Assembly (NCBI GenBank): GCA_030377965.1
Contig: JAUCGE010000004.1
Span: 1-64,000, forward strand
From: Desulfobacterales bacterium HSG16
GTDB lineage: Bacteria > Desulfobacterota > Desulfobacteria > Desulfobacterales > HSG16
Length of the DNA: 64,000 nt
Direction: 5' to 3'
Shown: positions 1 to 64,000 of the stretch, piece after piece
How the letters are laid out: each line of letters starts with the position of its first letter
Numbering within the stretch: position 1 is the stretch's first letter
Notes under the pieces: generated by a model
Database searches by the model: none
Seen by the model: only the letters and a program-made list of their open reading frames with translations
Told to the model about the DNA's origin: nothing
Translations under genes and position numbers: made by a program

Positions 1-68
1 TGATTTTTCATGATCTGCCATTCTTCAGCGTCGAGTTTGCCGGGTTTTTTTAAAATATCGGAATTAAT
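1..68 (-). pseudogene. HD-GYP domain fragment, 5'-truncated, runs off the left edge
   Basis: Read on the minus strand, this stretch encodes about 22 residues, including DILKKPGKLDAEEWQIMKN. This resembles the segment of HD-GYP cyclic-di-GMP phosphodiesterase domains that follows the HDIGK motif (consensus like ILxKPGKLxxEEWxIMKxH). The frame is closed on its 5' side by a TGA at 69-71 with no ATG between, so the expected upstream HD motif is missing. I infer a decayed 5'-truncated copy. The rest lies outside the window, and the family call rests on under 20 residues. Confidence 0.4.
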
Positions 69-216
69 TCATTTTTTTATGTAATTTATAAGGATTACAA
101 TAAGTATCTGATGTTTTAATAATTGGATATATTATTTCTTTGAAATTCCCATAGGAATACTTATTCATCTGCCCAATATGTGGAATAGAAAGATATGACC
201 GCAGGAAATCATAAAA

Positions 217-250
217 CAAAAACCCGGCTTCTTGATAAAGCCGGGTTTTG
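217..250 (-). terminator. Rho-independent terminator of the Fo operon
   Basis: An inverted repeat (AAAACCCGGCTT / AAGCCGGGTTTT, loop about 7 nt) lies about 40 bp past the atpF stop on the minus strand and is followed by a T-rich run in that direction. It marks the end of the atp operon, so no F1 gene is co-transcribed downstream. Positions 71-216 hold nothing I recognise. Confidence 0.75.
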
Positions 251-288
251 TTGTCTGGAAAACTTTTTTTAATTTTGAAGTTTTTTTC

Positions 289-870
289 TTAAACAGACTC
301 AGAAAGATATCGATCAAGCAAACGCTGATTATCTTCTTCCGTAACCAGTTCAGGAAGTTTTTTCTGTGCCTGTTCGATGGCTGCATCCACCATTTCCATC
401 TTGAAAGATTCCTTGCTTTGAACGATATAATTGTCGATTTTCTTTTTTGATGTTTCCATCATTGCAAGGCTTTGTTCCTTCGCTTCTTCGATAATGGACT
501 GGCGTTTTTTCTCACCCTCATTGATTATCCGATCTTTTATTTTTTCCAGTCGGATATCACATTGGGCCAAAGCTTCTTTCGCATTTCCCACCTCGGCTAA
601 AGCTTTTTGCTTTTCTATTTCCAGTTCCTTGATTTCGCCTGCAACATCTTCCTGCTGGTTCTGCAGGAAAGTGTTCAGCAATGGCCTGACATATTTAAAC
701 AGAAGTGCTGCCAGGATGAGAAAATTGATCCAGAGCATAACGCCATCATATGTCTGTCTCCAGCCGCCTGATTCTTCAGATGCCCATGCTGTCTGAGCAA
801 AGAATGTCAAGACTCCTGCTATAAGGCAGCACCGGAAGATAAAGATAGGGGTAAACAACTTGCCTTTCAT
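289..870 (-). CDS. atpF: F-type ATP synthase subunit b (with N-terminal leader)
   Basis: 193 residues. This is the peripheral stalk subunit that anchors F1 (via delta) to subunit a. Residues 1-30 form a hydrophobic, signal-like leader ending near AWA-SEE. A second hydrophobic segment follows at about 43-60 (the Fo membrane anchor), then a long charged, Ala/Glu/Lys-rich coiled coil to about 180. An N-terminal leader on b is common in deltaproteobacterial ATP synthases. It is the last gene of the Fo operon, 3 bp after atpF'. atpH and the F1 genes do not follow, so they must lie elsewhere in the genome. Confidence 0.9.
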   Translation of the reverse strand: MKGKLFTPIFIFRCCLIAGVLTFFAQTAWASEESGGWRQTYDGVMLWINFLILAALLFKYVRPLLNTFLQNQQEDVAGEIKELEIEKQKALAEVGNAKEALAQCDIRLEKIKDRIINEGEKKRQSIIEEAKEQSLAMMETSKKKIDNYIVQSKESFKMEMVDAAIEQAQKKLPELVTEEDNQRLLDRYLSESV

Positions 871-873
871 GGG

Positions 874-1323
874 TTAAAGCCTCCGGTCCAGTATTCTTTC
901 CATGATGGTTGCAGCCAGAGTTTCTGATTCTGTTTGAATATATTTTCTGGCCTCAGTTACCTGAATATCGACCTCTTGTTCGGTTTGTTTTCGTAATTTG
1001 CTGATCTCTCTGACCACGTTTTCAAATATCTCGGATGCTTTCTGTCCGCCTGTATCTTCGGCTTCTGCAGCTATTTCAAAGGCTTCTTTGCGAACAGCTT
1101 GTTCTTTTTCCCGAATTTGTTCAGAAATTTTATTTATCCGTTTTCCAGCATCCGTGATTTCTTCTTTAACCGTTTCGATAAAAATCGCCCGTTCCGCCAT
1201 CGTGCCGTTCAGAGGGCGGATCATGATTTTATTGATCAGAAACAAAAATATCAGAAACGATATCAGTTGAATGATCAGGGTTTCATTGATCGAAATCAGG
1301 GCAATATTGCTGACAATCTCCAT
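874..1323 (-). CDS. atpF': F-type ATP synthase subunit b' (second b-type stalk subunit)
   Basis: 149 residues. It has one N-terminal membrane helix (about residues 14-34, ending in NKIMIRPLNG) and then a Glu/Lys-rich coiled coil, the layout of b' subunits that pair with b to make a heterodimeric peripheral stalk. The start is supported by an AAGGAGAG Shine-Dalgarno just upstream of ATG 1323. It lies between atpE and atpF in the Fo operon. A b/b' pair is usual in Desulfobacterota, cyanobacteria and alphaproteobacteria. Confidence 0.88.
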   Translation of the reverse strand: MEIVSNIALISINETLIIQLISFLIFLFLINKIMIRPLNGTMAERAIFIETVKEEITDAGKRINKISEQIREKEQAVRKEAFEIAAEAEDTGGQKASEIFENVVREISKLRKQTEQEVDIQVTEARKYIQTESETLAATIMERILDRRL

Positions 1324-1346
1324 TGGCCACTCTCCTTGACGGAAGG

Positions 1347-1595
1347 TTAGACAACGAACAGCAGCAGCAGGGCAATCACCAGGGAATAAATCCCGGTTGA
1401 CTCACTGACCGCCTGGCCTACCAGCATGGTTCTTGTCAACAGGCCGGCTTCCTTTGGATTTTTTCCGATAGCTTCACATGCTTTTGCAGCAGCCATGCCT
1501 TCACCGACTCCAGGTCCGATAGCTCCAAGGCCCATTGCAAGACCAGCTCCCAAAAATGCCGCAGCTTTTATTATATCTGCACCTTCAATTGCCAT
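1347..1595 (-). CDS. atpE: F-type ATP synthase subunit c (single hairpin, two-carboxylate Na+-type)
   Basis: 82 residues, one helical hairpin. Helix 1 carries the Gly-rich packing motif [10 protein letters not shown] and helix 2 carries [15 protein letters not shown]. Counting from Met1, the ion-site positions are E32, V63, E65, S66, T67 and Y70. In the Na+-binding Ilyobacter c ring the corresponding set is Q32, V63, E65, S66, T67, Y70. Glu at position 32 gives the two-carboxylate variant described for Fusobacterium nucleatum. Na+ coupling is therefore likely, but inferred. It follows a four-hairpin c gene by about 70 bp in the same operon, so two different c proteins can be made. Confidence 0.93.
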
Positions 1596-1665
1596 GATTT
1601 CCTCCTGAAACCTTTTATGGGTTAAGACTAAAACCTTTATGATAATTTATGATAAAAATTAATAA

Positions 1666-2640
1666 TCAGACTACGAACACCAGAACGAGTGCAATTACCA
1701 GAGAATAGATAGCCGTGGATTCAGCAACTGCCATACCCACCAGCATGAGCCTGACAATCTCGCCCGTATGTTTTTCGTTTCGTGCCACCCATGCTACACC
1801 TCCGCTGGATGCCACGCCTTCACCGATACCAGGGCCGATAGCCCCGAATCCGATACAGAGTCCTGATGCAAGAAGGGCCATTGCCGGAGCGAGGGCCGAG
1901 CTTGCTGCATATGATTTGAAAATAAGTATAAAACTGACCAGCAGGCCAAGTATTGCAGGTGTCTGTGTAATAGCCTGCCCTAAAAGCATGATATTGGTAA
2001 TTGTTGTGGTCGCGGCAGGCTGCCTTGCAATACCGTCGCAGCTCTGTTTGGCCACTATGCCGCCTCCAATGCCTGAGCCTATGGCTGACAGGCCTGATGC
2101 GAATCCTGCGCCCAGAACAGCAGCCCATGTGGGAGAAATCGGGCGGGCTGAAAAATCAGTGAACAGCAATATAAAAGATACCACCAGAGCGAAAATGGAA
2201 GGAGTCTGGCATACCGCTGAACCAATGAGCATGTTTGTGGTCAGCTTGTTGCTTACAGCAGGTTGTCTGACCATGCCGATACAGGCAGAGCCTGCTGGAA
2301 ACCCAGCGCCGATTCCTGCACCGATAGCGCCAATTCCCATGGAAAGTCCTGCTCCGAACACGGCTGGTATCATTACAGGAGTTGTGGCTGGAAAATTTGT
2401 GAACAGAAGAATCATGGCCACCACCAGAGCGAAAATGGAAGCAGATTCTGCAATTGCCTGACCCACCAGCATTGATTTGATAACATCGCCGGCTGCATTT
2501 CCGTTTCTGGAAATGGCCGAACTGGCCTGCGCTGCGGTATATCCTTCACCGATAGCTGCTCCGACGGCTCCGAAACCCATTGCGATTCCGCCGCCGATGT
2601 AGGCCGCTACATTCACCCATGTCTGAATATCAAGTCCCAT
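1666..2640 (-). CDS. atpE: Fused four-hairpin ATP synthase subunit c
   Basis: 324 residues, four tandem c-subunit hairpins (eight membrane helices) with a repeat of about 81 residues. The helix-2 ion-site residue is E65 in hairpin 1, Q145 in hairpin 2, Q226 in hairpin 3 and E307 in hairpin 4. The helix-1 partner is E32, A112, G193 and E274. Hairpins 1 and 4 are therefore two-carboxylate sites; hairpin 4 also keeps V305, S308, T309 and Y312. Hairpins 2 and 3 have lost both carboxylates and read QTP. The Gly-x-Gly packing motifs persist in all four, so the protein looks maintained rather than decaying. The reading frame is intact. It sits 3 bp after atpB and before the normal atpE. Duplicated c subunits with fewer sites are known in V-type rings and in Acetobacterium woodii. 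Confidence 0.9.
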   Translation of the reverse strand: MGLDIQTWVNVAAYIGGGIAMGFGAVGAAIGEGYTAAQASSAISRNGNAAGDVIKSMLVGQAIAESASIFALVVAMILLFTNFPATTPVMIPAVFGAGLSMGIGAIGAGIGAGFPAGSACIGMVRQPAVSNKLTTNMLIGSAVCQTPSIFALVVSFILLFTDFSARPISPTWAAVLGAGFASGLSAIGSGIGGGIVAKQSCDGIARQPAATTTITNIMLLGQAITQTPAILGLLVSFILIFKSYAASSALAPAMALLASGLCIGFGAIGPGIGEGVASSGGVAWVARNEKHTGEIVRLMLVGMAVAESTAIYSLVIALVLVFVV

Positions 2641-2643
2641 AAT

Positions 2644-3318
2644 TTACTTTACCTGCACTGAAATATACACAAGGGTTAGCATCGTGAAAACAAACGCCTG
2701 TATGGCGCCGATAAAGATTACGAAAAACGCGTTTAAAAAAGGTGGCAGAAGAACGCTGAACGTCAGATAGGATACCACCAGAATAATGATGGAACCGCCC
2801 ATTATATTGCCGAAAAGACGGAAGGAGATGGAAACAACTTTTGCCAGTTCCCCGATTATGTTCAAGGGAGCCATGAAAAATATCGGCTCGCAGTATTCCA
2901 TCAGATAAGCCTTGATTCCTTTGGCTCTGATCCCTGAGTAATGTGCTATCACAAAACCCAGCAGGCCGAGGCTTAATGGAGTGTTCAAATCTTTGGTAGG
3001 CTCGTGCATATGGGGAAACATGCCGATCCAGTTACAACAGACTAAAAACATGAACAATGCACATATTAAAGGCGCATATTTCGGGGCTGTTTTCTTGTCA
3101 AGAGCATCTTCTGTCAATTGATAAATCTGGCTGACTATGAGTTCACCGAGGATTTGAATCGGGCCAGGCATCAGTTTCTGTTTCCTTGCAGCCAGGAAAC
3201 CGAACAGAAGAAGGATTGCGATGACTATCCAGGTCATGAGGATAGCATCCAGATTGAAGGTCATTTTGTAATCCCCGAAGGGAACGATCAGTTGCCAGAC
3301 TTTTCCTAACTCATTCAT
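2644..3318 (-). CDS. atpB: F-type ATP synthase subunit a
   Basis: 224 residues, polytopic membrane protein forming the ion half-channels against the c ring. The essential stator arginine is R167 in ISFRLFGNIMGG, and helix 5-6 architecture is visible to the C-terminus (SVQVK). The PGPIQILGE and NWIGMFP segments are typical of the family. It is on the short side (E. coli a has 271 residues) but normal for the Desulfobacterota type. It lies 3 bp upstream of the fused c gene and just after atpI, the usual Fo order. Confidence 0.95.
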   Translation of the reverse strand: MNELGKVWQLIVPFGDYKMTFNLDAILMTWIVIAILLLFGFLAARKQKLMPGPIQILGELIVSQIYQLTEDALDKKTAPKYAPLICALFMFLVCCNWIGMFPHMHEPTKDLNTPLSLGLLGFVIAHYSGIRAKGIKAYLMEYCEPIFFMAPLNIIGELAKVVSISFRLFGNIMGGSIIILVVSYLTFSVLLPPFLNAFFVIFIGAIQAFVFTMLTLVYISVQVK

Positions 3319-3324
3319 AAGATG

Positions 3325-3723
3325 TTATTCCTCTATTTGTTTGTTTCGGATAGAGAATATATATTGACAGATATGATCGGCAAGAATCATGCCCTGGACT
3401 GAAAAAATACCAATAATTGCGGCAAAAAGATTAAATTGTTCGAATCGGATGGAAACTGCCAGGGGTATGGCTAAAAGCGTGTATCTGAATAATATGGAAC
3501 CCAGAGCTTTGGCAGAAGCCATTCTTCGTGAATGGTCGAGCCTGTACGGCAGGCTTTCTCCCATGAGTATGAAATTGATTATGCTGAAGATGGAACCTAA
3601 AAGCAGACCTTTGGCAATAGGTTTTTGATCGATAACAATGAAAAAGCAGGCTGCCATAATAGCTCCTGTGATGGCCAGTGAGCTATAGCGTTTTTCAGTT
3701 TGTCTAATGATTGTGGTTGTCAT
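3325..3723 (-). CDS. atpI: ATP synthase subunit I-like membrane protein (AtpI/AtpR)
   Basis: 132 residues starting MTTTIIRQTEKR, with four hydrophobic segments, matching the small Fo assembly proteins AtpI/AtpR that assist c-ring assembly. A longer open frame reaches 4083 but would run through the whole of atpZ in another frame. The ATG at 3723 gives a normal-sized protein that overlaps atpZ by only 20 bp, so I chose it. The charged residues R60 and R64 after helix 2 resemble the AtpR/AtpI type, but the family assignment is from topology and operon position rather than a strong motif. Confidence 0.75.
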   Translation of the reverse strand: MTTTIIRQTEKRYSSLAITGAIMAACFFIVIDQKPIAKGLLLGSIFSIINFILMGESLPYRLDHSRRMASAKALGSILFRYTLLAIPLAVSIRFEQFNLFAAIIGIFSVQGMILADHICQYIFSIRNKQIEE

Positions 3724-3973
3724 TGTCGGTGCTGTCTTCTTTCTTTTCGATTTCGGTGATTTCGAGAATCTGGCGGTAGACCACGTTTCCGCCCCCTGCA
3801 ATACCCAAAATGATAAAAAGGGTAATAAAGACCCCCCTGGTCCCGAACCATTTGTCCAGATTCCACCCCACGTAAAGGCAGAAAAGGATGCAGCCTGCCA
3901 TTGTAAGCCCCAGCTGCATGACAACTTGAAGATTTTCTGCCCAGTCCCGATTTTTTTTGTAGTCAAATCCCAT
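3704..3973 (-). CDS. atpZ: AtpZ/AtpQ-like Fo accessory protein
   Basis: 89 residues, two membrane helices (about 17-37 and 48-68) separated by a short loop GWNLDKWFGTRG, with an acidic/His tail (KKEDSTDNDNHNH). This is the pattern of AtpZ/AtpQ-family proteins encoded first in Fo operons and proposed to act in c-ring assembly or Mg2+/Ca2+ handling. It is the first gene of the operon, read from a predicted promoter near 4100. No strong Shine-Dalgarno precedes the ATG. Confidence 0.8.
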   Translation of the reverse strand: MGFDYKKNRDWAENLQVVMQLGLTMAGCILFCLYVGWNLDKWFGTRGVFITLFIILGIAGGGNVVYRQILEITEIEKKEDSTDNDNHNH

Positions 3974-4073
3974 GGGACCAATTCCACAATTTCAGCATTC
4001 AGCAGGAACGATATTTTGAAATAGATCGAAACCAGCCGATTTAAAAAAACAGTTACAACAAAAAAGAAGGTGT

Positions 4074-4103
4074 TAGGTAGCAAATGGAAACCATATCTGT
4101 CAA
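4074..4103 (-). promoter_or_regulatory. Candidate sigma-70 promoter of the Fo operon
   Basis: On the minus strand a perfect TTGACA (4098-4103) is followed after 18 bp by TACCTA (4074-4079), about 100 bp upstream of the atpZ start. It lies in the roughly 250-bp divergent gap between atpZ and the DHH gene. The -35 box is convincing, the -10 box less so. Confidence 0.4.
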
Positions 4104-4224
4104 GGATATATTGTCTGGATGAAAAAATCTGTTGAAAAATCCCCCTGAAAAATGTTTGTATGGATCTTGAGACATTTTTTTACAAAATCTGAAAATTTGA
4201 TTTGGTTGAGGATTTAATGAATTT

Positions 4225-5259
4225 ATGAAACGTTCTGCATCAGAAAATTTGCGCCGATTTTACGCCCGGTTTTCAGGCAATGACCGAGTGCTTGTCACCA
4301 TAGATGCCGATCCTGATGCCATTGCCAGTGCAATGGCCGTCAAACGGCTGTTATGGCGTAAGGTTGCATGTGTCACCATTTCAAATATCAATGTCATAAA
4401 AAGGCCGGACAATATAGCTATGCTCAGGCTTCTGGGTATCAGTCTCATTCATATAGATGATGTCGATCTCAGCGAATATAACCGGTTTGCAATGGTCGAT
4501 TCCCAGCCTGATCATAATCCGGCCTTTCCTGCAGCCGAACCTGATATTATTATAGATCACCATCCTGATACCAGTGCCAAAGCGGCTTTTGCTGATATCA
4601 GACCCGAATACGGGGCCAATGCATCCATCATGACAGAATATTTAAAGGCCGCAAAAATAAAACCCTCCACCAAACTTGCATCCGGCCTGTTTCATGCAAT
4701 CAAGACAGATACGAGCAATTTTGCAAGAAAAACATCAATGGAAGATGTCAAAGCTTTCCAGTTTTTATTTCAATATGCTAATCCACACCTGGTCAGAAAG
4801 ATCGAATATGCTGATCTCAGGCTCGATTTTTTAAGATATTTCAAAAATGCTCTCAATGATATGCGTATTCGAAAAGGGCGTGTATTCGTACATCTGGGCA
4901 ATGTTGTCAATCCAGATGTCTGTGTTTTAATAGCCGATTTTTTCATGAGGGTCAATCCGGTCAGCTGGAGTATCGTTTCCGGTCTGTATGAGGAAAAACT
5001 GGTGATTGTCTTCAGAAATGACGGGGTACGCAAGAACGCAGGAAATGTGGCAAAACGAAGTTTTGGCCTTCTGGGTTCGGCTGGTGGCCACAAGAGCATG
5101 GCCAGGGCAGAAATTATGACTGACAAATTGCAGGCGGAAGTTGACGCTGAAGATGACCGGCAATTGTCAGGCTGGATAATAGATCGGGTCGAAACCTTCT
5201 ATGGCCAGACAAAAAATGATAAAAACCGGAAACAACATGAGGAACCCTCTTTATCATGA
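4225..5259 (+). CDS. DHH family phosphoesterase (NrnA/bifunctional oligoribonuclease-like)
   Basis: 344 residues. An N-terminal DHH domain shows VTIDADPDAIASA near residue 25, AMVDSQPDH near 90 and the signature IIIDHHPD near 110. The C-terminus has a DHHA1-type motif GSAGGHKSMARAE near 285-300. Such proteins are Mn2+-dependent phosphoesterases acting on short oligonucleotides, pAp or cyclic dinucleotides. The exact substrate cannot be told from sequence. The 3' end overlaps the start of the following MBL gene by 4 bp (ATGA), so the two are probably translated together. Confidence 0.85.
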   Translation: MKRSASENLRRFYARFSGNDRVLVTIDADPDAIASAMAVKRLLWRKVACVTISNINVIKRPDNIAMLRLLGISLIHIDDVDLSEYNRFAMVDSQPDHNPAFPAAEPDIIIDHHPDTSAKAAFADIRPEYGANASIMTEYLKAAKIKPSTKLASGLFHAIKTDTSNFARKTSMEDVKAFQFLFQYANPHLVRKIEYADLRLDFLRYFKNALNDMRIRKGRVFVHLGNVVNPDVCVLIADFFMRVNPVSWSIVSGLYEEKLVIVFRNDGVRKNAGNVAKRSFGLLGSAGGHKSMARAEIMTDKLQAEVDAEDDRQLSGWIIDRVETFYGQTKNDKNRKQHEEPSLS

Positions 5260-6023
5260 TTATCACGATTCTTGGTTCAGGCACATGTGTGCCGTCTTTG
5301 AAAAGAAGCTCCTGCGCTGTTCTGGTTCAATGCGACAGGCACAACCTGCTTTTTGACTGCGGTTCAGGTACTATAAGAAGGCTTTTGGAATGTGAAATCG
5401 AAATTTTTGACATATCTCATATTTTTTTAAGCCATTTTCATCCTGACCACAGCGGAGAGCTGCCTGCATTTTTATTTGCCAATAAATACCCGGATAAGCA
5501 AAGGCGCAGGATACCGCTAAATCTTGTTGGCGGAAAAGGACTGAACCGTTTTTATAAAGGGCTTTTAAATACCTGGGGAAAATGGATAGAGCTTCCCTTT
5601 GAAAAATTTACTATGATCGAGTTGGACAATACAGGCAAAGATTCTTATGATTTTAATCTGTTTCGTGTTTTTACCGCTCCGGTTGCACACAATGAGGAGA
5701 GTATCGCATATCGGGTAACAGATTCAAAAGGATGTACGGTGGTCTATTCCGGTGATACGGATGAGAGCGAAAATCTTGTGAAACTTGCAGAAAATGCCGA
5801 TATTTTTATCTGCGAATCCGCTATGCCGGACGGGCATAAGATAAAAGGTCATCTCACACCTTCTGCTGCCGGGGCTATAGCACACAAAGCGAATGTAAAA
5901 AAACTCGTTCTGACCCATTTCTATCCAGAGTGTGATCAATCTGATGTGGAAACACAATGCCGGAAAACCTGGGCAGGCCCTCTTGTTCTGGCTCATGATC
6001 TGATGACTGTCGAATGTGGATAG
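5256..6023 (+). CDS. MBL-fold metallo-hydrolase, ribonuclease Z-like
   Basis: 255 residues. The metal site SHFHPDHSGELP (HxHxDH) is at about residues 59-70. Downstream metal ligands appear in VAHNEES (about 143), YSGDTDES (about 165) and LTHFYPECD (about 220). The N-terminus (ILGSGTCVPS) matches the RNase Z/arylsulfatase-type branch of the metallo-beta-lactamase fold, which cleaves phosphodiesters or small esters. Translationally coupled by ATGA to the DHH phosphoesterase, which hints at a shared nucleotide-degradation role (inference). Confidence 0.85.
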   Translation: MIITILGSGTCVPSLKRSSCAVLVQCDRHNLLFDCGSGTIRRLLECEIEIFDISHIFLSHFHPDHSGELPAFLFANKYPDKQRRRIPLNLVGGKGLNRFYKGLLNTWGKWIELPFEKFTMIELDNTGKDSYDFNLFRVFTAPVAHNEESIAYRVTDSKGCTVVYSGDTDESENLVKLAENADIFICESAMPDGHKIKGHLTPSAAGAIAHKANVKKLVLTHFYPECDQSDVETQCRKTWAGPLVLAHDLMTVECG

Positions 6024-6060
6024 AATTATCGATAACTCCAATGGCTCAAATTATTTTTGA

Positions 6061-6744
6061 ATGAAATATTATCCCATTGATCTAAACTTGAAAAATCGGC
6101 AGTGTCTGGTGGTGGGCGGCGGAAGCGTGGGAACCCGAAAAGCTGAGGTACTTATTGACTGCGGCGCTTCTGTCACCCTTGTAAGCCCCGTAACCAGCGC
6201 CGGAATCAAAAAACTTTTGAATGACAAGAAAACCACTCTTACTTTCTGGGAAAGGTCTTATTGCAGCGATGATATGGAAGGCATGTTCATGGCATTTGCT
6301 GCGACAGATAATACAAAGCTGAATAAACAGATTTATGAGGATGCGCGTAAGCGGCAGATATTATGTAATATTGCCGACCAACCTGATCTTTGTGACTTCA
6401 CTTTGCCCTCTATTGTCCGCCGTAAAGATTTGATGCTGACCATTTCTACTATGGGAAAAAGCCCTGGTCTGTCAAAAAAGTTGAGAAAAAAACTTGAGGC
6501 TCAATTCGGTTCGGAATACGGCAGGCTGCTCGACCTGGCAGGGGCTTTCAGGCGGAAAGTGATAGAGGAAAATCTTTTGAACCTCGAATGCAGGCAAAAT
6601 TTTTTTAAAGAACTTATATCCGACAGGATGATTGATATGATAAGGCGTAAGGAGATGGAAAAAATAGCAAGCCTGCTTACGGGCTATCTTGGTAATGGAC
6701 AGGACATTCGATCTATGATTGAGGAAAATTTCAAAAAAAAATAA
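6061..6744 (+). CDS. sirC: Precorrin-2 dehydrogenase / sirohydrochlorin ferrochelatase (CysG N-domain type)
   Basis: 227 residues. A Rossmann motif VVGGGSVGTRKAE lies at about 17-29, followed by LCNIADQPDLCDFTLPSI and TISTMGKSPGLSKKLRKKLE, the pattern of the CysG N-terminal domain and Met8/SirC. It oxidises precorrin-2 to sirohydrochlorin with NAD+ and may insert iron to give siroheme, the cofactor of dissimilatory sulfite reductase. There is no methyltransferase domain, so SUMT must be separate. First gene of a tetrapyrrole block with ccsA-like and hemA. Confidence 0.9.
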   Translation: MKYYPIDLNLKNRQCLVVGGGSVGTRKAEVLIDCGASVTLVSPVTSAGIKKLLNDKKTTLTFWERSYCSDDMEGMFMAFAATDNTKLNKQIYEDARKRQILCNIADQPDLCDFTLPSIVRRKDLMLTISTMGKSPGLSKKLRKKLEAQFGSEYGRLLDLAGAFRRKVIEENLLNLECRQNFFKELISDRMIDMIRRKEMEKIASLLTGYLGNGQDIRSMIEENFKKK

Positions 6745-6754
6745 AAGGGTCTAT

Positions 6755-7576
6755 ATGGAAATTCTCGCTATCATATGTGTTTTGCTGTATCTGGTTGCTA
6801 CTTCATGTTATATTTCCTTTCTTTTTTATCAAAAGGATAATCTGGAAAAAATTGGCTTTGGGGCAATGGCCCTATCTTTTGCTGTGCATACATTGTGGAT
6901 AGGCAGCCATATTTTTCAATCTGGAGTTATACCCGCATTTAATCTGGAACAGACCCTTTGTCTGGCCGGGTGGGCAACTGCCGGGGTTTTTCTGATATTT
7001 GTCCATAAATACAAGCTGAAAATCACAGGTATAATCGCAGCTCCTCTGGTGACAATTGCAGTCTTTGTTTCCGCATTGTTACCCGCAGGCCCTGTTCCTG
7101 AAAACACTCTTTTCGGAAATTTCTGGCTGATTTTTCATGTAATCGTGATACTTGCAGGAGATGCATGTCTTGCTATAGCCTGTGGGCTGGGTCTTCTTTA
7201 TATTATACAGGAAAGGGCTATAAAAACCAAAAAAAGGGGGTTTTTTTTCAACAGACTTCCAGCTCTGGATATATTGGATGCGGGAACATACGCATGTATC
7301 GCTTCCGGTTTTACCCTTTTAACCATTGGCCTTGTAACCGGTTTTGTCTATGCCCGGATACTATGGGGTCATTTCTGGAGCAACGATCCCAAAGAAATTT
7401 TGTCTGTGATCACCTGGCTTTTTTACGCTGCTCTTCTCCACGAAAGACTGGTTGCAGGCTGGCAGGGTAAGAAGACAGCTATTATGTCGGTGATCGGTTT
7501 TGTCGTTATCCTGTTCACTTTTCTTGGCGTGAACTTTTTTTTAAAAGGGCATCACGGAATTTTTACCAGTTGGTAG
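6755..7576 (+). CDS. ccsA: CcsA/HemX-like cytochrome c assembly membrane protein
   Basis: 273 residues with about eight membrane helices. A C-terminal motif region ILWGHFWSNDPKEILSVITW matches the Trp-rich heme-handling segment of the CcsA/ResC/HemX family, and conserved His residues lie in helices (SFAVHTLW, LIFHVIVILAG). The start is the ATG at 6755 behind AAAAGGG; an ATG 36 bp upstream overlaps sirC without a ribosome site. Between sirC and hemA, HemX-type proteins are thought to modulate glutamyl-tRNA reductase levels, while CcsA proper works in cytochrome c maturation. The sequence alone does not separate these. Confidence 0.8.
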   Translation: MEILAIICVLLYLVATSCYISFLFYQKDNLEKIGFGAMALSFAVHTLWIGSHIFQSGVIPAFNLEQTLCLAGWATAGVFLIFVHKYKLKITGIIAAPLVTIAVFVSALLPAGPVPENTLFGNFWLIFHVIVILAGDACLAIACGLGLLYIIQERAIKTKKRGFFFNRLPALDILDAGTYACIASGFTLLTIGLVTGFVYARILWGHFWSNDPKEILSVITWLFYAALLHERLVAGWQGKKTAIMSVIGFVVILFTFLGVNFFLKGHHGIFTSW

Positions 7577-7592
7577 AAATCCTCTAACAATC

Positions 7593-7760
7593 ATTAGGGT
7601 TGTGGATGAAATTAATTCCATAAGATTGCGCCGAATTTGGATCTGTTTTCAAGGCGCATTGATGGGTGGATACTTATTGTCTGTACCCATCAATGCAACG
7701 CAGAAAACAGATTCAAAGGCAAGCAAGGTTGTGGAAGTTATTTCATCCACAGCCCTTAAC
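7593..7760. repeat. Long imperfect palindrome (about 168 bp) in the hemA leader
   Basis: The two halves, 7593-7675 and 7680-7760, are imperfect reverse complements over almost their whole length. Outer arms are GGGTTGTGGATGAAATTAAT and its near complement ending in ATTTCATCCACAGCCC. Inner arms include GATCTGTTTTC and GCATTGATGGGT with their complements. The centre is near 7678. It holds no gene. Size and structure fit a MITE-like element or a long RNA hairpin in the hemA transcript. A copy search of the genome would separate these. Confidence 0.7.
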
Positions 7761-7782
7761 ATCGGAATTTTTGTATAAACAT

Positions 7783-9066
7783 ATGTCTGACACACATCGA
7801 ATGACCGATATTATATTAATCGGACTCAATCATAAAACAGCTCCGGTCGAAATCAGGGAATGTATCGCTTTTTCAAATGAAGAGACATGTATCATGCTTG
7901 ACACTTTCCTGCAGGAACCAACTGTAAAGGAGAGCATGGTCTTTTCGACCTGCAACCGGGTGGAAATACTCATTGCTTCGGATGATATAGATAAAGCCGC
8001 TGCTGCAGCCCAGAACTATATTTCCGATTTTAAAAATATGCCAGCTGGAAAGTTTACACCTCATCTGTACAGACATGAGGGATACGAGGCGGTGCGCCAT
8101 GTTTTCCGGGTGGCATCAAGCCTTGATTCCATGATGGTAGGAGAACCCCAGATTTTAGGGCAGATCAAGGAAGCCTATCGCAGCGCGATCAGGAAAAGAA
8201 CAGCAGGTGTGATTTTAAACCGTGTTCTCCATAAAACTTTTTTTGTAGCCAAAAAAATCAGATCCGAAACAGGGATAGGTGATCACGCTGTTTCCATCAG
8301 TTATGCAGCCATCGAACTGGGACGGAAGATATTTGGCAATCTTGAAGGGAAAAAAGTTCTGCTCATTGGAGCAGGGGAAATGGCAGAACTAGCAGTGGAA
8401 CACCTGATCCGGCACAAGGTTTCCGATATCAATGTGGCAAACCGGACTTTCGAACGAGGCGTGGAACTGGCAGCAGGATTTAACGGACAGGCGATCCATT
8501 TCAAGGAAATACCCGAATTTTTGAAGCATATGGATATAATCATCAGTTCCACAGGTTCTCCTGACTTCGTTCTGAACCGGGACATGGTCAAAAAAGCCAT
8601 GCGAAGCCGCAAAAATCGGCCTGTTTTCTTTATTGATATAGCGGTGCCAAGAGATATCGATCCTGCCATCAACAAGTTAAACAACGCATATGTCTATGAT
8701 ATTGATGACTTGAAAGATGTCATTGATGAGAATATCAAAGACAGGCAAAAAGAGGCTGCTAGGGCTGAAAGAATCATAGATGAGGCAGTTTTAAGCTTTA
8801 AAAAATGGTATGAAAGTCTTGATGTGGTGCCGGTCATCATAGCGTTAAGAAAAAAAATGGAGGGTATAGCCAGATCGGAAATCAAAAAAACCGCTCAATC
8901 CATGAACGGATTATCCGAAGCTGATCATAAAGCCCTGTTTCGGATGTCAGAGTCTATGATAAACAAGATTCTGCATGATCCGACCCTGTTTTTGAAAGGC
9001 AACGGATTTCATAAGGAAAAATCCCTTTACCTGGACATGGCAAAAAAACTTTTCAGGCTCGATTGA
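7783..9066 (+). CDS. hemA: Glutamyl-tRNA reductase
   Basis: 427 residues. It reduces Glu-tRNA to glutamate-1-semialdehyde, the first committed step of C5 tetrapyrrole synthesis. GLNHKTAPVEIRE is near the N-terminus, the catalytic Cys57 sits in STCNRVEI, SSLDSMMVGEPQILGQIK is the substrate-pocket segment, and LLIGAGEMAELA near 190 is the NADPH Rossmann motif. The open frame extends upstream to 7666 through the palindrome. I chose ATG 7783 (MSDTHRMTDI), which gives the family's usual length; ATG 7801 is an alternative. Both starts have weak ribosome sites. Confidence 0.93.
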   Translation: MSDTHRMTDIILIGLNHKTAPVEIRECIAFSNEETCIMLDTFLQEPTVKESMVFSTCNRVEILIASDDIDKAAAAAQNYISDFKNMPAGKFTPHLYRHEGYEAVRHVFRVASSLDSMMVGEPQILGQIKEAYRSAIRKRTAGVILNRVLHKTFFVAKKIRSETGIGDHAVSISYAAIELGRKIFGNLEGKKVLLIGAGEMAELAVEHLIRHKVSDINVANRTFERGVELAAGFNGQAIHFKEIPEFLKHMDIIISSTGSPDFVLNRDMVKKAMRSRKNRPVFFIDIAVPRDIDPAINKLNNAYVYDIDDLKDVIDENIKDRQKEAARAERIIDEAVLSFKKWYESLDVVPVIIALRKKMEGIARSEIKKTAQSMNGLSEADHKALFRMSESMINKILHDPTLFLKGNGFHKEKSLYLDMAKKLFRLD

Positions 9067-9090
9067 ATGAGGGTCACGGAGGAAAACGAA

Positions 9091-10023
9091 TTGAAGAAAA
9101 CCGCATTTTTATTTCCCGGCCAGGGTTCCCAGGCAGTCGGTATGGGACTTGATCTGTATGAAGAATATGATTTTGTAAGAGAAATTTTTGAGATGACCGA
9201 TGATGTGGCAAAGGCTAATATCGCAAATCTCTGTTTCAAAGGGCCTATGGAAGAACTTACTCGAACGGTCAATCTGCAGCCTGCCATGATGGCCATAAGC
9301 CTTTCATGTCTTGCTGCCATAGAATATGCCGGAATAAAACCGGATATGGCAGCGGGCCACAGCCTCGGCGAATATGGAGCGCTGTGTGCCGCCGGTGCTG
9401 TCTCCAGATTTGACGGAGTGCGGATGGTCAATAAAAGAGGTCTGTTGATGGACAGGGAATCGGTAAAATATGACGGCGCTATGTATGCTGTCATCGGCCT
9501 GACGATTGATGAGGTTACCCGTTTGACAGAACAAGTCGATGGTGAGGTCAGCGTAGCCAACCATAATATGGAAAAGCAGATTGTAATTACTGGTTCTCCA
9601 GATCCTTGCAGAGAGGTTGCAGATCTGGCTAAATCCCTGGGAAACAAAGCAATAAAATTGAAAGTCAGCGGTGCATGGCACAGTCGTTTGATGAAAGGGG
9701 CGAAACAGGAGTTTTCAGGATTTCTGGACGAAATAGAGTTTACAGCACCGAATATTCCTGTGGTTCACAATGTTACAGCCGATACCTGTGCAGATCCGGG
9801 AAAAATTCGGTCAATGATGGTCGATCAGATATGTTCTCCTGTACGATGGTACGATACAATGCTTGGCCTTATAGCAGATGATGTGGAAGTCTTTGTCGAG
9901 GTCGGGCCTAAAAAGGTTTTGACAGGGCTTGTAAAAAAGACCCTGCCAGACAAATGGCCAGGAAGCCTGTGTAACGTCAATGATTTGAAAACTCTGGAAA
10001 AATTTGTAAAGGCGATGGCGTAA
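9091..10023 (+). CDS. fabD: Malonyl-CoA:ACP transacylase
   Basis: 310 residues from the TTG at 9091, giving the family-typical start MKKTAFLFPGQGSQ. The TTG is 8 nt after ACGGAGG, whereas the in-frame ATG at 9067, which abuts the hemA stop, has no ribosome site. The catalytic Ser91 is in GHSLGE, and the catalytic His is in SGAWHSRLM near 193. It loads malonyl groups onto acyl carrier protein for fatty acid synthesis. No other fab genes are adjacent; it appears to be co-transcribed behind hemA. Confidence 0.93.
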   Translation: MKKTAFLFPGQGSQAVGMGLDLYEEYDFVREIFEMTDDVAKANIANLCFKGPMEELTRTVNLQPAMMAISLSCLAAIEYAGIKPDMAAGHSLGEYGALCAAGAVSRFDGVRMVNKRGLLMDRESVKYDGAMYAVIGLTIDEVTRLTEQVDGEVSVANHNMEKQIVITGSPDPCREVADLAKSLGNKAIKLKVSGAWHSRLMKGAKQEFSGFLDEIEFTAPNIPVVHNVTADTCADPGKIRSMMVDQICSPVRWYDTMLGLIADDVEVFVEVGPKKVLTGLVKKTLPDKWPGSLCNVNDLKTLEKFVKAMA

Positions 10024-10029
10024 ACGAAT

Positions 10030-10470
10030 TTAATTTTCTGTCTCTGTCGGTGCGGAAGAGGGTACTTTGAAAAAATCTATCCCTTCTTCTTTAAGCATTT
10101 CTTCCTCTTTATCCGTACTGACACCCCGAATGTTTCTCGGCTCTGAAGCTCCATAATGAATTTTCAGAGCTTCTTTTGCAAAATCGCAGCCGACATTATC
10201 GAAGTTATTATCTATAAATGTCATAAGTTTATTGCCAATATCGACCGGATCTGCCGGTAGATTTTTGTCTGGCGGAGTTTCCGACAGCTCTTTCTCCTGC
10301 CTGCCGGATGATTTGATAGCGAAAGTGGATGGTACTCTTGACACATCGGTATCATTGCACACGGGACATGCGATCAGTCTTTTTTTATTCTGGTTTTCAA
10401 ATGCCTCAGTATCTTCGAACCACCCTTCAAAGCCATGACCATTTGAACACTGTAAATCGAATATTATCAT
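10030..10470 (-). CDS. DUF1178 family zinc-ribbon-like protein
   Basis: 146 residues from ATG 10470, with AGAGG about 8 nt upstream. A longer frame to 10605 lacks support. The N-terminus MIIFDLQCSNGHGFEGWF with C8 and the CPVCN pair near residue 37 forms a short zinc-ribbon-like module, the hallmark of DUF1178. The rest is charged and low in hydrophobics. The function of the family is unknown. It converges on fabD with a 6-bp gap. Confidence 0.8.
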   Translation of the reverse strand: MIIFDLQCSNGHGFEGWFEDTEAFENQNKKRLIACPVCNDTDVSRVPSTFAIKSSGRQEKELSETPPDKNLPADPVDIGNKLMTFIDNNFDNVGCDFAKEALKIHYGASEPRNIRGVSTDKEEEMLKEEGIDFFKVPSSAPTETEN

Positions 10471-10759
10471 AAGGTACAACCTCTTTTTCTGGTTTGGTAA
10501 TAATCCCTTATTTTTTATATTATCAGGTATCATATCTGAACGGATTTTTAAAGAATTTATTGACAGAATCCGTTTTTTCAACACAAAATAACACTTGATG
10601 AACACAAAGACGTATTCATCTGGAGATAACAGGAACCATATGTCGGCATCTTTTTCATATCAAATGTATATGGTTTACATGGATGATATTTTGCTTTGTA
10701 AATGTTGAACATTAGAATGTCGGCAATGATAAACAAAACCAATACAGAGAGGTTTTCTT
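10471..10759. other. Divergent intergenic region with two inverted repeats
   Basis: No gene seen. Two spaced inverted repeats are visible. AACGGATT / AATCCGTT (10539-10574) is followed by TTTT. AACCATAT / ATATGGTT lies at about 10632-10675. The region must hold promoters for the DUF1178 gene (minus) and the SH3 gene (plus), but I could not pick clear -35/-10 boxes. Confidence 0.35.
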
Positions 10760-11410
10760 ATGAGGCGGTTCATATGGTTAGCGGGAATTTTTTGTTTGTG
10801 CGCGGCAGTTACAGCGCAGGCTGAAACCATGTATGTCAATGATATCATAAAAATTACCTTGAGAACAGGGCCTGGTATCAGCCGCAAGGTCATTGACAAT
10901 ATTCTTTCTGGACAGAAGGTCAATGTTATCGGACATGAAGGCGGATGGGCGCATGTCACGCTGCCTAACAATAAAAAAGGGTGGGTATTAAACCGTTATC
11001 TGACCAAGAAGCGGCCCAATGAACTGGAGCTGGCAGCACTTAATAAAAAGCATAAAGAATTGACTGATAAATATAATAAACTGCTGGAAAAAAACAGGCA
11101 GAGGAACAAAGAACATACAACTCTTGATTCGGAATTTGCCCAGAATCAGAAATCTCTGGAAAAAATAAATAAAGCTTATGACAAACTCAAAATCGAATGC
11201 GCCGATTTTTTAACTGTTCAATCGAAATATGAAATCGCCAGTCAGGAATTATATGAAAAGACCAAAACTCTTGAATATCTGGAAAAAAGGGTTAAGGATC
11301 TGAGCATGAAACAATATCTTTACGGAGCATATGCGGGTGTAAGCATTCTCATTATCGGCATATTAATGGGATATATGTTCAGGCGGAAGCGTAAGTCTTC
11401 TCTGTATTAA
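10760..11410 (+). CDS. SH3b-domain membrane-anchored protein (TIGR04211/YgiM-like)
   Basis: 216 residues. Signal peptide at 1-21 (ending AQA-ET), a bacterial SH3 domain at about 23-88 (ITLRTGPG and KKGWVLNRYL), a Lys/Glu-rich coiled coil at about 95-180, and a C-terminal membrane helix at about 190-210 followed by RRKRK. This is the layout of TIGR04211 'SH3 and anchor' proteins. It probably faces the periplasm and is held in the inner membrane. Its role is unknown; SH3b domains often bind peptidoglycan peptides. Preceded by AGAGAGG. Confidence 0.83.
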   Translation: MRRFIWLAGIFCLCAAVTAQAETMYVNDIIKITLRTGPGISRKVIDNILSGQKVNVIGHEGGWAHVTLPNNKKGWVLNRYLTKKRPNELELAALNKKHKELTDKYNKLLEKNRQRNKEHTTLDSEFAQNQKSLEKINKAYDKLKIECADFLTVQSKYEIASQELYEKTKTLEYLEKRVKDLSMKQYLYGAYAGVSILIIGILMGYMFRRKRKSSLY

Positions 11411-11457
11411 CGCATATTTTTAAATATAAAATTACCTGGACAAGGCAGGACATTGAT

Positions 11458-13104
11458 ATGGAAGAAAAATCGGATTTTTTGATTATCGGCTCAGGCGTGG
11501 CTGGCCTTACTTTTGCGCTGGAAGCAGCTAAGGTTGGCAGCGTGGCTGTCGTGACCAAAAAGGGTATGATGGATACGAACACATCCCTTGCCCAGGGTGG
11601 TATAGCCTCTGTTTTCGGAAATACGGACTCTTATGATCTTCATATAGAGGATACTTTGGAAGCAGGTGACGGCCTTTGTAACGAAGCTGTTGTGGAAATG
11701 GTGGTTAAAAACGGGCCTGATCGTATCCGTGAGTTGATCGATATGGGTGTGAAATTTGAATTGCAGGATAGCGCAGACAGGGAACAACAACAGCAATCCC
11801 CTTCTCTGGATCTTGGCAGAGAGGGTGGCCATTCTCAGAAACGGATCGTTCATGCCCTGGATATGACCGGCATGGAGGTCGAAAAAGCCCTTGTCGCGCA
11901 GGTTGAAAGCAATGAAAATATAAAAATTTTCGAAGATCATATTGCAATTGATCTGATATCATTTTCGACCCGCATGAAAAAAGGATTGATGCAATCTGCC
12001 CAGGATGTGTTCTGCTGCGGTGCTTATATTCTTGATACAGAATCAAGCCATGTCAAAACCTTTGGAGCAAAAGTCATACTGCTGGCCACAGGGGGAACAG
12101 GTAAGGTTTATCTTTACACGAGCAATCCCGATGTTGCCACTGGTGATGGCATAGCTATGGCATACCGGGCAGGCGCCAGCGTGTCCAACCTGGAGTTTGT
12201 TCAGTTTCATCCCACCTGCCTGTATCATCCAGATGCCAAGAATTTTTTGATATCAGAAGCTGTCAGAGGAGAAGGAGGGATTTTAAAAGATTTCAACGGC
12301 ACTCCTTTCATGGAAAAATATCACCCTCAAAAAGATCTGGCATGTCGTGATATAGTGGCGCGGGCCATTGATACTGAACTGAAAAAAAGCGGGCATGAGC
12401 ATGTGTTTTTAGACATTTCCCACAAGGATTCCGAATTTGTCAAAAAGCGGTTTCCCACCCTTTATAAAAAATGTCTTTCTTTCAGCATTGATATGACAAC
12501 CGATCCCATACCGGTGGTGCCTGCTGCCCATTACATGTGCGGAGGGGTCATGACAGACACATTCGGCAGAACCGATATCCACAGGCTTTATGCAATCGGA
12601 GAAACCGCATGTACAGGACTCCACGGCGCAAACCGCCTGGCCAGTAATTCCCTGCTGGAAGCCCTGGTGTATGCCCGAAGGGCTGCCAGACAGGCAATAA
12701 GTGAGATCAAAACATCCAATGCCATTTCCATGCCTGAAATCAGCAAATGGGATGAAACCGGAACCACCGACAGTGACGAGTTGATCATGGTTTCCCATAA
12801 CTGGGATGAAATCCGACGCCTCATGTGGAACTATGTTGGTATTGTCAGGTCGGATAAACGGCTGGCAAGGGCACAGCGGAGAATCGATATCATACAAAAC
12901 GAGATCAAGGAATATTACTGGAATTTCAAAGTCGAATCCGATCTGGTTGAATTGAGAAACATTGCTACTGTAGCGGAACTGATTATCCGCAGCGCCATGT
13001 ATAGAAAAGAAAGCAGGGGGCTGCATTATACCATAGAATATCCAGACAAAGATGACATAAGATGGTTGAAAGATACGATTGTCCGCAGGGAATTCATGGG
13101 ATAG
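11458..13104 (+). CDS. nadB: L-aspartate oxidase
   Basis: 548 residues. It oxidises L-aspartate to iminoaspartate for NAD synthesis, using FAD. The dinucleotide motif IIGSGVAGLTFALEA is at about 8-22. SLAQGGIASVF, EGGHSQKRIVHA, EFVQFHPTCLY, SEAVRGEGG and the FAD-binding HGANRLASNSLLEALVYAR follow the order seen in NadB and the related fumarate reductase flavoproteins. The length matches NadB rather than SdhA. nadA and nadC are not adjacent. ATG preceded by CAAGGCAGGA. Confidence 0.94.
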   Translation: MEEKSDFLIIGSGVAGLTFALEAAKVGSVAVVTKKGMMDTNTSLAQGGIASVFGNTDSYDLHIEDTLEAGDGLCNEAVVEMVVKNGPDRIRELIDMGVKFELQDSADREQQQQSPSLDLGREGGHSQKRIVHALDMTGMEVEKALVAQVESNENIKIFEDHIAIDLISFSTRMKKGLMQSAQDVFCCGAYILDTESSHVKTFGAKVILLATGGTGKVYLYTSNPDVATGDGIAMAYRAGASVSNLEFVQFHPTCLYHPDAKNFLISEAVRGEGGILKDFNGTPFMEKYHPQKDLACRDIVARAIDTELKKSGHEHVFLDISHKDSEFVKKRFPTLYKKCLSFSIDMTTDPIPVVPAAHYMCGGVMTDTFGRTDIHRLYAIGETACTGLHGANRLASNSLLEALVYARRAARQAISEIKTSNAISMPEISKWDETGTTDSDELIMVSHNWDEIRRLMWNYVGIVRSDKRLARAQRRIDIIQNEIKEYYWNFKVESDLVELRNIATVAELIIRSAMYRKESRGLHYTIEYPDKDDIRWLKDTIVRREFMG

Positions 13105-13228
13105 ATTCTTCCATTGACATCAGCTAATTCTGCATTAATTTCTTGCATATCGGAAGGCGGCAGGGTTTTTATATCCACGGAATTTGTGTATCCGAACTGA
13201 TGACATCAAACTATGGTATATTAAAGGT

Positions 13229-14347
13229 ATGGCGGGTAAAAGGGATTATTATGAAATTCTGGGCGTTGATCGAAACGTCACAGATGATGCGATCAAGAGC
13301 AGTTACAGAAAACTGGCCATGAAGCATCACCCGGATAGAAATCCGGGTGACAAGGAAGCTGAAGAGAAGTTCAAAGAAGCTGCCGAAGCCTATGAGGTGT
13401 TGAGAGATCCCCAGAAACGGAACTTATATGACCAGTACGGTCATGAAGGACTCGAAGGAAGCGGTTTTTCCGGGTTTGGTGATTTCAATGACATTTTTTC
13501 GAGTTTCGGCGATATATTCGAGGATTTTTTCGGTTTTTCTTCTGGCAGACGCTCCAGGAGTCGGGCTAATCGCGGCGCTGATCTGCGTTATGACATGAAA
13601 CTCAGTTTCATGGACGCGGTGTTCGGCAAGGAAAGTGAAATTTCCATTGATAAAATGGAAACCTGCACCGAATGTCGCGGAGATGGATGCAAGCCTGGTT
13701 CACGGCCTCAGCAATGCCCTCAATGTAATGGTTCCGGCCAGGTACAGAGAACTCAGGGTTTTTTTACCCTCAGAACCACCTGCTCCCAGTGCAGAGGCAA
13801 TGGCCAGTTTATTTCTGACCCATGTCATGAATGCAGAGGCGCTGGCAAAGTCAAGATCAGCAAGCGTGTTTCGGTAAAAATTCCGGCAGGCGTTGATACA
13901 GGCTCAAGGTTGAGGTTGACCGGTGAAGGGGAAGCAGGCTCATATGGAGGCCCTGCAGGAGATCTGTATGTAGTTATTCATGTGGAACCCCATGATTTTT
14001 TCGAAAGAAAAGATATTCATGTAATCTGCCAGATTCCGATTTCATTCATACAGGCCGCATTAGGTGATAAAATCGAGGTACCCACTTTGAAAGGTGAGAA
14101 AACCTTGAAGGTTCCAAAGGGAACTCAGCCTGGAGAAATTTTTCGCTTTCCGGGCGAGGGCATTACCTCACTAAGAAATGGCAGACCTGGAGATCAGATA
14201 ATACAGGTGGACATCAAGACTCCGACCAATTTAAATAAAAAACAGGAATCTTTGCTGAGAGACTTCGCTAAACTTGAGGAAACAAAATTTACCACCAAGA
14301 TCAAAAATCTGTTCAAAGGCGATTCAACAAAGGCGACAGCCCGATAG
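13229..14347 (+). CDS. dnaJ: Chaperone DnaJ (type I Hsp40)
   Basis: 372 residues. The J domain at 5-70 has the HPD motif ([10 protein letters not shown]), followed by a Gly/Phe region ([10 protein letters not shown]) and four zinc repeats ([32 protein letters not shown]), then the C-terminal substrate-binding domains. It stimulates DnaK ATPase and delivers clients. The frame is open upstream to 13184, but [13 protein letters not shown] at 13229 is the canonical DnaJ start. dnaK and grpE are not in the window. Confidence 0.95.
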
Positions 14348-14487
14348 TCCGAAACGGTAATCTGAGGCGGTAATCAGAAACAGCGAATGTATGTTCGGCA
14401 TACCTGAACGGAAATCAGATCCTGTCAGTATCGACAGACGGATTTTTTTGAATCGGCTCTTTTTGAGAAAGGATCAGTGTAAAAGCT

Positions 14488-14865
14488 ATGTATGAGCTAA
14501 AAATAATCACAGATTTTGCTGCTGCCCACCAACTGAAGATGGTGTCCAAAAAATGCGAAAATCTGCACGGACACAACTGGAAAATAGAAGTGTGTGTGGT
14601 CGGAGACAAACTCAATAACGCCGGTGTACTCATCGATTTTGGAGAACTCAAGCAGCATGTTGCTGAAATCCGAGCCAGGCTTGATCACAAATTTTTAAAC
14701 GAGCTTGAATATTTCGATGACAACACTCCCCCGTCTTCTGAAAACATAGCATGTTACATAGCAAACCAGCTTCAGATCCTCATAGATGATATGAAGCCGG
14801 AAGTAAGGGTCTCACGAGTGACAGCCTGGGAGTCGGATGATGCCTGTGCTACTTACAGCATGTAA
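14488..14865 (+). CDS. queD: 6-carboxy-5,6,7,8-tetrahydropterin synthase (QueD/PTPS family)
   Basis: 125 residues. Zinc ligands appear as FAAAHQL (His near 14) and NLHGHNW (two His near 29-31), with the catalytic Cys just before in KKCENLHGH. RLDHKFLNE and SSENIACYI are further family motifs. It makes carboxytetrahydropterin from dihydroneopterin triphosphate in the queuosine/7-deazaguanine pathway. No queC or queE is near. Stands alone behind dnaJ. Confidence 0.9.
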   Translation: MYELKIITDFAAAHQLKMVSKKCENLHGHNWKIEVCVVGDKLNNAGVLIDFGELKQHVAEIRARLDHKFLNELEYFDDNTPPSSENIACYIANQLQILIDDMKPEVRVSRVTAWESDDACATYSM

Positions 14866-14878
14866 TGGTGTTGATGCC

Positions 14879-14901
14879 CAGGCCCTTGATGCTTGGGCCT
14901 T
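14879..14901 (+). terminator. Weak hairpin after queD
   Basis: AGGCCC (14880-14885) and GGGCCT (14895-14900) form a short stem with a 9-nt loop, 14 bp after the queD stop, followed by TTTAAG. The T-tract is poor, so this is only a possible terminator. Confidence 0.3.
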
Positions 14902-14962
14902 TAAGCCCAAATTAAACTAACATCGCGCAGCAGCATAGTAGGGCGGTTATCTGTAGTAAAAT

Positions 14963-15622
14963 CTATGCCTTCGTGCTATTCAGAAATTGCTTGTTACGTA
15001 AAAAAAGATCAAATTTCACAATTATTTCATCAATCAATTCGATTATAAACCCTGAATAGAAATATAGCATTTCGTCATCAACTATTATACTGTTCTCTCC
15101 ATGTGCAATATTGTTTCTTATTTCAACCAGTCTGTCGAGTTTTGCTTTATATTTTTGAAGACTTGAATGCTCAATATCGAATAAATCCAACATATCGGAT
15201 AAAGGATCAAATTTCAAATTTGATTTGGTATCAAACTTCTTGTTCAATTTCACGTTTTTCTTTTGCAGATCCATAAATTTTGTCGAGAATTTACATTTCT
15301 GCTCAAAGCTATGCTTCCCTTTTAAATAATCATAAGTTTTCGATTGGGCGAATGTAAACAATTTGATTGTTACTTGATCCGGTTTTAAATTTAAACCGTT
15401 AAGAAAATTTGTTATGTGTCTGAACAATGTGGCACAAAATCCCTCCCAATGAGCATAAATCATAGGGATGCACATCATGGAATATGTACTATAAAATCGC
15501 TCTTTTTTATCTTCCCTGATACTGAAATACATATCCTTGATAATTTGAAATTCTTTCGCTCTCCAATCTCGTTCAGATTCGATTTCATCAATCAGGTTGT
15601 CAATTTTTTTGTCAAAATCCAT
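14963..15622 (-). CDS. MAE_28990/MAE_18760-like HEPN domain protein
   Basis: 219 residues, largely helical. The HEPN RNase motif RX4H is seen as R169-NNIA-H174 in EIRNNIAHGE, followed by a helix. HEPN proteins of this type are predicted metal-independent RNases and often pair with DUF262 proteins in defence or toxin-antitoxin loci. Here a DUF262 gene lies 29 bp upstream on the same strand. The stretch is visibly more AT-rich than the flanking housekeeping genes, which suggests transfer. The gene itself appears intact while its partner is eroded. Confidence 0.72.
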   Translation of the reverse strand: MDFDKKIDNLIDEIESERDWRAKEFQIIKDMYFSIREDKKERFYSTYSMMCIPMIYAHWEGFCATLFRHITNFLNGLNLKPDQVTIKLFTFAQSKTYDYLKGKHSFEQKCKFSTKFMDLQKKNVKLNKKFDTKSNLKFDPLSDMLDLFDIEHSSLQKYKAKLDRLVEIRNNIAHGENSIIVDDEMLYFYSGFIIELIDEIIVKFDLFLRNKQFLNSTKA

Positions 15623-15651
15623 TTGCTATGCTATTCCGAATAGAGTCAATT

Positions 15652-16167
15652 TCAAGCCACCGACATTGAACTATTGAGTCGTTTGAGCAATTCGTATTTC
15701 ATATCACATCCGCTTTCAATTCTTAATATTTCAACACGACAAACCGCTCTTTTTAACATTAATTTATATCTTAATGGTATTGAGTCTATCGTAATACCAT
15801 CTAATTCCTTTATAATCCCCCCCTCGGATAAAGTTAAATTGTTTTTCTTCTCATCTTTGAGTTTTCCAAAAAATGACAACACTGTAGACATTCTTTGCAG
15901 TCCGTCAACCACTTCCCAAATGTTAGTTTCATATTCTGCTACAAAAACAGGCGGAAAGGGGATTCCAATTAAAATTGATTCGATGAATTTTGTTTGATTT
16001 GTAACACTCCATGTGAAGTTTCTCTTATATCCTGGAGAAACTATTAACTCACCGTCTTCATACATATTGATAAGCTCACCAAAAGACATATCCATCCTGT
16101 CGGATTTTATTTCCTGCCTGTTTTTATCTATTGCTTCTTCAAGTCTTTCCTTTTCTGTATCACCCAC
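15652..16167 (-). CDS. DUF262 (GmrSD N-domain-like) protein, 3'-truncated
   Basis: 171 residues against a usual length of 350 or more. DUF262 motifs are clear: SPGYKRNFTW near 44-53, FIESILIGIPFPPVFVAE near 63-80 and VVDGLQRMSTV near 87-97. DUF262 is a ParB/sulfiredoxin-fold NTP-using nuclease domain. The protein stops shortly after YELLKRLN. Just past that point other frames read VGGLKLT and then SIRNSIANG, resembling the expected continuation (RLNTGGLKLT...EIRN). Small indels therefore seem to have broken the frame, and the C-terminal half is missing. Likely a non-functional partner of the HEPN gene. Confidence 0.65.
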   Translation of the reverse strand: MGDTEKERLEEAIDKNRQEIKSDRMDMSFGELINMYEDGELIVSPGYKRNFTWSVTNQTKFIESILIGIPFPPVFVAEYETNIWEVVDGLQRMSTVLSFFGKLKDEKKNNLTLSEGGIIKELDGITIDSIPLRYKLMLKRAVCRVEILRIESGCDMKYELLKRLNSSMSVA

Positions 16168-16295
16168 AAATCCCTCCTGAAATATAAATATTATTGTTAA
16201 AGGTTAAAAAATAAAAAATTCCTGCCACATATTTTATATACGCTGCCATATAAGAAGTTAAAAAACAACAGAAAATCCGAACAGGATCAAGCACA

Positions 16296-17699
16296 CTATC
16301 GATCAAATTTCGGTCTCTGCCCCGAAGGAGCCATCTTAACAATTCTTGGATCGAACCTGGCTAGAACATGCACCAGATCTTTTTGTGCATCCATAACAGC
16401 ATCAATATCTTTGTAAGCCATAGGCACTTCGTCCAGGCCAGCGGAAAGCAGAGTTATTTTCTGGTCTGACAGAAGCTTTTCAGCATCTTTCCATTTGAAA
16501 CGTTTTTTGGATGCCTTTCTGCTCATGAGCCGCCCTGCTCCATGTGATGCGGAATGAAGGGAGGCAGCGTTTCCTTTTCCCCGGATTACATAACCAGGAG
16601 TTGCCATTGATCCAGGTATTATGCCCATAGCGTCCGGCCCGGCAGGAGTTGCGCCTTTTCTATGCACAACCAGATCCATGCCCATGTGTTTTTCCTTCCA
16701 TGCAAAATTATGATGATTTTCCAACTGAGCCGTTATCTCAAGCCCGAGATGTGCGGCAATATATTTATGTATCAATTCATGACTGGCAGCCGCATACCTG
16801 CCCATCAATTCCATAGCCGCCCAGTATTCCTGCCCTTCTTCTGTGTTTAATTCGAGCCATGCCAGTGATGCCAGTTCTTTTGGAAGGTCAGGATGAATTT
16901 TTTTTGCCAGCCTGCTGTAATGGCCAGCTACTTCTGCTCCTGTACCCCGGCTTCCGCTGTGGCTTAAAAGAGCGGGATAAATTCCGGGTTCAAGCCCCAG
17001 TTCCTTTTCATAAAGTTCAAGCTTTCCAAACTCCACAAAATGATTTCCAGATCCGCTTGTGCCTAATTGCCCCCACGCCTTGTCTTTCAAAGCTTTTGTG
17101 ACAGGACTTACCGACCAGTCTTCGTCCATCACCGGATGCTGCCGTCTGTTTTTAAACTTCACTCCCACACCAAACCTGGTTTCCGATTCAACAGCTTTTA
17201 TCAACCTCTGCTTTTCATCCCTGATATGGGATACCGGCATATCGAAAACCGATAATTTCATTCGACACGCTATATCCATTCCAACAGCAAAAGGAATAAC
17301 TGCGTTTTCAGCAGCAAGAACTCCGCCTATGGGCAGGCCATATCCCAAGTGTGCATCGGGCATCAATGCACCCTGTATGGAAATCGGCAGGGAACAGGCG
17401 TTTTTCATCTGACTCAAAGCACCCTCGTCAATATCTGTTCCCCATTTTTCATAAGGGGCCGGAGATTCGCGAAGAACATGATTTTCGGGTTTTTTCATGC
17501 TTTCCCCGCATAGCGCAGCCAATTGCCCGAAAACAGGATCATCAAGAAAGAGCTGAGGATTATTTATGATACTCTTTATTACTCTTTTCATTTTTCTTTT
17601 TTGCATCCCGGTTCTGGAAGCAGATGATAGTGCAGATATAGCTGCATCCATCTGTTTTCCTTTTTGAAGGCCGAGTTTTGCCAGTTGTTTCAAGTTCAT
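16296..17699 (-). CDS. rtcB: RNA-splicing ligase RtcB family protein
   Basis: 467 residues. RtcB joins 2',3'-cyclic phosphate or 3'-phosphate RNA ends to 5'-OH ends with GTP and Mn2+. Visible motifs are GVLAAENAVIPFAVGMDIAC with the metal-binding Asp/Cys, GTSGSGNHFVEFG, LSHSGSRGTG, ENHHNFAW, and the HRKGATPAG segment that carries the guanylylated His. The start overlaps the rtcA stop by 4 bp (ATGA). No archease gene is adjacent. It is probably expressed with rtcA from the sigma-54 site near 18.8 kb. Confidence 0.93.
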   Translation of the reverse strand: MNLKQLAKLGLQKGKQMDAAISALSSASRTGMQKRKMKRVIKSIINNPQLFLDDPVFGQLAALCGESMKKPENHVLRESPAPYEKWGTDIDEGALSQMKNACSLPISIQGALMPDAHLGYGLPIGGVLAAENAVIPFAVGMDIACRMKLSVFDMPVSHIRDEKQRLIKAVESETRFGVGVKFKNRRQHPVMDEDWSVSPVTKALKDKAWGQLGTSGSGNHFVEFGKLELYEKELGLEPGIYPALLSHSGSRGTGAEVAGHYSRLAKKIHPDLPKELASLAWLELNTEEGQEYWAAMELMGRYAAASHELIHKYIAAHLGLEITAQLENHHNFAWKEKHMGMDLVVHRKGATPAGPDAMGIIPGSMATPGYVIRGKGNAASLHSASHGAGRLMSRKASKKRFKWKDAEKLLSDQKITLLSAGLDEVPMAYKDIDAVMDAQKDLVHVLARFDPRIVKMAPSGQRPKFDR

Positions 17700-18721
17700 G
17701 ACTGTCTCCTTATTTCCATTTCCCAGACATGATTACCAAGATCATTCAGACGGACATCCATGTTTAAAAACTGCACAAGTACATCAATATTTGTCGTTGT
17801 ATGGCGTGTTGGTGGAAGAGTACGAATTTTTCCTCCCCCCGAAAGGGCCACAGGCACTATTAACTGGTCAGCCAGATAACGTCCCACCGGGGCTTCGGAC
17901 GCAAGATATTCCCTAACATCCTTGATTGTTGATGCTGCTACCTGTTCAGCACGAACTCCATATTCTCCGAAGCCGGTGAATACTTCGGTTATGGATTCGC
18001 TTTCGATTTCCAATGTCAGAATATTGCCCGGGCCGGGAGAATTTTTCACTTCTTCGATAAAAAGAAATTCTTTATCCCAGTTGAGCTTTTTTGCAATCAC
18101 CTTCAGCTCACGCTTTGCCACATGATCTGGAATTTTGGACACATAGGCTGTGGCTTTACGGCGTACAATTTCCCCCCTTTTGATGATTTCCAGGCCGGAC
18201 AATTTTCCACAAGGCTCGATATGAATGCTAAAGCATCCTCCTCCTGCGGGATAAAAGCCTGGTTTTTCAAGGTCTGCTGTAATTTTTACTCCCATACGAT
18301 TGATCAGGGGTAAAAATGCTTTTTGAAGAAAATCAAAGGGAGGCGCATAAGGATTATGTGTGCCGCCTTCTATGACCAGTTCCGAAGGTCCGTCTGCAAC
18401 CATAAGGGCGGGCAGTACTGTCTGCATCACCAGAGTCGTGCTGCCAGCAGTTCCAACGGCAAACCGATATGAACCTGGCCTTATCTCTTTTGGTTCGAAA
18501 AAAATTTGCTGTGAGCCGATCTGGTTCCCCGAAACTTCTGCATTGCCGATTTGAGTTGCAGCGTTGACTGCGGTCAGGTGCTGTCGCATTAAGCCCGGCT
18601 TTTTACGGCCTGCCCGTATATTTTCTATTGTAAAAGGCTGCCCGGTCACCAGAGACAGAGCCAGGGATGTGCGAAGGATCTGGCCGCCGCCTTCTCCATA
18701 TGAACCGTCGATTGTAATCAT
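17696..18721 (-). CDS. rtcA: RNA 3'-terminal phosphate cyclase
   Basis: 341 residues. It converts RNA 3'-phosphates to 2',3'-cyclic phosphates using ATP. It starts with the signature MITIDGSYGEGGGQILRTSL. GRKKPGLMRQHL and GTAGSTTLVMQTVLPAL are conserved, and the adenylylated His is about residue 307 in TRHTTTN. First gene of an rtcA-rtcB operon. In E. coli the rtc operon is controlled by the CARF-type sigma-54 activator RtcR. No rtcR is in the window, but a sigma-54-like site lies about 105 bp upstream. Confidence 0.94.
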   Translation of the reverse strand: MITIDGSYGEGGGQILRTSLALSLVTGQPFTIENIRAGRKKPGLMRQHLTAVNAATQIGNAEVSGNQIGSQQIFFEPKEIRPGSYRFAVGTAGSTTLVMQTVLPALMVADGPSELVIEGGTHNPYAPPFDFLQKAFLPLINRMGVKITADLEKPGFYPAGGGCFSIHIEPCGKLSGLEIIKRGEIVRRKATAYVSKIPDHVAKRELKVIAKKLNWDKEFLFIEEVKNSPGPGNILTLEIESESITEVFTGFGEYGVRAEQVAASTIKDVREYLASEAPVGRYLADQLIVPVALSGGGKIRTLPPTRHTTTNIDVLVQFLNMDVRLNDLGNHVWEMEIRRQS

Positions 18722-18825
18722 CTGGTTTGTTCCCCCCTATGTAATATAATTTATTTTCACGGTTTCACGTTCAAAACGTCTGCTGACCGCATCTTTGGCC
18801 AGGCAAACTACCTATTCATATTTAT

Positions 18826-18843
18826 AAGCACGTTGTGTGCCAG
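18826..18843 (-). promoter_or_regulatory. Sigma-54 promoter upstream of rtcA
   Basis: On the minus strand the sequence reads CTGGCACACAACGTGCTT, with GG and GC separated by exactly 10 bp. This fits the -24/-12 consensus TGGCAC-N5-TTGC with one mismatch (GTGC for TTGC). It points at rtcA, whose start is about 105 bp downstream. Known RtcR/sigma-54 control of rtcBA in other bacteria supports it. Confidence 0.55.
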
Positions 18844-19040
18844 GATATGCAGAGATGATTTATTCTTTGGCAGTATCAGATATCAGAAATAATCTGCACA
18901 TAGGTTTTATAACACTTTCTCATAGTCAATATTTTCGATGCTTCCCCGTTACCTGGAGTACAGTGAGTTTTTGAGGTTCTGGAAATTTTATGTGCAGAAA
19001 TTTATGTAAAGATATTATCACATCTTGCCTGAAAAATCGA

Positions 19041-19059
19041 GCAGGATTTGTAATCCTGC
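19041..19059. other. Small perfect hairpin upstream of gyrA
   Basis: GCAGGATT (19041-19048), loop TGT, AATCCTGC (19052-19059). There is no T-run after it. It could be an operator or an RNA hairpin in a long gyrA leader. Function unknown. Confidence 0.4.
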
Positions 19060-19251
19060 ATATATCTATAAATTAATATATCATACATAGAATTTTCAAT
19101 AAGCAATCCGGAAATCAAACAGAATATGAAATTTTTTGTCCCGGATTTTATCAAAGCAACCAATTTGTTATTTGTATTGCAGCCTGTAATATGATATGAG
19201 TTTTCCTTTATCGTTAATGATGATAATTAATAAAAGAACTGGATATAAATC

Positions 19252-21903
19252 ATGATGGATTCAGACAGACTGACTGACATAAGCATAGAAAAAGAGATGA
19301 AAAAATCATATCTCGACTATGCTATGAGCGTGATTATCGGAAGAGCGCTTCCTGATGTACGCGATGGCTTGAAACCGGTTCATCGCCGGATTCTTTTTGC
19401 CATGCACGAACTGAAGAACGACTGGAACAAGGCGTATAAAAAATCAGCCCGTATCGTGGGTGATTGTATCGGTAAATACCACCCTCACGGTGACACAGCC
19501 GTTTATGATACAATCGTCCGCATGGCACAGCATTTTTCCCTCCGCTACCCTATGGTGGACGGTCAGGGAAATTTCGGTTCTGTGGATGGTGATCCTCCTG
19601 CTGCCATGCGTTATACCGAAATCAGGATGACACGTATTACTCACCAGATTATGGAAGATCTGGAGAAAGAAACAGTCGAGTTCACTCCAAACTATGATGA
19701 ATCTCTTTCCGAGCCAACTGTTCTGCCTTCCATGATTCCTTCACTTCTGATCAACGGATCTTCAGGCATAGCAGTTGGAATGGCAACGAACATTCCACCC
19801 CATAATCTATCCGAGGTCATAAGCGGGATCAAGGCCATGATCGACAATCCGGATATCGAATTGAAAGACCTGATCCAACTGATTCCCGGCCCTGATTTTC
19901 CCACAGCAGGAATAATTCACGGCACTGCGGGAATTCATTCTGCATATAAGACAGGACGGGGTATTATCCGGGTTCGGGCCAAGACTGGAATCGAAGAGGA
20001 GAAGAAAAAAGGCGGTGAAACCATTGTGGTGACAGAGCTTCCTTATCAGGTGAACAAGGCCAGGCTCGTCGAAAAAATCGCAACCTTGATGAAACACAAG
20101 GATATAGAAGGAATCCGTTATATCCGGGATGAGTCCGACAGGGAAGGCATGCGAATTGCAATGGGAGTCAAGAGGGATCACAATGCAGAGGTCGTGATCA
20201 ACCAGTTGTACAAGCATACACAGATGGAAAACAGCTTTGGCATAATATTTCTGGCAGTGGTCAACAATCGGCCAAAGGTACTGAGTCTGAAAGAATTGCT
20301 GACCCATTTCATTGCCCATCGCAAGGAAATAATCATTCGCAGAACCAAGTTTGATTTGAAAAAAGCTGAAGAAAAAGCTCATATCCTTGAAGGTCTCAAA
20401 ATCGCTCTGGACAATCTTGATGCAGTGGTAGCAATGATCCGCAGCTCAAAAAATTCTGCCGAGGCAAAGGAAAAGCTGGTAGAAAATTTTGGTTTGACCC
20501 AAATTCAGGCCCAGGCCATCCTTGACATGCGCCTGCACAGATTGACAGGGCTTGAACGTGAAAAAATCATAGAAGAATATGAAAGTATTTTAAAAGATAT
20601 TGCCAAATACAAAGAAATACTCGGCAGCGATTACCTGGTTTTCGAAATCGTGAAAAGTGAACTCGACACAATTCAGGCCGAGTTCGGGGATGAACGACGC
20701 ACGAAAATTATGGAAGCTTCACGGGAAATCACAATTGAAGACATGATTACCCAGGAAGATATGGTTGTTACCGTATCCAAAACCGGTTATATCAAAAGAA
20801 CTCCCCTAACAGTCTATCAGAACCAGAGACGCGGCGGCAAAGGGAAAACCGGGATGACCACCCGTGAAGAGGATTTTGTGGAACATCTTTTTGTGGCATC
20901 CACTCATGACACTTTCCTCTTTTTCACTAATATGGGCAAGGTTTACTGGTGCAAAGTCTACCAAATTCCCCAGGCAGGCCGCACAGCCCAGGGTAAAGCC
21001 CTTGTAAACCACCTGAATCTGGATAAAAACGAAAAAGTTACAGCTGTACTTGATGTCAAGGCATTTGAACCTGGCCACAATATCATGATGGCCACTCGAA
21101 ACGGCCTGGTCAAAAAAACCGATCTCATGGCATTCTCAAGGCCCCGCGTAAACGGCATAATAGCCATAGGATTGAGACCGGGAGATGAACTCATATCCGC
21201 TAAAATTACCGACGGGCAGATGAATATTTTCCTAGGCTCGGCTCAGGGTAAGGCGATCAGGTTTAAAGAATCAGATATCCGCTCGACGGGCAGAACAGCT
21301 ATCGGAGTATTCGGTATGCGACTGGCCAAAAATGATCGAATTATGGGCATGGAAGTTCTGGGTGAGGATCAGACTCTTTTCACCGCGACCGTAAATGGTT
21401 TTGGAAAAAGAACTTCCGTGGATGAATATCCGACCCAGAGAAGAGGCGGTAAAGGTGTCATAACGATCAAAACAAGCGAACGAAACGGCCTTGTCATAAG
21501 CATCATTCTGGTAAAAGCAGATGAAGATCTTATGCTCATAACCGATACTGGCAGAATAATACGTATGCCCATAAGCAGTATCAATGTGATCAGCCGGAAT
21601 ACCCAGGGGGTAAAACTCATGGGGCTTTCAAACGGAGAGCAGGTGGTTGGTGCAGCTAAACTCGCTGAAGGGGAAGAGAACGAAGAAGGCGAAGAACATG
21701 ATCAGGACGATGGAAACGGTGAAGATGCTTCTGCTGAGGCTGAAGGCTCAGGGGAAAACGAATCCGAAGAATCGTCTCAAGACAGCCAGGTAGAAGAACA
21801 GGGAGAAGTAGAAGAATCTGTTCATGACCTGGAAAATAAATCCGAAGATCGGAAAGAAAAATCAGGAGATCAGAAAGATGAATCCGAGCAAGAACCCGAA
21901 TGA
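19252..21903 (+). CDS. gyrA: DNA gyrase subunit A
   Basis: 883 residues. It is the DNA cleavage/rejoining subunit of gyrase. Active-site Tyr is about residue 121 in AMRYTEIRM. The quinolone region reads [11 protein letters not shown], with Thr at the E. coli Ser83 position and Asp at 87. The C-terminal beta-pinwheel contains the GyrA box QRRGGKG (about 524) and a second TQRRGGKG (about 727). Unusually, it ends in a tail of about 80 residues rich in Glu, Asp, Ser and Gln from about residue 803. The tail's coding region contains the ribosome site and start of gpsA. gyrB is not in the window. Confidence 0.96.
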
Positions 21904-22912
21904 TATAAAAATCGGTGTTGCAGGTGCCGGCAGCTGGGGAACAGCCCTTGCCCAGTTGCTGGCAGGCAAAGGTTATGAAATAGACCTTTGGGTTTTTGAA
22001 GAAGATGTGTGCGAACAGATCGAAAAGGAAAGAGAGAACAAAGTTTTTCTGCCAGGTATCAAGCTTGTAGAAAACCTTGTTCCATCCAATGACCTGGACT
22101 CTGTCATTTCCGATAAAGATCTGCTTTTGATCGTTGTGCCTTCCCACACCATGAGAGAAACCACCCAAAAAATGGCAGGGAAATTAGCGAATGACACCAT
22201 AGTTGTCACCGCTTCAAAAGGGATCGAGAACGAAACTCTGCTTACTATGGACGGGGTGATAGGACAGACTCTGCCGGAAATTTTAAGAGAAAATTTTGCA
22301 GTCCTGTCCGGGCCAAGCTTTGCCCGTGAGGTTGCAGAAGCCGTACCCACTGTGGTCACGGCAGCTTCAAAAAATATTGAGACAGCACAATTCGTTCAAC
22401 AGGTTTTTGCAACACCCTCATTCAGAGTTTATGCCAGTGACGATGTGATTGGCGCGGAACTGGGCGGATCTGTGAAAAATGTCATAGCTATTGCAGCAGG
22501 CGTAATAGACGGACTCGGACTTGGTCTCAACACGCGAGCTGCCCTTATCACAAGAGGGCTTGCCGAAATGCGAAGGCTGGGACTGGAAATGGGAGCCAAC
22601 CCCCGCACATTCACAGGCCCTGCCGGCATGGGGGATCTGGTACTAACCTGTACTGGCGATGTCTCCAGAAATCATACCGTAGGAAAAAAAATCGGTCAGG
22701 GCAAAAAGATCAAAGAAATTCTTTCCGAAATGCGTATGGTGGCAGAAGGTGTCAAAAGTGCAAAGTCTATTTTCAACCTGTCGAAAAAGCTCAATGTCGA
22801 GATGCCCATATGTCATGAAGTATATGAAATACTTTATAACGATGCCTCCCCGAAAGAATGTCTGCACCGTCTTATGACAAGGGATTTAAGACATGAACTT
22901 GATGATGTTTGA
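21878..22912 (+). CDS. gpsA: Glycerol-3-phosphate dehydrogenase [NAD(P)+]
   Basis: 344 residues. It makes sn-glycerol 3-phosphate from dihydroxyacetone phosphate for phospholipids. The Rossmann motif is [16 protein letters not shown] near residues 14-29. [30 protein letters not shown] and the [14 protein letters not shown] / [13 protein letters not shown] segments are family signatures. The start chosen is ATG 21878, 9 nt after AGGAG and 26 bp inside the end of gyrA. A frame reaching 21824 lacks a ribosome site. Confidence 0.95.
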
Positions 22913-22929
22913 TTATTTGGACAACACAG

Positions 22930-24099
22930 TTATTGATGATTTGTCGCGCCTTCAAATCGATAAAACCCAAAAAACAAAATCCCTCCTGCCAATGCGACAA
23001 TGCTGCAAATTCCAAAGACTTTAAACATGCCCATAGATTCGAAAAGATATCCGGTGAAAAAAAATCCGACCATCATGCCAAGCCCGTAGGTTAAAGCGTT
23101 GTTAATGGCCTGCCCCGTTGTTTTAGCAGACTCCGGGGCCAGCGTGTCGATGTACAAAATGCTGCCAACATGGAAAGTTCCGTATGTTACAGCATGGAGC
23201 AACTGTGATAAGAAGATTATCGATGGCGATGATGACATGCTGAGAATCAGCCATCTTACTGATGCTGTCATCAATGAAAAAACAAGGATATGCTCGATTT
23301 TAAATCGTTGGAAAATTTTTCTTGAATTGATCATTATCGCTATTTCAGACGCTGTCCCAAAAGCCCAGCAAAGACCGATAAAAACAGGGCCGCAGCCGAT
23401 TTCTTCAAGGTGGATGGAAAAAAAACCGTAATACGCGCCGTGGCTTACCAGCATTAAAAAAGCACAGAACAGAAAAACTATGGTTTTCGGTTTCGCTAAA
23501 AATTCGGTTTCAACCTTGAAAGCCTTCGTATTCATCACTTTTGTTTCAGGAATTTTCAAAGAAATTACAGCCTGAAGAAAAGATCCTGCAAGTATGGCAA
23601 ATAAAATGACCTTGATTGAGAAAAAATCGATGATCTTTCCAAATATTGCTACCATGATGATAAAAGCTATGGTTCCCCATACCCTGAGACGCCCGTAATC
23701 TTTTTTAGCCTGGCCTAAAACATCTATTGCAAAGGCTTCTAAAAAAGCTATTACAGGGGCATAAAAAATAGTGTAAAAAATAGTGATTATGATCATGAGC
23801 TTGAAATCTTCGGTAAAGATATAAAGTGTCCATATACTGGCACTGACAAAATTGACCAGAATATATATCGGCCTTCTTGCCTGAAAACGATCTGCAACAG
23901 CCCCCCATACCAGAGGAAATATCACGGTTACAACAGACCTGACAGCTGAAATGATTCCAATCTCATGACCTGAAAAACCGATATGATGACAGTACAGGTT
24001 AAACCAGGGTAAAAAAATTCCCAGCATTCCAAAATAGAGAAAATACTGGGAACAGAGAATCGATATCAAAGATTTATTATTAGTGAATTGTTCGTCCAT
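22930..24099 (-). CDS. MFS transporter (LacY/nucleoside-H+ symporter-like, MFS_1-like)
   Basis: 389 residues from ATG 24099; in-frame ATGs at 24132 and 24138 would add up to 13 residues, and none of these starts has a good ribosome site. About twelve membrane helices. WGAVADRFQARRPIY near residue 55-70 is the A-motif-like loop between helices 2 and 3. YGRLRVWGTIAF near 133-145 matches the MFS_1-like/3-phenylpropionate permease group (RxWGSxG-type). The substrate is not evident. It overlaps the end of the upstream HD-domain gene by 20 bp, so they share a transcript. Confidence 0.78.
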   Translation of the reverse strand: MDEQFTNNKSLISILCSQYFLYFGMLGIFLPWFNLYCHHIGFSGHEIGIISAVRSVVTVIFPLVWGAVADRFQARRPIYILVNFVSASIWTLYIFTEDFKLMIIITIFYTIFYAPVIAFLEAFAIDVLGQAKKDYGRLRVWGTIAFIIMVAIFGKIIDFFSIKVILFAILAGSFLQAVISLKIPETKVMNTKAFKVETEFLAKPKTIVFLFCAFLMLVSHGAYYGFFSIHLEEIGCGPVFIGLCWAFGTASEIAIMINSRKIFQRFKIEHILVFSLMTASVRWLILSMSSSPSIIFLSQLLHAVTYGTFHVGSILYIDTLAPESAKTTGQAINNALTYGLGMMVGFFFTGYLFESMGMFKVFGICSIVALAGGILFFGFYRFEGATNHQ

Positions 24100-24982
24100 A
24101 TCGGGTTTTATAGGCTTTCTTAAAAGATTCATGCCCATTTTCGAGCATATGATTTAATTGACTGATGTTTTTTTCCATTGCCAGGTAATAAAGATCCTGG
24201 TCTATACGAAACCTGGATTTGAAATGATTGGGTAAAAAACGGGGCATATTACCCAGGTCATTGTCTATGCGTTTTCTTGTGATCTGGTAAAAAGCGAAGG
24301 TTTTGTCGAAAATATCCATTTCCGTTTCATAGCCTTCTATATTTGCTTCGATAAATTCCTGATAAAGATGGGGCAGTTTTTTTATATAGGTTATATCCCC
24401 GATCTGGCCTATCAGATCAGCGGTTCCCAGCAGTCTTCCCATAAGTTCGATCTGGGGTGTCTTGAACCGGATTTTATCAACGCTGGTATCAAAACCGGTG
24501 CATCTGAGTATGTCTGAACAGTCTTTGATAGATGAAACAAAGAGCCGGTTTTTTAAAAAATACGATTGTAAAAACAGGATGGAACGTTCGATATGTACCA
24601 GAGTGTACTGGCCCCCTGTTCCAGAAGATTCGGTCGTTTTTTGAATATAACCGGTATCATGCATCAATGTTGTTACCATGGCGAGCATGACGTTCTTCTG
24701 ATTGATATGCCAGCCTCCCAGAATGGCACCATGAATTAGACGTATCATCGCCATGAATGCATCTGTTGTATGCCTGAGATTGTGATAATGGGTATTGCAT
24801 TTGAGATATCCGGGATATTGTCCCGCAAAGAGCCGTAGAATATCGTCGAACACCTTGTCAAGTGTTTCACAATCAAAATCAGGGAACATCCTTGCTATAA
24901 TACCCCTGACTTCGGCCATTACACAGAAAGGGTCGTTCATATCCACCAGATCGCATACGTGAATGTCATTGTCCAGGCCCAT
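24080..24982 (-). CDS. HD-fold phosphodiesterase, class I cyclic-nucleotide PDE-like
   Basis: 300 residues. The order of motifs resembles class I 3',5'-cyclic nucleotide phosphodiesterases: THYHNLRHTTDAFMAM near 64-79 (compare YHNxxHAxDV) and LMHDTGYIQ near 106-114 (compare HDxxHxG), then LLGTADLIGQ near 185-194 with a further metal Asp. Metal-dependent hydrolysis of a cyclic nucleotide or other phosphoester is likely, but the substrate is unknown. Coupled to the MFS gene by a 20-bp overlap, so the transporter may carry a related molecule (weak inference). Confidence 0.65.
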   Translation of the reverse strand: MGLDNDIHVCDLVDMNDPFCVMAEVRGIIARMFPDFDCETLDKVFDDILRLFAGQYPGYLKCNTHYHNLRHTTDAFMAMIRLIHGAILGGWHINQKNVMLAMVTTLMHDTGYIQKTTESSGTGGQYTLVHIERSILFLQSYFLKNRLFVSSIKDCSDILRCTGFDTSVDKIRFKTPQIELMGRLLGTADLIGQIGDITYIKKLPHLYQEFIEANIEGYETEMDIFDKTFAFYQITRKRIDNDLGNMPRFLPNHFKSRFRIDQDLYYLAMEKNISQLNHMLENGHESFKKAYKTRYGRTIH

Positions 24983-25106
24983 AATGCAAAATCCTTTTTT
25001 TCAAAATATATCTGATAACAAAAATATGTCGATAATATCTATTATACAATTTCAAGGGCAGGTATTGCAAATCAAGGGGTAAGTGTTTTTATCAGACATA
25101 TGAAAT

Positions 25107-25742
25107 TCAACGCTTTTCGAGCATGAGCCGTATGCCGAGTCCCACCAGAATCATGCCGCAAAAACCTTCTGTCATTCGTCGGACAGATGCTTTTTCGACA
25201 AATCGTCTGGATTTGTCCAGAAAAGCGGACAGTCCGCAAAGCCAGCAGATGGCCATAATATAATGAATGCTGGCAAGAATCATGGATTTTATAATGACAT
25301 TGTCACCAGGCCCTATAAACTGGGGCAGAAAAGCAAGGTAAAAAATCGCTACCTTTGGATTGAGAACATTTGTGAAAAAACCTTCTGTCAGGCATTTACG
25401 AACGGAAGTCAATTTTTCAAAATTTTCATCGTTTTTATCATCATCTGCCTCCGATTTTACAGCACTTCGTATGGACTGAAAACCGAGCCAGACCAGATAA
25501 AAGGCTCCCACAGTCTTGATTACATGAAAAAGTGCTGCCGAGTGCATCAGGATAATGGAAACGCCGAGTCCTGACAGAAGAGCATGGACAAAAAGCCCGG
25601 AACAGATGCCGAATGTCGTGGCAATACCGTCTTTGCGGCTGCCCCGGATCACATTCCGAAGCACAAGCATAGTATCAGCTCCGGGGGTTATCGTAAGTAC
25701 GGCAGCTACTATCATGAATGCAAAAACTTGGGAATCGAACAT
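25107..25742 (-). CDS. LysE family amino-acid exporter
   Basis: 211 residues with about six membrane helices. The N-terminal TITPGADTMLVLRN near residues 17-30 is the LysE/RhtB signature (TPGP-like). GLFVHALLSGLGVS and YLVWLGFQSIRS follow as usual. LNPKVAIFYLAFLPQFI near 122-138 is also diagnostic. It exports an amino acid or related metabolite, substrate unknown. Well-placed AAAGGAG before the start. About 125 bp separate it from the PDE-like gene. Confidence 0.9.
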   Translation of the reverse strand: MFDSQVFAFMIVAAVLTITPGADTMLVLRNVIRGSRKDGIATTFGICSGLFVHALLSGLGVSIILMHSAALFHVIKTVGAFYLVWLGFQSIRSAVKSEADDDKNDENFEKLTSVRKCLTEGFFTNVLNPKVAIFYLAFLPQFIGPGDNVIIKSMILASIHYIMAICWLCGLSAFLDKSRRFVEKASVRRMTEGFCGMILVGLGIRLMLEKR

Positions 25743-25993
25743 ATTTATCTCCTTTTTTCATATCAATCTTATCAGCAATATCAGCATTCTTTATTTTTTC
25801 CAAAGTTAATTTACATTTTTTGTGGAGTTTGAATTTTTTTTTAGATCATTCCAGGAATTGACCGACAGCGAAATCCAACATTTTTTGCAACAATTCGCAA
25901 TCTCAAAAACCCTGCTTTCCACCCGGCAAACAGGGATTGTATTTTGCTGCCGGATTATGATATAAATCATTTTATAAACCTAAAGGAAAAAAT

Positions 25994-26680
25994 ATGAGCA
26001 AAAAGAAGCGAACAAAGCAGCTCGGAACAGACGAACCGTTTCTCCGCCTGATGGGGATCGGAGGCCCGGCAGTGTTAAAACTGCTGGGCATAGCGCCGGA
26101 GGAAGCTGAAAAATACACTTTTCGAGCCGTGGTACTCAAGGAAAAACGGATGGAACCCGACACGGAAGCTATTCCTTTGCTGGAAGGCGGCGGAAAACGG
26201 GTTTATATCGAATTTCAAGGATATGCGGATAAATTCATCCGATATAGACTGGTGTCGAGGATTACGCTTGCATGTACTCAGGACAAATTTGAAAACCAGG
26301 TCGTTGCCGGGATTATATATACGGATAAAGCTTACAAAACAGCGGCCATTTCGGTAAAAGCCTTCAGCGAAGAAGCTGGTACGGAACTTGCGAAATCGTT
26401 TCAGGAAATTGTATTGACGGATTATACGGAAGAAAAACTTGTTGCAATCGATCCGAGATTGATCGTTCTTGCTCCGTTTACCGTATCCCTGACAATGGAC
26501 AAAGCAGAACTCCTTTCTAAGAGCCGCGATTGGAAACGGGAAATAAATAAAGTTTACTCCAGGCAGTCTGCTAAAGATGCCTTGAACGTAACAGGTCTGT
26601 TTATCATAAACAGATTTCGAAACATAACCAGAGAGGAGGTGATCTCCATGCTCGACAGGAACGTTCTTTCAAAAGTATAA
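25994..26680 (+). CDS. Rpn/DUF2887-type PD-(D/E)XK nuclease-fold protein
   Basis: 228 residues. The core RVYIEFQGYADKFIRYRLVSR near 69-89 matches the DUF2887/Rpn (recombination-promoting nuclease, transposase-like PD-(D/E)XK) group, where (E)xQ follows the active-site strand. LVAGI-type and LTDYTEEKL segments follow. These genes often occur in many copies in cyanobacteria and large Desulfobacterota genomes and are linked to RecA-independent recombination in E. coli Rpn proteins. Stands alone between divergent and accessory genes, preceded by AAAGGAAA. Confidence 0.65.
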   Translation: MSKKKRTKQLGTDEPFLRLMGIGGPAVLKLLGIAPEEAEKYTFRAVVLKEKRMEPDTEAIPLLEGGGKRVYIEFQGYADKFIRYRLVSRITLACTQDKFENQVVAGIIYTDKAYKTAAISVKAFSEEAGTELAKSFQEIVLTDYTEEKLVAIDPRLIVLAPFTVSLTMDKAELLSKSRDWKREINKVYSRQSAKDALNVTGLFIINRFRNITREEVISMLDRNVLSKV

Positions 26681-26876
26681 CCGGATTTGGATACAGATAA
26701 TATGGCTGAAATGTCTTTGCCTCTGTATTCTTAATCACCAGGGTGGACTTATCCTTAACTTTACAAATATTTATGGAATATTTGATTGAGCGGAGGAAAC
26801 ATTTGGCAAAAATGGCTGAATGTGGTATGATTTTTATAAATTATTCGACAATATTCCAAAATTAAAGGAAAATGAC

Positions 26877-27125
26877 ATGACCACGATCATCGCTGATCAC
26901 ATCAAAGGCAGTGAAATTCCTTCGTCCTGGGTACGTGCGATAGAAATTGACCCGGGGGAAACTTTTCGGGTGATTTTGGAACCGGAGAAGGGATTGACCA
27001 AAAAAGAGCGCCATCAACTGCTGGATATGTTGGAGAGGTTTGATGGGTATGAGGATTCGGAAGCATGGATCAGAGAGATAAAATCCGCTCGCACTCGGTC
27101 AGAATTAAAGGTTCCCCTCTGCTAA
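26877..27125 (+). CDS. Putative antitoxin of a VapBC-type pair
   Basis: 82 residues from ATG 26877 (MTTIIADHIKGSEIPSSW), behind AAAGGA at 26863. A frame open to 26820 lacks a ribosome site. It is a small charged protein ending just before the PIN-domain gene, whose ATG follows its TAA directly. No clear DNA-binding fold is visible at the N-terminus. The antitoxin role is inferred from position and size. Confidence 0.65.
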   Translation: MTTIIADHIKGSEIPSSWVRAIEIDPGETFRVILEPEKGLTKKERHQLLDMLERFDGYEDSEAWIREIKSARTRSELKVPLC

Positions 27126-27575
27126 ATGACTTATCTACTTGATACCAATCACTGCATTTATTTGATAAATGGGCTGGAAAAAACGCCTGAAAAGCGTAGC
27201 TGTGAAGAATCTCATGTCATTCAAGCAGTCCGCTCGCTTGATGATGATGAAATCTTGTATATGAGCGAGGTTACTTTAGCGGAGCTTTATTACGGCGCTG
27301 CTCTTTCTAAGCGTGAATCACAAAATATTCAAAAAATCGAAATCCTGACCAAATTTGCAAATCTTTTGTCTTTGACCATTGAAGACTGGAAAATATTTGG
27401 GCGCATCAAGGCACTGCTACGGAAAAAGGGTAAAAAAATGAGTGATTTTGATCTTTTGATCGCTTGCCTTGGCCAAAGAAATCATTGCACGGTTGTGACC
27501 AATGATGAAGGGTTTGATAATCTTCCGGGCCATTTTATGTGGGTTAATTGGGCTGTGACTGGACATGATAATTGA
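27126..27575 (+). CDS. vapC: PIN-domain RNase, VapC-like toxin
   Basis: 149 residues. Acidic active-site residues are D6 (YLLDTNHCIYLI), the Glu in SEVTLAELYYGA (about 53), Asp in KKMSDFDLLIACLG (about 105-107) and TNDEGF (about 125), the standard four-acid PIN set. VapC toxins cleave tRNA or rRNA and are held inactive by VapB. Directly abuts the antitoxin gene. An insert around residues 17-32 makes it a little longer than typical VapC. Confidence 0.85.
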   Translation: MTYLLDTNHCIYLINGLEKTPEKRSCEESHVIQAVRSLDDDEILYMSEVTLAELYYGAALSKRESQNIQKIEILTKFANLLSLTIEDWKIFGRIKALLRKKGKKMSDFDLLIACLGQRNHCTVVTNDEGFDNLPGHFMWVNWAVTGHDN

Positions 27576-27677
27576 TGAATCTTTCTGCCGTCAATGGGAT
27601 TGTACATGATCAATTTGAAGTGCTTAATTTTATTCTGAAAAATCACATGATTTTCACCACATGAGTTTTCGATGGTC

Positions 27678-29429
27678 TCAACCAAATCTATGACGGATTT
27701 CATCCCTATGTTTAATTTTACCCAATTCTTTCTCTGTATCTGTGTTTTCCTTTTTCATATATTTTCTGACACTCGTTTTTAAGTATGATAAAGATTTTTC
27801 ATAGTTGGTAGCTATATAAATCGGGGGGACAAGAAGCATGCCGTAGATGAGTGTACCTGCGACTATGGTTGCGATACCCGGCTTGACTGATGACAGGTGC
27901 TGTGAAATTGTTTTTGCGGTCTGGATTTTGTTAGCAAGAGCAAATTTATCATAGGGCGGTCTTGCAAGAATCCGGCAGATGGCAAGTAGCCGATCTTTTT
28001 CCCCGGCATCTTTTTTTATAATTTTTCTTATTTGATATTCAGCATTTCCGAACCTCCAGTGCCATTGGAGGGCCATTACGAGAAAAACAGAAATTCCGAT
28101 CATGATCGGATCATCCATTGCCCATGCTCCTGCTGCAAACGCTACGGTGCTTGCCAGCCAGAAGCAAAAACGCGCCCTGGGAAATCTGGAAAAAAACAAA
28201 AGTTCGACTATTCTGCCTCCATCAAAAGGGTTTACAGGCAGCAAGTTGAGATAATTGATGATAATAAAGAATAAGGATGTCTTTAACCAGAAAATCGAGC
28301 CAGTCGAAGCCGTCAGGAAAAGGCAGGCGATTCCTATAATAATGCCGGGTACAGGGCCTAAAAGATAGACTATCATTTTATGAAAAGGTTTGACATTTTC
28401 TTCCCTGCCTGTGGTGACAGCTCCCATCATGGGAATAAACATAACCTGGCGATTCTTGTAACCGAAAAGGATCATTCCAATCAGGTGGCCGAGTTCGTGG
28501 ATCAAGACAACAACGAGAAGGATTGCTGCAAATAGAAAATCAAATTCGAACACAATACCGAATATTATAAAAAAAAGCAGGGCGCTGATTCCGAATATGA
28601 CAAGTTTTGCATCTTTTCCGTATTGAAGCTGTCTGTGGGTATGGATGACTCGATATAAGGCATCCGCATCAGCTATTTCCTTGGCTGAAATCTGATCCTG
28701 AGATAATTTTACTGTACTTGCGGTTTTTATGGCTGCAAACCTTTTTTTGTTTCCAGCCGTAACCTGGCGTGCATAAGTAAACAATTTTTTGTATCTTAAC
28801 CGCAACAGCCCTTTTTTTTCGGCAGGCTTGAACCAGGTGTCTTTTTTTTTGATATCCAGCAGTTTTTTGCTCAAGCTTCGAATATGCTCTGTGTATTTTT
28901 CAGGAGAAATGGTTATCGTGTCTTTATCTTTCAACGAGTTATGTCTTTTTTGATGAAGGTCCCATTGCTTTTTGGGATCAGCGGCAAATTCATCTGAATA
29001 TCCGAACTCGTCTGGAACAGGAGGCAGGGAATGAATCAGGCAGTCGATGGTCTGAATACTCGTATCATCTGAAAAAAAAGTGGAGTAAGTTATCTCAAAA
29101 GAGCTGTGCCAGTCAGGCAATTGGCCGGGACGGGCATCAGCGTATGATTGAGTTGCCGGATGGAAAAAAATCATGGAATAATTGGGAAGATCGTCATGTA
29201 CAAACATGCTGGTAAAACGAATTGAATGTGAATATTCAAACCCCTGGCTGAAAAGAAATTTTTCAGCAGCCTCAAATACTGGTGCAAGATATTCGGGCAG
29301 ATCATCTCTTTCTATCAGTTCGATTTCAATTTCTTTTAATCTCAACAGGCTAAAACGCATACATGCCTGGCCGACAGTAAAAACCCATATGAGTAAAAAG
29401 AAACCGAAAATATAATAAATATATTCCAT
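27678..29429 (-). CDS. Large M50 (site-2-type) metalloprotease
   Basis: 583 residues. The zinc motif HELGH is at about 311-315 (VVLIHELGHLIGM) inside a membrane helix, and the third ligand motif LLPVNPFDGGRIVELL is near 401, as in M50 proteases. Residues 5-25 form a separate N-terminal helix. They are followed by about 240 residues of soluble, charged sequence that I cannot assign. A further helix near 525-545 precedes a basic tail. Intramembrane cleavage of an unknown substrate is likely. The N-terminal domain is not found in standard RseP or SpoIVFB. Start preceded by AGGAAAGG. Confidence 0.8.
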   Translation of the reverse strand: MEYIYYIFGFFLLIWVFTVGQACMRFSLLRLKEIEIELIERDDLPEYLAPVFEAAEKFLFSQGFEYSHSIRFTSMFVHDDLPNYSMIFFHPATQSYADARPGQLPDWHSSFEITYSTFFSDDTSIQTIDCLIHSLPPVPDEFGYSDEFAADPKKQWDLHQKRHNSLKDKDTITISPEKYTEHIRSLSKKLLDIKKKDTWFKPAEKKGLLRLRYKKLFTYARQVTAGNKKRFAAIKTASTVKLSQDQISAKEIADADALYRVIHTHRQLQYGKDAKLVIFGISALLFFIIFGIVFEFDFLFAAILLVVVLIHELGHLIGMILFGYKNRQVMFIPMMGAVTTGREENVKPFHKMIVYLLGPVPGIIIGIACLFLTASTGSIFWLKTSLFFIIINYLNLLPVNPFDGGRIVELLFFSRFPRARFCFWLASTVAFAAGAWAMDDPIMIGISVFLVMALQWHWRFGNAEYQIRKIIKKDAGEKDRLLAICRILARPPYDKFALANKIQTAKTISQHLSSVKPGIATIVAGTLIYGMLLVPPIYIATNYEKSLSYLKTSVRKYMKKENTDTEKELGKIKHRDEIRHRFG

Positions 29430-29462
29430 ATTTTTTACCTTTCCTGTTATCCTGGATAAAGT

Positions 29463-30191
29463 CTATAACTGCCTTTCATATGCTCCTGCCAGGTTTTTGA
29501 GCATTATACATCCTGCCTGTATAACATCTCTGCCAAAGGACACTACACCGTCTTCATGGCCTGCCATTGAAAAAATCCGCTTTTCTGCCACATCGGTTTC
29601 TTTGAACAGGCGAGCCACTTCTTCCGTCATTTCCGATGTGCCGTAAAGGGCTTCTTTTGAGGTTTCCGGGATATCAAGATCTCTGGCTGCTTTCCATATT
29701 TCAGGCGAGTGCGAATGAATCACACATCCTATGAACTCGTCTATTTCATACAGAATGCCGTGAGTCAAAGATTCGGAAGACGGCCTGACCGGGCCTGTGG
29801 CTCTTATCCGGTTCTGTTTGAAATCACACTCTGTCACCAGCGCGAACATGGATCTGGTAAGGTGTATTATATCGCCTGTCTGGGTTCCGCTTATCGCAAA
29901 AATGTTTTTACCCGGATCTTCAAATCCTTCCAACCTTGCAGGATCGATTCTTACGCTGATATTTCCGTATCCGAAACCATCGTAACGCTCCGGGTCCTGA
30001 CCGATCAATTCTGTTTTGAACAATATTTTCCGCCATGCACAGGCTGCATCTATTCGCCGTGATAAAATCGGATCTGCAGAATTGAAATCAAGGCTGAATT
30101 TTATAGTGCCTTCCTGTTCTGATGACTGGCCTGGTAATTGGCCTGATAATTGATCTGGTAACTGACTGGACAAACCATCCCCCTTTTTCAA
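29463..30191 (-). CDS. Class II aldolase/adducin family protein
   Basis: 242 residues. GFGYGNISVRI near residue 72-82, FAISGTQTG near 98, SLTHGILYE near 141 and the zinc pair HSHSPE near 159-162 with a further His in MAGHEDGVVSFG are the class II aldolase pattern (fuculose-phosphate aldolase or dehydratase type). The Glu of the catalytic site is not certain, so the substrate is open. The frame begins at TTG 30191, which overlaps the previous stop (TTGA). A second TTG at 30173 behind AAGGGGG may be the true start. Residues 8-24 are a Gln/Leu/Pro repeat (see the repeat at 30127). Confidence 0.75.
   Translation of the reverse strand: MKKGDGLSSQLPDQLSGQLPGQSSEQEGTIKFSLDFNSADPILSRRIDAACAWRKILFKTELIGQDPERYDGFGYGNISVRIDPARLEGFEDPGKNIFAISGTQTGDIIHLTRSMFALVTECDFKQNRIRATGPVRPSSESLTHGILYEIDEFIGCVIHSHSPEIWKAARDLDIPETSKEALYGTSEMTEEVARLFKETDVAEKRIFSMAGHEDGVVSFGRDVIQAGCIMLKNLAGAYERQL
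30127..30171 (-). repeat. 12-bp in-frame tandem repeat in the aldolase gene
   Basis: Units like TGGCCTGGTAAT, TGGCCTGATAAT and TGATCTGGTAAC follow one another, coding for QLPD/QLSG/QLPG-type tetrapeptides at the protein N-terminus. Probably slippage-prone linker sequence. Confidence 0.6.
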
Positions 30192-31249
30192 TAAAGATCA
30201 TTAATCATTTTTTTTACATCCGTATCAGCCATGTAATGACCCATATCTATATTTGACTGATTTTGTTCCATATACTCTATTTTATCAAAAACTGCAAGGC
30301 TTATCATATCGATTTTCCGGATTGATGCCCGTTCTTCTTCAATGTCGATATGGGGCATTCTCACTCCCTGAGACATCATGATTTCCATGTTCCCTGTTTT
30401 AAGCCGCTTAAAAAAGGTTTCGGCTTTTTTCAAGTTCTTGAAGCACAATCTTTTTTTATTCACCAGGGTCTGGTACAGATTTTTTTCTTTGCCCGTTTTG
30501 CCTGATCTGGTTTCATCCAGGCTGGTTTCATCTAAAAAACGAACAGCAAAATCAAAACATTCGGCAGCAATCTTTCTGCCTGAAGTCAGCAATGATTTCA
30601 AAAATCGGATATTATCTTCATCCTGCACAAACCTGCTGTTTCTAATGCCGACTTTCATCTGTAAACACAAAGGTTGTTCAAAGCCTTTGTCAACAGCACA
30701 GATCAGCTCTTCGTGGATTGCTTTTGAAATGCGAAGACGTGAAACAAAGGCTTCCACCCCATCTTCTGGCATTTTTATCATTATGCCGGGATTTTTGCCT
30801 GATTTTATAGAATCAGGTTTTATAGAATCAGGTTTTATAGAATCAGGTTTTATAGAATCAGGCTTTGTGAAATCAGATTGTTCAAGATCTGAAAAAAAGA
30901 TACATGCTGTCGGGGGGTGATTGGAAAAATATCTTATTACCAGGCATTCATCTTCTTTTGAAAAAAATGATGATTCAATGGTATCTTCGATTTTGACCTG
31001 AAAATTTTCATCTGGAAAAAAAAGCAGTTGGAGCAGAGAATCAATTTCGGCATCGAATTGGTGGTCAGAAAAATCTGTGGAATCTGCAGCAGTTGATAAA
31101 ATTTTGTGCAATTCTTCTGGCCCGGGGTTAAAAAAAGTGGAATCAATAAAATGGATTGTCTCTTTATCGAGGTATATTCCTTTTGATAAAAGAGATTTGA
31201 TTTGTTCGATCAGTTGTTTTACAGAATTTTTCATATCAGGCAACGCCAT
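30188..31249 (-). CDS. Protein of unknown function with KPDSI repeats
   Basis: 353 residues; I do not recognise the family. Predominantly charged and helical, no signal peptide or membrane helix. A Ser-Ile-Lys-Pro-Asp repeat (four exact KPDSI units, about residues 128-149) interrupts two halves: an acidic N-terminal part and a basic Lys-rich C-terminal part (RLCFKNLKKAETFFKRLK). The start at 31249 overlaps the end of the response regulator by 14 bp; ATG 31234 is an alternative. It shares an operon with the regulator and the aldolase, so it could be an effector or partner of the regulator (inference). Confidence 0.6.
   Translation of the reverse strand: MALPDMKNSVKQLIEQIKSLLSKGIYLDKETIHFIDSTFFNPGPEELHKILSTAADSTDFSDHQFDAEIDSLLQLLFFPDENFQVKIEDTIESSFFSKEDECLVIRYFSNHPPTACIFFSDLEQSDFTKPDSIKPDSIKPDSIKPDSIKSGKNPGIMIKMPEDGVEAFVSRLRISKAIHEELICAVDKGFEQPLCLQMKVGIRNSRFVQDEDNIRFLKSLLTSGRKIAAECFDFAVRFLDETSLDETRSGKTGKEKNLYQTLVNKKRLCFKNLKKAETFFKRLKTGNMEIMMSQGVRMPHIDIEEERASIRKIDMISLAVFDKIEYMEQNQSNIDMGHYMADTDVKKMINDLY
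30803..30877 (-). repeat. 15-bp in-frame tandem repeat (KPDSI)
   Basis: Four exact copies of TTTTATAGAATCAGG (plus-strand form) at 30803-30862, then one degenerate copy to 30877. The unit length is a multiple of three, so copy changes keep the frame of the unknown gene. Confidence 0.9.
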
Positions 31250-32609
31250 AATTTTTAAGTTTTTTTAACAAAGTCTTTCTTGTTATTCCAAGCTTTCTAG
31301 CAGCTTCGCTCTTGTTGCCCTGTGTGAAATCAAGAGTTTTCAATATACTCTGGCGCTCCACTTCTTCTAACGGCAGGATTTCTTCTGTCACGCCATTTTC
31401 AGCAGATATTGGGGCATGAACAACCTCATCAATGAATTTTGGTGTCATCTGAAAATCCTCAATGTCAAGGTATTCCGATCTGGCAAGAATCACGCCTCGT
31501 TCTATGGTATTCATCAGTTCCCGAACATTTCCCGGCCATTCTGAGTGCATGAGATTTTCCATTGCAGACGGTGAAAAGCCCTTGATTTCACGGTTGTTTC
31601 TTACCTTAAAAATTTCTAAAAAATGTTCAGCCAGCAAAGGGATATCATCAGCACGGTCTTTCAAGGGAGGGATATGAAGATTTACAACATTGAGCCGATA
31701 ATAGAGATCTTCCCGGAAAACTCCTTTTTCGATCATCTCCATAAGATCCTTGTTGGTGGCAGCCAGAACCCTTACATCCACAGAAACCACTTTTTCACCC
31801 CCAACGCGCACAACCTCCCGCTCCTGAAGTACCCGCAGCAGCTTTGCCTGCATTGTAAGAGGCATTTCGCTCACTTCATCCAGAAAAAGGGTTCCATGAT
31901 GAGCCTGAACGAACCTTCCTTCCTTTCTTCTGTCCGCACCTGTGAATGCTCCTTTTTCATGTCCGAAAAGTTCGGATTCAAGCAAGGTCTCGGTAATGGC
32001 AGCGCAGTTGATCTTGACAAAAGGCCCTTTATTTCTATGGCTGTTATAATGAAGAGCGCCTGCTATCAACTCCTTTCCTGTCCCGGATTCCCCGTAAATG
32101 ATCACGCTGGCTTCCGAAGGTGCAACCCGTGCAACAGTTTCGAGAAGATATTTCATGCCCGCACTTTTACCGATTATATTCTGCCTGTTCAGATAATGGC
32201 CCAGACTTTCCTTTAGCAGCCTGTTTTCAACTTTGAGCTGTATATGCTCCATAGCCCGTTCAATGGTAATTTTCAGTTTGTCAAAATCAAGAGGTTTAGT
32301 CAGGTAGTCATAAGCTCCTTCCCTCAAGGCTTTCACGGCTGTCTCTACAGATGAATAAGCGGTCATGATGATTACGGGAATGGCTGAATTCAATGCCTTG
32401 ATCTGGGTAAGAGCTTCTATACCCGATATCCGTACCATTCGAATATCCATTATGATCAGGTCAAAAAGCCTTTCCTTTACCGCTTCTATTGCAGTGGAGC
32501 CGTCATCAGCCTCTATAATCTCGTATCCCCACCCCGAAACCAGGGCTTTAAGCATGGTACGATGAGCCATGTCATCATCCACGACAAGAATTGTGGTTTT
32601 TTGGTTCAT
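31236..32609 (-). CDS. Sigma-54-dependent response regulator (NtrC/AtoC family)
   Basis: 457 residues from ATG 32609 behind AGGAGG; the longer frame to 32660 has no such site. The receiver domain at 1-125 has the DDD pocket (LVVDDDMAH), the phospho-acceptor in DLIIMDIRM near 54 and TAY/KPL. The AAA+ domain has Walker A GESGTGKE near 165, the sigma-54 contact loop GAFTGA near 210 and Walker B LFLDEVSEM. The C-terminal Fis-type HTH reads GNKSEAARKLGITRKTLLKK. No histidine kinase is adjacent, so it is an orphan here. First gene of a three-gene operon with the unknown protein and aldolase. Confidence 0.93.
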   Translation of the reverse strand: MNQKTTILVVDDDMAHRTMLKALVSGWGYEIIEADDGSTAIEAVKERLFDLIIMDIRMVRISGIEALTQIKALNSAIPVIIMTAYSSVETAVKALREGAYDYLTKPLDFDKLKITIERAMEHIQLKVENRLLKESLGHYLNRQNIIGKSAGMKYLLETVARVAPSEASVIIYGESGTGKELIAGALHYNSHRNKGPFVKINCAAITETLLESELFGHEKGAFTGADRRKEGRFVQAHHGTLFLDEVSEMPLTMQAKLLRVLQEREVVRVGGEKVVSVDVRVLAATNKDLMEMIEKGVFREDLYYRLNVVNLHIPPLKDRADDIPLLAEHFLEIFKVRNNREIKGFSPSAMENLMHSEWPGNVRELMNTIERGVILARSEYLDIEDFQMTPKFIDEVVHAPISAENGVTEEILPLEEVERQSILKTLDFTQGNKSEAARKLGITRKTLLKKLKNYGVA

Positions 32610-32839
32610 GCAGTCACTTTGCCTCCTCAGTGCCAGATTGAAAAAAACCAATTTAACCATTAAAAACAGTATGGATCAACCAAAAAGTAAATGCCCAAAT
32701 TGAGTTCGGAAATCCCATTTCGGGATATGTGTGTTCTGTCCATTGCATTTTCAGCAGTTTTATGAAATTATCGGTTTTCTGATAAAGACAGTGGGCATGG
32801 CCCGAAAAAACAACCAATGTTAAAAAATAAGGATACAGG

Positions 32840-33226
32840 ATGAACGAGATTACAGATAAAATAAGCAACGGCAAAGTTGTGGATATGGAAAAAGAGATAA
32901 ATGCAGGCACATTGAAATGGAATCCCCACCCTGCTTTTGAAGGGGTTTATTTGAAGCACCTTGTAACAGGTGATATGACTGATAGTAAATTTAGCTGCCA
33001 TCTGGTGAAAATTGAAAATGGTCATGAAATCGGAGAACACATTCATGAAAAAAACTGGGAACTGCACGAACCCGTTGACGGACTTGGCAGAGGATTTCTT
33101 GCTGAAAAAGAAATCGAATATGTACTGGGAGTATCGGTCGTGATCCCCGAAGGTGTGAAACACAGAATTGTGGCTGTTGACGGAGATTTCTATCTGCTGG
33201 CAAAATTTATTCCAGCCCTGGTTTGA
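32840..33226 (+). CDS. Cupin-domain protein
   Basis: 128 residues. A cupin metal-site motif EIGEHIHEKNWELHEPVDG at about 66-84 and the second motif VVIPEGVKHRIVA near 105-117 show a single-domain cupin. Function cannot be set from sequence. It stands alone, preceded by AAGGA and followed by a small palindromic stretch. Confidence 0.75.
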   Translation: MNEITDKISNGKVVDMEKEINAGTLKWNPHPAFEGVYLKHLVTGDMTDSKFSCHLVKIENGHEIGEHIHEKNWELHEPVDGLGRGFLAEKEIEYVLGVSVVIPEGVKHRIVAVDGDFYLLAKFIPALV

Positions 33227-33340
33227 TCTCGATTATTTCATAAAATAGCATACGGGATTTCCCAAAATACAAAATACCCGATATGGTAGGGCGGGGTTCC
33301 GTCTCCGCTATCTTTCGGCAGGATTCTGTGATATTTTTCT

Positions 33341-33370
33341 CCAGGTGGGCAGAAAAAGCTCTGCCCGCCT
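33341..33370. other. Hairpin between convergent genes
   Basis: CAGGTGGGCAG (33341-33351) and CTGCCCGCCTG (33360-33370) form an 11-bp stem with one mismatch. It lies between the cupin (plus) and thioredoxin-HEAT (minus) genes. T-runs on either side are short. It may act as a two-way terminator, or be part of a repeat that also includes the GC-rich GGGCGGGGTTCCGTCTCCGC at about 33285-33306. Confidence 0.4.
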
Positions 33371-33390
33371 GAAAACCGGTTTGAGAATAG

Positions 33391-34359
33391 TCAAGAAAGA
33401 TGCCGCTCTCGTATCATTTCCATAGCTTCATATGCTGCTTCCCGCACCTCATCCGAGCCGCTTTTTTGTGCTTCATTTTCCAGACTATCAAGAATATCAA
33501 CTCCTCCTGACATGCCTAAAATATACAAAGTATCCCCTTTTATAGTATCGTCCATAGTACTGAAACGGTTCCATAGGGGAGATGCTGCTTTGTTGGCGAC
33601 TTTTGGAGACTGATCTGCTATTTCCTCCATTACCACCATCGCTCCGAGTCTTACGGAGATTACCGGATGGATCAGCAGATCTATAAACGCAGGAATGATT
33701 TTTTCTTCTTTTATCATCATTTCGGCGATACGCTGAACTTCTCCCTGATCAAGCATTGATTTTAATGATTGTACGGAAATTCCGCTTATATCCCGTTTGA
33801 CCATAACTTTGGCCACTTCTTCCGGATCAATCTGGCCTGTCCACCTGAAATCTTCTTCAAGAAGGAGAGTTGGTACTGCCTTGATTTCTTTCTGTTCAGC
33901 TATTTCAGTAAAATGAGACGCATCAATCACGCTCAAGCCTATCATGCTGCTTGCCGCCGCCATTGGGGCCATCTGTCTTACAGTGGCAGGACAATGGTGG
34001 CAATGTTGAGATACGAAGAGTTTGAAAAGAGCGGGTGCTTTTATATTGTCAATATGTTTTCGGACATGTTCTGGCAATTGGGCATCATCTCTCATCCTGA
34101 CAGCCTCTAAAAACGGGGAAAGTTCAGTTCCAAGGGGAATACCGTACCAGCGTAATCCATACCCTGTTCGAATCGACGGGAATAGTTCATTTTCTTCCTT
34201 TTCCTTCTTGACTTTGATATTGGGTGCAAGATCGGAAAGACGTTCGCAGAATTTTATAATTTCTTTGCTTCGTTCGTCTTTTGTGGAAAAAACGCTGATG
34301 ATAACATTATCGGACATATCATTGAATTTTCTAATCTGTTTTTCTTCTGTCGGTGTCAT
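33391..34359 (-). CDS. Thioredoxin-fold protein with CHHC motif and HEAT-like C-terminus
   Basis: 322 residues. Residues about 15-90 look like a degenerate thioredoxin half. Residues about 100-190 form a second half with FVSQHCHHCPATVRQM (CxxC near 120) and the cis-Pro segment KAVPTLLL near 159, the layout of PDO/AhpF-N-type two-fold disulfide oxidoreductases. Residues about 200-322 are repeated helices (VSVRLGAMVVMEEIAD, SDEVREAAYEAMEMI) like HEAT/armadillo repeats, an unusual addition. Cytoplasmic: no signal peptide. Likely a redox protein with a docking domain. Confidence 0.7.
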   Translation of the reverse strand: MTPTEEKQIRKFNDMSDNVIISVFSTKDERSKEIIKFCERLSDLAPNIKVKKEKEENELFPSIRTGYGLRWYGIPLGTELSPFLEAVRMRDDAQLPEHVRKHIDNIKAPALFKLFVSQHCHHCPATVRQMAPMAAASSMIGLSVIDASHFTEIAEQKEIKAVPTLLLEEDFRWTGQIDPEEVAKVMVKRDISGISVQSLKSMLDQGEVQRIAEMMIKEEKIIPAFIDLLIHPVISVRLGAMVVMEEIADQSPKVANKAASPLWNRFSTMDDTIKGDTLYILGMSGGVDILDSLENEAQKSGSDEVREAAYEAMEMIRERHLS

Positions 34360-34599
34360 TTCAGATAATAATCTCCATTATGTTTTTTTGTATGTTTACT
34401 TAGGCTGCAATGGATTTCAAGTCAACCGTAAAGGACAATTGTGCAGATACTGCGGTATTGACAGATGATTTTGATGGCAAAAAATGTAAGAGATTGTTAT
34501 AAGAAATCTGGCAGGAACAGCAATATAATACGTTATTTCACACCCATTCCTTAATCTTGGTATTTACGGAATAAACTTATTCAGTTTAACGAGGTGAGC

Positions 34600-35520
34600 A
34601 TGGAAAAAAAAGTATCATACCATCCTGAAACAATCATTCGGGCAGGCAAGATAAAAATCGCTCAGGACAGCTTTGGCAATCCTGATGCTCCTCCCCTGAT
34701 TCTTGTTGCAGGACTTGGATTTCAAATGATAATGTATGATGAAGTTTTTTGCAGAACTCTTGCATCAAGAGGGTTTTGGGTAATTCGTTTCGATAACCGG
34801 GATACGGGCAGGTCAGAAAGAATAAATGTCCGCTTGAAAAATGTTGCCCGGCTGATCAGAGATGCCGTTGATGGGAAAAAGGTGGATGTGCCATACACCC
34901 TTTTCGATATGGCGGATGACGTGGCAGGGCTTATGGATGCTCTGAAAATTAAGTCCGCTCATATTGCCGGATGCTCTATGGGAGGTCGAATCTGCCAGAT
35001 AATGGGGATTCGCCATCAAAAAAGAATTCGGACAATTACATCAATAATGTCCACCACCGGAGATCCCAAACTGCCTCCGCCCACCCCTGAAGCTATGACT
35101 GTTCTTTACAGAACACTGCCTGACCGACGTGAAGGTTATATCGATACATTCGTGCGTAACTGGGAAGATCTGGGAGGAGTCGGTGAGGCTTCAGACAAAG
35201 AAATTAATTATGTACGAAAAATGGCTGAAAAATCCTTTGACAGAGGGTATGATCCTGCTGGCGTGGCCCGACAGATGGCGGCTATAGCAGCCGCTGGCAA
35301 TATCAGGCCACTGCTTGACTCCGTAAAGTCGCCCACCCTGGTCATTCACGGGGAAGCAGATCCTTTGCTGCCAAAAGAATGCGGTGTGGATACAGCTAAT
35401 GCGATCCCGGGCGCTGAACTTTTAATAATAAAGGCAATGGGGCATACTTTGCCTGAACATCTGTGGCCCCGGATCATTGATGCAATATGCGAACATGTGG
35501 AGCCTTATAAATTCGCTTGA
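34600..35520 (+). CDS. Alpha/beta-fold hydrolase
   Basis: 306 residues from ATG 34600; the GAGG just before it acts as the ribosome site, and a GTG at 34594 is an alternative. The oxyanion strand LVAGLGFQM, the DNRDTGRSER segment, the nucleophile elbow AGCSMGGRICQ (Ser near 127), an acid in HGEADPLLP and the catalytic His in MGHTLPEHLW complete the serine hydrolase triad. Similar to aclacinomycin methylesterase/haloperoxidase-type hydrolases. Substrate unknown. Confidence 0.88.
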   Translation: MEKKVSYHPETIIRAGKIKIAQDSFGNPDAPPLILVAGLGFQMIMYDEVFCRTLASRGFWVIRFDNRDTGRSERINVRLKNVARLIRDAVDGKKVDVPYTLFDMADDVAGLMDALKIKSAHIAGCSMGGRICQIMGIRHQKRIRTITSIMSTTGDPKLPPPTPEAMTVLYRTLPDRREGYIDTFVRNWEDLGGVGEASDKEINYVRKMAEKSFDRGYDPAGVARQMAAIAAAGNIRPLLDSVKSPTLVIHGEADPLLPKECGVDTANAIPGAELLIIKAMGHTLPEHLWPRIIDAICEHVEPYKFA

Positions 35521-35553
35521 TGAAAAAGGCAATGATTATAGCAGGATACCTGG

Positions 35554-35713
35554 TAAGTACCTGTGCAAAAGTTTTATAACATTTTCTGATGCCAGTACAA
35601 TGGAGTGCGGAAATAGAGCGCAGCGATTTTTCGCAAATACAAATGCAAAAAACCGCTGCGCTCTATTTTTGCACTCCTTTAGAAATGTTAAAAAAATATT
35701 GCTTAGGTACTTA
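35554..35713. mobile_element. MITE-like palindromic element
   Basis: 160 bp with terminal inverted repeats TAAGTACCTGTGCAAAAG (left, 35554) and its near complement ending GGTACTTA (right, 35713). An inner pair, GAGTGCGGAAATAGAGCGCA and its complement (35603-35625 / 35654-35676), differs at two positions. It carries no gene. A matching end sequence occurs alone at 36532. Most likely a non-autonomous miniature transposon. Confidence 0.65.
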
Positions 35714-35739
35714 TAAGAAAAGGCTGATATCAAAAAAAT

Positions 35740-36468
35740 TTAATCCTGCCATTTGCCTTTTTTCAGGTAGTGGCAGGGTTTATAATTATTTTTATAAGAC
35801 ATTTTCTGGCAGCCTTCAACCCAGAATCCCATCTGAAGCCATTGTTTTTTTAATTTCTTGCACAGTTCCGCTTCCTTTAAAAGCGAGTAAACCCCCAGAC
35901 TTCGCCAGGCATGATCAGGGTCGAACGCGAAATAAACGCTGCTGAGGGAATTCGGCAGTACGTCTATCCACCCAAGCCCGATAATCTGGGACTCGCAATA
36001 ATAACGCATGATCTGAGTATTAACCGGCGAGTCTATAAGAAAGTTCGTATAATCGTTTTCAGCCGGTCGGGAGCCATGCCTGTCCATGCAATATTTGCTG
36101 TAAAGGGAAAACCCTTCTTCTTCAAACCTGGCTTTATGGCAGACAATTTTGATATCAGAGTTTTTTTTCAATGCTCTGCGTTGTGATTTTGAGGGTGAAA
36201 AGCCTGCGACATCCAGCCGTATGGGAATACATGCCTCGCATTCGGGGCAGCAATTTCGGTAAAAATGATAGCCGCATCGACGAAACCCCTTATTGATCAA
36301 GTCTTCGTACAATTTAGGAGCCAGTTTTTTTGCCCAAAACGCATGGCTGATCCAGGTTCTGCCTGGAAGATACGAACATATTCCGTTTACGGTAAGTTCC
36401 AGCCGAATCTTTTTTGATATCTTACCTGTCGCACTATCCCGGTTTTTGCCTGCTTCATTCTTTTTCAT
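35740..36468 (-). CDS. bpt: Aspartate/glutamate leucyltransferase (Bpt/ATE family)
   Basis: 242 residues. NGICSYLPGRTW near 29-40, the Cys-rich GYHFYRNCCPECEACIPIRL near 66-85, and the C-terminal GNAT-like part (FAFDPDHAWRSLGVYSLLKE) identify the arginyl/leucyl-tRNA-protein transferase family. Bpt adds Leu to N-terminal Asp or Glu, marking proteins for ClpS/ClpAP. clpS or clpA are not nearby. The two flanking regions contain ends of the same palindromic element family. Confidence 0.92.
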   Translation of the reverse strand: MKKNEAGKNRDSATGKISKKIRLELTVNGICSYLPGRTWISHAFWAKKLAPKLYEDLINKGFRRCGYHFYRNCCPECEACIPIRLDVAGFSPSKSQRRALKKNSDIKIVCHKARFEEEGFSLYSKYCMDRHGSRPAENDYTNFLIDSPVNTQIMRYYCESQIIGLGWIDVLPNSLSSVYFAFDPDHAWRSLGVYSLLKEAELCKKLKKQWLQMGFWVEGCQKMSYKNNYKPCHYLKKGKWQD

Positions 36469-36964
36469 ACCGGCATTTTTTCCATCATAAAAGGTTTAAA
36501 TTAACTGAAATCGCTTGTAGCATTTTCAGTCGTAAGTGCCTGTGCAAAAAATTATCATTGCAGGGTCAGCATGTTTTCTTGATGCCCACCAGTATATATT
36601 CTGCACCTCACGCACTGCACGGTCTTGAATCTTATAAATATGTTTCTTCACAGATATTGTCAAGTATCGAAAAAGATGGAATGAAGATAGTGTGTACTAT
36701 AGACCTTCACATATTAAATTTCAGAAGGCCAGAGGGAGGAGATCATATACATAGTATATCTCCGACTGATAACGCACTGAAAATTAATTTGTGACAGTCT
36801 ATATCATTAATGGCGGATTTGGAATTAGTTGATGCAAGGCTGCAAAATTTTTGTACAGACAATTATGTTTATTGCTTGCCTGCTTGGAAAAATTTCGTCA
36901 GAATTTCGACTCTGAGGATTGATAAAAAATATGCGAAAATCTAAAATAATAAAAAATGCCAAGC
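36469..36964. other. Gene-poor region between bpt and hsp20
   Basis: About 500 bp. It contains the single repeat end at 36532-36554. A short open stretch in 36571-36794 gives a protein-like tail but has no ribosome site or recognisable family, and I do not call it. Nothing else recognised. Confidence 0.4.
36532..36554. repeat. Solo end of the 35554-type palindromic element
   Basis: GTAAGTGCCTGTGCAAAAAA matches the left terminus of the element at 35554 (GTAAGTACCTGTGCAAAA) apart from one base. No partner arm is visible downstream, so this looks like a truncated copy. Confidence 0.5.
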
Positions 36965-36999
36965 CGGAAGCTTTCACATGAAAACTCTGTGAGCTTCCG
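36965..36999 (-). terminator. Terminator of the hsp20 pair
   Basis: The arms CGGAAGCT...TCACA and TGTGA...GCTTCCG form a strong hairpin about 40 bp past the second hsp20 stop. In the minus direction it is followed after a few bases by a run of six T. Confidence 0.65.
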
Positions 37000-37036
37000 A
37001 CTCGAATGTTTTCTCATTTTCACGTTATGACATGCT

Positions 37037-37450
37037 TCAGGCTGCCGCTACCTTGATTTTTACAGGTGTCGCCTTTGGCACCTTTGGAAGAACCAGCCTC
37101 AGTACCCCATTGTCCAGTCTGGCATCGATCTTTTTCTGGTCGATTTTTTCCGAAAGACTGAACTGGCGGAAATACTTGCCTGTTTCATATTCGGTCACCA
37201 GTTCCTTTTCTTTGCTGCATTCGGCCTGTTCTATTTCTCCTGACAATGTCAGGGTATTCTCCCGGATATCAATATCCAGGTTTTCGGCTTTTACGCCCGG
37301 CATGTCCGCAAGAAGGGATAATTCTCCTTCTGTCTCAAAAATATCCACAGAAGGAGTGAAAACCCGCCCGGCATGTGTCTGCTCGCATGAAGAATGAGCA
37401 GCCTCTGTTTTGCATCTGGCCGACAATTCTTTGGTTTCATTTGCTGACAT
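37037..37450 (-). CDS. Small heat-shock protein, Hsp20/alpha-crystallin family (second copy)
   Basis: 137 residues. The alpha-crystallin domain at about 28-130 shows VDIFETEGELSLLADMPGVK, DIDIRENTLTLSGE and the closing ARLDNGVLRLVLPK (A-x-x-x-n-G-v-L motif), ending in a C-terminal tail without a clear IxI. ATP-independent holdase. The Cys-containing N-terminal arm is short. Lies 27 bp behind the first hsp20 gene, with which it is surely co-transcribed. The two proteins are diverged, so they may form mixed oligomers (inference). Confidence 0.92.
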   Translation of the reverse strand: MSANETKELSARCKTEAAHSSCEQTHAGRVFTPSVDIFETEGELSLLADMPGVKAENLDIDIRENTLTLSGEIEQAECSKEKELVTEYETGKYFRQFSLSEKIDQKKIDARLDNGVLRLVLPKVPKATPVKIKVAAA

Positions 37451-37477
37451 TTTGTAACCTCCGTAATTCTATTTTGT

Positions 37478-37930
37478 TTAGTGGATTGTAATATGCTGCG
37501 GTTTTGCATTTTCTGCCTTGGGCAACGTTATCATAAGCACGCCTTCGGACAATTTTGCTGTAACTTTCTTGCCATCCACATTGTCAGGCAGAGTTAAAGC
37601 CCTGGAAAACCGTCCTGCATCACGTTCCCTTCGATGATATTTTACATCCTCACCTTCTGAAGGAATCTTTCGTTTTCCTGCAATAGACAGATTTTTTCCG
37701 GTAACATTGATGTCAATGTCGTCTGTTGTTAAACCTGGCAGTTCTGCACGTACATAGTATTTATCATTGTTTTCTGTAAGGTTGACAAGAGGGAACACAC
37801 CTGCCGGAGTTTTCGAGCTGTAGTCGCCCGAAGCATGTTCGAATAGTCTGCCCATCTGCCTGTGAATTCGCTCCATTTCTGCAAATGGACTGTAAGTTCT
37901 GTAAGGATTCAATACTCTTCTGAGGATCAT
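37478..37930 (-). CDS. Small heat-shock protein, Hsp20/alpha-crystallin family (first copy)
   Basis: 150 residues. An N-terminal arm of about 40 residues (RMGRLFEH-type helix) precedes the alpha-crystallin domain: NDKYYVRAELPGLTTDDI, DINVTGKNLSIAGKR, ALTLPDNVDGKKVTAKLSEG and VLMITLPKAE, with the terminal ITIH. Holdase that keeps unfolded proteins soluble. AAAGGAG precedes ATG 37930. The upstream 400 bp carry four copies of a promoter-like motif on the same strand. Confidence 0.93.
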   Translation of the reverse strand: MILRRVLNPYRTYSPFAEMERIHRQMGRLFEHASGDYSSKTPAGVFPLVNLTENNDKYYVRAELPGLTTDDIDINVTGKNLSIAGKRKIPSEGEDVKYHRRERDAGRFSRALTLPDNVDGKKVTAKLSEGVLMITLPKAENAKPQHITIH

Positions 37931-38534
37931 GATTTAACTCCTTTCGTGAAATAATATATTTTATTGTAAATGTTTGAAACGCCTGTTAATAGTTTTCCTT
38001 TGTCTGTATCAGCAGGTTATTCTTGTTTGAATAAAAAACTAATCATCTGTCAGGATGTGTCAAGAGTTTTTTTATGATAGTTAATTCAAAATGTTATATT
38101 GATACAAACAGCTAAAATAAACATTTCTTTTTTTGTGTCAAGAGAATAAAAGTATAAAATTTTCGTACTCTGATATCCTTGTATAAATAAAAGGATTCTG
38201 ATCAGATGTTTGAATCAAAATTTAACCATTCGGAGAAGAGTGTCAAGTTGTTCTCGATTGTTTTTTAATGCAGATATATCACCATATTGAAAAGTAGTCA
38301 CTGTTTATAAAATAATCATCTTTTCATCTGTGTCAAGAACTTGATTTCAATTTGTCCTGTCTATGAAGTCTATTTCTGCCAGGCAGGCACTCAGGGAAGT
38401 CAATAATATACCAACCCTGTTTGTCTTTTGCCCTGTATTCTGTGTTGCTGCAAAGGATGAGGAGGTAGAGAATATGCCTGGCAGAATAAATCTGTTTTAT
38501 TGCAAACTGTACCATAAAAAAAGCATACAATGAA
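37931..38534. other. Long regulatory region upstream of the hsp20 pair
   Basis: About 600 bp without a gene, strongly AT-rich, containing the repeated motif array at 38034-38337. Positions 38340-38534 show nothing recognised. Confidence 0.5.
38034..38337 (-). promoter_or_regulatory. Four-copy promoter-like array upstream of hsp20
   Basis: On the minus strand CTTGACAC-N10-ATG(A/G/T)TTA followed by a T/A-rich run occurs four times. The CTTGACAC boxes are at 38330-38337, 38240-38247, 38135-38142 and 38057-38064, each with exactly 10 bp before ATGnTTA. Two copies also share ATTCAAACA at the same offset. All point toward hsp20. They resemble stacked -35/-10 promoters (heat-shock or house-keeping sigma) or repeated sites for a regulator. 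Confidence 0.6.
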
Positions 38535-38861
38535 TCAATCGAATTTATAATCTTGTCTGACCGGATGAAAAATATCGATTATCCTGCAGTCAGTTTTTGC
38601 CGTGCCGCTGTGAGGGGAATCGGATGGAATTACGGTCACTATTCCAGGTGTAAGCACCCTGCTTTCTCCGTCAACTACCATTTCGAATTCACCCTCAATG
38701 ACATTGGATATCTGTTCATGGGGATGACTGTGTTCAGGAAGAGTGGAACCCGCCTTAATTGTAAAAAATGAGATTGTCATTTTCTCGGAGTGAACGAATT
38801 TTGCCTTAAAACCTGCAACCAGCTCTCTTTCTTTGATTGAATCGAGTTCGATAAAAGACAT
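38535..38861 (-). CDS. Small cupin-domain protein
   Basis: 108 residues. The metal-site motif LPEHSHPHEQISNVIEGEFE near 41-60 (GX5HXHX-type) and the second motif VIPSDSPHSG near 77-86 define a single cupin barrel. Such proteins bind a metal and often act on or sense small molecules. AAGGAAAG precedes the start. No functional link to hsp20 can be shown. Confidence 0.82.
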   Translation of the reverse strand: MSFIELDSIKERELVAGFKAKFVHSEKMTISFFTIKAGSTLPEHSHPHEQISNVIEGEFEMVVDGESRVLTPGIVTVIPSDSPHSGTAKTDCRIIDIFHPVRQDYKFD

Positions 38862-39100
38862 GCCAACTTTCCTTTCTTTTTGTTGTTTTTTGTCAATTTT
38901 AAGTTCTATCAGATTTCATGGTTGTGAATATACATGAAAATAGAGATTTTTACGAGGAATATTTTCCTACAAAAAAATACTTGCTTTACAAATGGGTATA
39001 TTTTTGTTATAAAATATATTATACTTCAGTATTTCAGCGAAGTAAATTTTTTATACTGGCCTGTTTTACCAATTTTGACATATTACAGAGAGAGAAAATC

Positions 39101-40639
39101 ATGTCTATCAAAAAACTATTTTTTCTGAGTTATTTTATCGTTATAATAGGTGTTATCGTACTTGGTGTTCTTGTCGTAATGATGAGCGAGAATGATGAAA
39201 TTCTCAAAAAGAAGTATCTTAGCCGATACCAGTCTTATCTTCTTGCTGATGAACTGCGGCAGAGCTCAGATGAGCTTACAAGGCTGGCAAGAACATATGT
39301 TTTGACGGGTGATTCCAAGTATGAAAAAATCTATTGGGACATTATTGCAATAAGAAACGGTGAAAAGCAGCGGCCTGAGCATTATGAACGAATCTATTGG
39401 GATCTGGTTTTAAATTACGGAGATAAACCTCGTCCTGACGGCAAAATGGCATCACTTCAAGACCTGATGAAAGAAATTGGATTTACCAGAGAAGAAATCG
39501 AAAAATTGAGCGAGGCCAAAAAGAATTCAGACGGGCTTGTCAAGGTCGAGACAATAGCCATGAATGCCGTAAAAGGACTTTATGATGACGGAACCGGTAA
39601 TTACGTGCAAAAAGCTGAACCTGATTTTGATATGGCGAGGCGTATCATGCATGATGAGCAATATCACAAGTATAAGGCTTCTATTATGAAGCCTATAGAT
39701 AAATGCTTTAAAATGCTTGATAATCGTACAGAATCAGATGTTGCGTTATATGGGAAAAAGAGCAAAAATCTGCTTTTGTCTATACAGGTGATTGCTTTGT
39801 CTCTGATACTGATATCTATAATTATTCTTGTATTCGTTATGATCCGGGTCGGCAAAATCATTACCAGCATAGGACACGCATCTGAATATGTTGCTTCCGG
39901 GAGCCAGCAGTTGAGCCAGGGAACTTCCGAACAGGCTGCTTCAGCAGAAGAAGCGGCGGCAGCTATGGAGCAGATGGTTGGCGGCATCAGGCAAAATGCC
40001 GATAATGCAATAGCGACCGAGAAAATAGCTATGAAATCAGCCAGTGATGCCAACGAAGGTGTAAAGGCTGTAAAGGCAACAGTTAAGGCAATGAAGCAGA
40101 TCGCAGAAAAAATATCCATAATTGAGGACATAGCCCGTCAGACAAACCTCCTGGCATTAAATGCTGCAATAGAGGCAGCTCGCGCAGGTAATCATGGGAG
40201 AGGGTTTGCTGTTGTGGCCTCAGAAGTCCGCAAATTATCGGAAAAAAGCGCTTATGCAGCATCAGAGATAAGCAAATTATCTGTTTCAAGTGTGGAAATA
40301 TCAGAAAAAGCAGGAAATATGTTGTCTGAAATTCTTCCAGGAATACAGAGAACAGCGGAACTTGTCCAGGAAATCAGCGCATCAAGCAATGAACAGAGTA
40401 TGGGAGCTGAACAAATCAACACGGCTTTTCAACAGCTTGATCAGGTGATACAGCAAAATTCCTCAACCGCAGAAAACCTGACTTCTCAGTCAGATCAGCT
40501 TCAATATACGGTAAAAATCCTGGGTGTCAGTGATAAATTCGACAAATCAAATTTGATGCCTAAATCTAAAAAAAGACATAATAAATCTTCTGCTTATCAA
40601 ATCGATATGGAGAAGGATAATGGAATGGAAAAATTCTGA
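39101..40639 (+). CDS. Methyl-accepting chemotaxis protein
   Basis: 512 residues from ATG 39101 (AGAGAGAG upstream). A much longer frame to 38918 has no ribosome site. Membrane helix 1 at about 7-29, an extracytoplasmic sensor of about 190 residues, helix 2 at about 223-249, then the cytoplasmic coiled coil. The tip hairpin [20 protein letters not shown] (about 345) and [19 protein letters not shown] are the receptor signature. The sensor starts with a helix rich in charged residues ([20 protein letters not shown]), like 4-helix-bundle/HBM sensors. No canonical HAMP is obvious. Overlaps the next gene by 1 bp. Confidence 0.92.
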
Positions 40640-41814
40640 TGGGTTATAAAAAAGATTTCGAATTTTCCACTGCTGTAAAAATTTTGTTCGGTTCTGGAAC
40701 CATAAATCAGGCAGGGCTATATGCTGAAACAATGGGACAGCGAACTCTTGTAGTACTCGGCAGTAACGTAAAACGCGGAAAATGCCTGATTGATCTGCTG
40801 AAACAGCAAAATATCGAAACAGCTATATTCAGCATTCCGGAAGAGCCATCCGTTGAACTTGTGGAACAAGGGGTAAAAACCGCACGTAAACATGGTGTAG
40901 ATATGGTAATAGCAATGGGAGGAGGAAGTGTCATAGATGCCGGAAAGGCAATTGCCGCACTTGTTCCCAACAGGGAAGATATATTCTCTTATCTTGAAGT
41001 GATCGGAAAGGGACTGCCTCTTTCCAAAGCCCCGATTCCCAGTATAGCTATCCCGACAACTGCTGGCACTGGTGCGGAGGTAACCTGCAATTCTGTTCTT
41101 TCGTCTATAGAACACAAGGTCAAGGTCAGCCTTCGCAGCCCATCAATGTTTCCAAACCTCGCAATAGTCGATCCCGATCTGACCTTATCCATGCCGCCTG
41201 CGATAACTGCATCCACAGGACTTGACGCACTTACGCAATTGATCGAAGCTTTTGTTTCAAACAAGGCAAATCCCATGACAGACGCGCTGTGCAGAGAAGG
41301 AATCTCTCGTGCTGCCCGTTCCCTTTACCAGGCATTCAAAGAAGGGCAGGACATAGAAGCTCGTGAGGACATGTCCATTGCAAGCCTTTTCGGAGGGTGC
41401 GCGCTCGCTAATGCCAAATTAGGCGCTGTTCACGGTATTGCAGGACCATTAGGAGGTATGATTCCAATACCCCACGGTACAGCCTGCGGTCGTTTCCTTC
41501 CTCTGGTCATGAAAACCAATGTTGCGGCCCTGTATGAACGCTGTCAAGAATCCGAGGCTATCAAAAAATATAAGGAAATAGCCGTCATATGCACAACTGA
41601 TAAAAATGCAGATGTTGAAGATGGAATCAAATGGATATCCAGTCTATGTAAAAAGCTTGATATCCGCGGTATTGCAGATTTCGGCATGACAGAAGAAGAT
41701 ATCCCGAATGCGGTCGAAAAAGCGGAAAAAGCCAGCAGCATGAAAGGAAACCCTGTCGTTCTCACTCAAAAAGAGCTGACATTGATCCTTTCAGCCGCTA
41801 TGAAAAAGAGCTGA
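40639..41814 (+). CDS. Iron-containing alcohol dehydrogenase
   Basis: 391 residues. The NAD-binding GGGSVIDAGKAIA (about 95) and TTAGTGAEVTCNSV (about 138) are followed by metal-ligand segments TGLDALTQLIEAFVS, GAVHGIAGPLGG and IPHGTACG with three His and one Asp, the group III Fe-ADH pattern. It interconverts an alcohol and an aldehyde. Starts at the A of the MCP stop (TGATG), so it is translationally coupled to a chemoreceptor gene, perhaps meaning its substrate is sensed by that receptor (speculative). Confidence 0.9.
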   Translation: MGYKKDFEFSTAVKILFGSGTINQAGLYAETMGQRTLVVLGSNVKRGKCLIDLLKQQNIETAIFSIPEEPSVELVEQGVKTARKHGVDMVIAMGGGSVIDAGKAIAALVPNREDIFSYLEVIGKGLPLSKAPIPSIAIPTTAGTGAEVTCNSVLSSIEHKVKVSLRSPSMFPNLAIVDPDLTLSMPPAITASTGLDALTQLIEAFVSNKANPMTDALCREGISRAARSLYQAFKEGQDIEAREDMSIASLFGGCALANAKLGAVHGIAGPLGGMIPIPHGTACGRFLPLVMKTNVAALYERCQESEAIKKYKEIAVICTTDKNADVEDGIKWISSLCKKLDIRGIADFGMTEEDIPNAVEKAEKASSMKGNPVVLTQKELTLILSAAMKKS

Positions 41815-41938
41815 CAAATGCTATTATCATTCGATATATTTTCTAATTATTTGGGGGCGTGAATATTACATCAGGGAACTAATCCTGGTTTTTTGATACA
41901 AATCAATTCAATAATCATCAATGAGGGAGGCTAAACCA

Positions 41939-42256
41939 ATGCTTTTGACAAATATCGAAACTGTGCCGGGAAAGCAGATCATAGAACATTACGGACTCGT
42001 ATCAGGCAGCACTGTGCGTGCAAAGCATGTGGGCAGAGACTTCATGGCAGGGTTAAAGAACATCGTGGGCGGTGAATTGAAAGGATATACGGAACTACTC
42101 GACGATTCGAGGCAGGAATCCACCAGACGCATGATCACACAGGCAGAGGCTTTTGGAGCAAATGCGATTGTCAATGTGCGGTTCAGCACATCTTCTGTCG
42201 CTCAGGGGGCAGCTGAAATTTATGTGTATGGAACAGCCGTCAGAATCAAGGAGTAG
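41939..42256 (+). CDS. YbjQ/UPF0145 family protein
   Basis: 105 residues from ATG 41939, 8 nt after AGGGAGG. GLVSGSTVRAKHVGRDFMAG, IVGGELKGYTELLDDSR and GANAIVNVRFSTS are the YbjQ (heavy-metal-binding domain-like) signature. The family forms pentamers; its role is unknown. First of three genes with a membrane-anchored YbjQ-like protein and an M48 protease. Confidence 0.88.
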   Translation: MLLTNIETVPGKQIIEHYGLVSGSTVRAKHVGRDFMAGLKNIVGGELKGYTELLDDSRQESTRRMITQAEAFGANAIVNVRFSTSSVAQGAAEIYVYGTAVRIKE

Positions 42257-42261
42257 CTGCA

Positions 42262-42735
42262 ATGGAATATTATGCTGATATCATTATTAATTTCGGTCTT
42301 CCAGTTGGCTTCATCATCCTGGCTATGATTACAGGCTCTATCCTGGAAAACCGCCATTTCAAAAATATTGAAAAAAGGGAGGCTGATCAACACCGAATCT
42401 CCATATTGACGACAAGGGAATACCCAAAAGAAAATATTGCAGAAACCCGTATGGTTTCAGGCTCTGTTGTGGTTTCCGTCGATTATTTTAAACGATTTTT
42501 AGCCAGTCTTCGCAATATTTTCGGAGGTGAAGTAAGTTCCTATTGTTCGCTTTTGGATCGGGGCAGGAGAGAGGCAATATTGCGTATGAAAGAACAATGG
42601 TCGGACGCGGATCTGATTGTACACCTGCGTGTTGAAACAAGCAGTATTTCCAAGGGAAATAAAAAATCCATCGGTTCCACAGAAGTTCTGGCTTATGGAA
42701 CAGGCATCAGGTTTGAAAAACAGCAGAAATTATGA
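42262..42735 (+). CDS. Membrane-anchored YbjQ-like protein
   Basis: 157 residues. An N-terminal membrane helix at about 8-27 is followed by a YbjQ-like domain: RMVSGSVVVSVDYFKRFLAS, IFGGEVSSYCSLLDRGRREA and SDADLIVHLRVETS line up with the preceding protein. It is a tethered, diverged paralogue. The end overlaps the start of the M48 gene by 4 bp (ATGA). Confidence 0.8.
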   Translation: MEYYADIIINFGLPVGFIILAMITGSILENRHFKNIEKREADQHRISILTTREYPKENIAETRMVSGSVVVSVDYFKRFLASLRNIFGGEVSSYCSLLDRGRREAILRMKEQWSDADLIVHLRVETSSISKGNKKSIGSTEVLAYGTGIRFEKQQKL

Positions 42736-43523
42736 AGATCGTCAATCAAAAACTGGACGAAAAAGCCTCTGATGTAAGTTCAGCCAGAGGAACTGCGCTG
42801 CTCGAACTGAGAAATTTGACGGTTATGGTCTGCCTGCTGGCAGCTGGAATTTTCTTTGGGATAGGATCTGTCGTGGATGTTCTGGTTTCAAAAATTTCTT
42901 TTGAAACTGAAGTCCGGCTTTTCGGTTCCATGTCACTGGCTATAGAAAAAGAAAAAAATGAGGATATTTATATAAAACGCGCCGAAACCATCCTGGAAAA
43001 GCTTAAAAAAAATTCTGACATTCCACCCTTGAATTATCGACTTGTCATGATCGATATCAAAGAACCGAATGCTTTCGCTTTTCCGGGTGGAACTATCGGA
43101 GTGACCAGGGGCTTGATGAATCAGCTCAACGATGACACAGCCATTGCTTTTGTTTTAGGGCATGAGATCGGCCACTTTCATAACCGGGATCATCTCAGAG
43201 GCTTTGGCAGATCTGTGGGAATGGCAATAGCCTATGGGATTATATTCGGGGGCAGGATGGGTGACAGTTCCATAGGCAATATTCTTAATCTTGTCCTGCA
43301 GAGACAATATTCCAGGCAGCAGGAAGATAAAGCAGACCAGTTCGGTGTGGAGCTTGTGTGCCGCGCATATGACAATGTGGAAACAATAGACAAACTTTTT
43401 AAAATTCTTGAAGAGCAGGACAAAATGCCAAAGTGGGCTTATATGTTTGCGACACATCCAGATCCGAAGTCACGAGTTCAAAAACTTAAACAGTACACCA
43501 AAAAAAGTGTGACGACTTTTTGA
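42732..43523 (+). CDS. M48 family metalloprotease
   Basis: 263 residues. One membrane helix at about 30-52, then a peptidase domain with HEIGHFHNRDH near 145-155 (HExxH), the third ligand in RQQEDKADQFGVEL (ExxxD) and a THPDPKSRVQKL ending, all typical of M48/BepA/LoiP-like proteases. Probably periplasmic, anchored to the inner membrane. Translationally coupled to the membrane-anchored YbjQ protein, which suggests the three proteins work on one envelope process (inference). Confidence 0.9.
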   Translation: MKIVNQKLDEKASDVSSARGTALLELRNLTVMVCLLAAGIFFGIGSVVDVLVSKISFETEVRLFGSMSLAIEKEKNEDIYIKRAETILEKLKKNSDIPPLNYRLVMIDIKEPNAFAFPGGTIGVTRGLMNQLNDDTAIAFVLGHEIGHFHNRDHLRGFGRSVGMAIAYGIIFGGRMGDSSIGNILNLVLQRQYSRQQEDKADQFGVELVCRAYDNVETIDKLFKILEEQDKMPKWAYMFATHPDPKSRVQKLKQYTKKSVTTF

Positions 43524-43598
43524 AGCAACCATGAAATTACGACATTCCCTTGCAGCATCTCTTAAAAAATAGTCAATGAATATTCGGAATAAAACAAA

Positions 43599-43626
43599 AC
43601 CTTCTCACGCTTTCGCGTGGGAAGGT
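43599..43626. terminator. Bidirectional terminator between M48 and ppdK
   Basis: ACCTTCTCACGC (43599-43610), loop TTTC, GCGTGGGAAGGT (43615-43626) form a 12-bp stem with one mismatch. A/T runs flank both sides, so it can end transcripts from either convergent gene. Confidence 0.8.
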
Positions 43627-43690
43627 ATTTTGTATTTTAAAACATATTGATAACCGAGTTTAGGACATCTTTTTATTTCCGGCTGCTCTT

Positions 43691-46435
43691 TTATTCTCCG
43701 TTCTTTTCTTTGATAGCTGCATGAGCTGCCGCAAGCCTGGCCACAGGGACTCTGAAGGGAGAACACGATACATAGTTAAGTCCTAGTTCATGACATAGTG
43801 CGATGGATTGAGGCTCTCCGCCGTGTTCCCCGCAGATTCCGAATTCCAGTTCCGGATTGACTGATTTTCCTTTTTCCAGAGCTATTCGCATCAATTCACC
43901 CACACCGTCTCTGTCAATTATGGCAAAAGGGTTTTCTGGCAGAATTTTGGATTCCATGTATTCGACCAAAAATGCTGATTCTGCATCGTCTCTTGAAATC
44001 CCGAAAGTAGTCTGGGTCAGATCATTGGTTCCGAAGGAGAAGAACTGGGCATATTCTGCTATCTGATCCGCAGTCAGGGCAGCTCGGGGCAACTCGATCA
44101 TTGTACCGAACTTGTAGTCGATGGTAATGCCCTGCTCTTCCATGACTTTTTTAGCTTCTTCCTCTAATACTTTACGCTGTACCTTGAGTTCATTGGCATG
44201 GCTTGTCAAAGGGATCATAATTTCCGGGAAAACTTCAACTCCTTCTTTTGTTACAATGCATGCTGCCTCGAACACTGCTCTTACCTGCATCATTGTCAAT
44301 TCGGGAATATATATACCGAGTCGAACGCCTCTGAGTCCGAGCATGGGGTTGGCTTCTCTGATGCTTTCCGCTCGTTTGAGCAGGATTTCTTTCTTGCTGA
44401 CCTGTTTTAACAATTCATCGATATCCGCCAGATTTTTTGCATGCTGAAGCTGAATTTTCAGATCTGCCAGTTCTCTGAGCAGTTCGGTGACATCCGGCAG
44501 AAATTCGTGCAGGGGCGGATCTATCAGCCTTATGATTACGGGTTTGCCTTCCATCACCCTGAACAGACCGGCAAAATCATCCCGCTGAAAAGGCAGGAGC
44601 GCTTCCAGAGCTTCGCGGCGTTCGATCCTGTAGTCGGTCATTATCATTTTCTGAAAATGAGGCAGGCGGTTGGTTTCGAAAAACATATGTTCTGAACGAC
44701 AGAGACCAATACCTTCCGCACCGTATTCTATGGCACGTCTTGCGTCTTTGGGATAATCCGCATTGGCCCAGACTCCGAGTTTTTTGAATTCATCTGCCCA
44801 TGAGAGCAATTGAATCAGCCAGGGATCTTTGATATCGGGAATCATTGTAGCTATAGTTCCAGCATATACTTCGCCTGTAGATCCATCTATGGAGATCAAA
44901 TCACCTTCATGGATGATCTTGTCTTTAACAGTCATACGGCGTTTGCTCATATCTATGGTAATAGCCGAAACCCCGACTACAGCAGGTTTTCCAAACTGCC
45001 TGGCCACAAGGGCTGCGTGGCTTGTGCGTCCACCCCGGCTTGTGAGGATTCCCCTGGCTGCCAGCATACCGTGGACATCGTCGGGCCTGGTTTCGGGCCT
45101 GACCATTATCACATCCTTGTTTTCCTGTTTGGCCCAGATTTCGGCCATATCTGCATCGAAAACTACCATACCGGAAGCAGCGCCGGGGGACACGTTAAGG
45201 CCGGTAGCCAGCAAGTTGCCTTCGATTCTGGCAGCTTCTGTGGCATTCCTGTCAAACTGGGGATGAAGGAAGAAATCCACCTGTTCGGGGCTGACACGGA
45301 TAACAGCCTCTTCGTTGCTTATCAAGCCCTCTCTGGCCATTTCCACAGCAATGCGGACAGATGCCTGAGCTGTACGCTTTCCGTCTCTGGTCTGGAGCAT
45401 CCAGAGTTTACCTTTTTCTATAGTGAATTCCATATCCTGCATTTCACGATAATGGCGCTCCAGAAGGCCGGATATCTTATCAAGTTCGTGAAAGGCTTCA
45501 GGCATTTCATCTTTCATGCGATGAATATCTTTGGTCAGGCGGATACCTGCAACCACATCTTCGCCCTGGGCATTGATCAGGTAATCGCCTTCCATCTTTC
45601 TTTCGCCCGTTGATCCGTTACGGGTCATTGCGACACCGGTTGCAGAATCATTCCCCATATTGCCAAATACCATAGTTACTATATTTACAGCGGTTCCCAG
45701 GTCGTGGGGTATAAGTGCCGCATTCCTGTAGTCGATTGCTCTCTTGCCGTTCCAGCTTTTGAATACTGCCTCTGTAGCCAGTTTCAACTGCTGATAAGGC
45801 TCTGTGGGAAAATTGCCTGTTGTGTAGCGAGTATAAATAGCCTTGAACTGCCTGGTCACTTCCTTCCAGTTTTCGGCTGTCAGTTGAGCATCAGTTTCCA
45901 CATCAGCCTTTATCCGGGCTTCGGTAATCACTTCCTCAAACTTTTCGTCATCTATTCCCATGACCACGGAACCGAACATCTGGATAAGTCTTCTGTAAGA
46001 ATCATAGACAAATCGGGCATCACCTGTCAGTTCTATCATGCCCTGTGCAGTTTCGTCGTTCAGCCCGATATTCAAAACTGTATCCATCATGCCGGGCATG
46101 GAAAACATGGCTCCGGAACGGCACGAAACCAATAAGGGGTTTTCAGGATTGCCAAATTCCTTGCCTGTTGATTCTTCTATGACTTTCATGGCATTTTTTT
46201 CCTGTTCCCACATTCCGTCAGGAAAACTGCCGCCGGAAGCCAGATATGAATTACAGGCTTCGGTTGTCACTGTAAATCCGGGAGGGACAGGTACGCCTAT
46301 TCTAACCATTTCGGCAAGATTTGCGCCCTTGCCCCCAAAAAGCTCTCTGAGCCTTGTGAAATCCCAGTCATGATCTTTTTTTGCTTGTTCCACTTCATCA
46401 AAATTATATACCCATTGAGCAGATGCTTCTGACAT
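43691..46435 (-). CDS. ppdK: Pyruvate, phosphate dikinase
   Basis: 914 residues from ATG 46435, 8 nt after GGAGG (a TTG at 46450 overlaps that site and is unlikely). It interconverts pyruvate, ATP and Pi with PEP, AMP and PPi. The N-terminal ATP-grasp part has FGGKGANLAEM and GSVVMGIDDEKF. The phospho-His is about residue 473 in GGRTSHAALVARQ. The C-terminal PEP/pyruvate domain has SFGTNDLTQTTFG and the active Cys near 868 in FGICGEHGG. Full length. Alone on its strand; supports gluconeogenic growth. Confidence 0.96.
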   Translation of the reverse strand: MSEASAQWVYNFDEVEQAKKDHDWDFTRLRELFGGKGANLAEMVRIGVPVPPGFTVTTEACNSYLASGGSFPDGMWEQEKNAMKVIEESTGKEFGNPENPLLVSCRSGAMFSMPGMMDTVLNIGLNDETAQGMIELTGDARFVYDSYRRLIQMFGSVVMGIDDEKFEEVITEARIKADVETDAQLTAENWKEVTRQFKAIYTRYTTGNFPTEPYQQLKLATEAVFKSWNGKRAIDYRNAALIPHDLGTAVNIVTMVFGNMGNDSATGVAMTRNGSTGERKMEGDYLINAQGEDVVAGIRLTKDIHRMKDEMPEAFHELDKISGLLERHYREMQDMEFTIEKGKLWMLQTRDGKRTAQASVRIAVEMAREGLISNEEAVIRVSPEQVDFFLHPQFDRNATEAARIEGNLLATGLNVSPGAASGMVVFDADMAEIWAKQENKDVIMVRPETRPDDVHGMLAARGILTSRGGRTSHAALVARQFGKPAVVGVSAITIDMSKRRMTVKDKIIHEGDLISIDGSTGEVYAGTIATMIPDIKDPWLIQLLSWADEFKKLGVWANADYPKDARRAIEYGAEGIGLCRSEHMFFETNRLPHFQKMIMTDYRIERREALEALLPFQRDDFAGLFRVMEGKPVIIRLIDPPLHEFLPDVTELLRELADLKIQLQHAKNLADIDELLKQVSKKEILLKRAESIREANPMLGLRGVRLGIYIPELTMMQVRAVFEAACIVTKEGVEVFPEIMIPLTSHANELKVQRKVLEEEAKKVMEEQGITIDYKFGTMIELPRAALTADQIAEYAQFFSFGTNDLTQTTFGISRDDAESAFLVEYMESKILPENPFAIIDRDGVGELMRIALEKGKSVNPELEFGICGEHGGEPQSIALCHELGLNYVSCSPFRVPVARLAAAHAAIKEKNGE

Positions 46436-46571
46436 TAAATGTTCCTCCAAAGGAAGTAAGAAAAAAATCGGTCGTAATCATCATATTTTGCGTGAGAATT
46501 TCTTTGCAGCAGCGGTGAGTTATCTTAATAGCTGCTCAAAACGATGATCATGGCCAAATAATCAATAAAAA

Positions 46572-46615
46572 AAAGGCCGAATTAAGGACATTTCTATCGG
46601 TAATTTCGACCTTAA
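46572..46615. other. Hairpin in the ppdK-kbl gap
   Basis: AAGGCCGAATTA and TAATTTCGACCTT pair as an imperfect 12-bp stem with a loop of about 17 nt, next to A-runs. In the minus direction it could lie in the ppdK leader; otherwise its role is unknown. Confidence 0.4.
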
Positions 46616-46763
46616 AAAGCCAAATTTTTCTAATTTAAAATAAGATGAGAAAGCTTGTCAACTATAAATGTCTGAATTAATCTGATATATGGAGAATTAA
46701 TAATGAAAAATTCCCTGATTTTCTGATTGAAGAATGTATATTTATAAAATTTATATTATTGAT

Positions 46764-46792
46764 TTGACTTGATCACATAGAATCAATACAAT
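46764..46792 (+). promoter_or_regulatory. Sigma-70 promoter of kbl-tdh
   Basis: TTGACT (46764-46769) and TACAAT (46787-46792) are separated by exactly 17 bp, each with one mismatch to consensus, about 40 bp before the kbl start. AGGAGG sits just ahead of the start codon. Confidence 0.6.
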
Positions 46793-46833
46793 TCATCTAA
46801 ATTTTATATACATGATCAGGAGGAAAAAAAGCG

Positions 46834-48024
46834 ATGCGTCAAACCATATTGACACACTTGAGTAAACAGACTGATATATTGCGTAAAACCGGCCTTTTCA
46901 AGGCCGAACGAATCATCGAATCTCCTCAGCAGGCAGCTATTCGTGTGACAGACGGTCAGGAGGTTTTAAACTTTTGTGCCAATAATTATCTTGGCCTGTC
47001 CAATCATCCAGAGCTGATCGCAACAGCCAGAACAGCACTTGAGCGTCACGGATTCGGGATGTCATCGGTCAGATTTATTTGCGGCACTCAAACCGTTCAC
47101 AAACAACTGGAAACCCGGATAAGCAAATTTTTATGTACAGAAGACACCATTTTATACGGTTCCTGTTTTGATGCCAATGGGGGGCTTTTTGAAACCCTGC
47201 TTGGAGCCGAAGACGCTGTTATCAGTGATTCCTTGAACCATGCGAGTATCATTGACGGGGTCAGATTGTGCAAAGCAAAGAGATTTCGCTACAAAAACAA
47301 CGATATGGACGATCTTGAAAACCAGTTGAAGGCAGCCGCTGACTGCAGGTTCCGATTGATTGCTACAGACGGAGTCTTTTCAATGGATGGAATAATCGCG
47401 AATCTGGGCGATATCTGTGATCTGGCGGATAAATATGATGCTCTGGTCATGGTGGATGATTCTCATGCTGTGGGCTTTATTGGTAAAAAAGGCAGGGGAA
47501 CCCACGAATATTGCGATGTGATCGACCGGGTGGATATTATAACCGGAACATTAGGTAAAGCCCTGGGCGGAGCATCGGGCGGATATACTTCAGGAAAAAA
47601 AGAAATAATAGAATGGCTCAGACAGCGTTCCCGGCCATACCTGTTTTCCAACACTCTGGCTCCTGTGATCGCAGCCACATCAATTGCTGTTCTGGATATG
47701 CTCGAATCAGGTTCAGAACTGCAAGAAAAGCTGCATGAAAACAGCCGATATTTTCGTAAGAAAATGGAAGCATCGGGGTTTGATCTGGTTCCTGGAGAAC
47801 ACCCTATCATCCCTGTAATGCTTGGTGATGCGGTTCTTGCACAGAATATGGCTGCCTGTCTGCTTGAAAAAGGTATTTATGTCGTAGGTTTCAGTTTTCC
47901 AGTAGTACCCGAAGGCAAGGCCCGGATTAGAACACAGATGTCTGCCGCTCATGAAAATATCCATATAGACAAGGCTGTTGACGCATTTGTCGAGGTGGGG
48001 CGCAAACTTGGGGTGATTCAATAG
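46834..48024 (+). CDS. kbl: Glycine C-acetyltransferase (2-amino-3-ketobutyrate CoA ligase)
   Basis: 396 residues, PLP enzyme of the alpha-oxoamine synthase family. [16 protein letters not shown] near 45-60, [20 protein letters not shown] and the PLP lysine K242 in [10 protein letters not shown] match Kbl. It splits 2-amino-3-ketobutyrate with CoA into glycine and acetyl-CoA. It precedes tdh by 18 bp, so the pair forms the classic threonine degradation pathway. Good AGGAGG ribosome site. Confidence 0.95.
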
Positions 48025-48042
48025 GCCGTAAAGGAATATGAT

Positions 48043-49077
48043 ATGAAAAAAATGAAAGTTCTTGCAAAGCTAAAACCCGAGGAAGGCATCTGGATGGATG
48101 AAGCCTTGATCCCCGAACTGGGACATAATGATATCCGGATAAAAATCTTAAAAACCGCTATCTGCGGAACAGATGTTCATATTTATAACTGGGATGAATG
48201 GTCACAGAACACCATACCAATACCCATGACAATTGGTCACGAGTTCGTGGGACTGGTGGATGAAACAGGAAGCGAAGTAAAAGGAATTGAGAAAGGAGAC
48301 CGGGTTTCAGGGGAAGGCCATATCACCTGCGGACATTGCAGAAATTGCAGGGCAGGCAAGCGCCATCTGTGCCGTAATACAATCGGTGTGGGTGTAAACA
48401 GAACAGGATGCTTTGCCGAATATCTGACCATCCCGGCTGTCAACGCTTTCAAAGTCCCGGATATGATTGATGATGACACAGCCTCCATTCTCGACCCTTT
48501 TGGAAACGCCGCGCATACGGCCCTGTCTTTCGACCTTGTGGGAGAAGATGTACTCATTACCGGAGCTGGCCCCATAGGCGTTATGGCCACAGCAATAGCC
48601 AGGCATGTGGGAGCCAGATTTATCGTGATTACCGATATAAATGATTATCGCCTGGATCTGGCAAAAAAAATGGGTGCAACAAAAACTGTGAATGTCAGCA
48701 GACAGTCCTTAACGGATGTAATGGGCGAACTGGACATGAAAGAAGGCTTTGATGTCGGACTTGAAATGTCGGGCAGCCCTCTTGCCATGAACCAGATGCT
48801 CGACTGTATGAACTTTGGCGGCAAAATAGCGGTTCTCGGAATTCCTGCTGGAGAAACTTTAATAGATTGGAAAAAGATAATCTTCAAAGGAATGATACTG
48901 AAAGGTATTTACGGAAGAGAGATGTTCGAGACATGGTATAAGATGTCGGCCATGCTTCAGAGCGAACTCGATATTTCAGAGGTGATTACCCATAGATTTC
49001 ATGTGGATGAATTTCAAAAAGCTTTTGATATAATGAGATCGGGCATGTCCGGGAAGGTGATCTTGAACTGGACATGA
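48043..49077 (+). CDS. tdh: L-threonine 3-dehydrogenase
   Basis: 344 residues, zinc medium-chain dehydrogenase. Catalytic zinc ligands are C41 in AICGTDVH and GHEFVG (about 66); the structural zinc cysteines are in [15 protein letters not shown] near 97-112. The NAD Rossmann motif is [15 protein letters not shown] near 170. It oxidises threonine to 2-amino-3-ketobutyrate for Kbl, encoded just upstream. Confidence 0.95.
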
Positions 49078-49097
49078 GGTATTTATCAGCAAATCGG

Positions 49098-49294
49098 CAT
49101 CCTTCATTCAGTAGTTTACACTTTCCGTATGTCTGAATCAGGATTCTCAGGATTAAAGGATGAACAGGATTAGCATTTGAAAATCTTGAAAATCCTTTAA
49201 TCCTGAGAATCCTGATTCAGACAAAATGAGGCAATAAAAAACAAGCCAGAATAAGAAAAAGTGTAAACTATTTTTGGACGAATATGAAGGATGC
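49098..49294. repeat. Nested long inverted repeat between tdh and the PLP gene
   Basis: Inner arms at 49131-49161 and 49191-49221 are perfect 31-bp complements, built on GGATTCTCAGGATTAAAGGA. Outer arms pair AGTTTACACTTT with AAAGTGTAAACT (49258-49269), and the outermost GCATCCTTCAT (49098) pairs with ATGAAGGATGC (49284-49294). It resembles a palindromic mobile element that ends just before the PLP gene; its core is shared with the repeat at 58234. Confidence 0.75.
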
Positions 49295-49325
49295 CAGCAA
49301 ATCTTATAAAACATTGGGGGTGACA

Positions 49326-50546
49326 ATGCAAAAATTCAATCCTGAACAGTCATTATGGGAGTGTCGAAGAGAATTCGGGGAACATGGGGGTGTTGCACCT
49401 TCCGTTTCAAGATCTTCTACATTCACGGTTATAGACCCGGAAACCATCGCACAGATTTTCGAGGGAATCAGAGGACCTGACAAGGGCGGATGTTTTCTTT
49501 ACAGCCGCCATTTCAATCCAACGGTGGAAGTTTTGTCCCGCTACCTGGCTGCTATGGAAGGGGCTGAAGGCGCTGCCTGCATGGCCAGCGGCATGGCCGC
49601 CATCAGTTGTGCATTGTTGCAGTTGTGCAAAAGCGGAGATCATATAGTATCAAGTGAAGTGATTTACGGAGGAACTCACGCTTTACTGGCCGAACTGCTG
49701 CCAGAGTACAACATCACCACCACTTTCGTTGATCCTTCGGATACAAAAGCTTTTGAAAACGCCATCAGACCGAATACTCGAGTTCTTTATACCGAAGCCA
49801 TCGGCAATCCCACTTTGAAAGTGAGTGACATTCCGGCCCTGTCACAAATAGCGAGAGACAACGATCTGAGCCTTGTTGTGGATAACACATTTTCCCCCAT
49901 GATGATTTCCCCCATCAGGCTGGGAGCTGACGTGGTGATTCATTCCATGACAAAGTTTATTAATGGTTCCAGCGATGTGATTGCAGGCGCAATCTGTACA
50001 GACAGGGAGTTTATATACAGACTCATGGATCTTCATACCGGTCGGGCCATGCTGCTCGGCCCTACTATGGACCCCAGAGTTGCATTCGATATTATCCAGC
50101 GTCTGCCCCATTTGAGCATCAGAATGAAAGAGCATTCCCGCCGGACTATAGCGATTGCCCGGCATCTGGAAAAAATAGGAGTGCCTGTCTCCTATCCCGG
50201 GCTTGAATCCCATCCTCATCATGAACGGCTTTCTGGCATGATAAATGAAGGCTACGGATACGGCGGGTTGATGACCATAGACTGTATAACACAGGAAAAA
50301 GCTGATGAATTCATGTCAATTCTCCAGAACAGGGAGCGATTCGGCTTCATTGCTGTGTCTCTGGGCTATTTCGATTCTCTCATATCCTGTTCAGGCTCTA
50401 CCACATCTTCAGAACTCACATTAGAGGAACAGACAAGCATGGGGTTGTCTCCGGGCCTTGTCAGAATGTCCATAGGTTATACCGGAGATTTAAAAGATCG
50501 TATCCAGCAGATCGAACGCGCGGTAAGAGACGTGAAGCTCATATAA
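49326..50546 (+). CDS. Cys/Met-metabolism PLP enzyme (methionine gamma-lyase/cystathionine gamma-synthase-like)
   Basis: 406 residues from ATG 49326, after GGGGGTGAC. An ATG at 49284 lies inside the inverted repeat and is unlikely. The trans-sulfuration fold shows YSRHFNPTVEVLSRYLAAME near 59-78, MASGMAAISC, the PLP-binding VVDNTFSP (Asp) and the lysine K210 in HSMTKFINGSSDV. The usual SxTKYxxGHxD motif is altered to FINGSSD. The reaction (lyase or synthase) cannot be fixed from sequence. It follows kbl-tdh, suggesting amino acid breakdown. Confidence 0.85.
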   Translation: MQKFNPEQSLWECRREFGEHGGVAPSVSRSSTFTVIDPETIAQIFEGIRGPDKGGCFLYSRHFNPTVEVLSRYLAAMEGAEGAACMASGMAAISCALLQLCKSGDHIVSSEVIYGGTHALLAELLPEYNITTTFVDPSDTKAFENAIRPNTRVLYTEAIGNPTLKVSDIPALSQIARDNDLSLVVDNTFSPMMISPIRLGADVVIHSMTKFINGSSDVIAGAICTDREFIYRLMDLHTGRAMLLGPTMDPRVAFDIIQRLPHLSIRMKEHSRRTIAIARHLEKIGVPVSYPGLESHPHHERLSGMINEGYGYGGLMTIDCITQEKADEFMSILQNRERFGFIAVSLGYFDSLISCSGSTTSSELTLEEQTSMGLSPGLVRMSIGYTGDLKDRIQQIERAVRDVKLI

Positions 50547-52103
50547 TCATTTAGGATATCCTGTGATTTCCCTGATTCGTTTATAAAGGGGTTTGAGCTG
50601 TTTATACATCTTTTTATATACATCACGGTACAGGGAATCATATAGTTCATGAGTTTTCTGGTCGGGTTCGAACACATCTCCGATATGGGTCATGGCTTTT
50701 ACGGCTGACGTAAAATCTTTATGAATCCCTGTTCCACATGCAGCGTCAATGGCGGCTCCAAGGCCGGAAGTCTCATAAAGATGGGGGCGGGCAGTGGGAA
50801 GCCCGAAGACATCTGCTGTAACCTGCATAGCATTTTCACTCTGTGATCCACCTCCTGAAACCCGGAGACTCGTGATCGGAATCCGGGTTTTTTTCTCAAT
50901 TCTTTCCTTGCCTTCTCTGAGAGCATAAGCAAGTCCTTCAAGGATCGAGCGATAAAGATGCGCTCGTGTGTGAACATCTCCAAAACCGATAACACCGCCC
51001 TTGGCTTCAGGGCCTGGCAGCCTGATGCCCGGAGTCCAGTAAGGCTGAAGCATGAGTCCCATAGAGCCTGCGGGTATGTTTTCCACCATTCTGTCGAACA
51101 GAACCTCTGGATTCAGCCCCTGGCGTTCGGCCTCCTGCCTTTCTTCAAGCCCGAATTCTTCTTTGAACCAGCTGACCATCCAGTAACCTCGAAATATCTG
51201 AACCTCAATGGAATGATAATCCGGAATAGCAGAAGGATAAGGCGGAAGCAGGGAAATTTCAGTATATTTTTTATGGGTAACGTTTATAGTAGCTGTTGTT
51301 CCATAGCTCAGACAGCCGACAGACGGTTCCAGGCTGCCAGAACCAATCACTTCGCATGCTTTGTCTGCTGCCGCAGCAATCAGGGGAAGCCCTTCAGGGA
51401 TGCCGGTTTCCTCTGCTGCCTTTTTTGTGATGGTTCCAAGAACCTGTCCGGGTTCAACCAGTTCGGGCAACATATCCGGGCTTATGGACAGAGCCTGCCA
51501 TTTCCAGTTTTTTTGTCCGGCCCAGCACATTTTTTTATAATCAAAAGGAAGATAGGCCACCTGGCATGCGGTTGAATCCTTAAACTCTCCAGTGAGCAGG
51601 AAAGTCAGCCACCCGGAAAGCAGAAGATATCTATCTGTATTTTTCCAGATTTCAGGTTGATATGTTCTGATCCAGTTTGATTCGGCTTCTTCTTGAAAAT
51701 AGGCTATTGTATTTTTGACTCCCAATATTGTAAACAAAAAGCTCCATAATCTGCCTGGCAATTTCTGTCCGTAGGTTTTTCGCTGGTCCAGCCAGAGCAT
51801 AGCAGGTCGAAGCGGTCTGCCCGATTTATCCGTGTTGATAACCGTGCCTCGCTGGGTGGTTACTGAAACTCCGGCAATCGCCTCTTTATCGATATCATGG
51901 TTTTTCCATAATCTCTGACAAGCCTGGCACAGGGCTTTCCAGAAAATATCCGGGTCCTGCTCCGCCCATCCGGGATTTTTGCTGAAATAAGGGGTAAACT
52001 CAATGCGTTCTTTGGCCAGCAGATTTCCTTCAGGGTCGAAAATCAATGCTCTTAAACTCTGGGTACCATTATCGATTGTCAAAAGCAGATCTTTGGTGTT
52101 CAT
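50547..52103 (-). CDS. FGGY-family carbohydrate kinase
   Basis: 518 residues. LLTIDNGTQSLRALIFD at 7-23 is the phosphate-1 region of the FGGY/ASKHA fold. AGVSVTTQRGTVI, MLWLDQRK near 105, YGTTATINV and the C-terminal LRVSGGGSQSENAMQV (adenosine motif) follow. It phosphorylates a sugar or polyol such as xylulose, glycerol or erythritol; which one is not evident. Its stop abuts the stop of the convergent PLP gene with no gap and no visible terminator. Confidence 0.9.
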   Translation of the reverse strand: MNTKDLLLTIDNGTQSLRALIFDPEGNLLAKERIEFTPYFSKNPGWAEQDPDIFWKALCQACQRLWKNHDIDKEAIAGVSVTTQRGTVINTDKSGRPLRPAMLWLDQRKTYGQKLPGRLWSFLFTILGVKNTIAYFQEEAESNWIRTYQPEIWKNTDRYLLLSGWLTFLLTGEFKDSTACQVAYLPFDYKKMCWAGQKNWKWQALSISPDMLPELVEPGQVLGTITKKAAEETGIPEGLPLIAAAADKACEVIGSGSLEPSVGCLSYGTTATINVTHKKYTEISLLPPYPSAIPDYHSIEVQIFRGYWMVSWFKEEFGLEERQEAERQGLNPEVLFDRMVENIPAGSMGLMLQPYWTPGIRLPGPEAKGGVIGFGDVHTRAHLYRSILEGLAYALREGKERIEKKTRIPITSLRVSGGGSQSENAMQVTADVFGLPTARPHLYETSGLGAAIDAACGTGIHKDFTSAVKAMTHIGDVFEPDQKTHELYDSLYRDVYKKMYKQLKPLYKRIREITGYPK

Positions 52104-52260
52104 ACGAGCCTTTCACAAAATATCTAAAATTATTTAATCTAAATCGTACATATCCTATAATCAAGAAAATAATCTTTCTCCCTAAATTCTTATTGACTTC
52201 ATTCATGATTTTGTTTCAATAATAGGTTGTTTATAGATCCGACATAAAATAAAAATATGT

Positions 52261-52373
52261 ACGGTGAGTCCCACCGGATTTCAAGCCTGTGGAGAATGCA
52301 GCGCTGGTCACATGTAGATTGTGGGTAACTGCCTCTGTGAAGCAGGAAGAAAAGGACAGATAATCATAGATTA
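52261..52373 (+). pseudogene. Remnant of a TnpB (IS200/IS605 OrfB) C-terminus
   Basis: Read from 52261, the frame gives TVSPTGFQACGECSAGHM, then a TAG, then IVGNCLCEAGRKGQ. The spacing of CGE...SAG and the EAGRK ending resembles the variable C-terminal tail of many TnpB/OrfB proteins. No upstream TnpB domain, no transposase and no clear ends remain. This is a family-pattern judgement and could be wrong. Flanking 52104-52260 and 52374-52474 hold nothing I recognise. Confidence 0.4.
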
Positions 52374-52474
52374 TCATACTTTTTTCAGGACGGTTTGCAG
52401 GTTCTTAAAGCATGACCGTTTCCCGAAAAACACGAGCTGGCAGGAATATACCGAAAAGGCAGGGGAATCGGATT

Positions 52475-52813
52475 ATGGGAAAAGAGCGTAAAATAAAGCG
52501 TTGCCGACTTGTCAATTACCTGAACGTGATTGATGAAAGTACAGACGCTATAATAGGAATTCTGGTTGATTTCAGCACGGAAGGATTGATGCTCGAAAGT
52601 GAATCTGCCATTCCTGTTGAAAAAATATTCAATCTGGCAGTGGAGGTGGCATCACAGATGTTTTCCCTCAAAGCGCAAAGCCTCTGGTGCAGAAAAGATG
52701 AAAAGCACAAGGTGTTTCATACTGGATTTACTATAGAAAAACTACCCTTTGAGACCATGAATGCAATCTGGTCTCTGGAAGAAGTAGCTTGCAGCGATAA
52801 ATCTTTGGATTGA
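52475..52813 (+). CDS. PilZ-like domain protein
   Basis: 112 residues from ATG 52475, behind AGGGGAAT; a frame open to 52412 is less likely. It shows the basic patch ERKIKRCRL at the N-terminus, then LVDFSTEGLMLES (the D/NxSxxG motif) about 24 residues later, and a beta-rich remainder with CRKDEKHKVFHTGFTIEKL. This is the PilZ c-di-GMP-binding pattern, though the RxxxR motif is imperfect. Lies 34 bp before sppA. Confidence 0.65.
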   Translation: MGKERKIKRCRLVNYLNVIDESTDAIIGILVDFSTEGLMLESESAIPVEKIFNLAVEVASQMFSLKAQSLWCRKDEKHKVFHTGFTIEKLPFETMNAIWSLEEVACSDKSLD

Positions 52814-52847
52814 TTTGTCGATAAAAAAGCCGGAAAGGAAGGTATAA

Positions 52848-54632
52848 TTGAAAAAATTTATTGGCAGAACCCTTATGCTCATCGGAGCGGTCAATGTATT
52901 GATGATGATTTTCGGACTTATTTCGATCTCATTGTTGTTCAATAAAAAAGAAGATGTAAAGCCTGAAACCGTGCTTGAAATTGATTTTGGCAGGGAACTG
53001 GTCGAATACATGCCGGAAAATGCCGCAGCCCAGATGATGATCGGCGAAGTCACTTCTGTCAGGGATGTGGTGGAAGGACTCGTTCGGGCAGCCGAAGATG
53101 ACAGAGTCAAAGGGCTTGTGGCAAAAATAGGCCGTCCTTCAATGGGATTTGCTCAGATTCAGGAAATCAGAGATGCTGTCAGAATATTTCGTGAATCTGG
53201 CAAGACAGCTATCGCATATTCCGATACTTTTGGGGAATTCGGCCCTGGTAACGGAGCCTATTACCTTGCAAGCGCATTCGATAAGATCTGTCTTCAGCCC
53301 TCCGGCGATGTCGGGCTTACAGGTCTGATTTTAGAAACTCAGTTTCTCAAAGGAACTCTTGAAAAAATTGAAGTCAAGCCCAGGATGGATCATCGGTACG
53401 AATATAAAAACGCCATGAACACATTTACGGAAGAAAAATATACAGCGCCCCATAAAAAAGCACTTGAAGATATCCTGGCTTCTTTTTTCGGCCAGATGGT
53501 TACTCAGATCGGCAAAGACCGGGATATCCCCGAAACCAAAATTCGTTCACTGGTCAACAAGGGGCTGTTTTTAGGGCAGGAAGCTATGGATGCCAGCCTT
53601 GTGGATATGTTAGGATACCGGGATATGGCGTATGAAGATATCAGACAGACTGTCGGACAAAACGCTGATTTTATCTCCTTGAGTTCTTATCTGAAAAGAG
53701 CGGGCAGGCCATTTACAGAAGGAGAAACCATTGCACTGATTTACGGTGTCGGTTCTGTTCACAGAGGCAAAAGTAATTACAGCCCTCTGAGCGGTGATAC
53801 GGTTATGGGTTCTGACACTGTCACAAAGGCATTTCGGGCAGCGGTCGAAGATGAAGATGTAAGGGCTATTGTTTTTCGTGTGAACAGCCCGGGGGGATCA
53901 TATGTGGCTTCTGATTCCATATGGAGAGAGACCATACGCGCAAAAGAAGCAGGCAAACCTGTAATCGTGACCATGAGCAATGTTGCAGGCTCTGGCGGTT
54001 ATTTTGTTGCGATGGCCGCAAACAAGGTTGTTGCCCAGCCTGCCACCATTACCGGTTCCATTGGAGTGCTGGGCGGAAAAATGTTGACTACGGATTTCTG
54101 GAAAAAGCTGGGAATTTCCTGGGATGAAGTCCATACAGGTCAGAATGCGGATATGTGGACAGGATTAAAAGATTATAACCAGGAACAATGGACTCGATTT
54201 CAGGATATGCTGGATCGGATTTATGAAGATTTTACAGATAAAGTTGCCCAGGGAAGAGGGCTTAAAAAGGCTCGTGTGCTGGAGATTGCAAAGGGCCGGA
54301 TCTGGTCAGGAGAAGATGCAAAAGCTCTTGGCCTGGTGGATGAGTTGGGAGGATTTCTTACAGCGATACGCCTGGCCAGGGAAGAAGCCGGAATCGGTGA
54401 AGATGAGAACATACAGTTGAAACTCTTTCCAAAGAAAAAAGATTTAAAGGAAATAATAATCGAAAAGCTTGCACGAAGTACAAGCGTGGATGAAAGCGCA
54501 TCCGCATCAATGACCCATGTATTTCATGAGATTCAGCCCCTGGTCAGAACAGTGAAATCTCTTGGAATTACGAATGATCGGGCGAATCAGGGAGTATTGA
54601 CCGTAAATATCCCTTATCCGTATGATAAATGA
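52848..54632 (+). CDS. sppA: Signal peptide peptidase SppA, 67-kDa type
   Basis: 594 residues from a TTG start after GGAAAGGAAGGT. One N-terminal membrane helix (about 9-33). Two tandem SppA/ClpP-fold halves: the first holds the catalytic lysine, about K187 in HRYEYKNAMNTF; the second holds the nucleophile, about S382 in NVAGSGGYFVAM. Membrane-bound, periplasmic; degrades cleaved signal peptides and other envelope peptides. Full-length double-domain form. Upstream of a hydroxyacid dehydrogenase, with no clear functional link. Confidence 0.93.
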   Translation: MKKFIGRTLMLIGAVNVLMMIFGLISISLLFNKKEDVKPETVLEIDFGRELVEYMPENAAAQMMIGEVTSVRDVVEGLVRAAEDDRVKGLVAKIGRPSMGFAQIQEIRDAVRIFRESGKTAIAYSDTFGEFGPGNGAYYLASAFDKICLQPSGDVGLTGLILETQFLKGTLEKIEVKPRMDHRYEYKNAMNTFTEEKYTAPHKKALEDILASFFGQMVTQIGKDRDIPETKIRSLVNKGLFLGQEAMDASLVDMLGYRDMAYEDIRQTVGQNADFISLSSYLKRAGRPFTEGETIALIYGVGSVHRGKSNYSPLSGDTVMGSDTVTKAFRAAVEDEDVRAIVFRVNSPGGSYVASDSIWRETIRAKEAGKPVIVTMSNVAGSGGYFVAMAANKVVAQPATITGSIGVLGGKMLTTDFWKKLGISWDEVHTGQNADMWTGLKDYNQEQWTRFQDMLDRIYEDFTDKVAQGRGLKKARVLEIAKGRIWSGEDAKALGLVDELGGFLTAIRLAREEAGIGEDENIQLKLFPKKKDLKEIIIEKLARSTSVDESASASMTHVFHEIQPLVRTVKSLGITNDRANQGVLTVNIPYPYDK

Positions 54633-54705
54633 TAATTCATACTTTTAATCCCGGCCTGGGAAAATATGAATAAGGCCGAAGATTTAAAAGTGAAAGAGGT
54701 TTGAA

Positions 54706-55704
54706 ATGCAGCAATCTGACCAAACCATAAGACTTTTGATTGCCGGAACTCAATTCGAATCCGTCCATCATTATTTAAAGGCGTTTATTCCAGATGTATC
54801 TGTTGAAATGATTGATGTAGACCAATTGAAGGAATGTGTTCATGAAGCAGATGTGCTTATTCCGTCAATGGCCAGCATCGGGGAATCAATTTTTGCAAGA
54901 GCTGTTCGACTGAGACTTATTCAGCAATGGGGAGTTGGGCTGGATAATGTGGAAATTGAGGCAGCATCCCGTCATGGGATAGCTGTAGCAAATGTTCCCT
55001 CCATAGAATCGAAAAGCGCCCATTCTGTTGCGGAATGGTGCATAATGGCATCAATAAGTTTGAGCAGGCGCTTTCCTGAGATCCAGCAATATGTCAGAGA
55101 TGCTTTTCCCTGGGGAGCGCCTCTGGGAAGAACTATGGAAGGAAGAACTGCAGGACTGATCGGTTTCGGGGGGGTAGGCCAGTCTTTATGCAGACGACTT
55201 ACAGCCCTGGGGATGCATGTCATAAGTGTTACAAGGCATCCAGATCACGCGAACAAGGAAGATTTTGGACTTAAATGGATTGGAGATATGTCACAGCTGT
55301 CTCGTCTGCTGATGCTGTCAGATTACCTTTTTATATGTGTACCATTAAATGATGGCACTCTGAATCTGATCGGGGAGAAGGAACTGTCCATGCTTCCCAG
55401 GGGAGCCTTTTTGATAAATCCGTGCAGGGGGCCGATAATTGAAAGAGATGCCCTGATTGATTCTCTTGACAAAGGGCATCTGGGCGGAGTTGCTCTGGAT
55501 GTGTTCTGGAAGGAACCCCCTGATCCGAACGATCCGATTCTTGATCATTTCAATGTAGTGGCAACGCCTCATATTGCAGGTGTTACAGATACTGCCTATG
55601 AGAAGATCGCCACAACTGTAGCGGAAAATATTCGAAGGACAATGAGCGGCAAGCTTCCCTTGAACTGTGTTAATCCCCAGGCTCTGTCCCGGTTAAAACG
55701 ATGA
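54706..55704 (+). CDS. D-isomer specific 2-hydroxyacid dehydrogenase
   Basis: 332 residues. The Rossmann motif AGLIGFGGVGQSLCRRLTAL near 149-168, LPRGAFLINPCRGPIIERDA with the usual R replaced in context, and the catalytic His289 in ATPHIAG are present. Family members include phosphoglycerate, glyoxylate and D-lactate dehydrogenases. Short length and no ACT domain argue against SerA of the long type. Substrate unknown. Confidence 0.88.
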   Translation: MQQSDQTIRLLIAGTQFESVHHYLKAFIPDVSVEMIDVDQLKECVHEADVLIPSMASIGESIFARAVRLRLIQQWGVGLDNVEIEAASRHGIAVANVPSIESKSAHSVAEWCIMASISLSRRFPEIQQYVRDAFPWGAPLGRTMEGRTAGLIGFGGVGQSLCRRLTALGMHVISVTRHPDHANKEDFGLKWIGDMSQLSRLLMLSDYLFICVPLNDGTLNLIGEKELSMLPRGAFLINPCRGPIIERDALIDSLDKGHLGGVALDVFWKEPPDPNDPILDHFNVVATPHIAGVTDTAYEKIATTVAENIRRTMSGKLPLNCVNPQALSRLKR

Positions 55705-55711
55705 TGGTGTT

Positions 55712-56062
55712 ATGAAAAAAATTAATGATTATCCGTATCTTACCACGAGTCTGGTCTTTCTGGCTATCATTCTGTTCGGCCATTTTTTCCTTCACTGGCA
55801 GCAGGAATATTTCATTTTTGTATTGCTTTTGTATTTTATCGTGAACATTGGTATCCGGCTTGATGATATCTCAAGGCAGATTGAATCGTTCAAGAATCAG
55901 GTCACCATATCAAAACAGATGGGGCAGTATCCAGCAGATGACCGTTTAAATGAGGTTGCAGCAAGCCTTGTCTCGATTGATCGAAATCTTGCAGTTATTA
56001 TTGAAAAGCTGGAATGTGTTGAAAAGTCAGAAATTCGATCAAATGTTAAAAAAAAAACTTGA
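55712..56062 (+). CDS. Small membrane protein of unknown function
   Basis: 116 residues. Two adjacent hydrophobic helices (about 10-27 and 31-48), then a charged, probably helical tail with heptad-like spacing (DDISRQIESFKNQ). I do not recognise a family. It follows the dehydrogenase by 7 bp and likely shares its transcript. Confidence 0.6.
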   Translation: MKKINDYPYLTTSLVFLAIILFGHFFLHWQQEYFIFVLLLYFIVNIGIRLDDISRQIESFKNQVTISKQMGQYPADDRLNEVAASLVSIDRNLAVIIEKLECVEKSEIRSNVKKKT

Positions 56063-56158
56063 CATCCGGCGGGGTAATGAACAGTATAGTGACATAACGC
56101 ATTGCGTCATGTTGGTAGCAATGTGATTTTGTGAGAGAAAAAAATGTGAGAAAAAAGC

Positions 56159-56187
56159 TTGACATGCTCAAAACGAGCTGTTAAAGA
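56159..56187 (+). promoter_or_regulatory. Candidate sigma-70 promoter of the porin gene
   Basis: TTGACA (56159-56164) with a 17-bp spacer and TAAAGA (56182-56187). The -35 box is perfect, the -10 weak. Another TTGACA at 56059 has TATAGT 20 bp downstream and may be a second promoter. Confidence 0.4.
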
Positions 56188-56272
56188 GGAATTTTTTAGA
56201 AGAGCAAAACCCGAAAGGGGGTGACAAGGAAGATCAACCAGAATCATTCACTCTTTGGTTTGCAGGAAAATT

Positions 56273-56344
56273 AAGTTAGGTTATCAGGTTAAGTTAGGTT
56301 GTCAGGTTAAGTTAGGTTATCAGGTTAAGTTAGGTTATCAGGTT
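56273..56344 (+). repeat. Four 18-bp tandem repeats in the porin leader
   Basis: AAGTTAGGTTATCAGGTT is repeated four times head to tail (56273, 56291, 56309, 56327); the second copy has one change (TTGTC for TTATC). There are no spacers, so this is not a CRISPR array. It ends 35 bp before the porin start and lies in its probable mRNA leader. Confidence 0.95.
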
Positions 56345-56379
56345 TTTTTATTAATTTTTGAGTTAAGGAGAAAAAGAAG

Positions 56380-57618
56380 ATGAAGAGATTTACTACAATT
56401 GCATTGGCAGCACTGCTGGTCGTGGCATTTACTTTGCCCGCATCAGCCCTTGAGAACGTGTTTGGCGGTTACTGGAGAACTCGTGCTTTCACCAATCAGA
56501 ATTTCAGCGGTGAAGATCAGACAGAAGCTCAAGATATTACGAAAGTTGATACAAGGACCCGTCTGTATTATACAGCAATCATTAATGACGATCTCAAATT
56601 CGTTAATAAATTTGAGTTTGATGCTGCATGGGGAGACGAAGGACACGGCGATATCGGTGCAGATGGGAAGAATGTTGAAGTTAAGAATTCCTATGCTGAT
56701 TTTAACGTTGGAATGGCCAATGCTAAAGTAGGTGTTCAGGGACTGACAATTTCTCGTGGATTTCTCTTTGCCGATGACTTCGCTGGCGCTGTGGTTACAC
56801 TCAAGCCTGCCGAAAACGTAGCCATTCCTCTGGTATGGATCAAGGCGTATGAAGGTGGAACCGCCAACAACAATCTTGATGTCGACTACTACGGAGCAGT
56901 TCCTGTTTTCACACCAAGCGAGACTCTGACGGTTCAGCCTATCTTTATATGGGCAACCAGTGACAACGCAAGTGGCTGGTTCAAAACTGCTGCCTATGAT
57001 GATGTAGATATCTACTATGCTGGTCTTAATCTTGATGCTAAGTTCGACGGCGGAAAATTTTGGTTCACAGGTATTTATGAAGGTGGTTCAGTTGATATGG
57101 CTGGCGCAGGTGACAATTCCACAGATATTAGCGCATGGTTGGCCGCAGTCGGCGCATCAATTGATGTAGAAGCTGCTGATATTCACACCCAGGCATTCTA
57201 TGCCACAGGCCAGGATGGTGACAGCAAGGATGCTGAAGCATTCTTCGTACCAAAAGGACAGTCCTACTACTGGGCTGAAATCATGGGCTTTGGAACTTTT
57301 GATGATCAGGTATCCAATGGTTCTTGTGCAGATCAGATCAGCGACATAATGGCTGCCAACATTGGTGCAACTGTAAAAGCTGCTGACGGCCTGGCAGTTA
57401 CACTTGATCTGTGGTATGCAACACTGGCAGAAGACGATGCAAATGGTGAAAAAGATCTGGGTATCGAAGTTGATCTCAAAGTAGCTTACGATCTCGTCGA
57501 AAACATGAAGCTGGAACTGATCGGCGCTTACCTGTTCGCAGGTGATGCTACAACCATGAAGAGCAATGATGATGCTAATCCTTACGAACTCGGTTCAAGG
57601 ATTTCCTTCAGCTTCTAA
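56380..57618 (+). CDS. Outer-membrane porin of the deltaproteobacterial type
   Basis: 412 residues. Signal peptide at 1-23 (ending ASA-LE), then an acidic, Gly/Asp-rich beta-barrel pattern of alternating strands, with aromatic girdle residues and a C-terminal Phe (RISFSF), the outer-membrane assembly signal. FGGYWRTRAFT at the start of the mature protein and DTRTRLYYT are typical for porins of sulfate reducers. Likely a major general or anion pore. AAGGAG ribosome site and its own strong terminator suggest high expression. Confidence 0.83.
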   Translation: MKRFTTIALAALLVVAFTLPASALENVFGGYWRTRAFTNQNFSGEDQTEAQDITKVDTRTRLYYTAIINDDLKFVNKFEFDAAWGDEGHGDIGADGKNVEVKNSYADFNVGMANAKVGVQGLTISRGFLFADDFAGAVVTLKPAENVAIPLVWIKAYEGGTANNNLDVDYYGAVPVFTPSETLTVQPIFIWATSDNASGWFKTAAYDDVDIYYAGLNLDAKFDGGKFWFTGIYEGGSVDMAGAGDNSTDISAWLAAVGASIDVEAADIHTQAFYATGQDGDSKDAEAFFVPKGQSYYWAEIMGFGTFDDQVSNGSCADQISDIMAANIGATVKAADGLAVTLDLWYATLAEDDANGEKDLGIEVDLKVAYDLVENMKLELIGAYLFAGDATTMKSNDDANPYELGSRISFSF

Positions 57619-57648
57619 TTTTAGTCTTATATAGTTTGAGATGATATT

Positions 57649-57682
57649 GCCGGGAGCGATTTTTCGCTCCCGGCTTTTTTTG
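57649..57682 (+). terminator. Strong Rho-independent terminator of the porin gene
   Basis: GCCGGGAGCGA (57649-57659) and TCGCTCCCGGC (57664-57674) form a perfect 11-bp stem with a 4-nt loop, followed by a T-run. Confidence 0.95.
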
Positions 57683-57728
57683 TTTTTTGCTGTGTTGTGA
57701 AAAACAGTAATGATAAGGAAGGGTTGCC

Positions 57729-57929
57729 ATGATGATAAAACCTAAATATGTAGTTGATGAGCTTGATCATAAAGTCGCTGTGCAGATTGATATCGAGACA
57801 TTTGATAAAATTGAAGAAATACTTGAAAATTATGCTCTTTATAAACTGATGGAAAATGATGATGATAATGAAATACTGAATTTGGAAGATGCGAAAAAAT
57901 ATTATAGAAACATTTCAGGAGACATTTGA
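57729..57929 (+). CDS. Type II antitoxin (RelB/Phd-like)
   Basis: 66 residues, acidic, with AVQIDIETFDKIEEILENYAL near 17-37 and a C-terminal acidic helix that could wrap the toxin. Its stop overlaps the toxin ATG (TGATG). AAGGAAGGG precedes the start. Role inferred from size and partner. Confidence 0.75.
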   Translation: MMIKPKYVVDELDHKVAVQIDIETFDKIEEILENYALYKLMENDDDNEILNLEDAKKYYRNISGDI

Positions 57930-58195
57930 TGAAAATTACCTATACCAAAAAATTCTTGAAACAACTATACAAAATCCCAAAGGATCCAAGAAGTAAAATG
58001 GAAAAATTCGTATTTGAAATTTTACCTGAAATGTCTTCGATTGGAGAAAGTGGAAAGATTGAAAAAATGACCGGATACCAAGGCTTTTACAAAATACGAT
58101 TTGGTACGTACAGGATAGGGCTGAAGATAGAAAAAGATACAATAGTGTTGAAGACAGTAATGCATAGAAGCAATATTTATCAGTTCTTTCCATAA
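57929..58195 (+). CDS. RelE/ParE-family toxin
   Basis: 88 residues, basic. The pattern YTKKFLKQLYKIPK near 4-17, KIEKMTGYQGFYKIRFGTYR near 44-63 and the C-terminal KTVMHRSNIY is the RelE/ParE fold (YKIRxGxYRxxY-type). Either an mRNA interferase or a gyrase inhibitor. ATG 57929, within 1 bp of the antitoxin stop. The AT-rich pair sits alone after the porin terminator. Confidence 0.85.
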   Translation: MKITYTKKFLKQLYKIPKDPRSKMEKFVFEILPEMSSIGESGKIEKMTGYQGFYKIRFGTYRIGLKIEKDTIVLKTVMHRSNIYQFFP

Positions 58196-58233
58196 ACTCC
58201 CATGACCTGATGGTCACAACGAACAATGAAAGC

Positions 58234-58314
58234 TTTGAACCCTGATTAAAAGGATTAAAGGATTTCCTGATTTTGTAATCATGTAATCCTTTAATCCTTG
58301 TAATCAAGGTTCAG
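58234..58314. repeat. Inverted repeat sharing the GGATTAAAGGATT core
   Basis: Left arm 58234-58264 and right arm 58285-58314 are near-perfect complements (about 28 of 30). The core AATCCTTTAATCCT is identical to that in the element at 49131-49221. A further small IR, TTGAATGG/CCATTCAA, lies at 58334-58361. The rest of 58315-58517 shows nothing recognised. Confidence 0.7.
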
Positions 58315-58517
58315 GGGTTTTTGAATCAAGCCTTGAATGGCTAAATGGTTAATCCATTCAAAACATCTTGAAATAACAGCATCTCAAGAAACTTTCATAT
58401 AAACGAACGGAATCTGATTTGAACGGCAGATAACAAAAAGATTGAATTATAAATGCGCTCATGATAAAAAAGAATTAATTACATGGATTGACCTTTTCAA
58501 ACAGGAGGACGAAAAGG

Positions 58518-59348
58518 ATGAGTGAACTGTCAATAACTGAAATATCTCCGGAACAACTTGATATCGAGATACCGGATATCAGCCATATCATTACGGAGGA
58601 TGATGAACCGGTGGATAATATCTTTTCGGAAAAACAACAGCGTTTGCTTACAAGAAGCCTGAATGCTTCCTGGAAACCGGGACACCCTTTTCTTACAGCC
58701 GCAAATGTAGGAATTTTTTACGGCCTTTATAAGACACCAATCGTACCCGATGTGTTTTTAAGCCTGAATGTGATATCTGCCGAAGATATCTGGGAAAAAA
58801 AGAACAGGTCATATCTTTTATGGGAATTTGGAAAACCGCCGGAAGTTGCAGTCGAGATCGTATCCAATAAGAAAGGCGGGGAAACCGATAAAAAGCTAGA
58901 AATATATTCTCGTGTCGGGGTGAGGTATTACATTGTTTTCGACCCGCAGTTAGCTATTCAAAAGGACTCTTTGCGTATATATGAGCTTGTAAAAGGGCAA
59001 TATATCCCTAAAATAGATCGTCAACTGCAACGTGTCGGTATTGGCGTAACTTTATGGAAAGGCGTTTTTGAAGACAGGTATGATTGTTGGCTGAGATGGT
59101 GCGATCAAGAAGGGAATTTTATAAAAACAGGGGAGGAAAGTACGGATCAGGAGCGACAACGTGCGGAGCAGGAGCGGCAACGCGCTGACCAGGAGCGGCA
59201 ACGCGCTGACCAGGAACGGCAACGCGCGAATCAGGAGCGGCAACGTGCGGAGCAGGAAAAACAAAACGCAGAACAGGAACGACAACGCGCAGATGCTCTG
59301 GCTGCAAAGTTGAGAGCTTTGGGGATCGATTCTGACTCGATTGCTTGA
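58518..59348 (+). CDS. Uma2-family PD-(D/E)XK protein with QERQRA coiled-coil tail
   Basis: 276 residues from ATG 58518, 10 nt after AGGAGG. The Uma2 restriction-endonuclease-like core shows TPIVPDVFLSL near 80, EVAVEIVSNKKGGETDKK near 115-132 and YYIVFDP near 145, giving the D-ExV pattern. The last 60 residues are seven repeats of (D/E/N)QERQRA, a charged coiled coil. Uma2 genes are numerous in cyanobacteria and large Desulfobacterota genomes, with unclear function. Confidence 0.85.
   Translation: MSELSITEISPEQLDIEIPDISHIITEDDEPVDNIFSEKQQRLLTRSLNASWKPGHPFLTAANVGIFYGLYKTPIVPDVFLSLNVISAEDIWEKKNRSYLLWEFGKPPEVAVEIVSNKKGGETDKKLEIYSRVGVRYYIVFDPQLAIQKDSLRIYELVKGQYIPKIDRQLQRVGIGVTLWKGVFEDRYDCWLRWCDQEGNFIKTGEESTDQERQRAEQERQRADQERQRADQERQRANQERQRAEQEKQNAEQERQRADALAAKLRALGIDSDSIA
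59145..59291 (+). repeat. 21-bp in-frame minisatellite in the Uma2 gene
   Basis: Seven units of about 21 bp, such as CAGGAGCGGCAACGCGCTGA, each encoding one QERQRA-type heptad. Two neighbouring units are nearly identical at DNA level, a sign of recent expansion. Confidence 0.9.
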
Positions 59349-59451
59349 CGCTGACCAAGTTTGCTGCCAGAACATAAAAAAGGCGGGAGAAAATTCCCCC
59401 GCCGGATTACTTGTATTCTATCGGATATGTGTACAAACGCAAAAAATCAAA

Positions 59452-60888
59452 TCACACGTCAAGCTTGCGCTTCAATATCTCATTAACGATTTTCGGATTG
59501 GCAGCACCCTTTGTTTCCTTCATTACCTGGCCTACGAAAAAACCCATGACCTTGGTTTTACCTGCCTTGTATTGTTCCACCTCTTTTTCGGACCTATCCA
59601 GAATTTTTACGATGATCTCTTCAATCGCTCCTGTGTCTGAAACCTGGACAAGACCTTTTTCTTTCTTGACAATCTCTTCTGGGGCATCGCCGGTTTTTGC
59701 CATTTTCTCAAAAACCGTTTTTGCAATTTTGCCGCTGATAGTCCCTTTGTCCACGAGTTTCAGAAGGCCGCCTAAGTTTTTTGCGGAAACAGGCGATTCT
59801 TCAATGCTCTTTCCTTCGGCATTCAAAAGGCCCAGCAATGGTCCTGTAACCCAGTTGCATACCTGCTTGGGATTGTTATCAAGATATGAAAAACATTCCT
59901 CGAAATAATCGGCTAACTCTCGTGCAGCCGTCAAAACGCCAGCATCATAGTCAGAAAGCGAAAATTCTTTTTCAAACCGTTCTTTTCTTTCATCTGGAAG
60001 TTCCGGCAGGGTAGCCCGGACAGAATCGACCCATTTTTCATCGACTATCAAAGGCAGGAGATCAGGATCAGGAAAATATCGGTAATCGTGGGCTTCTTCC
60101 TTGCTTCGCATGGAAGTGGATTTGTTTTTTGTCGGATTCCAGAGTCGGGTTTCCTGAACCACTTTTCCACCGTCTGCGATCACATCCTTCTGCCGTTCAA
60201 TCTCAAAATCAATGGCTTTTTCGACATGCCTGAAAGAGTTGAGATTTTTCAATTCAGCTCGGGTTCCGAAGGTTTCAGATCCTTTCGGCATGATAGATAC
60301 ATTGGCATCGCAACGAAAGCTGCCTTCTTCCATATTGCCGTCGGAAACGCCGATATAGCGAAGAATCGAACGTATTTTTCTTAAATATGCCCCGGCTTCT
60401 TCAGAAGACCTGATATCGGGTTCACTGACTATTTCCATCAGGGGAACCCCGGTTCTGTTAAGATCGACCTTTGAAAAAGGGCGATTTGGATCATGAATCA
60501 GCTTACCTGCATCTTCTTCCATATGGATGCGATGAATACCGATCCGTTTTTTTTCACCATTGGCTTCTATGTCAATATAGCCAGCCCGTGCAATGGGCAG
60601 CTCATACTGGGAAATCTGGTATCCTTTGGGCAGGTCAGGGTAGAAATAATTCTTTCTGGCAAACCTGCTTTCTTCCTGAATACCGCAGTTGGTCGCAAGA
60701 GCGGCTTTGATAGTGTATTCAACCACCTTTTTGTTCAGCACGGGCAACACACCGGGCATTCCCAGGCAAACCGGGCAGGTATGAGTGTTTGGTTCCGCAC
60801 CAAAGGCAGTGGAACAATTGCAGAATATCTTTGTTTCGGTCGTAAGCTGGGTATGCACCTCAAGACCGATGACAGATTCGAATTCCAT
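59452..60888 (-). CDS. gatB: Aspartyl/glutamyl-tRNA amidotransferase subunit B
   Basis: 478 residues. Starts [15 protein letters not shown], the GatB hallmark, then [20 protein letters not shown], with a zinc-binding Cys set, [22 protein letters not shown] and [15 protein letters not shown]. The C-terminal YqeY-like tail ends in [14 protein letters not shown]. With GatA and GatC it converts Glu-tRNAGln or Asp-tRNAAsn to the amides. gatA and gatC are not adjacent. Separated from the helicase by 12 bp. Confidence 0.95.
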
Positions 60889-60900
60889 ATCACTTTTCCT

Positions 60901-62772
60901 TTAATTCATAGCATCTTCGATTTCATCCAGAAACCGGCTTCGCAGATTGTATTGTCCCTTTCTGTAATCCGATGAACACAGGTAAAGATATTTTTCGCTT
61001 CTGGTGATGGAAACATACATCAGCCTGCGTTCTTCTTCCAGATCCGCCGGAGATTGAGTTGAACGCCAGTGGGGAAAAAGGTTTTCTTCGCATCCAGCTA
61101 CGAACACCGCTTCATATTCGAGTCCTTTTGCAGCATGTATGGTTGACAGCACTACTTTGTTTTGTGCATCTTCGTCATCATCTTCCCGGTCTTCTCTGAC
61201 CAGAGCCGCATCTACAAGATAGGATTCTATAGTGTCGTAACGGGAAGCAGCATGGATTAGCTGCTCGATATTTTCCTTTCTGGCGATCAAATCTGTTGAT
61301 TTTCCTTTGACGAGTTTTTTCAGATACTCCATGTAACCGCTTCGTTCGACGACTTCTCTAACAGCCATATCCGGTTTCATGTCGCGAATATCATCAAGGA
61401 GTGTAAGAAGGCTGCCAAGAGCGGAATATACCTTCGGTGTCAGGATTTTTTCTGTCACAGCTTTTTGAGCTGCGCCTTTAAGTCCCATGTCGCCAAATCG
61501 CATCGAATTAATTTTCCTGATCATTGCAGGGCCTATTCCGCGTTTGGGTGTATTTATTACCCGCTCGAAAGAAGAGTCGTCTCTATCAAAGACAGATGCA
61601 GCAAGATAACTGTTCAAGTCGATGATTTCCAGACGTTCGAAAAACCCCTTCCCTCCCATCATCTGGTAAGGGATATCCGCATAGCGAAACGATTTTTCGA
61701 AGGACAGGGAGCAAAACCGGGTGCGATAGAGGACTGCAATCCGGTTTAAAGGAATTTTCTTACGTGCCAGTTGAGCGATTTTTCCCACTATCCAGTCGGC
61801 TTCTTCCTGATCATCGAAAAAATGGTGAATTTTGACCTCGCCACCTGTTATTTCGGAAAAACAATGTTTGTCTATTTTGCTGGCATTGTTTTCGATCAGA
61901 TGATTGGCGATCCGGACTATTTCGTCCGCACAGCGATAATTCTGTTCCAGCCGGAATACACGGGCATTGTCATAAAGTTTCGGAAAAGAAATAAAATTGT
62001 TCACATTGCTCATCCGAAAGGAATAAATAGACTGCCAGTCATCGCCGACCACGAAAAGATTACCGTCTTTTAAGAGCAGGCGGGTGATTTCCTCGTTCAG
62101 ATCGTTAGTGTCCTGATATTCGTCACATAGAATATACTCAAACTTATTCTGGTATTCAGTTCGAATATCGTCGTAATCACGAATGAGATCACGCGCTTTT
62201 AAAAGGATATTGTCAAAATCGACAGCATTTCTATTTTTCAACTCGTTTTCATACAAGTTAAAAGCATCCGCAATTTTAATTGACGATACCCTGGGACGGA
62301 TTTCGAAATGCTTTAAGGGGTTTCCTGTATTTTTCGCATTTGAAATAGCTGCTCTTACACTTTCGGAATATTTCTTGTCATAATTCAGGCTGATCAAAAC
62401 ATCTTTGACCAGTTTTTGCTGCTGATAAATTCCATAAACCTGTAAAGGTGATTCATATCCAAGTCGCTGGCAGTGCTTCATTAAAATTTTAAAGCATGCT
62501 GAATGACAGGTTCGAACCCAGGGAAATCTGGAAAGAGGCAGACCTGTGAGAGCGACAAGGCGATTTTTCATCTCCTCGGCAGCCTTGTTGGTAAAGGTTA
62601 TAGCTAAAATTCTTTCTGGGTCATGGCCCGAAGATATGAGATGAGCTATCTTGGCGGTTAGAGTTCGAGTTTTGCCTGAACCAGCACCTGCTACCAGAAG
62701 TGTCGGCGAACCTGTAAAATCGACAGCTGCCTGTTGTTGATCTGATAATGACATTGAATCCATAAAATCCAT
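60901..62772 (-). CDS. UvrD/PcrA-like ATP-dependent DNA helicase
   Basis: 623 residues from ATG 62772 (ATGs at 62763 and 62754 are alternatives). SF1A motifs in order: LSDQQQAAVDFT (Q), VAGAGSGKTRTL (I), FTNKAAEEM (Ia), DEYQDTND (II), GDDWQSIYSFR (III), EQNYRC (IV), TIHAAKGLEYEAVF (V) and EERRLMYVSITR (VI). It unwinds DNA 3'-5' in repair or replication restart. Shorter than E. coli UvrD (720) and lacks its Tudor-like tail. It is 16 bp after the acidic protein gene and 12 bp before gatB. Confidence 0.92.
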   Translation of the reverse strand: MDFMDSMSLSDQQQAAVDFTGSPTLLVAGAGSGKTRTLTAKIAHLISSGHDPERILAITFTNKAAEEMKNRLVALTGLPLSRFPWVRTCHSACFKILMKHCQRLGYESPLQVYGIYQQQKLVKDVLISLNYDKKYSESVRAAISNAKNTGNPLKHFEIRPRVSSIKIADAFNLYENELKNRNAVDFDNILLKARDLIRDYDDIRTEYQNKFEYILCDEYQDTNDLNEEITRLLLKDGNLFVVGDDWQSIYSFRMSNVNNFISFPKLYDNARVFRLEQNYRCADEIVRIANHLIENNASKIDKHCFSEITGGEVKIHHFFDDQEEADWIVGKIAQLARKKIPLNRIAVLYRTRFCSLSFEKSFRYADIPYQMMGGKGFFERLEIIDLNSYLAASVFDRDDSSFERVINTPKRGIGPAMIRKINSMRFGDMGLKGAAQKAVTEKILTPKVYSALGSLLTLLDDIRDMKPDMAVREVVERSGYMEYLKKLVKGKSTDLIARKENIEQLIHAASRYDTIESYLVDAALVREDREDDDEDAQNKVVLSTIHAAKGLEYEAVFVAGCEENLFPHWRSTQSPADLEEERRLMYVSITRSEKYLYLCSSDYRKGQYNLRSRFLDEIEDAMN

Positions 62773-62788
62773 AGGGTTACGGAGTTTC

Positions 62789-63568
62789 TTATGCTTCGAG
62801 GTTTTCGGTCTGACAGAGTCGATGGATGGTCTGTGCATGCCATCTGCCTTTTCCTGAGAAAGTGGAGATATTTTTGCCTTCCAGATGATCTGCTATCTGG
62901 CCGTAAGTCGAACCTTTTGCACGCATATTGCTGATGATTTTGATTACCTTGGCTCTGGTCGGGCTTGATACCCTTGCTTTTCTTTTGGGTCGGGGCGGGG
63001 CCGGTTCAGGTTCAGGCTCAATATAAACTTCATCCTCAACTTCACCTTCATACTCACCTTCGCCTTCATACTCACCTTCATCTTCATACTCGGTATAAAC
63101 TTCGGCTTCAGCTTCAAGCTCGGTTTCAGGCTCTGCTTCAGGCTCAACTTCGAAGTTTTGATTGTTTTGATCTGGTATCAGGGCAATGTTATTTTCGACC
63201 ATCATTTTTATAGATATAGCAATATTTTCCATTGCTGTGGCATTTTTTTCTTCGGCAAAAGCTCTTCTTTCCCCTATTTCACCCAGTTTTTTCTGGCCTG
63301 ATGCTATTTCTTCCAGAAGTTTTTTCATAGCGGGTATGGTTTCTGTCAACAGGGAGGTCATCTGTTCCATCTCATTCGATTTTCTCGGCCCTTTTCTTTT
63401 GTCTCTCGTCTGCCTGTTGTCATTATTTTTGAAAAAAGGTGAATGGTATTGAGAATTGGAATTATTGTTGTATTGGGGGTTGTTCATTGGGTTGTTATAA
63501 ACTTTTCGGTTTCCGTCATGATACCGTTTATCGTTTCCATTACGATTTTTTTTTAAATAGTCGTTCAT
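62789..63568 (-). CDS. Acidic protein with recombinase-like HTH C-terminus
   Basis: 259 residues, four parts. Residues 1-65 are Asn/Arg/Lys-rich and disordered-looking. Residues 66-125 are a helical, Lys/Glu-rich coiled coil. Residues 138-192 are an extreme acidic tract (Glu-Tyr-Glu-Gly repeats). Residues 200-259 carry a helix-turn-helix-like segment with AKGSTYGQIADHLEGK and a closing GKGRWHAQTIHRLCQ, similar to the C-terminal DNA-binding part of large serine recombinases. No recombinase catalytic domain is present. A likely DNA-binding protein of unknown role, encoded just before a UvrD-like helicase. Confidence 0.65.
   Translation of the reverse strand: MNDYLKKNRNGNDKRYHDGNRKVYNNPMNNPQYNNNSNSQYHSPFFKNNDNRQTRDKRKGPRKSNEMEQMTSLLTETIPAMKKLLEEIASGQKKLGEIGERRAFAEEKNATAMENIAISIKMMVENNIALIPDQNNQNFEVEPEAEPETELEAEAEVYTEYEDEGEYEGEGEYEGEVEDEVYIEPEPEPAPPRPKRKARVSSPTRAKVIKIISNMRAKGSTYGQIADHLEGKNISTFSGKGRWHAQTIHRLCQTENLEA
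63036..63145 (-). repeat. In-frame repeats encoding the Glu-rich tract
   Basis: Short repeats such as ACTCACCTTC and GGCTTCAGCTTC-like units run across this stretch and encode the EYEGEGEYEGE-type tract of the acidic protein. Probably slippage-prone. Confidence 0.5.
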
Positions 63569-63967
63569 GATGATGCCTCCTTAGATGTTAGCTGGTTTAT
63601 TTTATTGTCGATCATGATACGTATAATCACGATCATTATGTGACAGCAGTCCAATATCCATGATCACAATGGATCACAAAAAAAAACGAGGAACACCCCG
63701 GTTTGTAAGGATCTGTTCTAATCTCATATGTAGATAATGTGGTCTGTCTCCTGCTGCCATATTTTAAAAGCCGATGACGAAAAACGGCTCCGGCTGCCTG
63801 TTGTACTTTCAGTCACTATAAGCTTTATATTATAAATCAGTTTTTTTCATATGTCAAAAAAAAGCTGACAATAAATATATCATAGCAGTATATTGATTGA
63901 CAAGCTCTTGTATTTTTCCTATTGTTTTTAACGATTAATTGCCAAATATTCAAAAGGTTGTCACTTT
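63569..63967. other. Intergenic region at the right end
   Basis: About 400 bp without a called gene. It includes an operator-like inverted repeat and several GATCA-type words upstream of the acidic protein gene. The part from about 63800 is very AT-rich. No terminator or RNA gene recognised. Confidence 0.4.
63610..63634. promoter_or_regulatory. Operator-like inverted repeat upstream of the acidic gene
   Basis: GATCATGAT (63610-63618) and ATCACGATC (63626-63634) are inverted complements with one mismatch and a 7-bp spacer, about 45 bp upstream of the acidic protein start. A related CCATGATCACAATGGATCAC follows at 63659-63678. Could be an autoregulatory site. Confidence 0.35.
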
Positions 63968-64000
63968 ATGAAAATGGCTGCCGTATCAACTGGTGTTTAC
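63968..64000 (+). CDS. Possible start of a gene cut by the window edge
   Basis: ATG 63968 opens a frame (MKMAAVSTGVY) that runs off the end of the window. There is no convincing ribosome site, so this is only a candidate; eleven residues do not identify a family. Confidence 0.25.
   Translation, partial: MKMAAVSTGVY

What the first reader, a model, noticed from the sequence alone, without database searches (positions are those of the whole stretch)
1666..2640. Four-hairpin fused ATP synthase c subunit that keeps ion sites only in its outer hairpins
The 324-residue protein is four c hairpins in one chain with a period of about 81 residues. At the ion site the residues are E65, Q145, Q226, E307, and the helix-1 partners are E32, A112, G193, E274. 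Both carboxylates are lost together in hairpins 2 and 3 (QTP), while the Gly packing motifs are kept. It is known that V-type c and Acetobacterium c1 duplicate hairpins and drop a site. A four-unit chain with two silent inner hairpins, encoded next to a normal c gene, is not an arrangement I know to be described. If built into the rotor, it would lower ions per turn and could set the ratio of active to silent sites through mixing.
Basis: partly seen in the sequence, partly recalled or inferred. Interest (0 to 1): 0.82.

Follow-up and report, generated by a model that had tools for sequence, protein, structure and literature searches.

The report
Sodium rotor subunit with silent hairpins
Many sulfate-reducing bacteria and their relatives carry a sodium-type ATP synthase rotor part made of two to six fused units, some consistently lacking an ion site, which probably changes how many ions are moved per ATP; the principle is known from acetogens, but this extended, widely conserved form seems undescribed.

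Summary
Window 1666-2640 (minus strand) encodes four fused c hairpins with E/E, A/Q, G/Q, E/E at the two ion-site positions, inside a complete Fo operon (AtpZ, AtpI, a, c4, c, b', b). I collected 135 such proteins from Desulfobacterota and related MAGs, with 2 to 6 hairpins and patterns from EQ to EQQQQQ. The first hairpin always keeps Glu; lost sites are Gln in 324 of 325 cases; both carboxylates go together. Residues 67 and 70 of a hairpin follow whether the NEXT hairpin has its Glu, and the last hairpin keeps them even after losing its own Glu, so an E-bearing subunit should follow it in a ring. The neighbouring single c has a far stronger ribosome site (158 of 160 loci). Best reading: one fused chain is built into an otherwise normal Na+ c-ring and lowers Na+ per ATP. 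This is an independent, extended version of the Acetobacterium c1/c2 hybrid rotor. Most genomes have two Fo sets but one matching F1; in one draft genome the fused-c Fo is the only one found. Ring composition, ion specificity and function remain untested.

The parts
1666..2640 (-). Fused four-hairpin F-type c subunit (c4), ion-site pattern E-Q-Q-E
   Evidence: AlphaFold2 mean pLDDT 94.6, pTM 0.90
1347..1595 (-). Single-hairpin c subunit, two-carboxylate Na+ type (E32; V63, E65, S66, T67, Y70)
   Evidence: ribosome-site energy -10.3 kcal/mol against -4.0 for c4
2644..3318 (-). atpB, Fo subunit a, with intact SFRLFGN arginine motif
   Evidence: PF00119, E 1.6e-51; alignment of subunits a
3325..3720 (-). 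AtpI-like (start codon not settled)
   Evidence: PF03899, E 1.1e-8; reading frame
3704..3973 (-). AtpZ-like
   Evidence: PF09527, E 1e-14
874..1323 (-). Fo subunit b-prime
   Evidence: PF00430; best NCBIfam model is subunit B'
289..870 (-). Fo subunit b
   Evidence: PF00430
219..249 (-). Terminator-like hairpin after b; no F1 genes between b and the contig end
   Evidence: 13-pair stem with T-rich tail
2446..2448 (-). E65 codon, ion site of hairpin 1 (active)
   Evidence: Residue 65 of the ORF
2206..2208 (-). Q145 codon, hairpin 2 (silent)
   Evidence: Residue 145 of the ORF
1963..1965 (-). Q226 codon, hairpin 3 (silent)
   Evidence: Residue 226 of the ORF
1720..1722 (-). E307 codon, ion site of hairpin 4 (active)
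   Evidence: Residue 307 of the ORF

Best explanation
c4 is a rotor (c-ring) subunit of a Na+-type Fo. One c4 chain is most likely inserted per ring among copies of the single c. Its first hairpin's E32/E65 is completed by V63/S66/T67/Y70 of the c before it, and its last hairpin's S66/T67/Y70 complete the site of the c after it. The inner hairpins are fixed as neutral Gln, probably mimicking an occupied site, and carry no ion. The ring keeps its number of hairpins but carries fewer Na+ per turn, so fewer Na+ per ATP. Such a gear suits an ATP-driven Na+ pump that builds a steep gradient, or ATP synthesis at high sodium-motive force. In most genomes this Fo appears to share the cell's one matching F1 with a second, conventional (probably H+) Fo. 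Shown: sequences, conservation, operon, co-variation, relative ribosome-site strength. Inferred: ring insertion, one copy per ring, Na+ specificity, lowered ion/ATP ratio, sharing of F1.
For: 135 fused-c proteins; gene order Z-I-a-Cn-c-b'-b in most loci, and in several lineages one operon with delta, alpha, gamma, beta. E32 and E65 agree within a hairpin in 539 of 545 cases, and an acidic residue 32 never stays without E65. Silent sites use both CAA and CAG but stay Gln in 324 of 325. Y70 of hairpin i is present in 69 of 85 cases when hairpin i+1 has Glu and in 3 of 324 when it does not; T67 63/85 against 1/324; no link with the hairpin's own Glu. Last hairpins that lost their own Glu keep S66, T67 and Y70, each in 60 of 61, which fits the published two-subunit Na+ site (PMC3692424). 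Single c is about 92% identical among relatives and has the stronger ribosome site in 158 of 160 loci. Closest solved structure by sequence and by fold is A. woodii c1 in its c-ring, where entry 4BEM holds one c1 chain and nine c2 chains. One draft genome (G448) shows one a, one gamma and only c4 plus c.
Against: In Bacillus PS3 a single E-to-Q change in a fused c10 ring abolishes pumping and synthesis (PMC8809890), so runs of 2 to 5 Gln are mechanically surprising, and no obvious compensating change in subunit a separates modules with and without fused c. One genome (G049) has the module without a fused c. The co-variation rests on few independent changes (2 concordant, 0 discordant supported pairs; not significant alone), and the window's own clade (QTPAIL before an E hairpin) breaks it. 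No protein data.
Confidence: 0.68

Rival explanations
1. c4 is a ring nucleator or ring-size ruler: one fused chain seeds assembly, fixes hairpin number, or keeps this ring's subunits apart from those of the cell's other Fo. Silent sites are tolerated side effects.
For: Weak c4 ribosome site implies few copies; two Fo sets in one cell would need sorting.
Against: Does not explain why silent sites stay Gln, why both carboxylates go together, or why chains with more silent hairpins evolved. G049 has the module without any fused c.
Confidence: 0.15
2. c4 is a brake: rings that contain it cannot rotate past the silent stretch, so incorporation shuts the Fo or prevents ion leak.
For: One E-to-Q blocks the PS3 ring (PMC8809890).
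Against: A Na+-dependent acetogen synthase encodes a c1 with a Gln hairpin (PMC7911925). In G448 the fused-c Fo seems to be the only Fo, and in several lineages it sits in the operon of the only matching F1.
Confidence: 0.08
3. The ring is made of fused chains only, with the single c serving another purpose.
For: 2, 3, 4 and 6 hairpins divide 12; last-to-first junctions between fused chains would also be complete sites.
Against: 5-hairpin chains exist; a 12-hairpin ring of two EQQQQQ chains would hold only two sites; the single c is the most conserved and most strongly initiated gene.
Confidence: 0.05
4. c4 is a decaying gene fusion without function.
For: Loss of carboxylates in inner hairpins.
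Against: Open frame, synteny and near-invariant Gln in more than 130 genes.
Confidence: 0.02

Closest known systems
Acetobacterium woodii / Clostridium aceticum hybrid F/V rotor (c1 plus c2/c3)
   Same: Fused c with first hairpin active and the second silent by E-to-Q with the same QT motif, next to a single-hairpin c of Na+ type; one c1 and nine c2 chains in PDB 4BEM (PMC7911925)
   Different: Here 2 to 6 hairpins, one to five silent sites, two-carboxylate (E32) chemistry, often a separate Fo operon. The hairpins of c1 group with each other and with other Na+ c subunits, so the fusion looks independent
Fusobacterium nucleatum two-carboxylate Na+ c-ring
   Same: E32 plus E65, with V63/S66 from the adjacent subunit (PMC3692424)
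   Different: Homomeric c11; no fused or silent hairpins
V-type c / Enterococcus hirae NtpK (one site per two hairpins)
   Same: Fused hairpins with silent ones, fewer ions per turn; fold matches
   Different: V/A-type; regular alternation over the whole ring; here F-type, with silent sites confined to one chain
Archaeal multi-hairpin c (Methanopyrus 13, Methanocaldococcus 3)
   Same: Several hairpins in one chain (PMC2359735)
   Different: A-type; all 13 Methanopyrus hairpins keep the ion site
Desulfococcus oleovorans ectopic second Fo (PMC4154653)
   Same: A second full Fo set outside the main locus was noted there
   Different: Treated as an oddity of one species; no fused or silent c described in the passages I read

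Membership tests
F-type ATP synthase c subunit (PF00137) | Two-helix hairpin with glycine-rich helix 1 and carboxylate in helix 2 | tested here: met
   Four PF00137 matches in c4; carboxylate kept in hairpins 1 and 4, Gln in 2 and 3
F-type ATP synthase c subunit (PF00137) | Encoded with F-type a, b (and F1) | tested here: met
   PF00119 and PF00430 neighbours; F1 genes in the same operon in some lineages
Na+-type c-ring, two-carboxylate | E32, E65, S66 with T67/Y70 | tested here: met
   Complete in the single c and in most last-E hairpins; hairpin 1 has A67/F70 instead
Na+-type c-ring, two-carboxylate | Na+-dependent activity | not testable with these tools
   Needs biochemistry
Hybrid (heteromeric) rotor, A. 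woodii kind | Fused c with a silent hairpin plus single c in the same operon | tested here: met
Hybrid (heteromeric) rotor, A. woodii kind | Both subunits in one ring | not testable with these tools
   Only indirect support from junction residues and ribosome-site strength
Hybrid (heteromeric) rotor, A. woodii kind | Common descent of the fused gene with A. woodii c1 (not required to be a hybrid rotor) | tested here: inconclusive
   c1 hairpins lie nearest each other and I. tartaricus/F. nucleatum c, not the corresponding c4 hairpins, which points to independent fusion; sequences are short
V-type ATPase c subunit | V/A-type partner subunits | tested here: not met
   Operon is F-type
N-ATPase (alternate F1F0) | Own divergent F1 in the operon | tested here: not met
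   No F1 in the window operon; separate divergent a/gamma pairs occur in some of the same genomes

The most novel reading that the evidence does not exclude
Desulfobacterota have evolved a stepwise geared rotor: the number of dead hairpins (1 to 5) in one fused subunit sets Na+ per ATP in discrete steps, and this geared Na+ Fo alternates with a conventional Fo on the same F1, so one catalytic head serves two ion circuits.
Probability: 0.4. Interest if true: 0.85.

Novelty: new variant of a known kind. Interest (0 to 1): 0.62.

Why it matters
It would give a natural series of F-type rotors with one to five silent sites, which is what is needed to test whether the ion/ATP ratio follows active sites or ring size, and how a ring passes a stretch without carboxylates that an engineered ring does not tolerate. 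It also points to one F1 working with two Fo sectors of different ion, an arrangement relevant to marine sulfate reducers that live near the energy limit.

Tried and rejected
Chance or decay of the pattern: rejected. Common origin with A. woodii c1: not supported. A V-type or N-ATPase assignment: rejected. Compensating changes in subunit a specific to modules with fused c: none evident, though only two loci without a fused c were available. A formal phylogenetic test of the neighbour co-variation: too few independent changes. The paper on the 4BEM structure and the 2015 review of hybrid rotors (Brandt and Mueller) are not held; from memory the review lists about twelve anaerobes with one F- and one V-type c gene in one operon, and I could not check whether any of them belongs to this family.

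Full report
OBSERVATION. The ORF is real, at the stated coordinates but on the minus strand. Its 324 residues form four c hairpins 80-81 residues apart, each a PF00137 match. Positions 32/65 of the four hairpins are E/E, A/Q, G/Q, E/E. AlphaFold2 with 19 related sequences gives a confident model of eight long helical stretches (mean pLDDT 94.6, pTM 0.90), with one-residue helix breaks at Q145 and Q226.

SURROUNDINGS. On the minus strand the order is AtpZ-like, AtpI-like, a, c4, c, b', b, followed by a 13-pair terminator-like hairpin at 249-219. No F1 gene is in this operon. Delta, alpha, gamma, beta and epsilon lie on another contig (C50) after a b gene, and a second a/c pair of conventional type (Q32; E65-S-L-C-I-Y) lies on contig C359.

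DISTRIBUTION. About 35 of 58 sampled genomes of the same order carry a fused version. A scan of named genomes gave 80 further loci, among them the isolates Desulfosarcina alkanivorans, Desulfatibacillum alkenivorans, Desulfosarcina cetonica and Dethiosulfatarculus sandiegensis. A phylum-wide sample found strong matches in 45 of 394 genomes. After removal of duplicates I had 135 fused proteins: 4 with two hairpins, 9 with three, 105 with four, 12 with five and 5 with six. Patterns: EE 1, EQ 3, EQE 4, EQQ 5, EQEE 11, EQEQ 1, EQQE 48 (plus one cut off), EQQQ 43, EQQS 1, EQQQE 8, EQQQQ 4, EQQQQQ 5. A few of these counts depend on automatic hairpin detection and were not checked by eye. The gene order around them is nearly constant.

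CONSTRAINT. Hairpin 1 has Glu in all 134 readable cases. Lost sites are Gln in 324 of 325, with both Gln codons in use, so Gln itself is kept, not merely the absence of Glu. E32 and E65 are present or absent together in 539 of 545 hairpins; the six exceptions keep E65 without an acidic residue 32.

JUNCTION LOGIC. In the Fusobacterium two-carboxylate ring, Na+ is bound by E32 and E65 of one subunit and by S66 and the V63 carbonyl of the adjacent one, with Y70 helping (PMC3692424). Across the fused chains, T67 and Y70 of hairpin i depend on whether hairpin i+1 has Glu (Y70 69/85 against 3/324; T67 63/85 against 1/324) and not on the hairpin's own Glu; the opposite direction shows no positive link. 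Last hairpins keep S66, T67 and Y70 even when their own E32 and E65 are gone (each in 60 of 61), while first hairpins keep E32/E65 but have A67/F70. The simplest reading is that the chain is built into a ring, with an E-bearing subunit after it and a T67/Y70-bearing one before it. The single c fits both roles. Caveats: few independent changes, and the window's own clade has QTPAIL before an active hairpin 4.

STOICHIOMETRY. Ribosome-site energies are -4.0 (c4) and -10.3 kcal/mol (c) in the window, and c is the stronger in 158 of 160 loci (some overlapping). This suggests few fused chains per many c. If one chain sat in an 11-hairpin ring, the size of the F-type Na+ rings listed in PMC3692424, EQQE would leave 9 and EQQQ 8 sites, 3.0 and 2.67 Na+ per ATP. 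The ring size here is unknown.

ONE F1, TWO FO. In the genomes tested there is as a rule one more subunit a than gamma, also after the divergent N-ATPase-like pairs are set aside, and a single delta where delta was counted. This includes one-contig genomes (G010, G300, G329, G075) and the complete genome of D. alkanivorans. In some lineages the fused-c Fo shares an operon with the only matching F1. In G448, a 2.6-Mb draft, the fused-c Fo is the only one found. G018 also shows only this type of c but is 85% complete. Sharing of F1 is inferred from gene counts only. A second Fo set outside the main locus was noted before for Desulfococcus oleovorans (PMC4154653), and two to four atpE copies for Desulfatiglans relatives (PMC13343851).

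COMPARISON. The best match by sequence and by fold is A. woodii c1, whose second hairpin shows the same QT. The same holds for C. aceticum, whose authors infer a reduced Na+/ATP ratio (PMC7911925). The hairpins of c1 group with each other and with other Na+ c subunits, which points to convergence. Against easy acceptance stands the PS3 ring, in which one E-to-Q stops all activity (PMC8809890). How the natural rings pass up to five silent hairpins is open.

VERDICT. The finding is a real, widely conserved rotor subunit: a new variant of the hybrid-rotor kind. A lowered ion/ATP ratio is its most likely effect, not shown here.

Noticed in passing
G000:C359 and C50 (L113, L114); also L115-L123: Conventional a/c pair and a separate F1 operon: most carriers seem to have two Fo sets for one matching F1.
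   Followed up: partly
L131 (G049:C1:2556000-2567000): The same Fo module without any fused c gene: a natural control for its function.
   Followed up: partly
L172 (G174:C225): Two-hairpin fused c with both sites intact (EE) after a single c: looks like an unspecialised fusion.
   Followed up: no
L127 (G022:C60): c4 followed by two single c genes in tandem.
   Followed up: no
G036:C16 and G036:C29 (L007, L129): One draft genome holds two different c4 genes.
   Followed up: no
L121 (G010:C1:14000-30000): An N-ATPase-like operon with its own gamma occurs besides the two Fo sets.
   Followed up: no
window 56380-57618 +: 412-residue ORF with no Pfam match.
   Followed up: no

Follow-up and report, generated by a model that had tools for sequence, protein, structure and literature searches.

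The 604-bp intergenic region that separates two hsp20 genes from a cupin gene (38535-38861) contains what are very probably four tandem promoters for RpoH (sigma-32), all pointing at the hsp20 pair. Comparative sequence evidence at chaperone genes supports this reading, and with it one branch of the original prediction, that of stacked heat-shock promoters; the other branch was a multi-site operator. The kind of element is already known; the four-copy stack is the unusual part. A search of the open-licence literature found no report of a four-copy stack, nor any of tandem RpoH promoters upstream of hsp20 within this group.

Coordinates are those of the window, the whole stretch of 64,000 nucleotides that was analysed. 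Both hsp20 genes lie on the minus strand. The first (37478-37930; 150 aa; PF00011, E 4.3e-26) has a likely ribosome-binding sequence, AAAGGAG, read from the sequence at 37938-37944 on the same strand; the second (37037-37450; 137 aa; PF00011, E 8.4e-19) lies beyond it. Pattern matching located four exact copies of CTTGACAC-N10-ATGNTTA between 38040 and 38337, all on the minus strand, just as had been claimed. Each copy comprises CTTGACA, a 15-bp gap, and a second element: copy A, farthest upstream (38308-38337; exact match 38313-38337), carries TTATTTTA; copy B (38218-38247; exact match 38223-38247), TTAAATTT; copy C (38113-38142; exact match 38118-38142), again TTATTTTA; and the gene-proximal copy D (38035-38064; exact match 38040-38064), TTAGTTTT. 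The finer points of the description hold as well. Start-to-start distances are 78, 105, and 90 bp, the values first estimated; the constant 10-bp gap forms part of a fixed 15-bp gap from CTTGACA to TTA; and a T/A-rich run follows all four copies. The element said to recur in two copies at the same offset is ATTCAAACA, which begins 32 nt past the start of copies B (start 38247; element at 38207-38215, minus strand) and D (start 38064; element at 38024-38032, minus strand).

The array's copies are the only exact matches to this pattern among the 4,818,055 bases searched (the genome is 80% complete), and the reversed-pattern control has none in the same 4,818,055 bases. With up to two mismatches allowed, the genome contains 51 matches versus 16 in the control. 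In 2000 first-order Markov versions of the 604-bp region, sites at the score reached by all four real copies averaged 0.0125, with a maximum of one.

A fuller description of the motif comes from relatives. Thirty hsp20 loci and 30 groES loci were fetched (in each case 29 from relatives plus the genome's own), many of which have CTTGACA with TTA or CTA 15 bp on. Expectation-maximisation was run on the 58 relatives' upstream regions, the window's genome being excluded and the groES regions being taken upstream of the preceding zinc-ribbon gene where present. The learned motif is CTTGACA-N12-TnntTATnTTT. It scores 13 or more in 43 of these 58 training regions, an in-sample figure (hsp20, 21/29; groES, 22/29), leaving 15 below. 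On the minus strand of the 64-kb window, the four top sites of this matrix, trained without the window's genome, are the array copies: C (20.7, the highest in the window), A (19.7), D (15.8), and B (14.0, the lowest of the four). Markov versions of the window average 0.57 sites with a score of at least 14.0 (maximum 2 in 30). The same promoter type occurs at 13113-13142 on the plus strand, before a dnaJ gene (13184-14347; DnaJ domains); its score of 14.0 is the best for that strand in the window.

A strict form of the motif, CTTGACA-N15-YTATNTTT, is matched 178 times in a set of 116 genomes, about 1.5 per genome, with 92 of the genomes having a match, whereas the columns of the reversed control sum to 16. 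Chaperone genes or operons follow 22 of 30 sampled strict sites: GrpE (7), zinc-ribbon FmdB-type (7), DnaJ-domain (4), Hsp20 (2), DnaK (1), and Cpn60 (1). The other eight precede TetR genes (2), a sigma factor (1), a NEW3-domain protein (1), or no informative gene (4). The zinc-ribbon genes (PF09723), which we take to be FmdB-type, precede groES in 24 of 30 loci (for example, L099 and L078), and where such a gene leads groESL the heat-shock promoter lies upstream of it. Each array copy is one base off the strict form (the last base of YTATNTTT in A and C, the fourth base in B and D), and for this reason the array escapes the strict form and is detected by the matrix and the wider form instead. 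The exact pattern of the original prediction has 16 matches in relatives (14 of 115 genomes; control, 1). Seven precede genes for Hsp20 (3), Cpn10/groES (2), ClpB (1), or the zinc-ribbon FmdB-type protein (1); the remaining nine are not at recognised chaperone genes, three being inside long reading frames and six before other genes.

Searching for the motif before other stress genes, as had been suggested at the outset, reveals a two-part element at chaperone genes throughout the order, with the same spacing. The original prediction had named a lack of further occurrences upstream of genes, in the genome or in relatives, as grounds for refutation; this check was carried out and left the prediction standing. 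In the genome itself the element precedes groESL and grpE (the two strict matches), an FKBP-type isomerase gene (a match to the looser form), and probably dnaJ. That looser form, CTTGAC-N16-YTANNTT, is not enriched across the genome (11 matches versus 10 and 10 in the control columns), and the case therefore rests on the full motif together with its gene context.

A candidate for the cognate sigma factor is present. The genome encodes one RpoH-like sigma factor and one longer sigma factor of the primary type. The former has Pfam sigma-70 regions 1.2, 2, and 4; contains QRKLFFKLKKEK, which we take to be the RpoH box; and scores 277 bits to TIGR02392 (rpoH_proteo), under the curated cut-off of 323.

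All four copies have a −35 element of the CTTGA type, in each case CTTGACA. A −10 element of the CCCCAT type is absent from all four, which instead have TTATTTTA, TTAAATTT, TTATTTTA, and TTAGTTTT. The form YTATnTTT is common to the chaperone genes of relatives, and is read here as the −10 form of this lineage. Since it differs from the classical type, the claim, that the element works like an RpoH promoter, is based on gene association and on the presence of an RpoH-like sigma factor. Tandem arrangement has precedent: E. coli heat-shock operons such as dnaKJ have more than one sigma-32 promoter before a chaperone operon, although there the copies are fewer, the −10 element is different, and so is the gene.

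A 2004 study predicted sigma-32 promoters in delta-proteobacteria from the profile CTTGAAA...CCCCAT, mostly with several mismatches (PMC545781). The parts of that paper considered here place CTTGA-type −35 elements before groESL, grpE-dnaK, dnaJ, clp, and lon genes, and assign two candidate sites to some operons (for example, Desulfotalea psychrophila groESL, at −201 and −134). Its main text does not contain the term hsp20, and the table rows examined include no four-copy array. Among its listed sites, CTTGAcA-[N13]-aCttAT agrees with the form seen in the array; the profile itself differs from CTTGACA-N15-YTATnTTT and fits it poorly. The present comparison provides a usable consensus for the RpoH promoters of one bacterial order. 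RpoH promoters of alpha-proteobacteria are described as cTTGaa-N16-CgATaT in Rhizobium etli (PMC4167512) and as TTGAAA and TATATN in Ehrlichia (PMC3836757). So far as the excerpts from these two papers go, the array resembles them in a −35 element that starts with TTG and a −10 element of the TAT type, but it has CTTGACA where they have TTGAA, its spacing is fixed, and its copies are in tandem.

How common are such stacks? The tandem census covered 66 hsp20 loci (the genome's own and 65 from relatives) for sites of score 13 or more within 1500 bp, some contigs being shorter than the full upstream region. At least one such site is present at 51 of the 66; antisense sites number 7 in 203 kb. Most relatives' hsp20 loci have a single site. 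Eight of 64 relatives' loci have tandem pairs, a count that excludes G165, which was added after a pattern search had flagged it. Pair separations span 76-102 bp, in a census that would show any size up to 250 bp. Seven pairs were found by the matrix (G022, 84 bp; G083, 85; G006, 85; G032, 95; G011, 86; G039, 102; G073, 76), and the eighth by the strict pattern only (G114, 85 bp). Upstream of hsp20 in G165 (contig C327; L125, L170), the promoter is present in at least five almost identical copies, partly as a 90-bp tandem repeat and adjoining a run of N; this array is a promoter-bearing minisatellite. A pair-pattern search of 389 genomes, restricted to separations of 55-115 bp (control matches, 1 and 0), found a promoter pair before the zinc-ribbon/groES operon in two genomes, G205 and G331.

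Traces of the array's history remain in its flanks. Outside the motif, B and D are alike (z 3.0, dinucleotide shuffles) and A and C weakly so (z 1.2); other pairs are unlike. When blocks are aligned, AB matches CD with a z of 6.2, a value to which the motifs contribute and which may owe something to their spacing; AB-BC gives 0.6 and BC-CD 1.7. From these alignments, the array probably grew when an older block of two promoters was duplicated, giving A,B and C,D, which would account for the ATTCAAACA element common to B and D.

There is an appreciable, though lesser, chance that heat-shock promoter activity is confined to one or two copies, C and D being the likeliest, and that the rest are relics of duplication. 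The single site in most relatives, the low score of copy B, and the confinement of flank likeness to B-D and, faintly, A-C are what this scenario would lead one to expect. Against it, all four copies keep 8/8 bases of CTTGACAC, the ATG-N-TTA element, and the exact spacing amid diverged flanks, a pattern suggestive of selection acting on every copy. Constitutive expression from housekeeping sigma-70 promoters is an improbable alternative. A sigma-70 scan does find TTGACA and a TATAAT-like hexamer (TATTTT) at 16 bp, matching at 10/12 positions in three copies; but the rarity of the strict form and its position at chaperone operons in 22 of 30 sampled cases are not what housekeeping promoters predict, as these should be far commoner and without any tie to chaperones.

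The other branch of the original prediction, four operator sites for an activator or repressor, finds no support and is very unlikely. Several similar sites within one intergenic region would suit an operator. However, the unit is asymmetric, always directed toward the gene, and built with −35/−10 spacing, and a single copy suffices before other chaperone genes; nor was the HrcA/CIRCE palindrome TTAGCACTC-N9-GAGTGCTAA found by eye in the array region. There is only the slightest chance that the regulator is the leader RNA, acting as an RNA thermometer in place of promoters. The leader from copy D, at about 95 nt, is a conceivable substrate, but no Rfam family reaches its gathering score across 37400-38600, and the leader folds no better than its shuffles (z 0.31).

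On the RpoH reading, each copy is a unit of CTTGACA, 15 bp, and YTAtnTTT, the type at heat-shock genes throughout the order. Heat or protein stress would raise the level of RpoH, which would then bring polymerase to several of the copies or to all of them. The RpoH holoenzyme presumably recognises each copy, and every copy may fire. The hsp20 output on heat shock would be the sum of several promoters, and could thereby be strong, on the expectation that these respond to heat and act additively. RNA polymerase has a footprint of about 75-80 bp; the pitch of 78-105 bp is at or above this value, so the copies need not exclude one another.

The relatives' between-promoter segments share a further element, YAAC-N4-TGATAT (log-likelihood 59.6 versus a maximum of 40.2 in 30 shuffles). 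This box starts 39-54 nt past the start of CTTGACA, just beyond the predicted transcript start. It scores 8 or more in 11 of 13 between-promoter segments (of these 13, two are the window's own or G165-internal duplicates, counted individually), as well as in 12 of the 44 regions behind single promoters, but in none of the regions upstream of promoters (0/44 and 0/10) and in none behind groES promoters (0/39). Promoter and box occur together in 54 of 389 genomes (control matches, 2); among the 30 loci listed, most precede hsp20 and several are inside reading frames. The combination is also found before a gene of 115 aa (MEIKNFLELKDAFELKKYVRNMDFDKKNCC...) at loci L180 and L181, where the next gene resembles, by eye, an alcohol dehydrogenase.

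Within the window only copies A, C, and D have the box, and weakly. All three examples are on the minus strand: CAATATGGTGATATAT behind copy A (38274-38289; score 6.1, a weak match to YAAC-N4-TGATATWA); TAACATTTTGAATTAA behind copy C (38081-38096; score 9.6); and TAACCTGCTGATACAG behind copy D, in the hsp20 leader (38004-38019; score 7.9). The box alone, as YAAC-N3-YTGATATAA, is common between genes in 45 of 58 genomes, well over the control columns (for example, in G049, G016, and G014), and is therefore not specific to heat shock. Compared by eye with an extended −10 element (TGnTATAAT), it keeps the last T poorly and is accompanied by no visible −35 element. An RNA hairpin behind the −10 element was considered and rejected: folding does not clearly set 45 sequences apart from their shuffles (over the hairpin stretch, mean z −0.6, s.e. 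0.47), and the predicted transcript start falls within the 5' arm. Some relatives have palindromes with an A-rich loop at this position (for example, G043, G113, and G108).

We tentatively suggest, as a doubtful extension, that the hsp20 operons of this order may carry a modular unit, an RpoH promoter plus a YAAC-N4-TGATATAA box, that has been duplicated repeatedly at a constrained pitch of 76-105 bp. Copy number (1, 2, 4, or at least 5) might then act as an inherited dial that sets heat-shock output, and the box as a further point of control, for instance a basal promoter nested in the unit or a site for a regulator. The hsp20 loci already vary naturally in the number of tandem promoter copies (1, 2, 4, and at least 5) and so offer a setting in which to ask if copy number tunes chaperone output.

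Three further features were noted. Of the 44 hsp20 upstream regions that have a single promoter, 21 contain an inverted repeat of near-constant length, ATTAY-N~22-RTAAT (shuffles give a mean of 2.9 and a maximum of 10). The repeat lies some 60 to 20 bp ahead of CTTGACA (for example, L045, L046, and L033) and is present upstream of the first promoter in 0 of 10 arrays; it may be the operator of some regulator. In the window, the interval between the cupin gene and the array contains a perfect 12-nt inverted repeat, TTCTGCCAGGCA / TGCCTGGCAGAA, at 38374-38385 and 38475-38486, its arms 89 nt apart. Finally, far from the array, a gene for ATP synthase subunit c (1666-2640, minus strand) encodes 324 aa with four matched PF00137 stretches, and apparently consists of four fused hairpin units.
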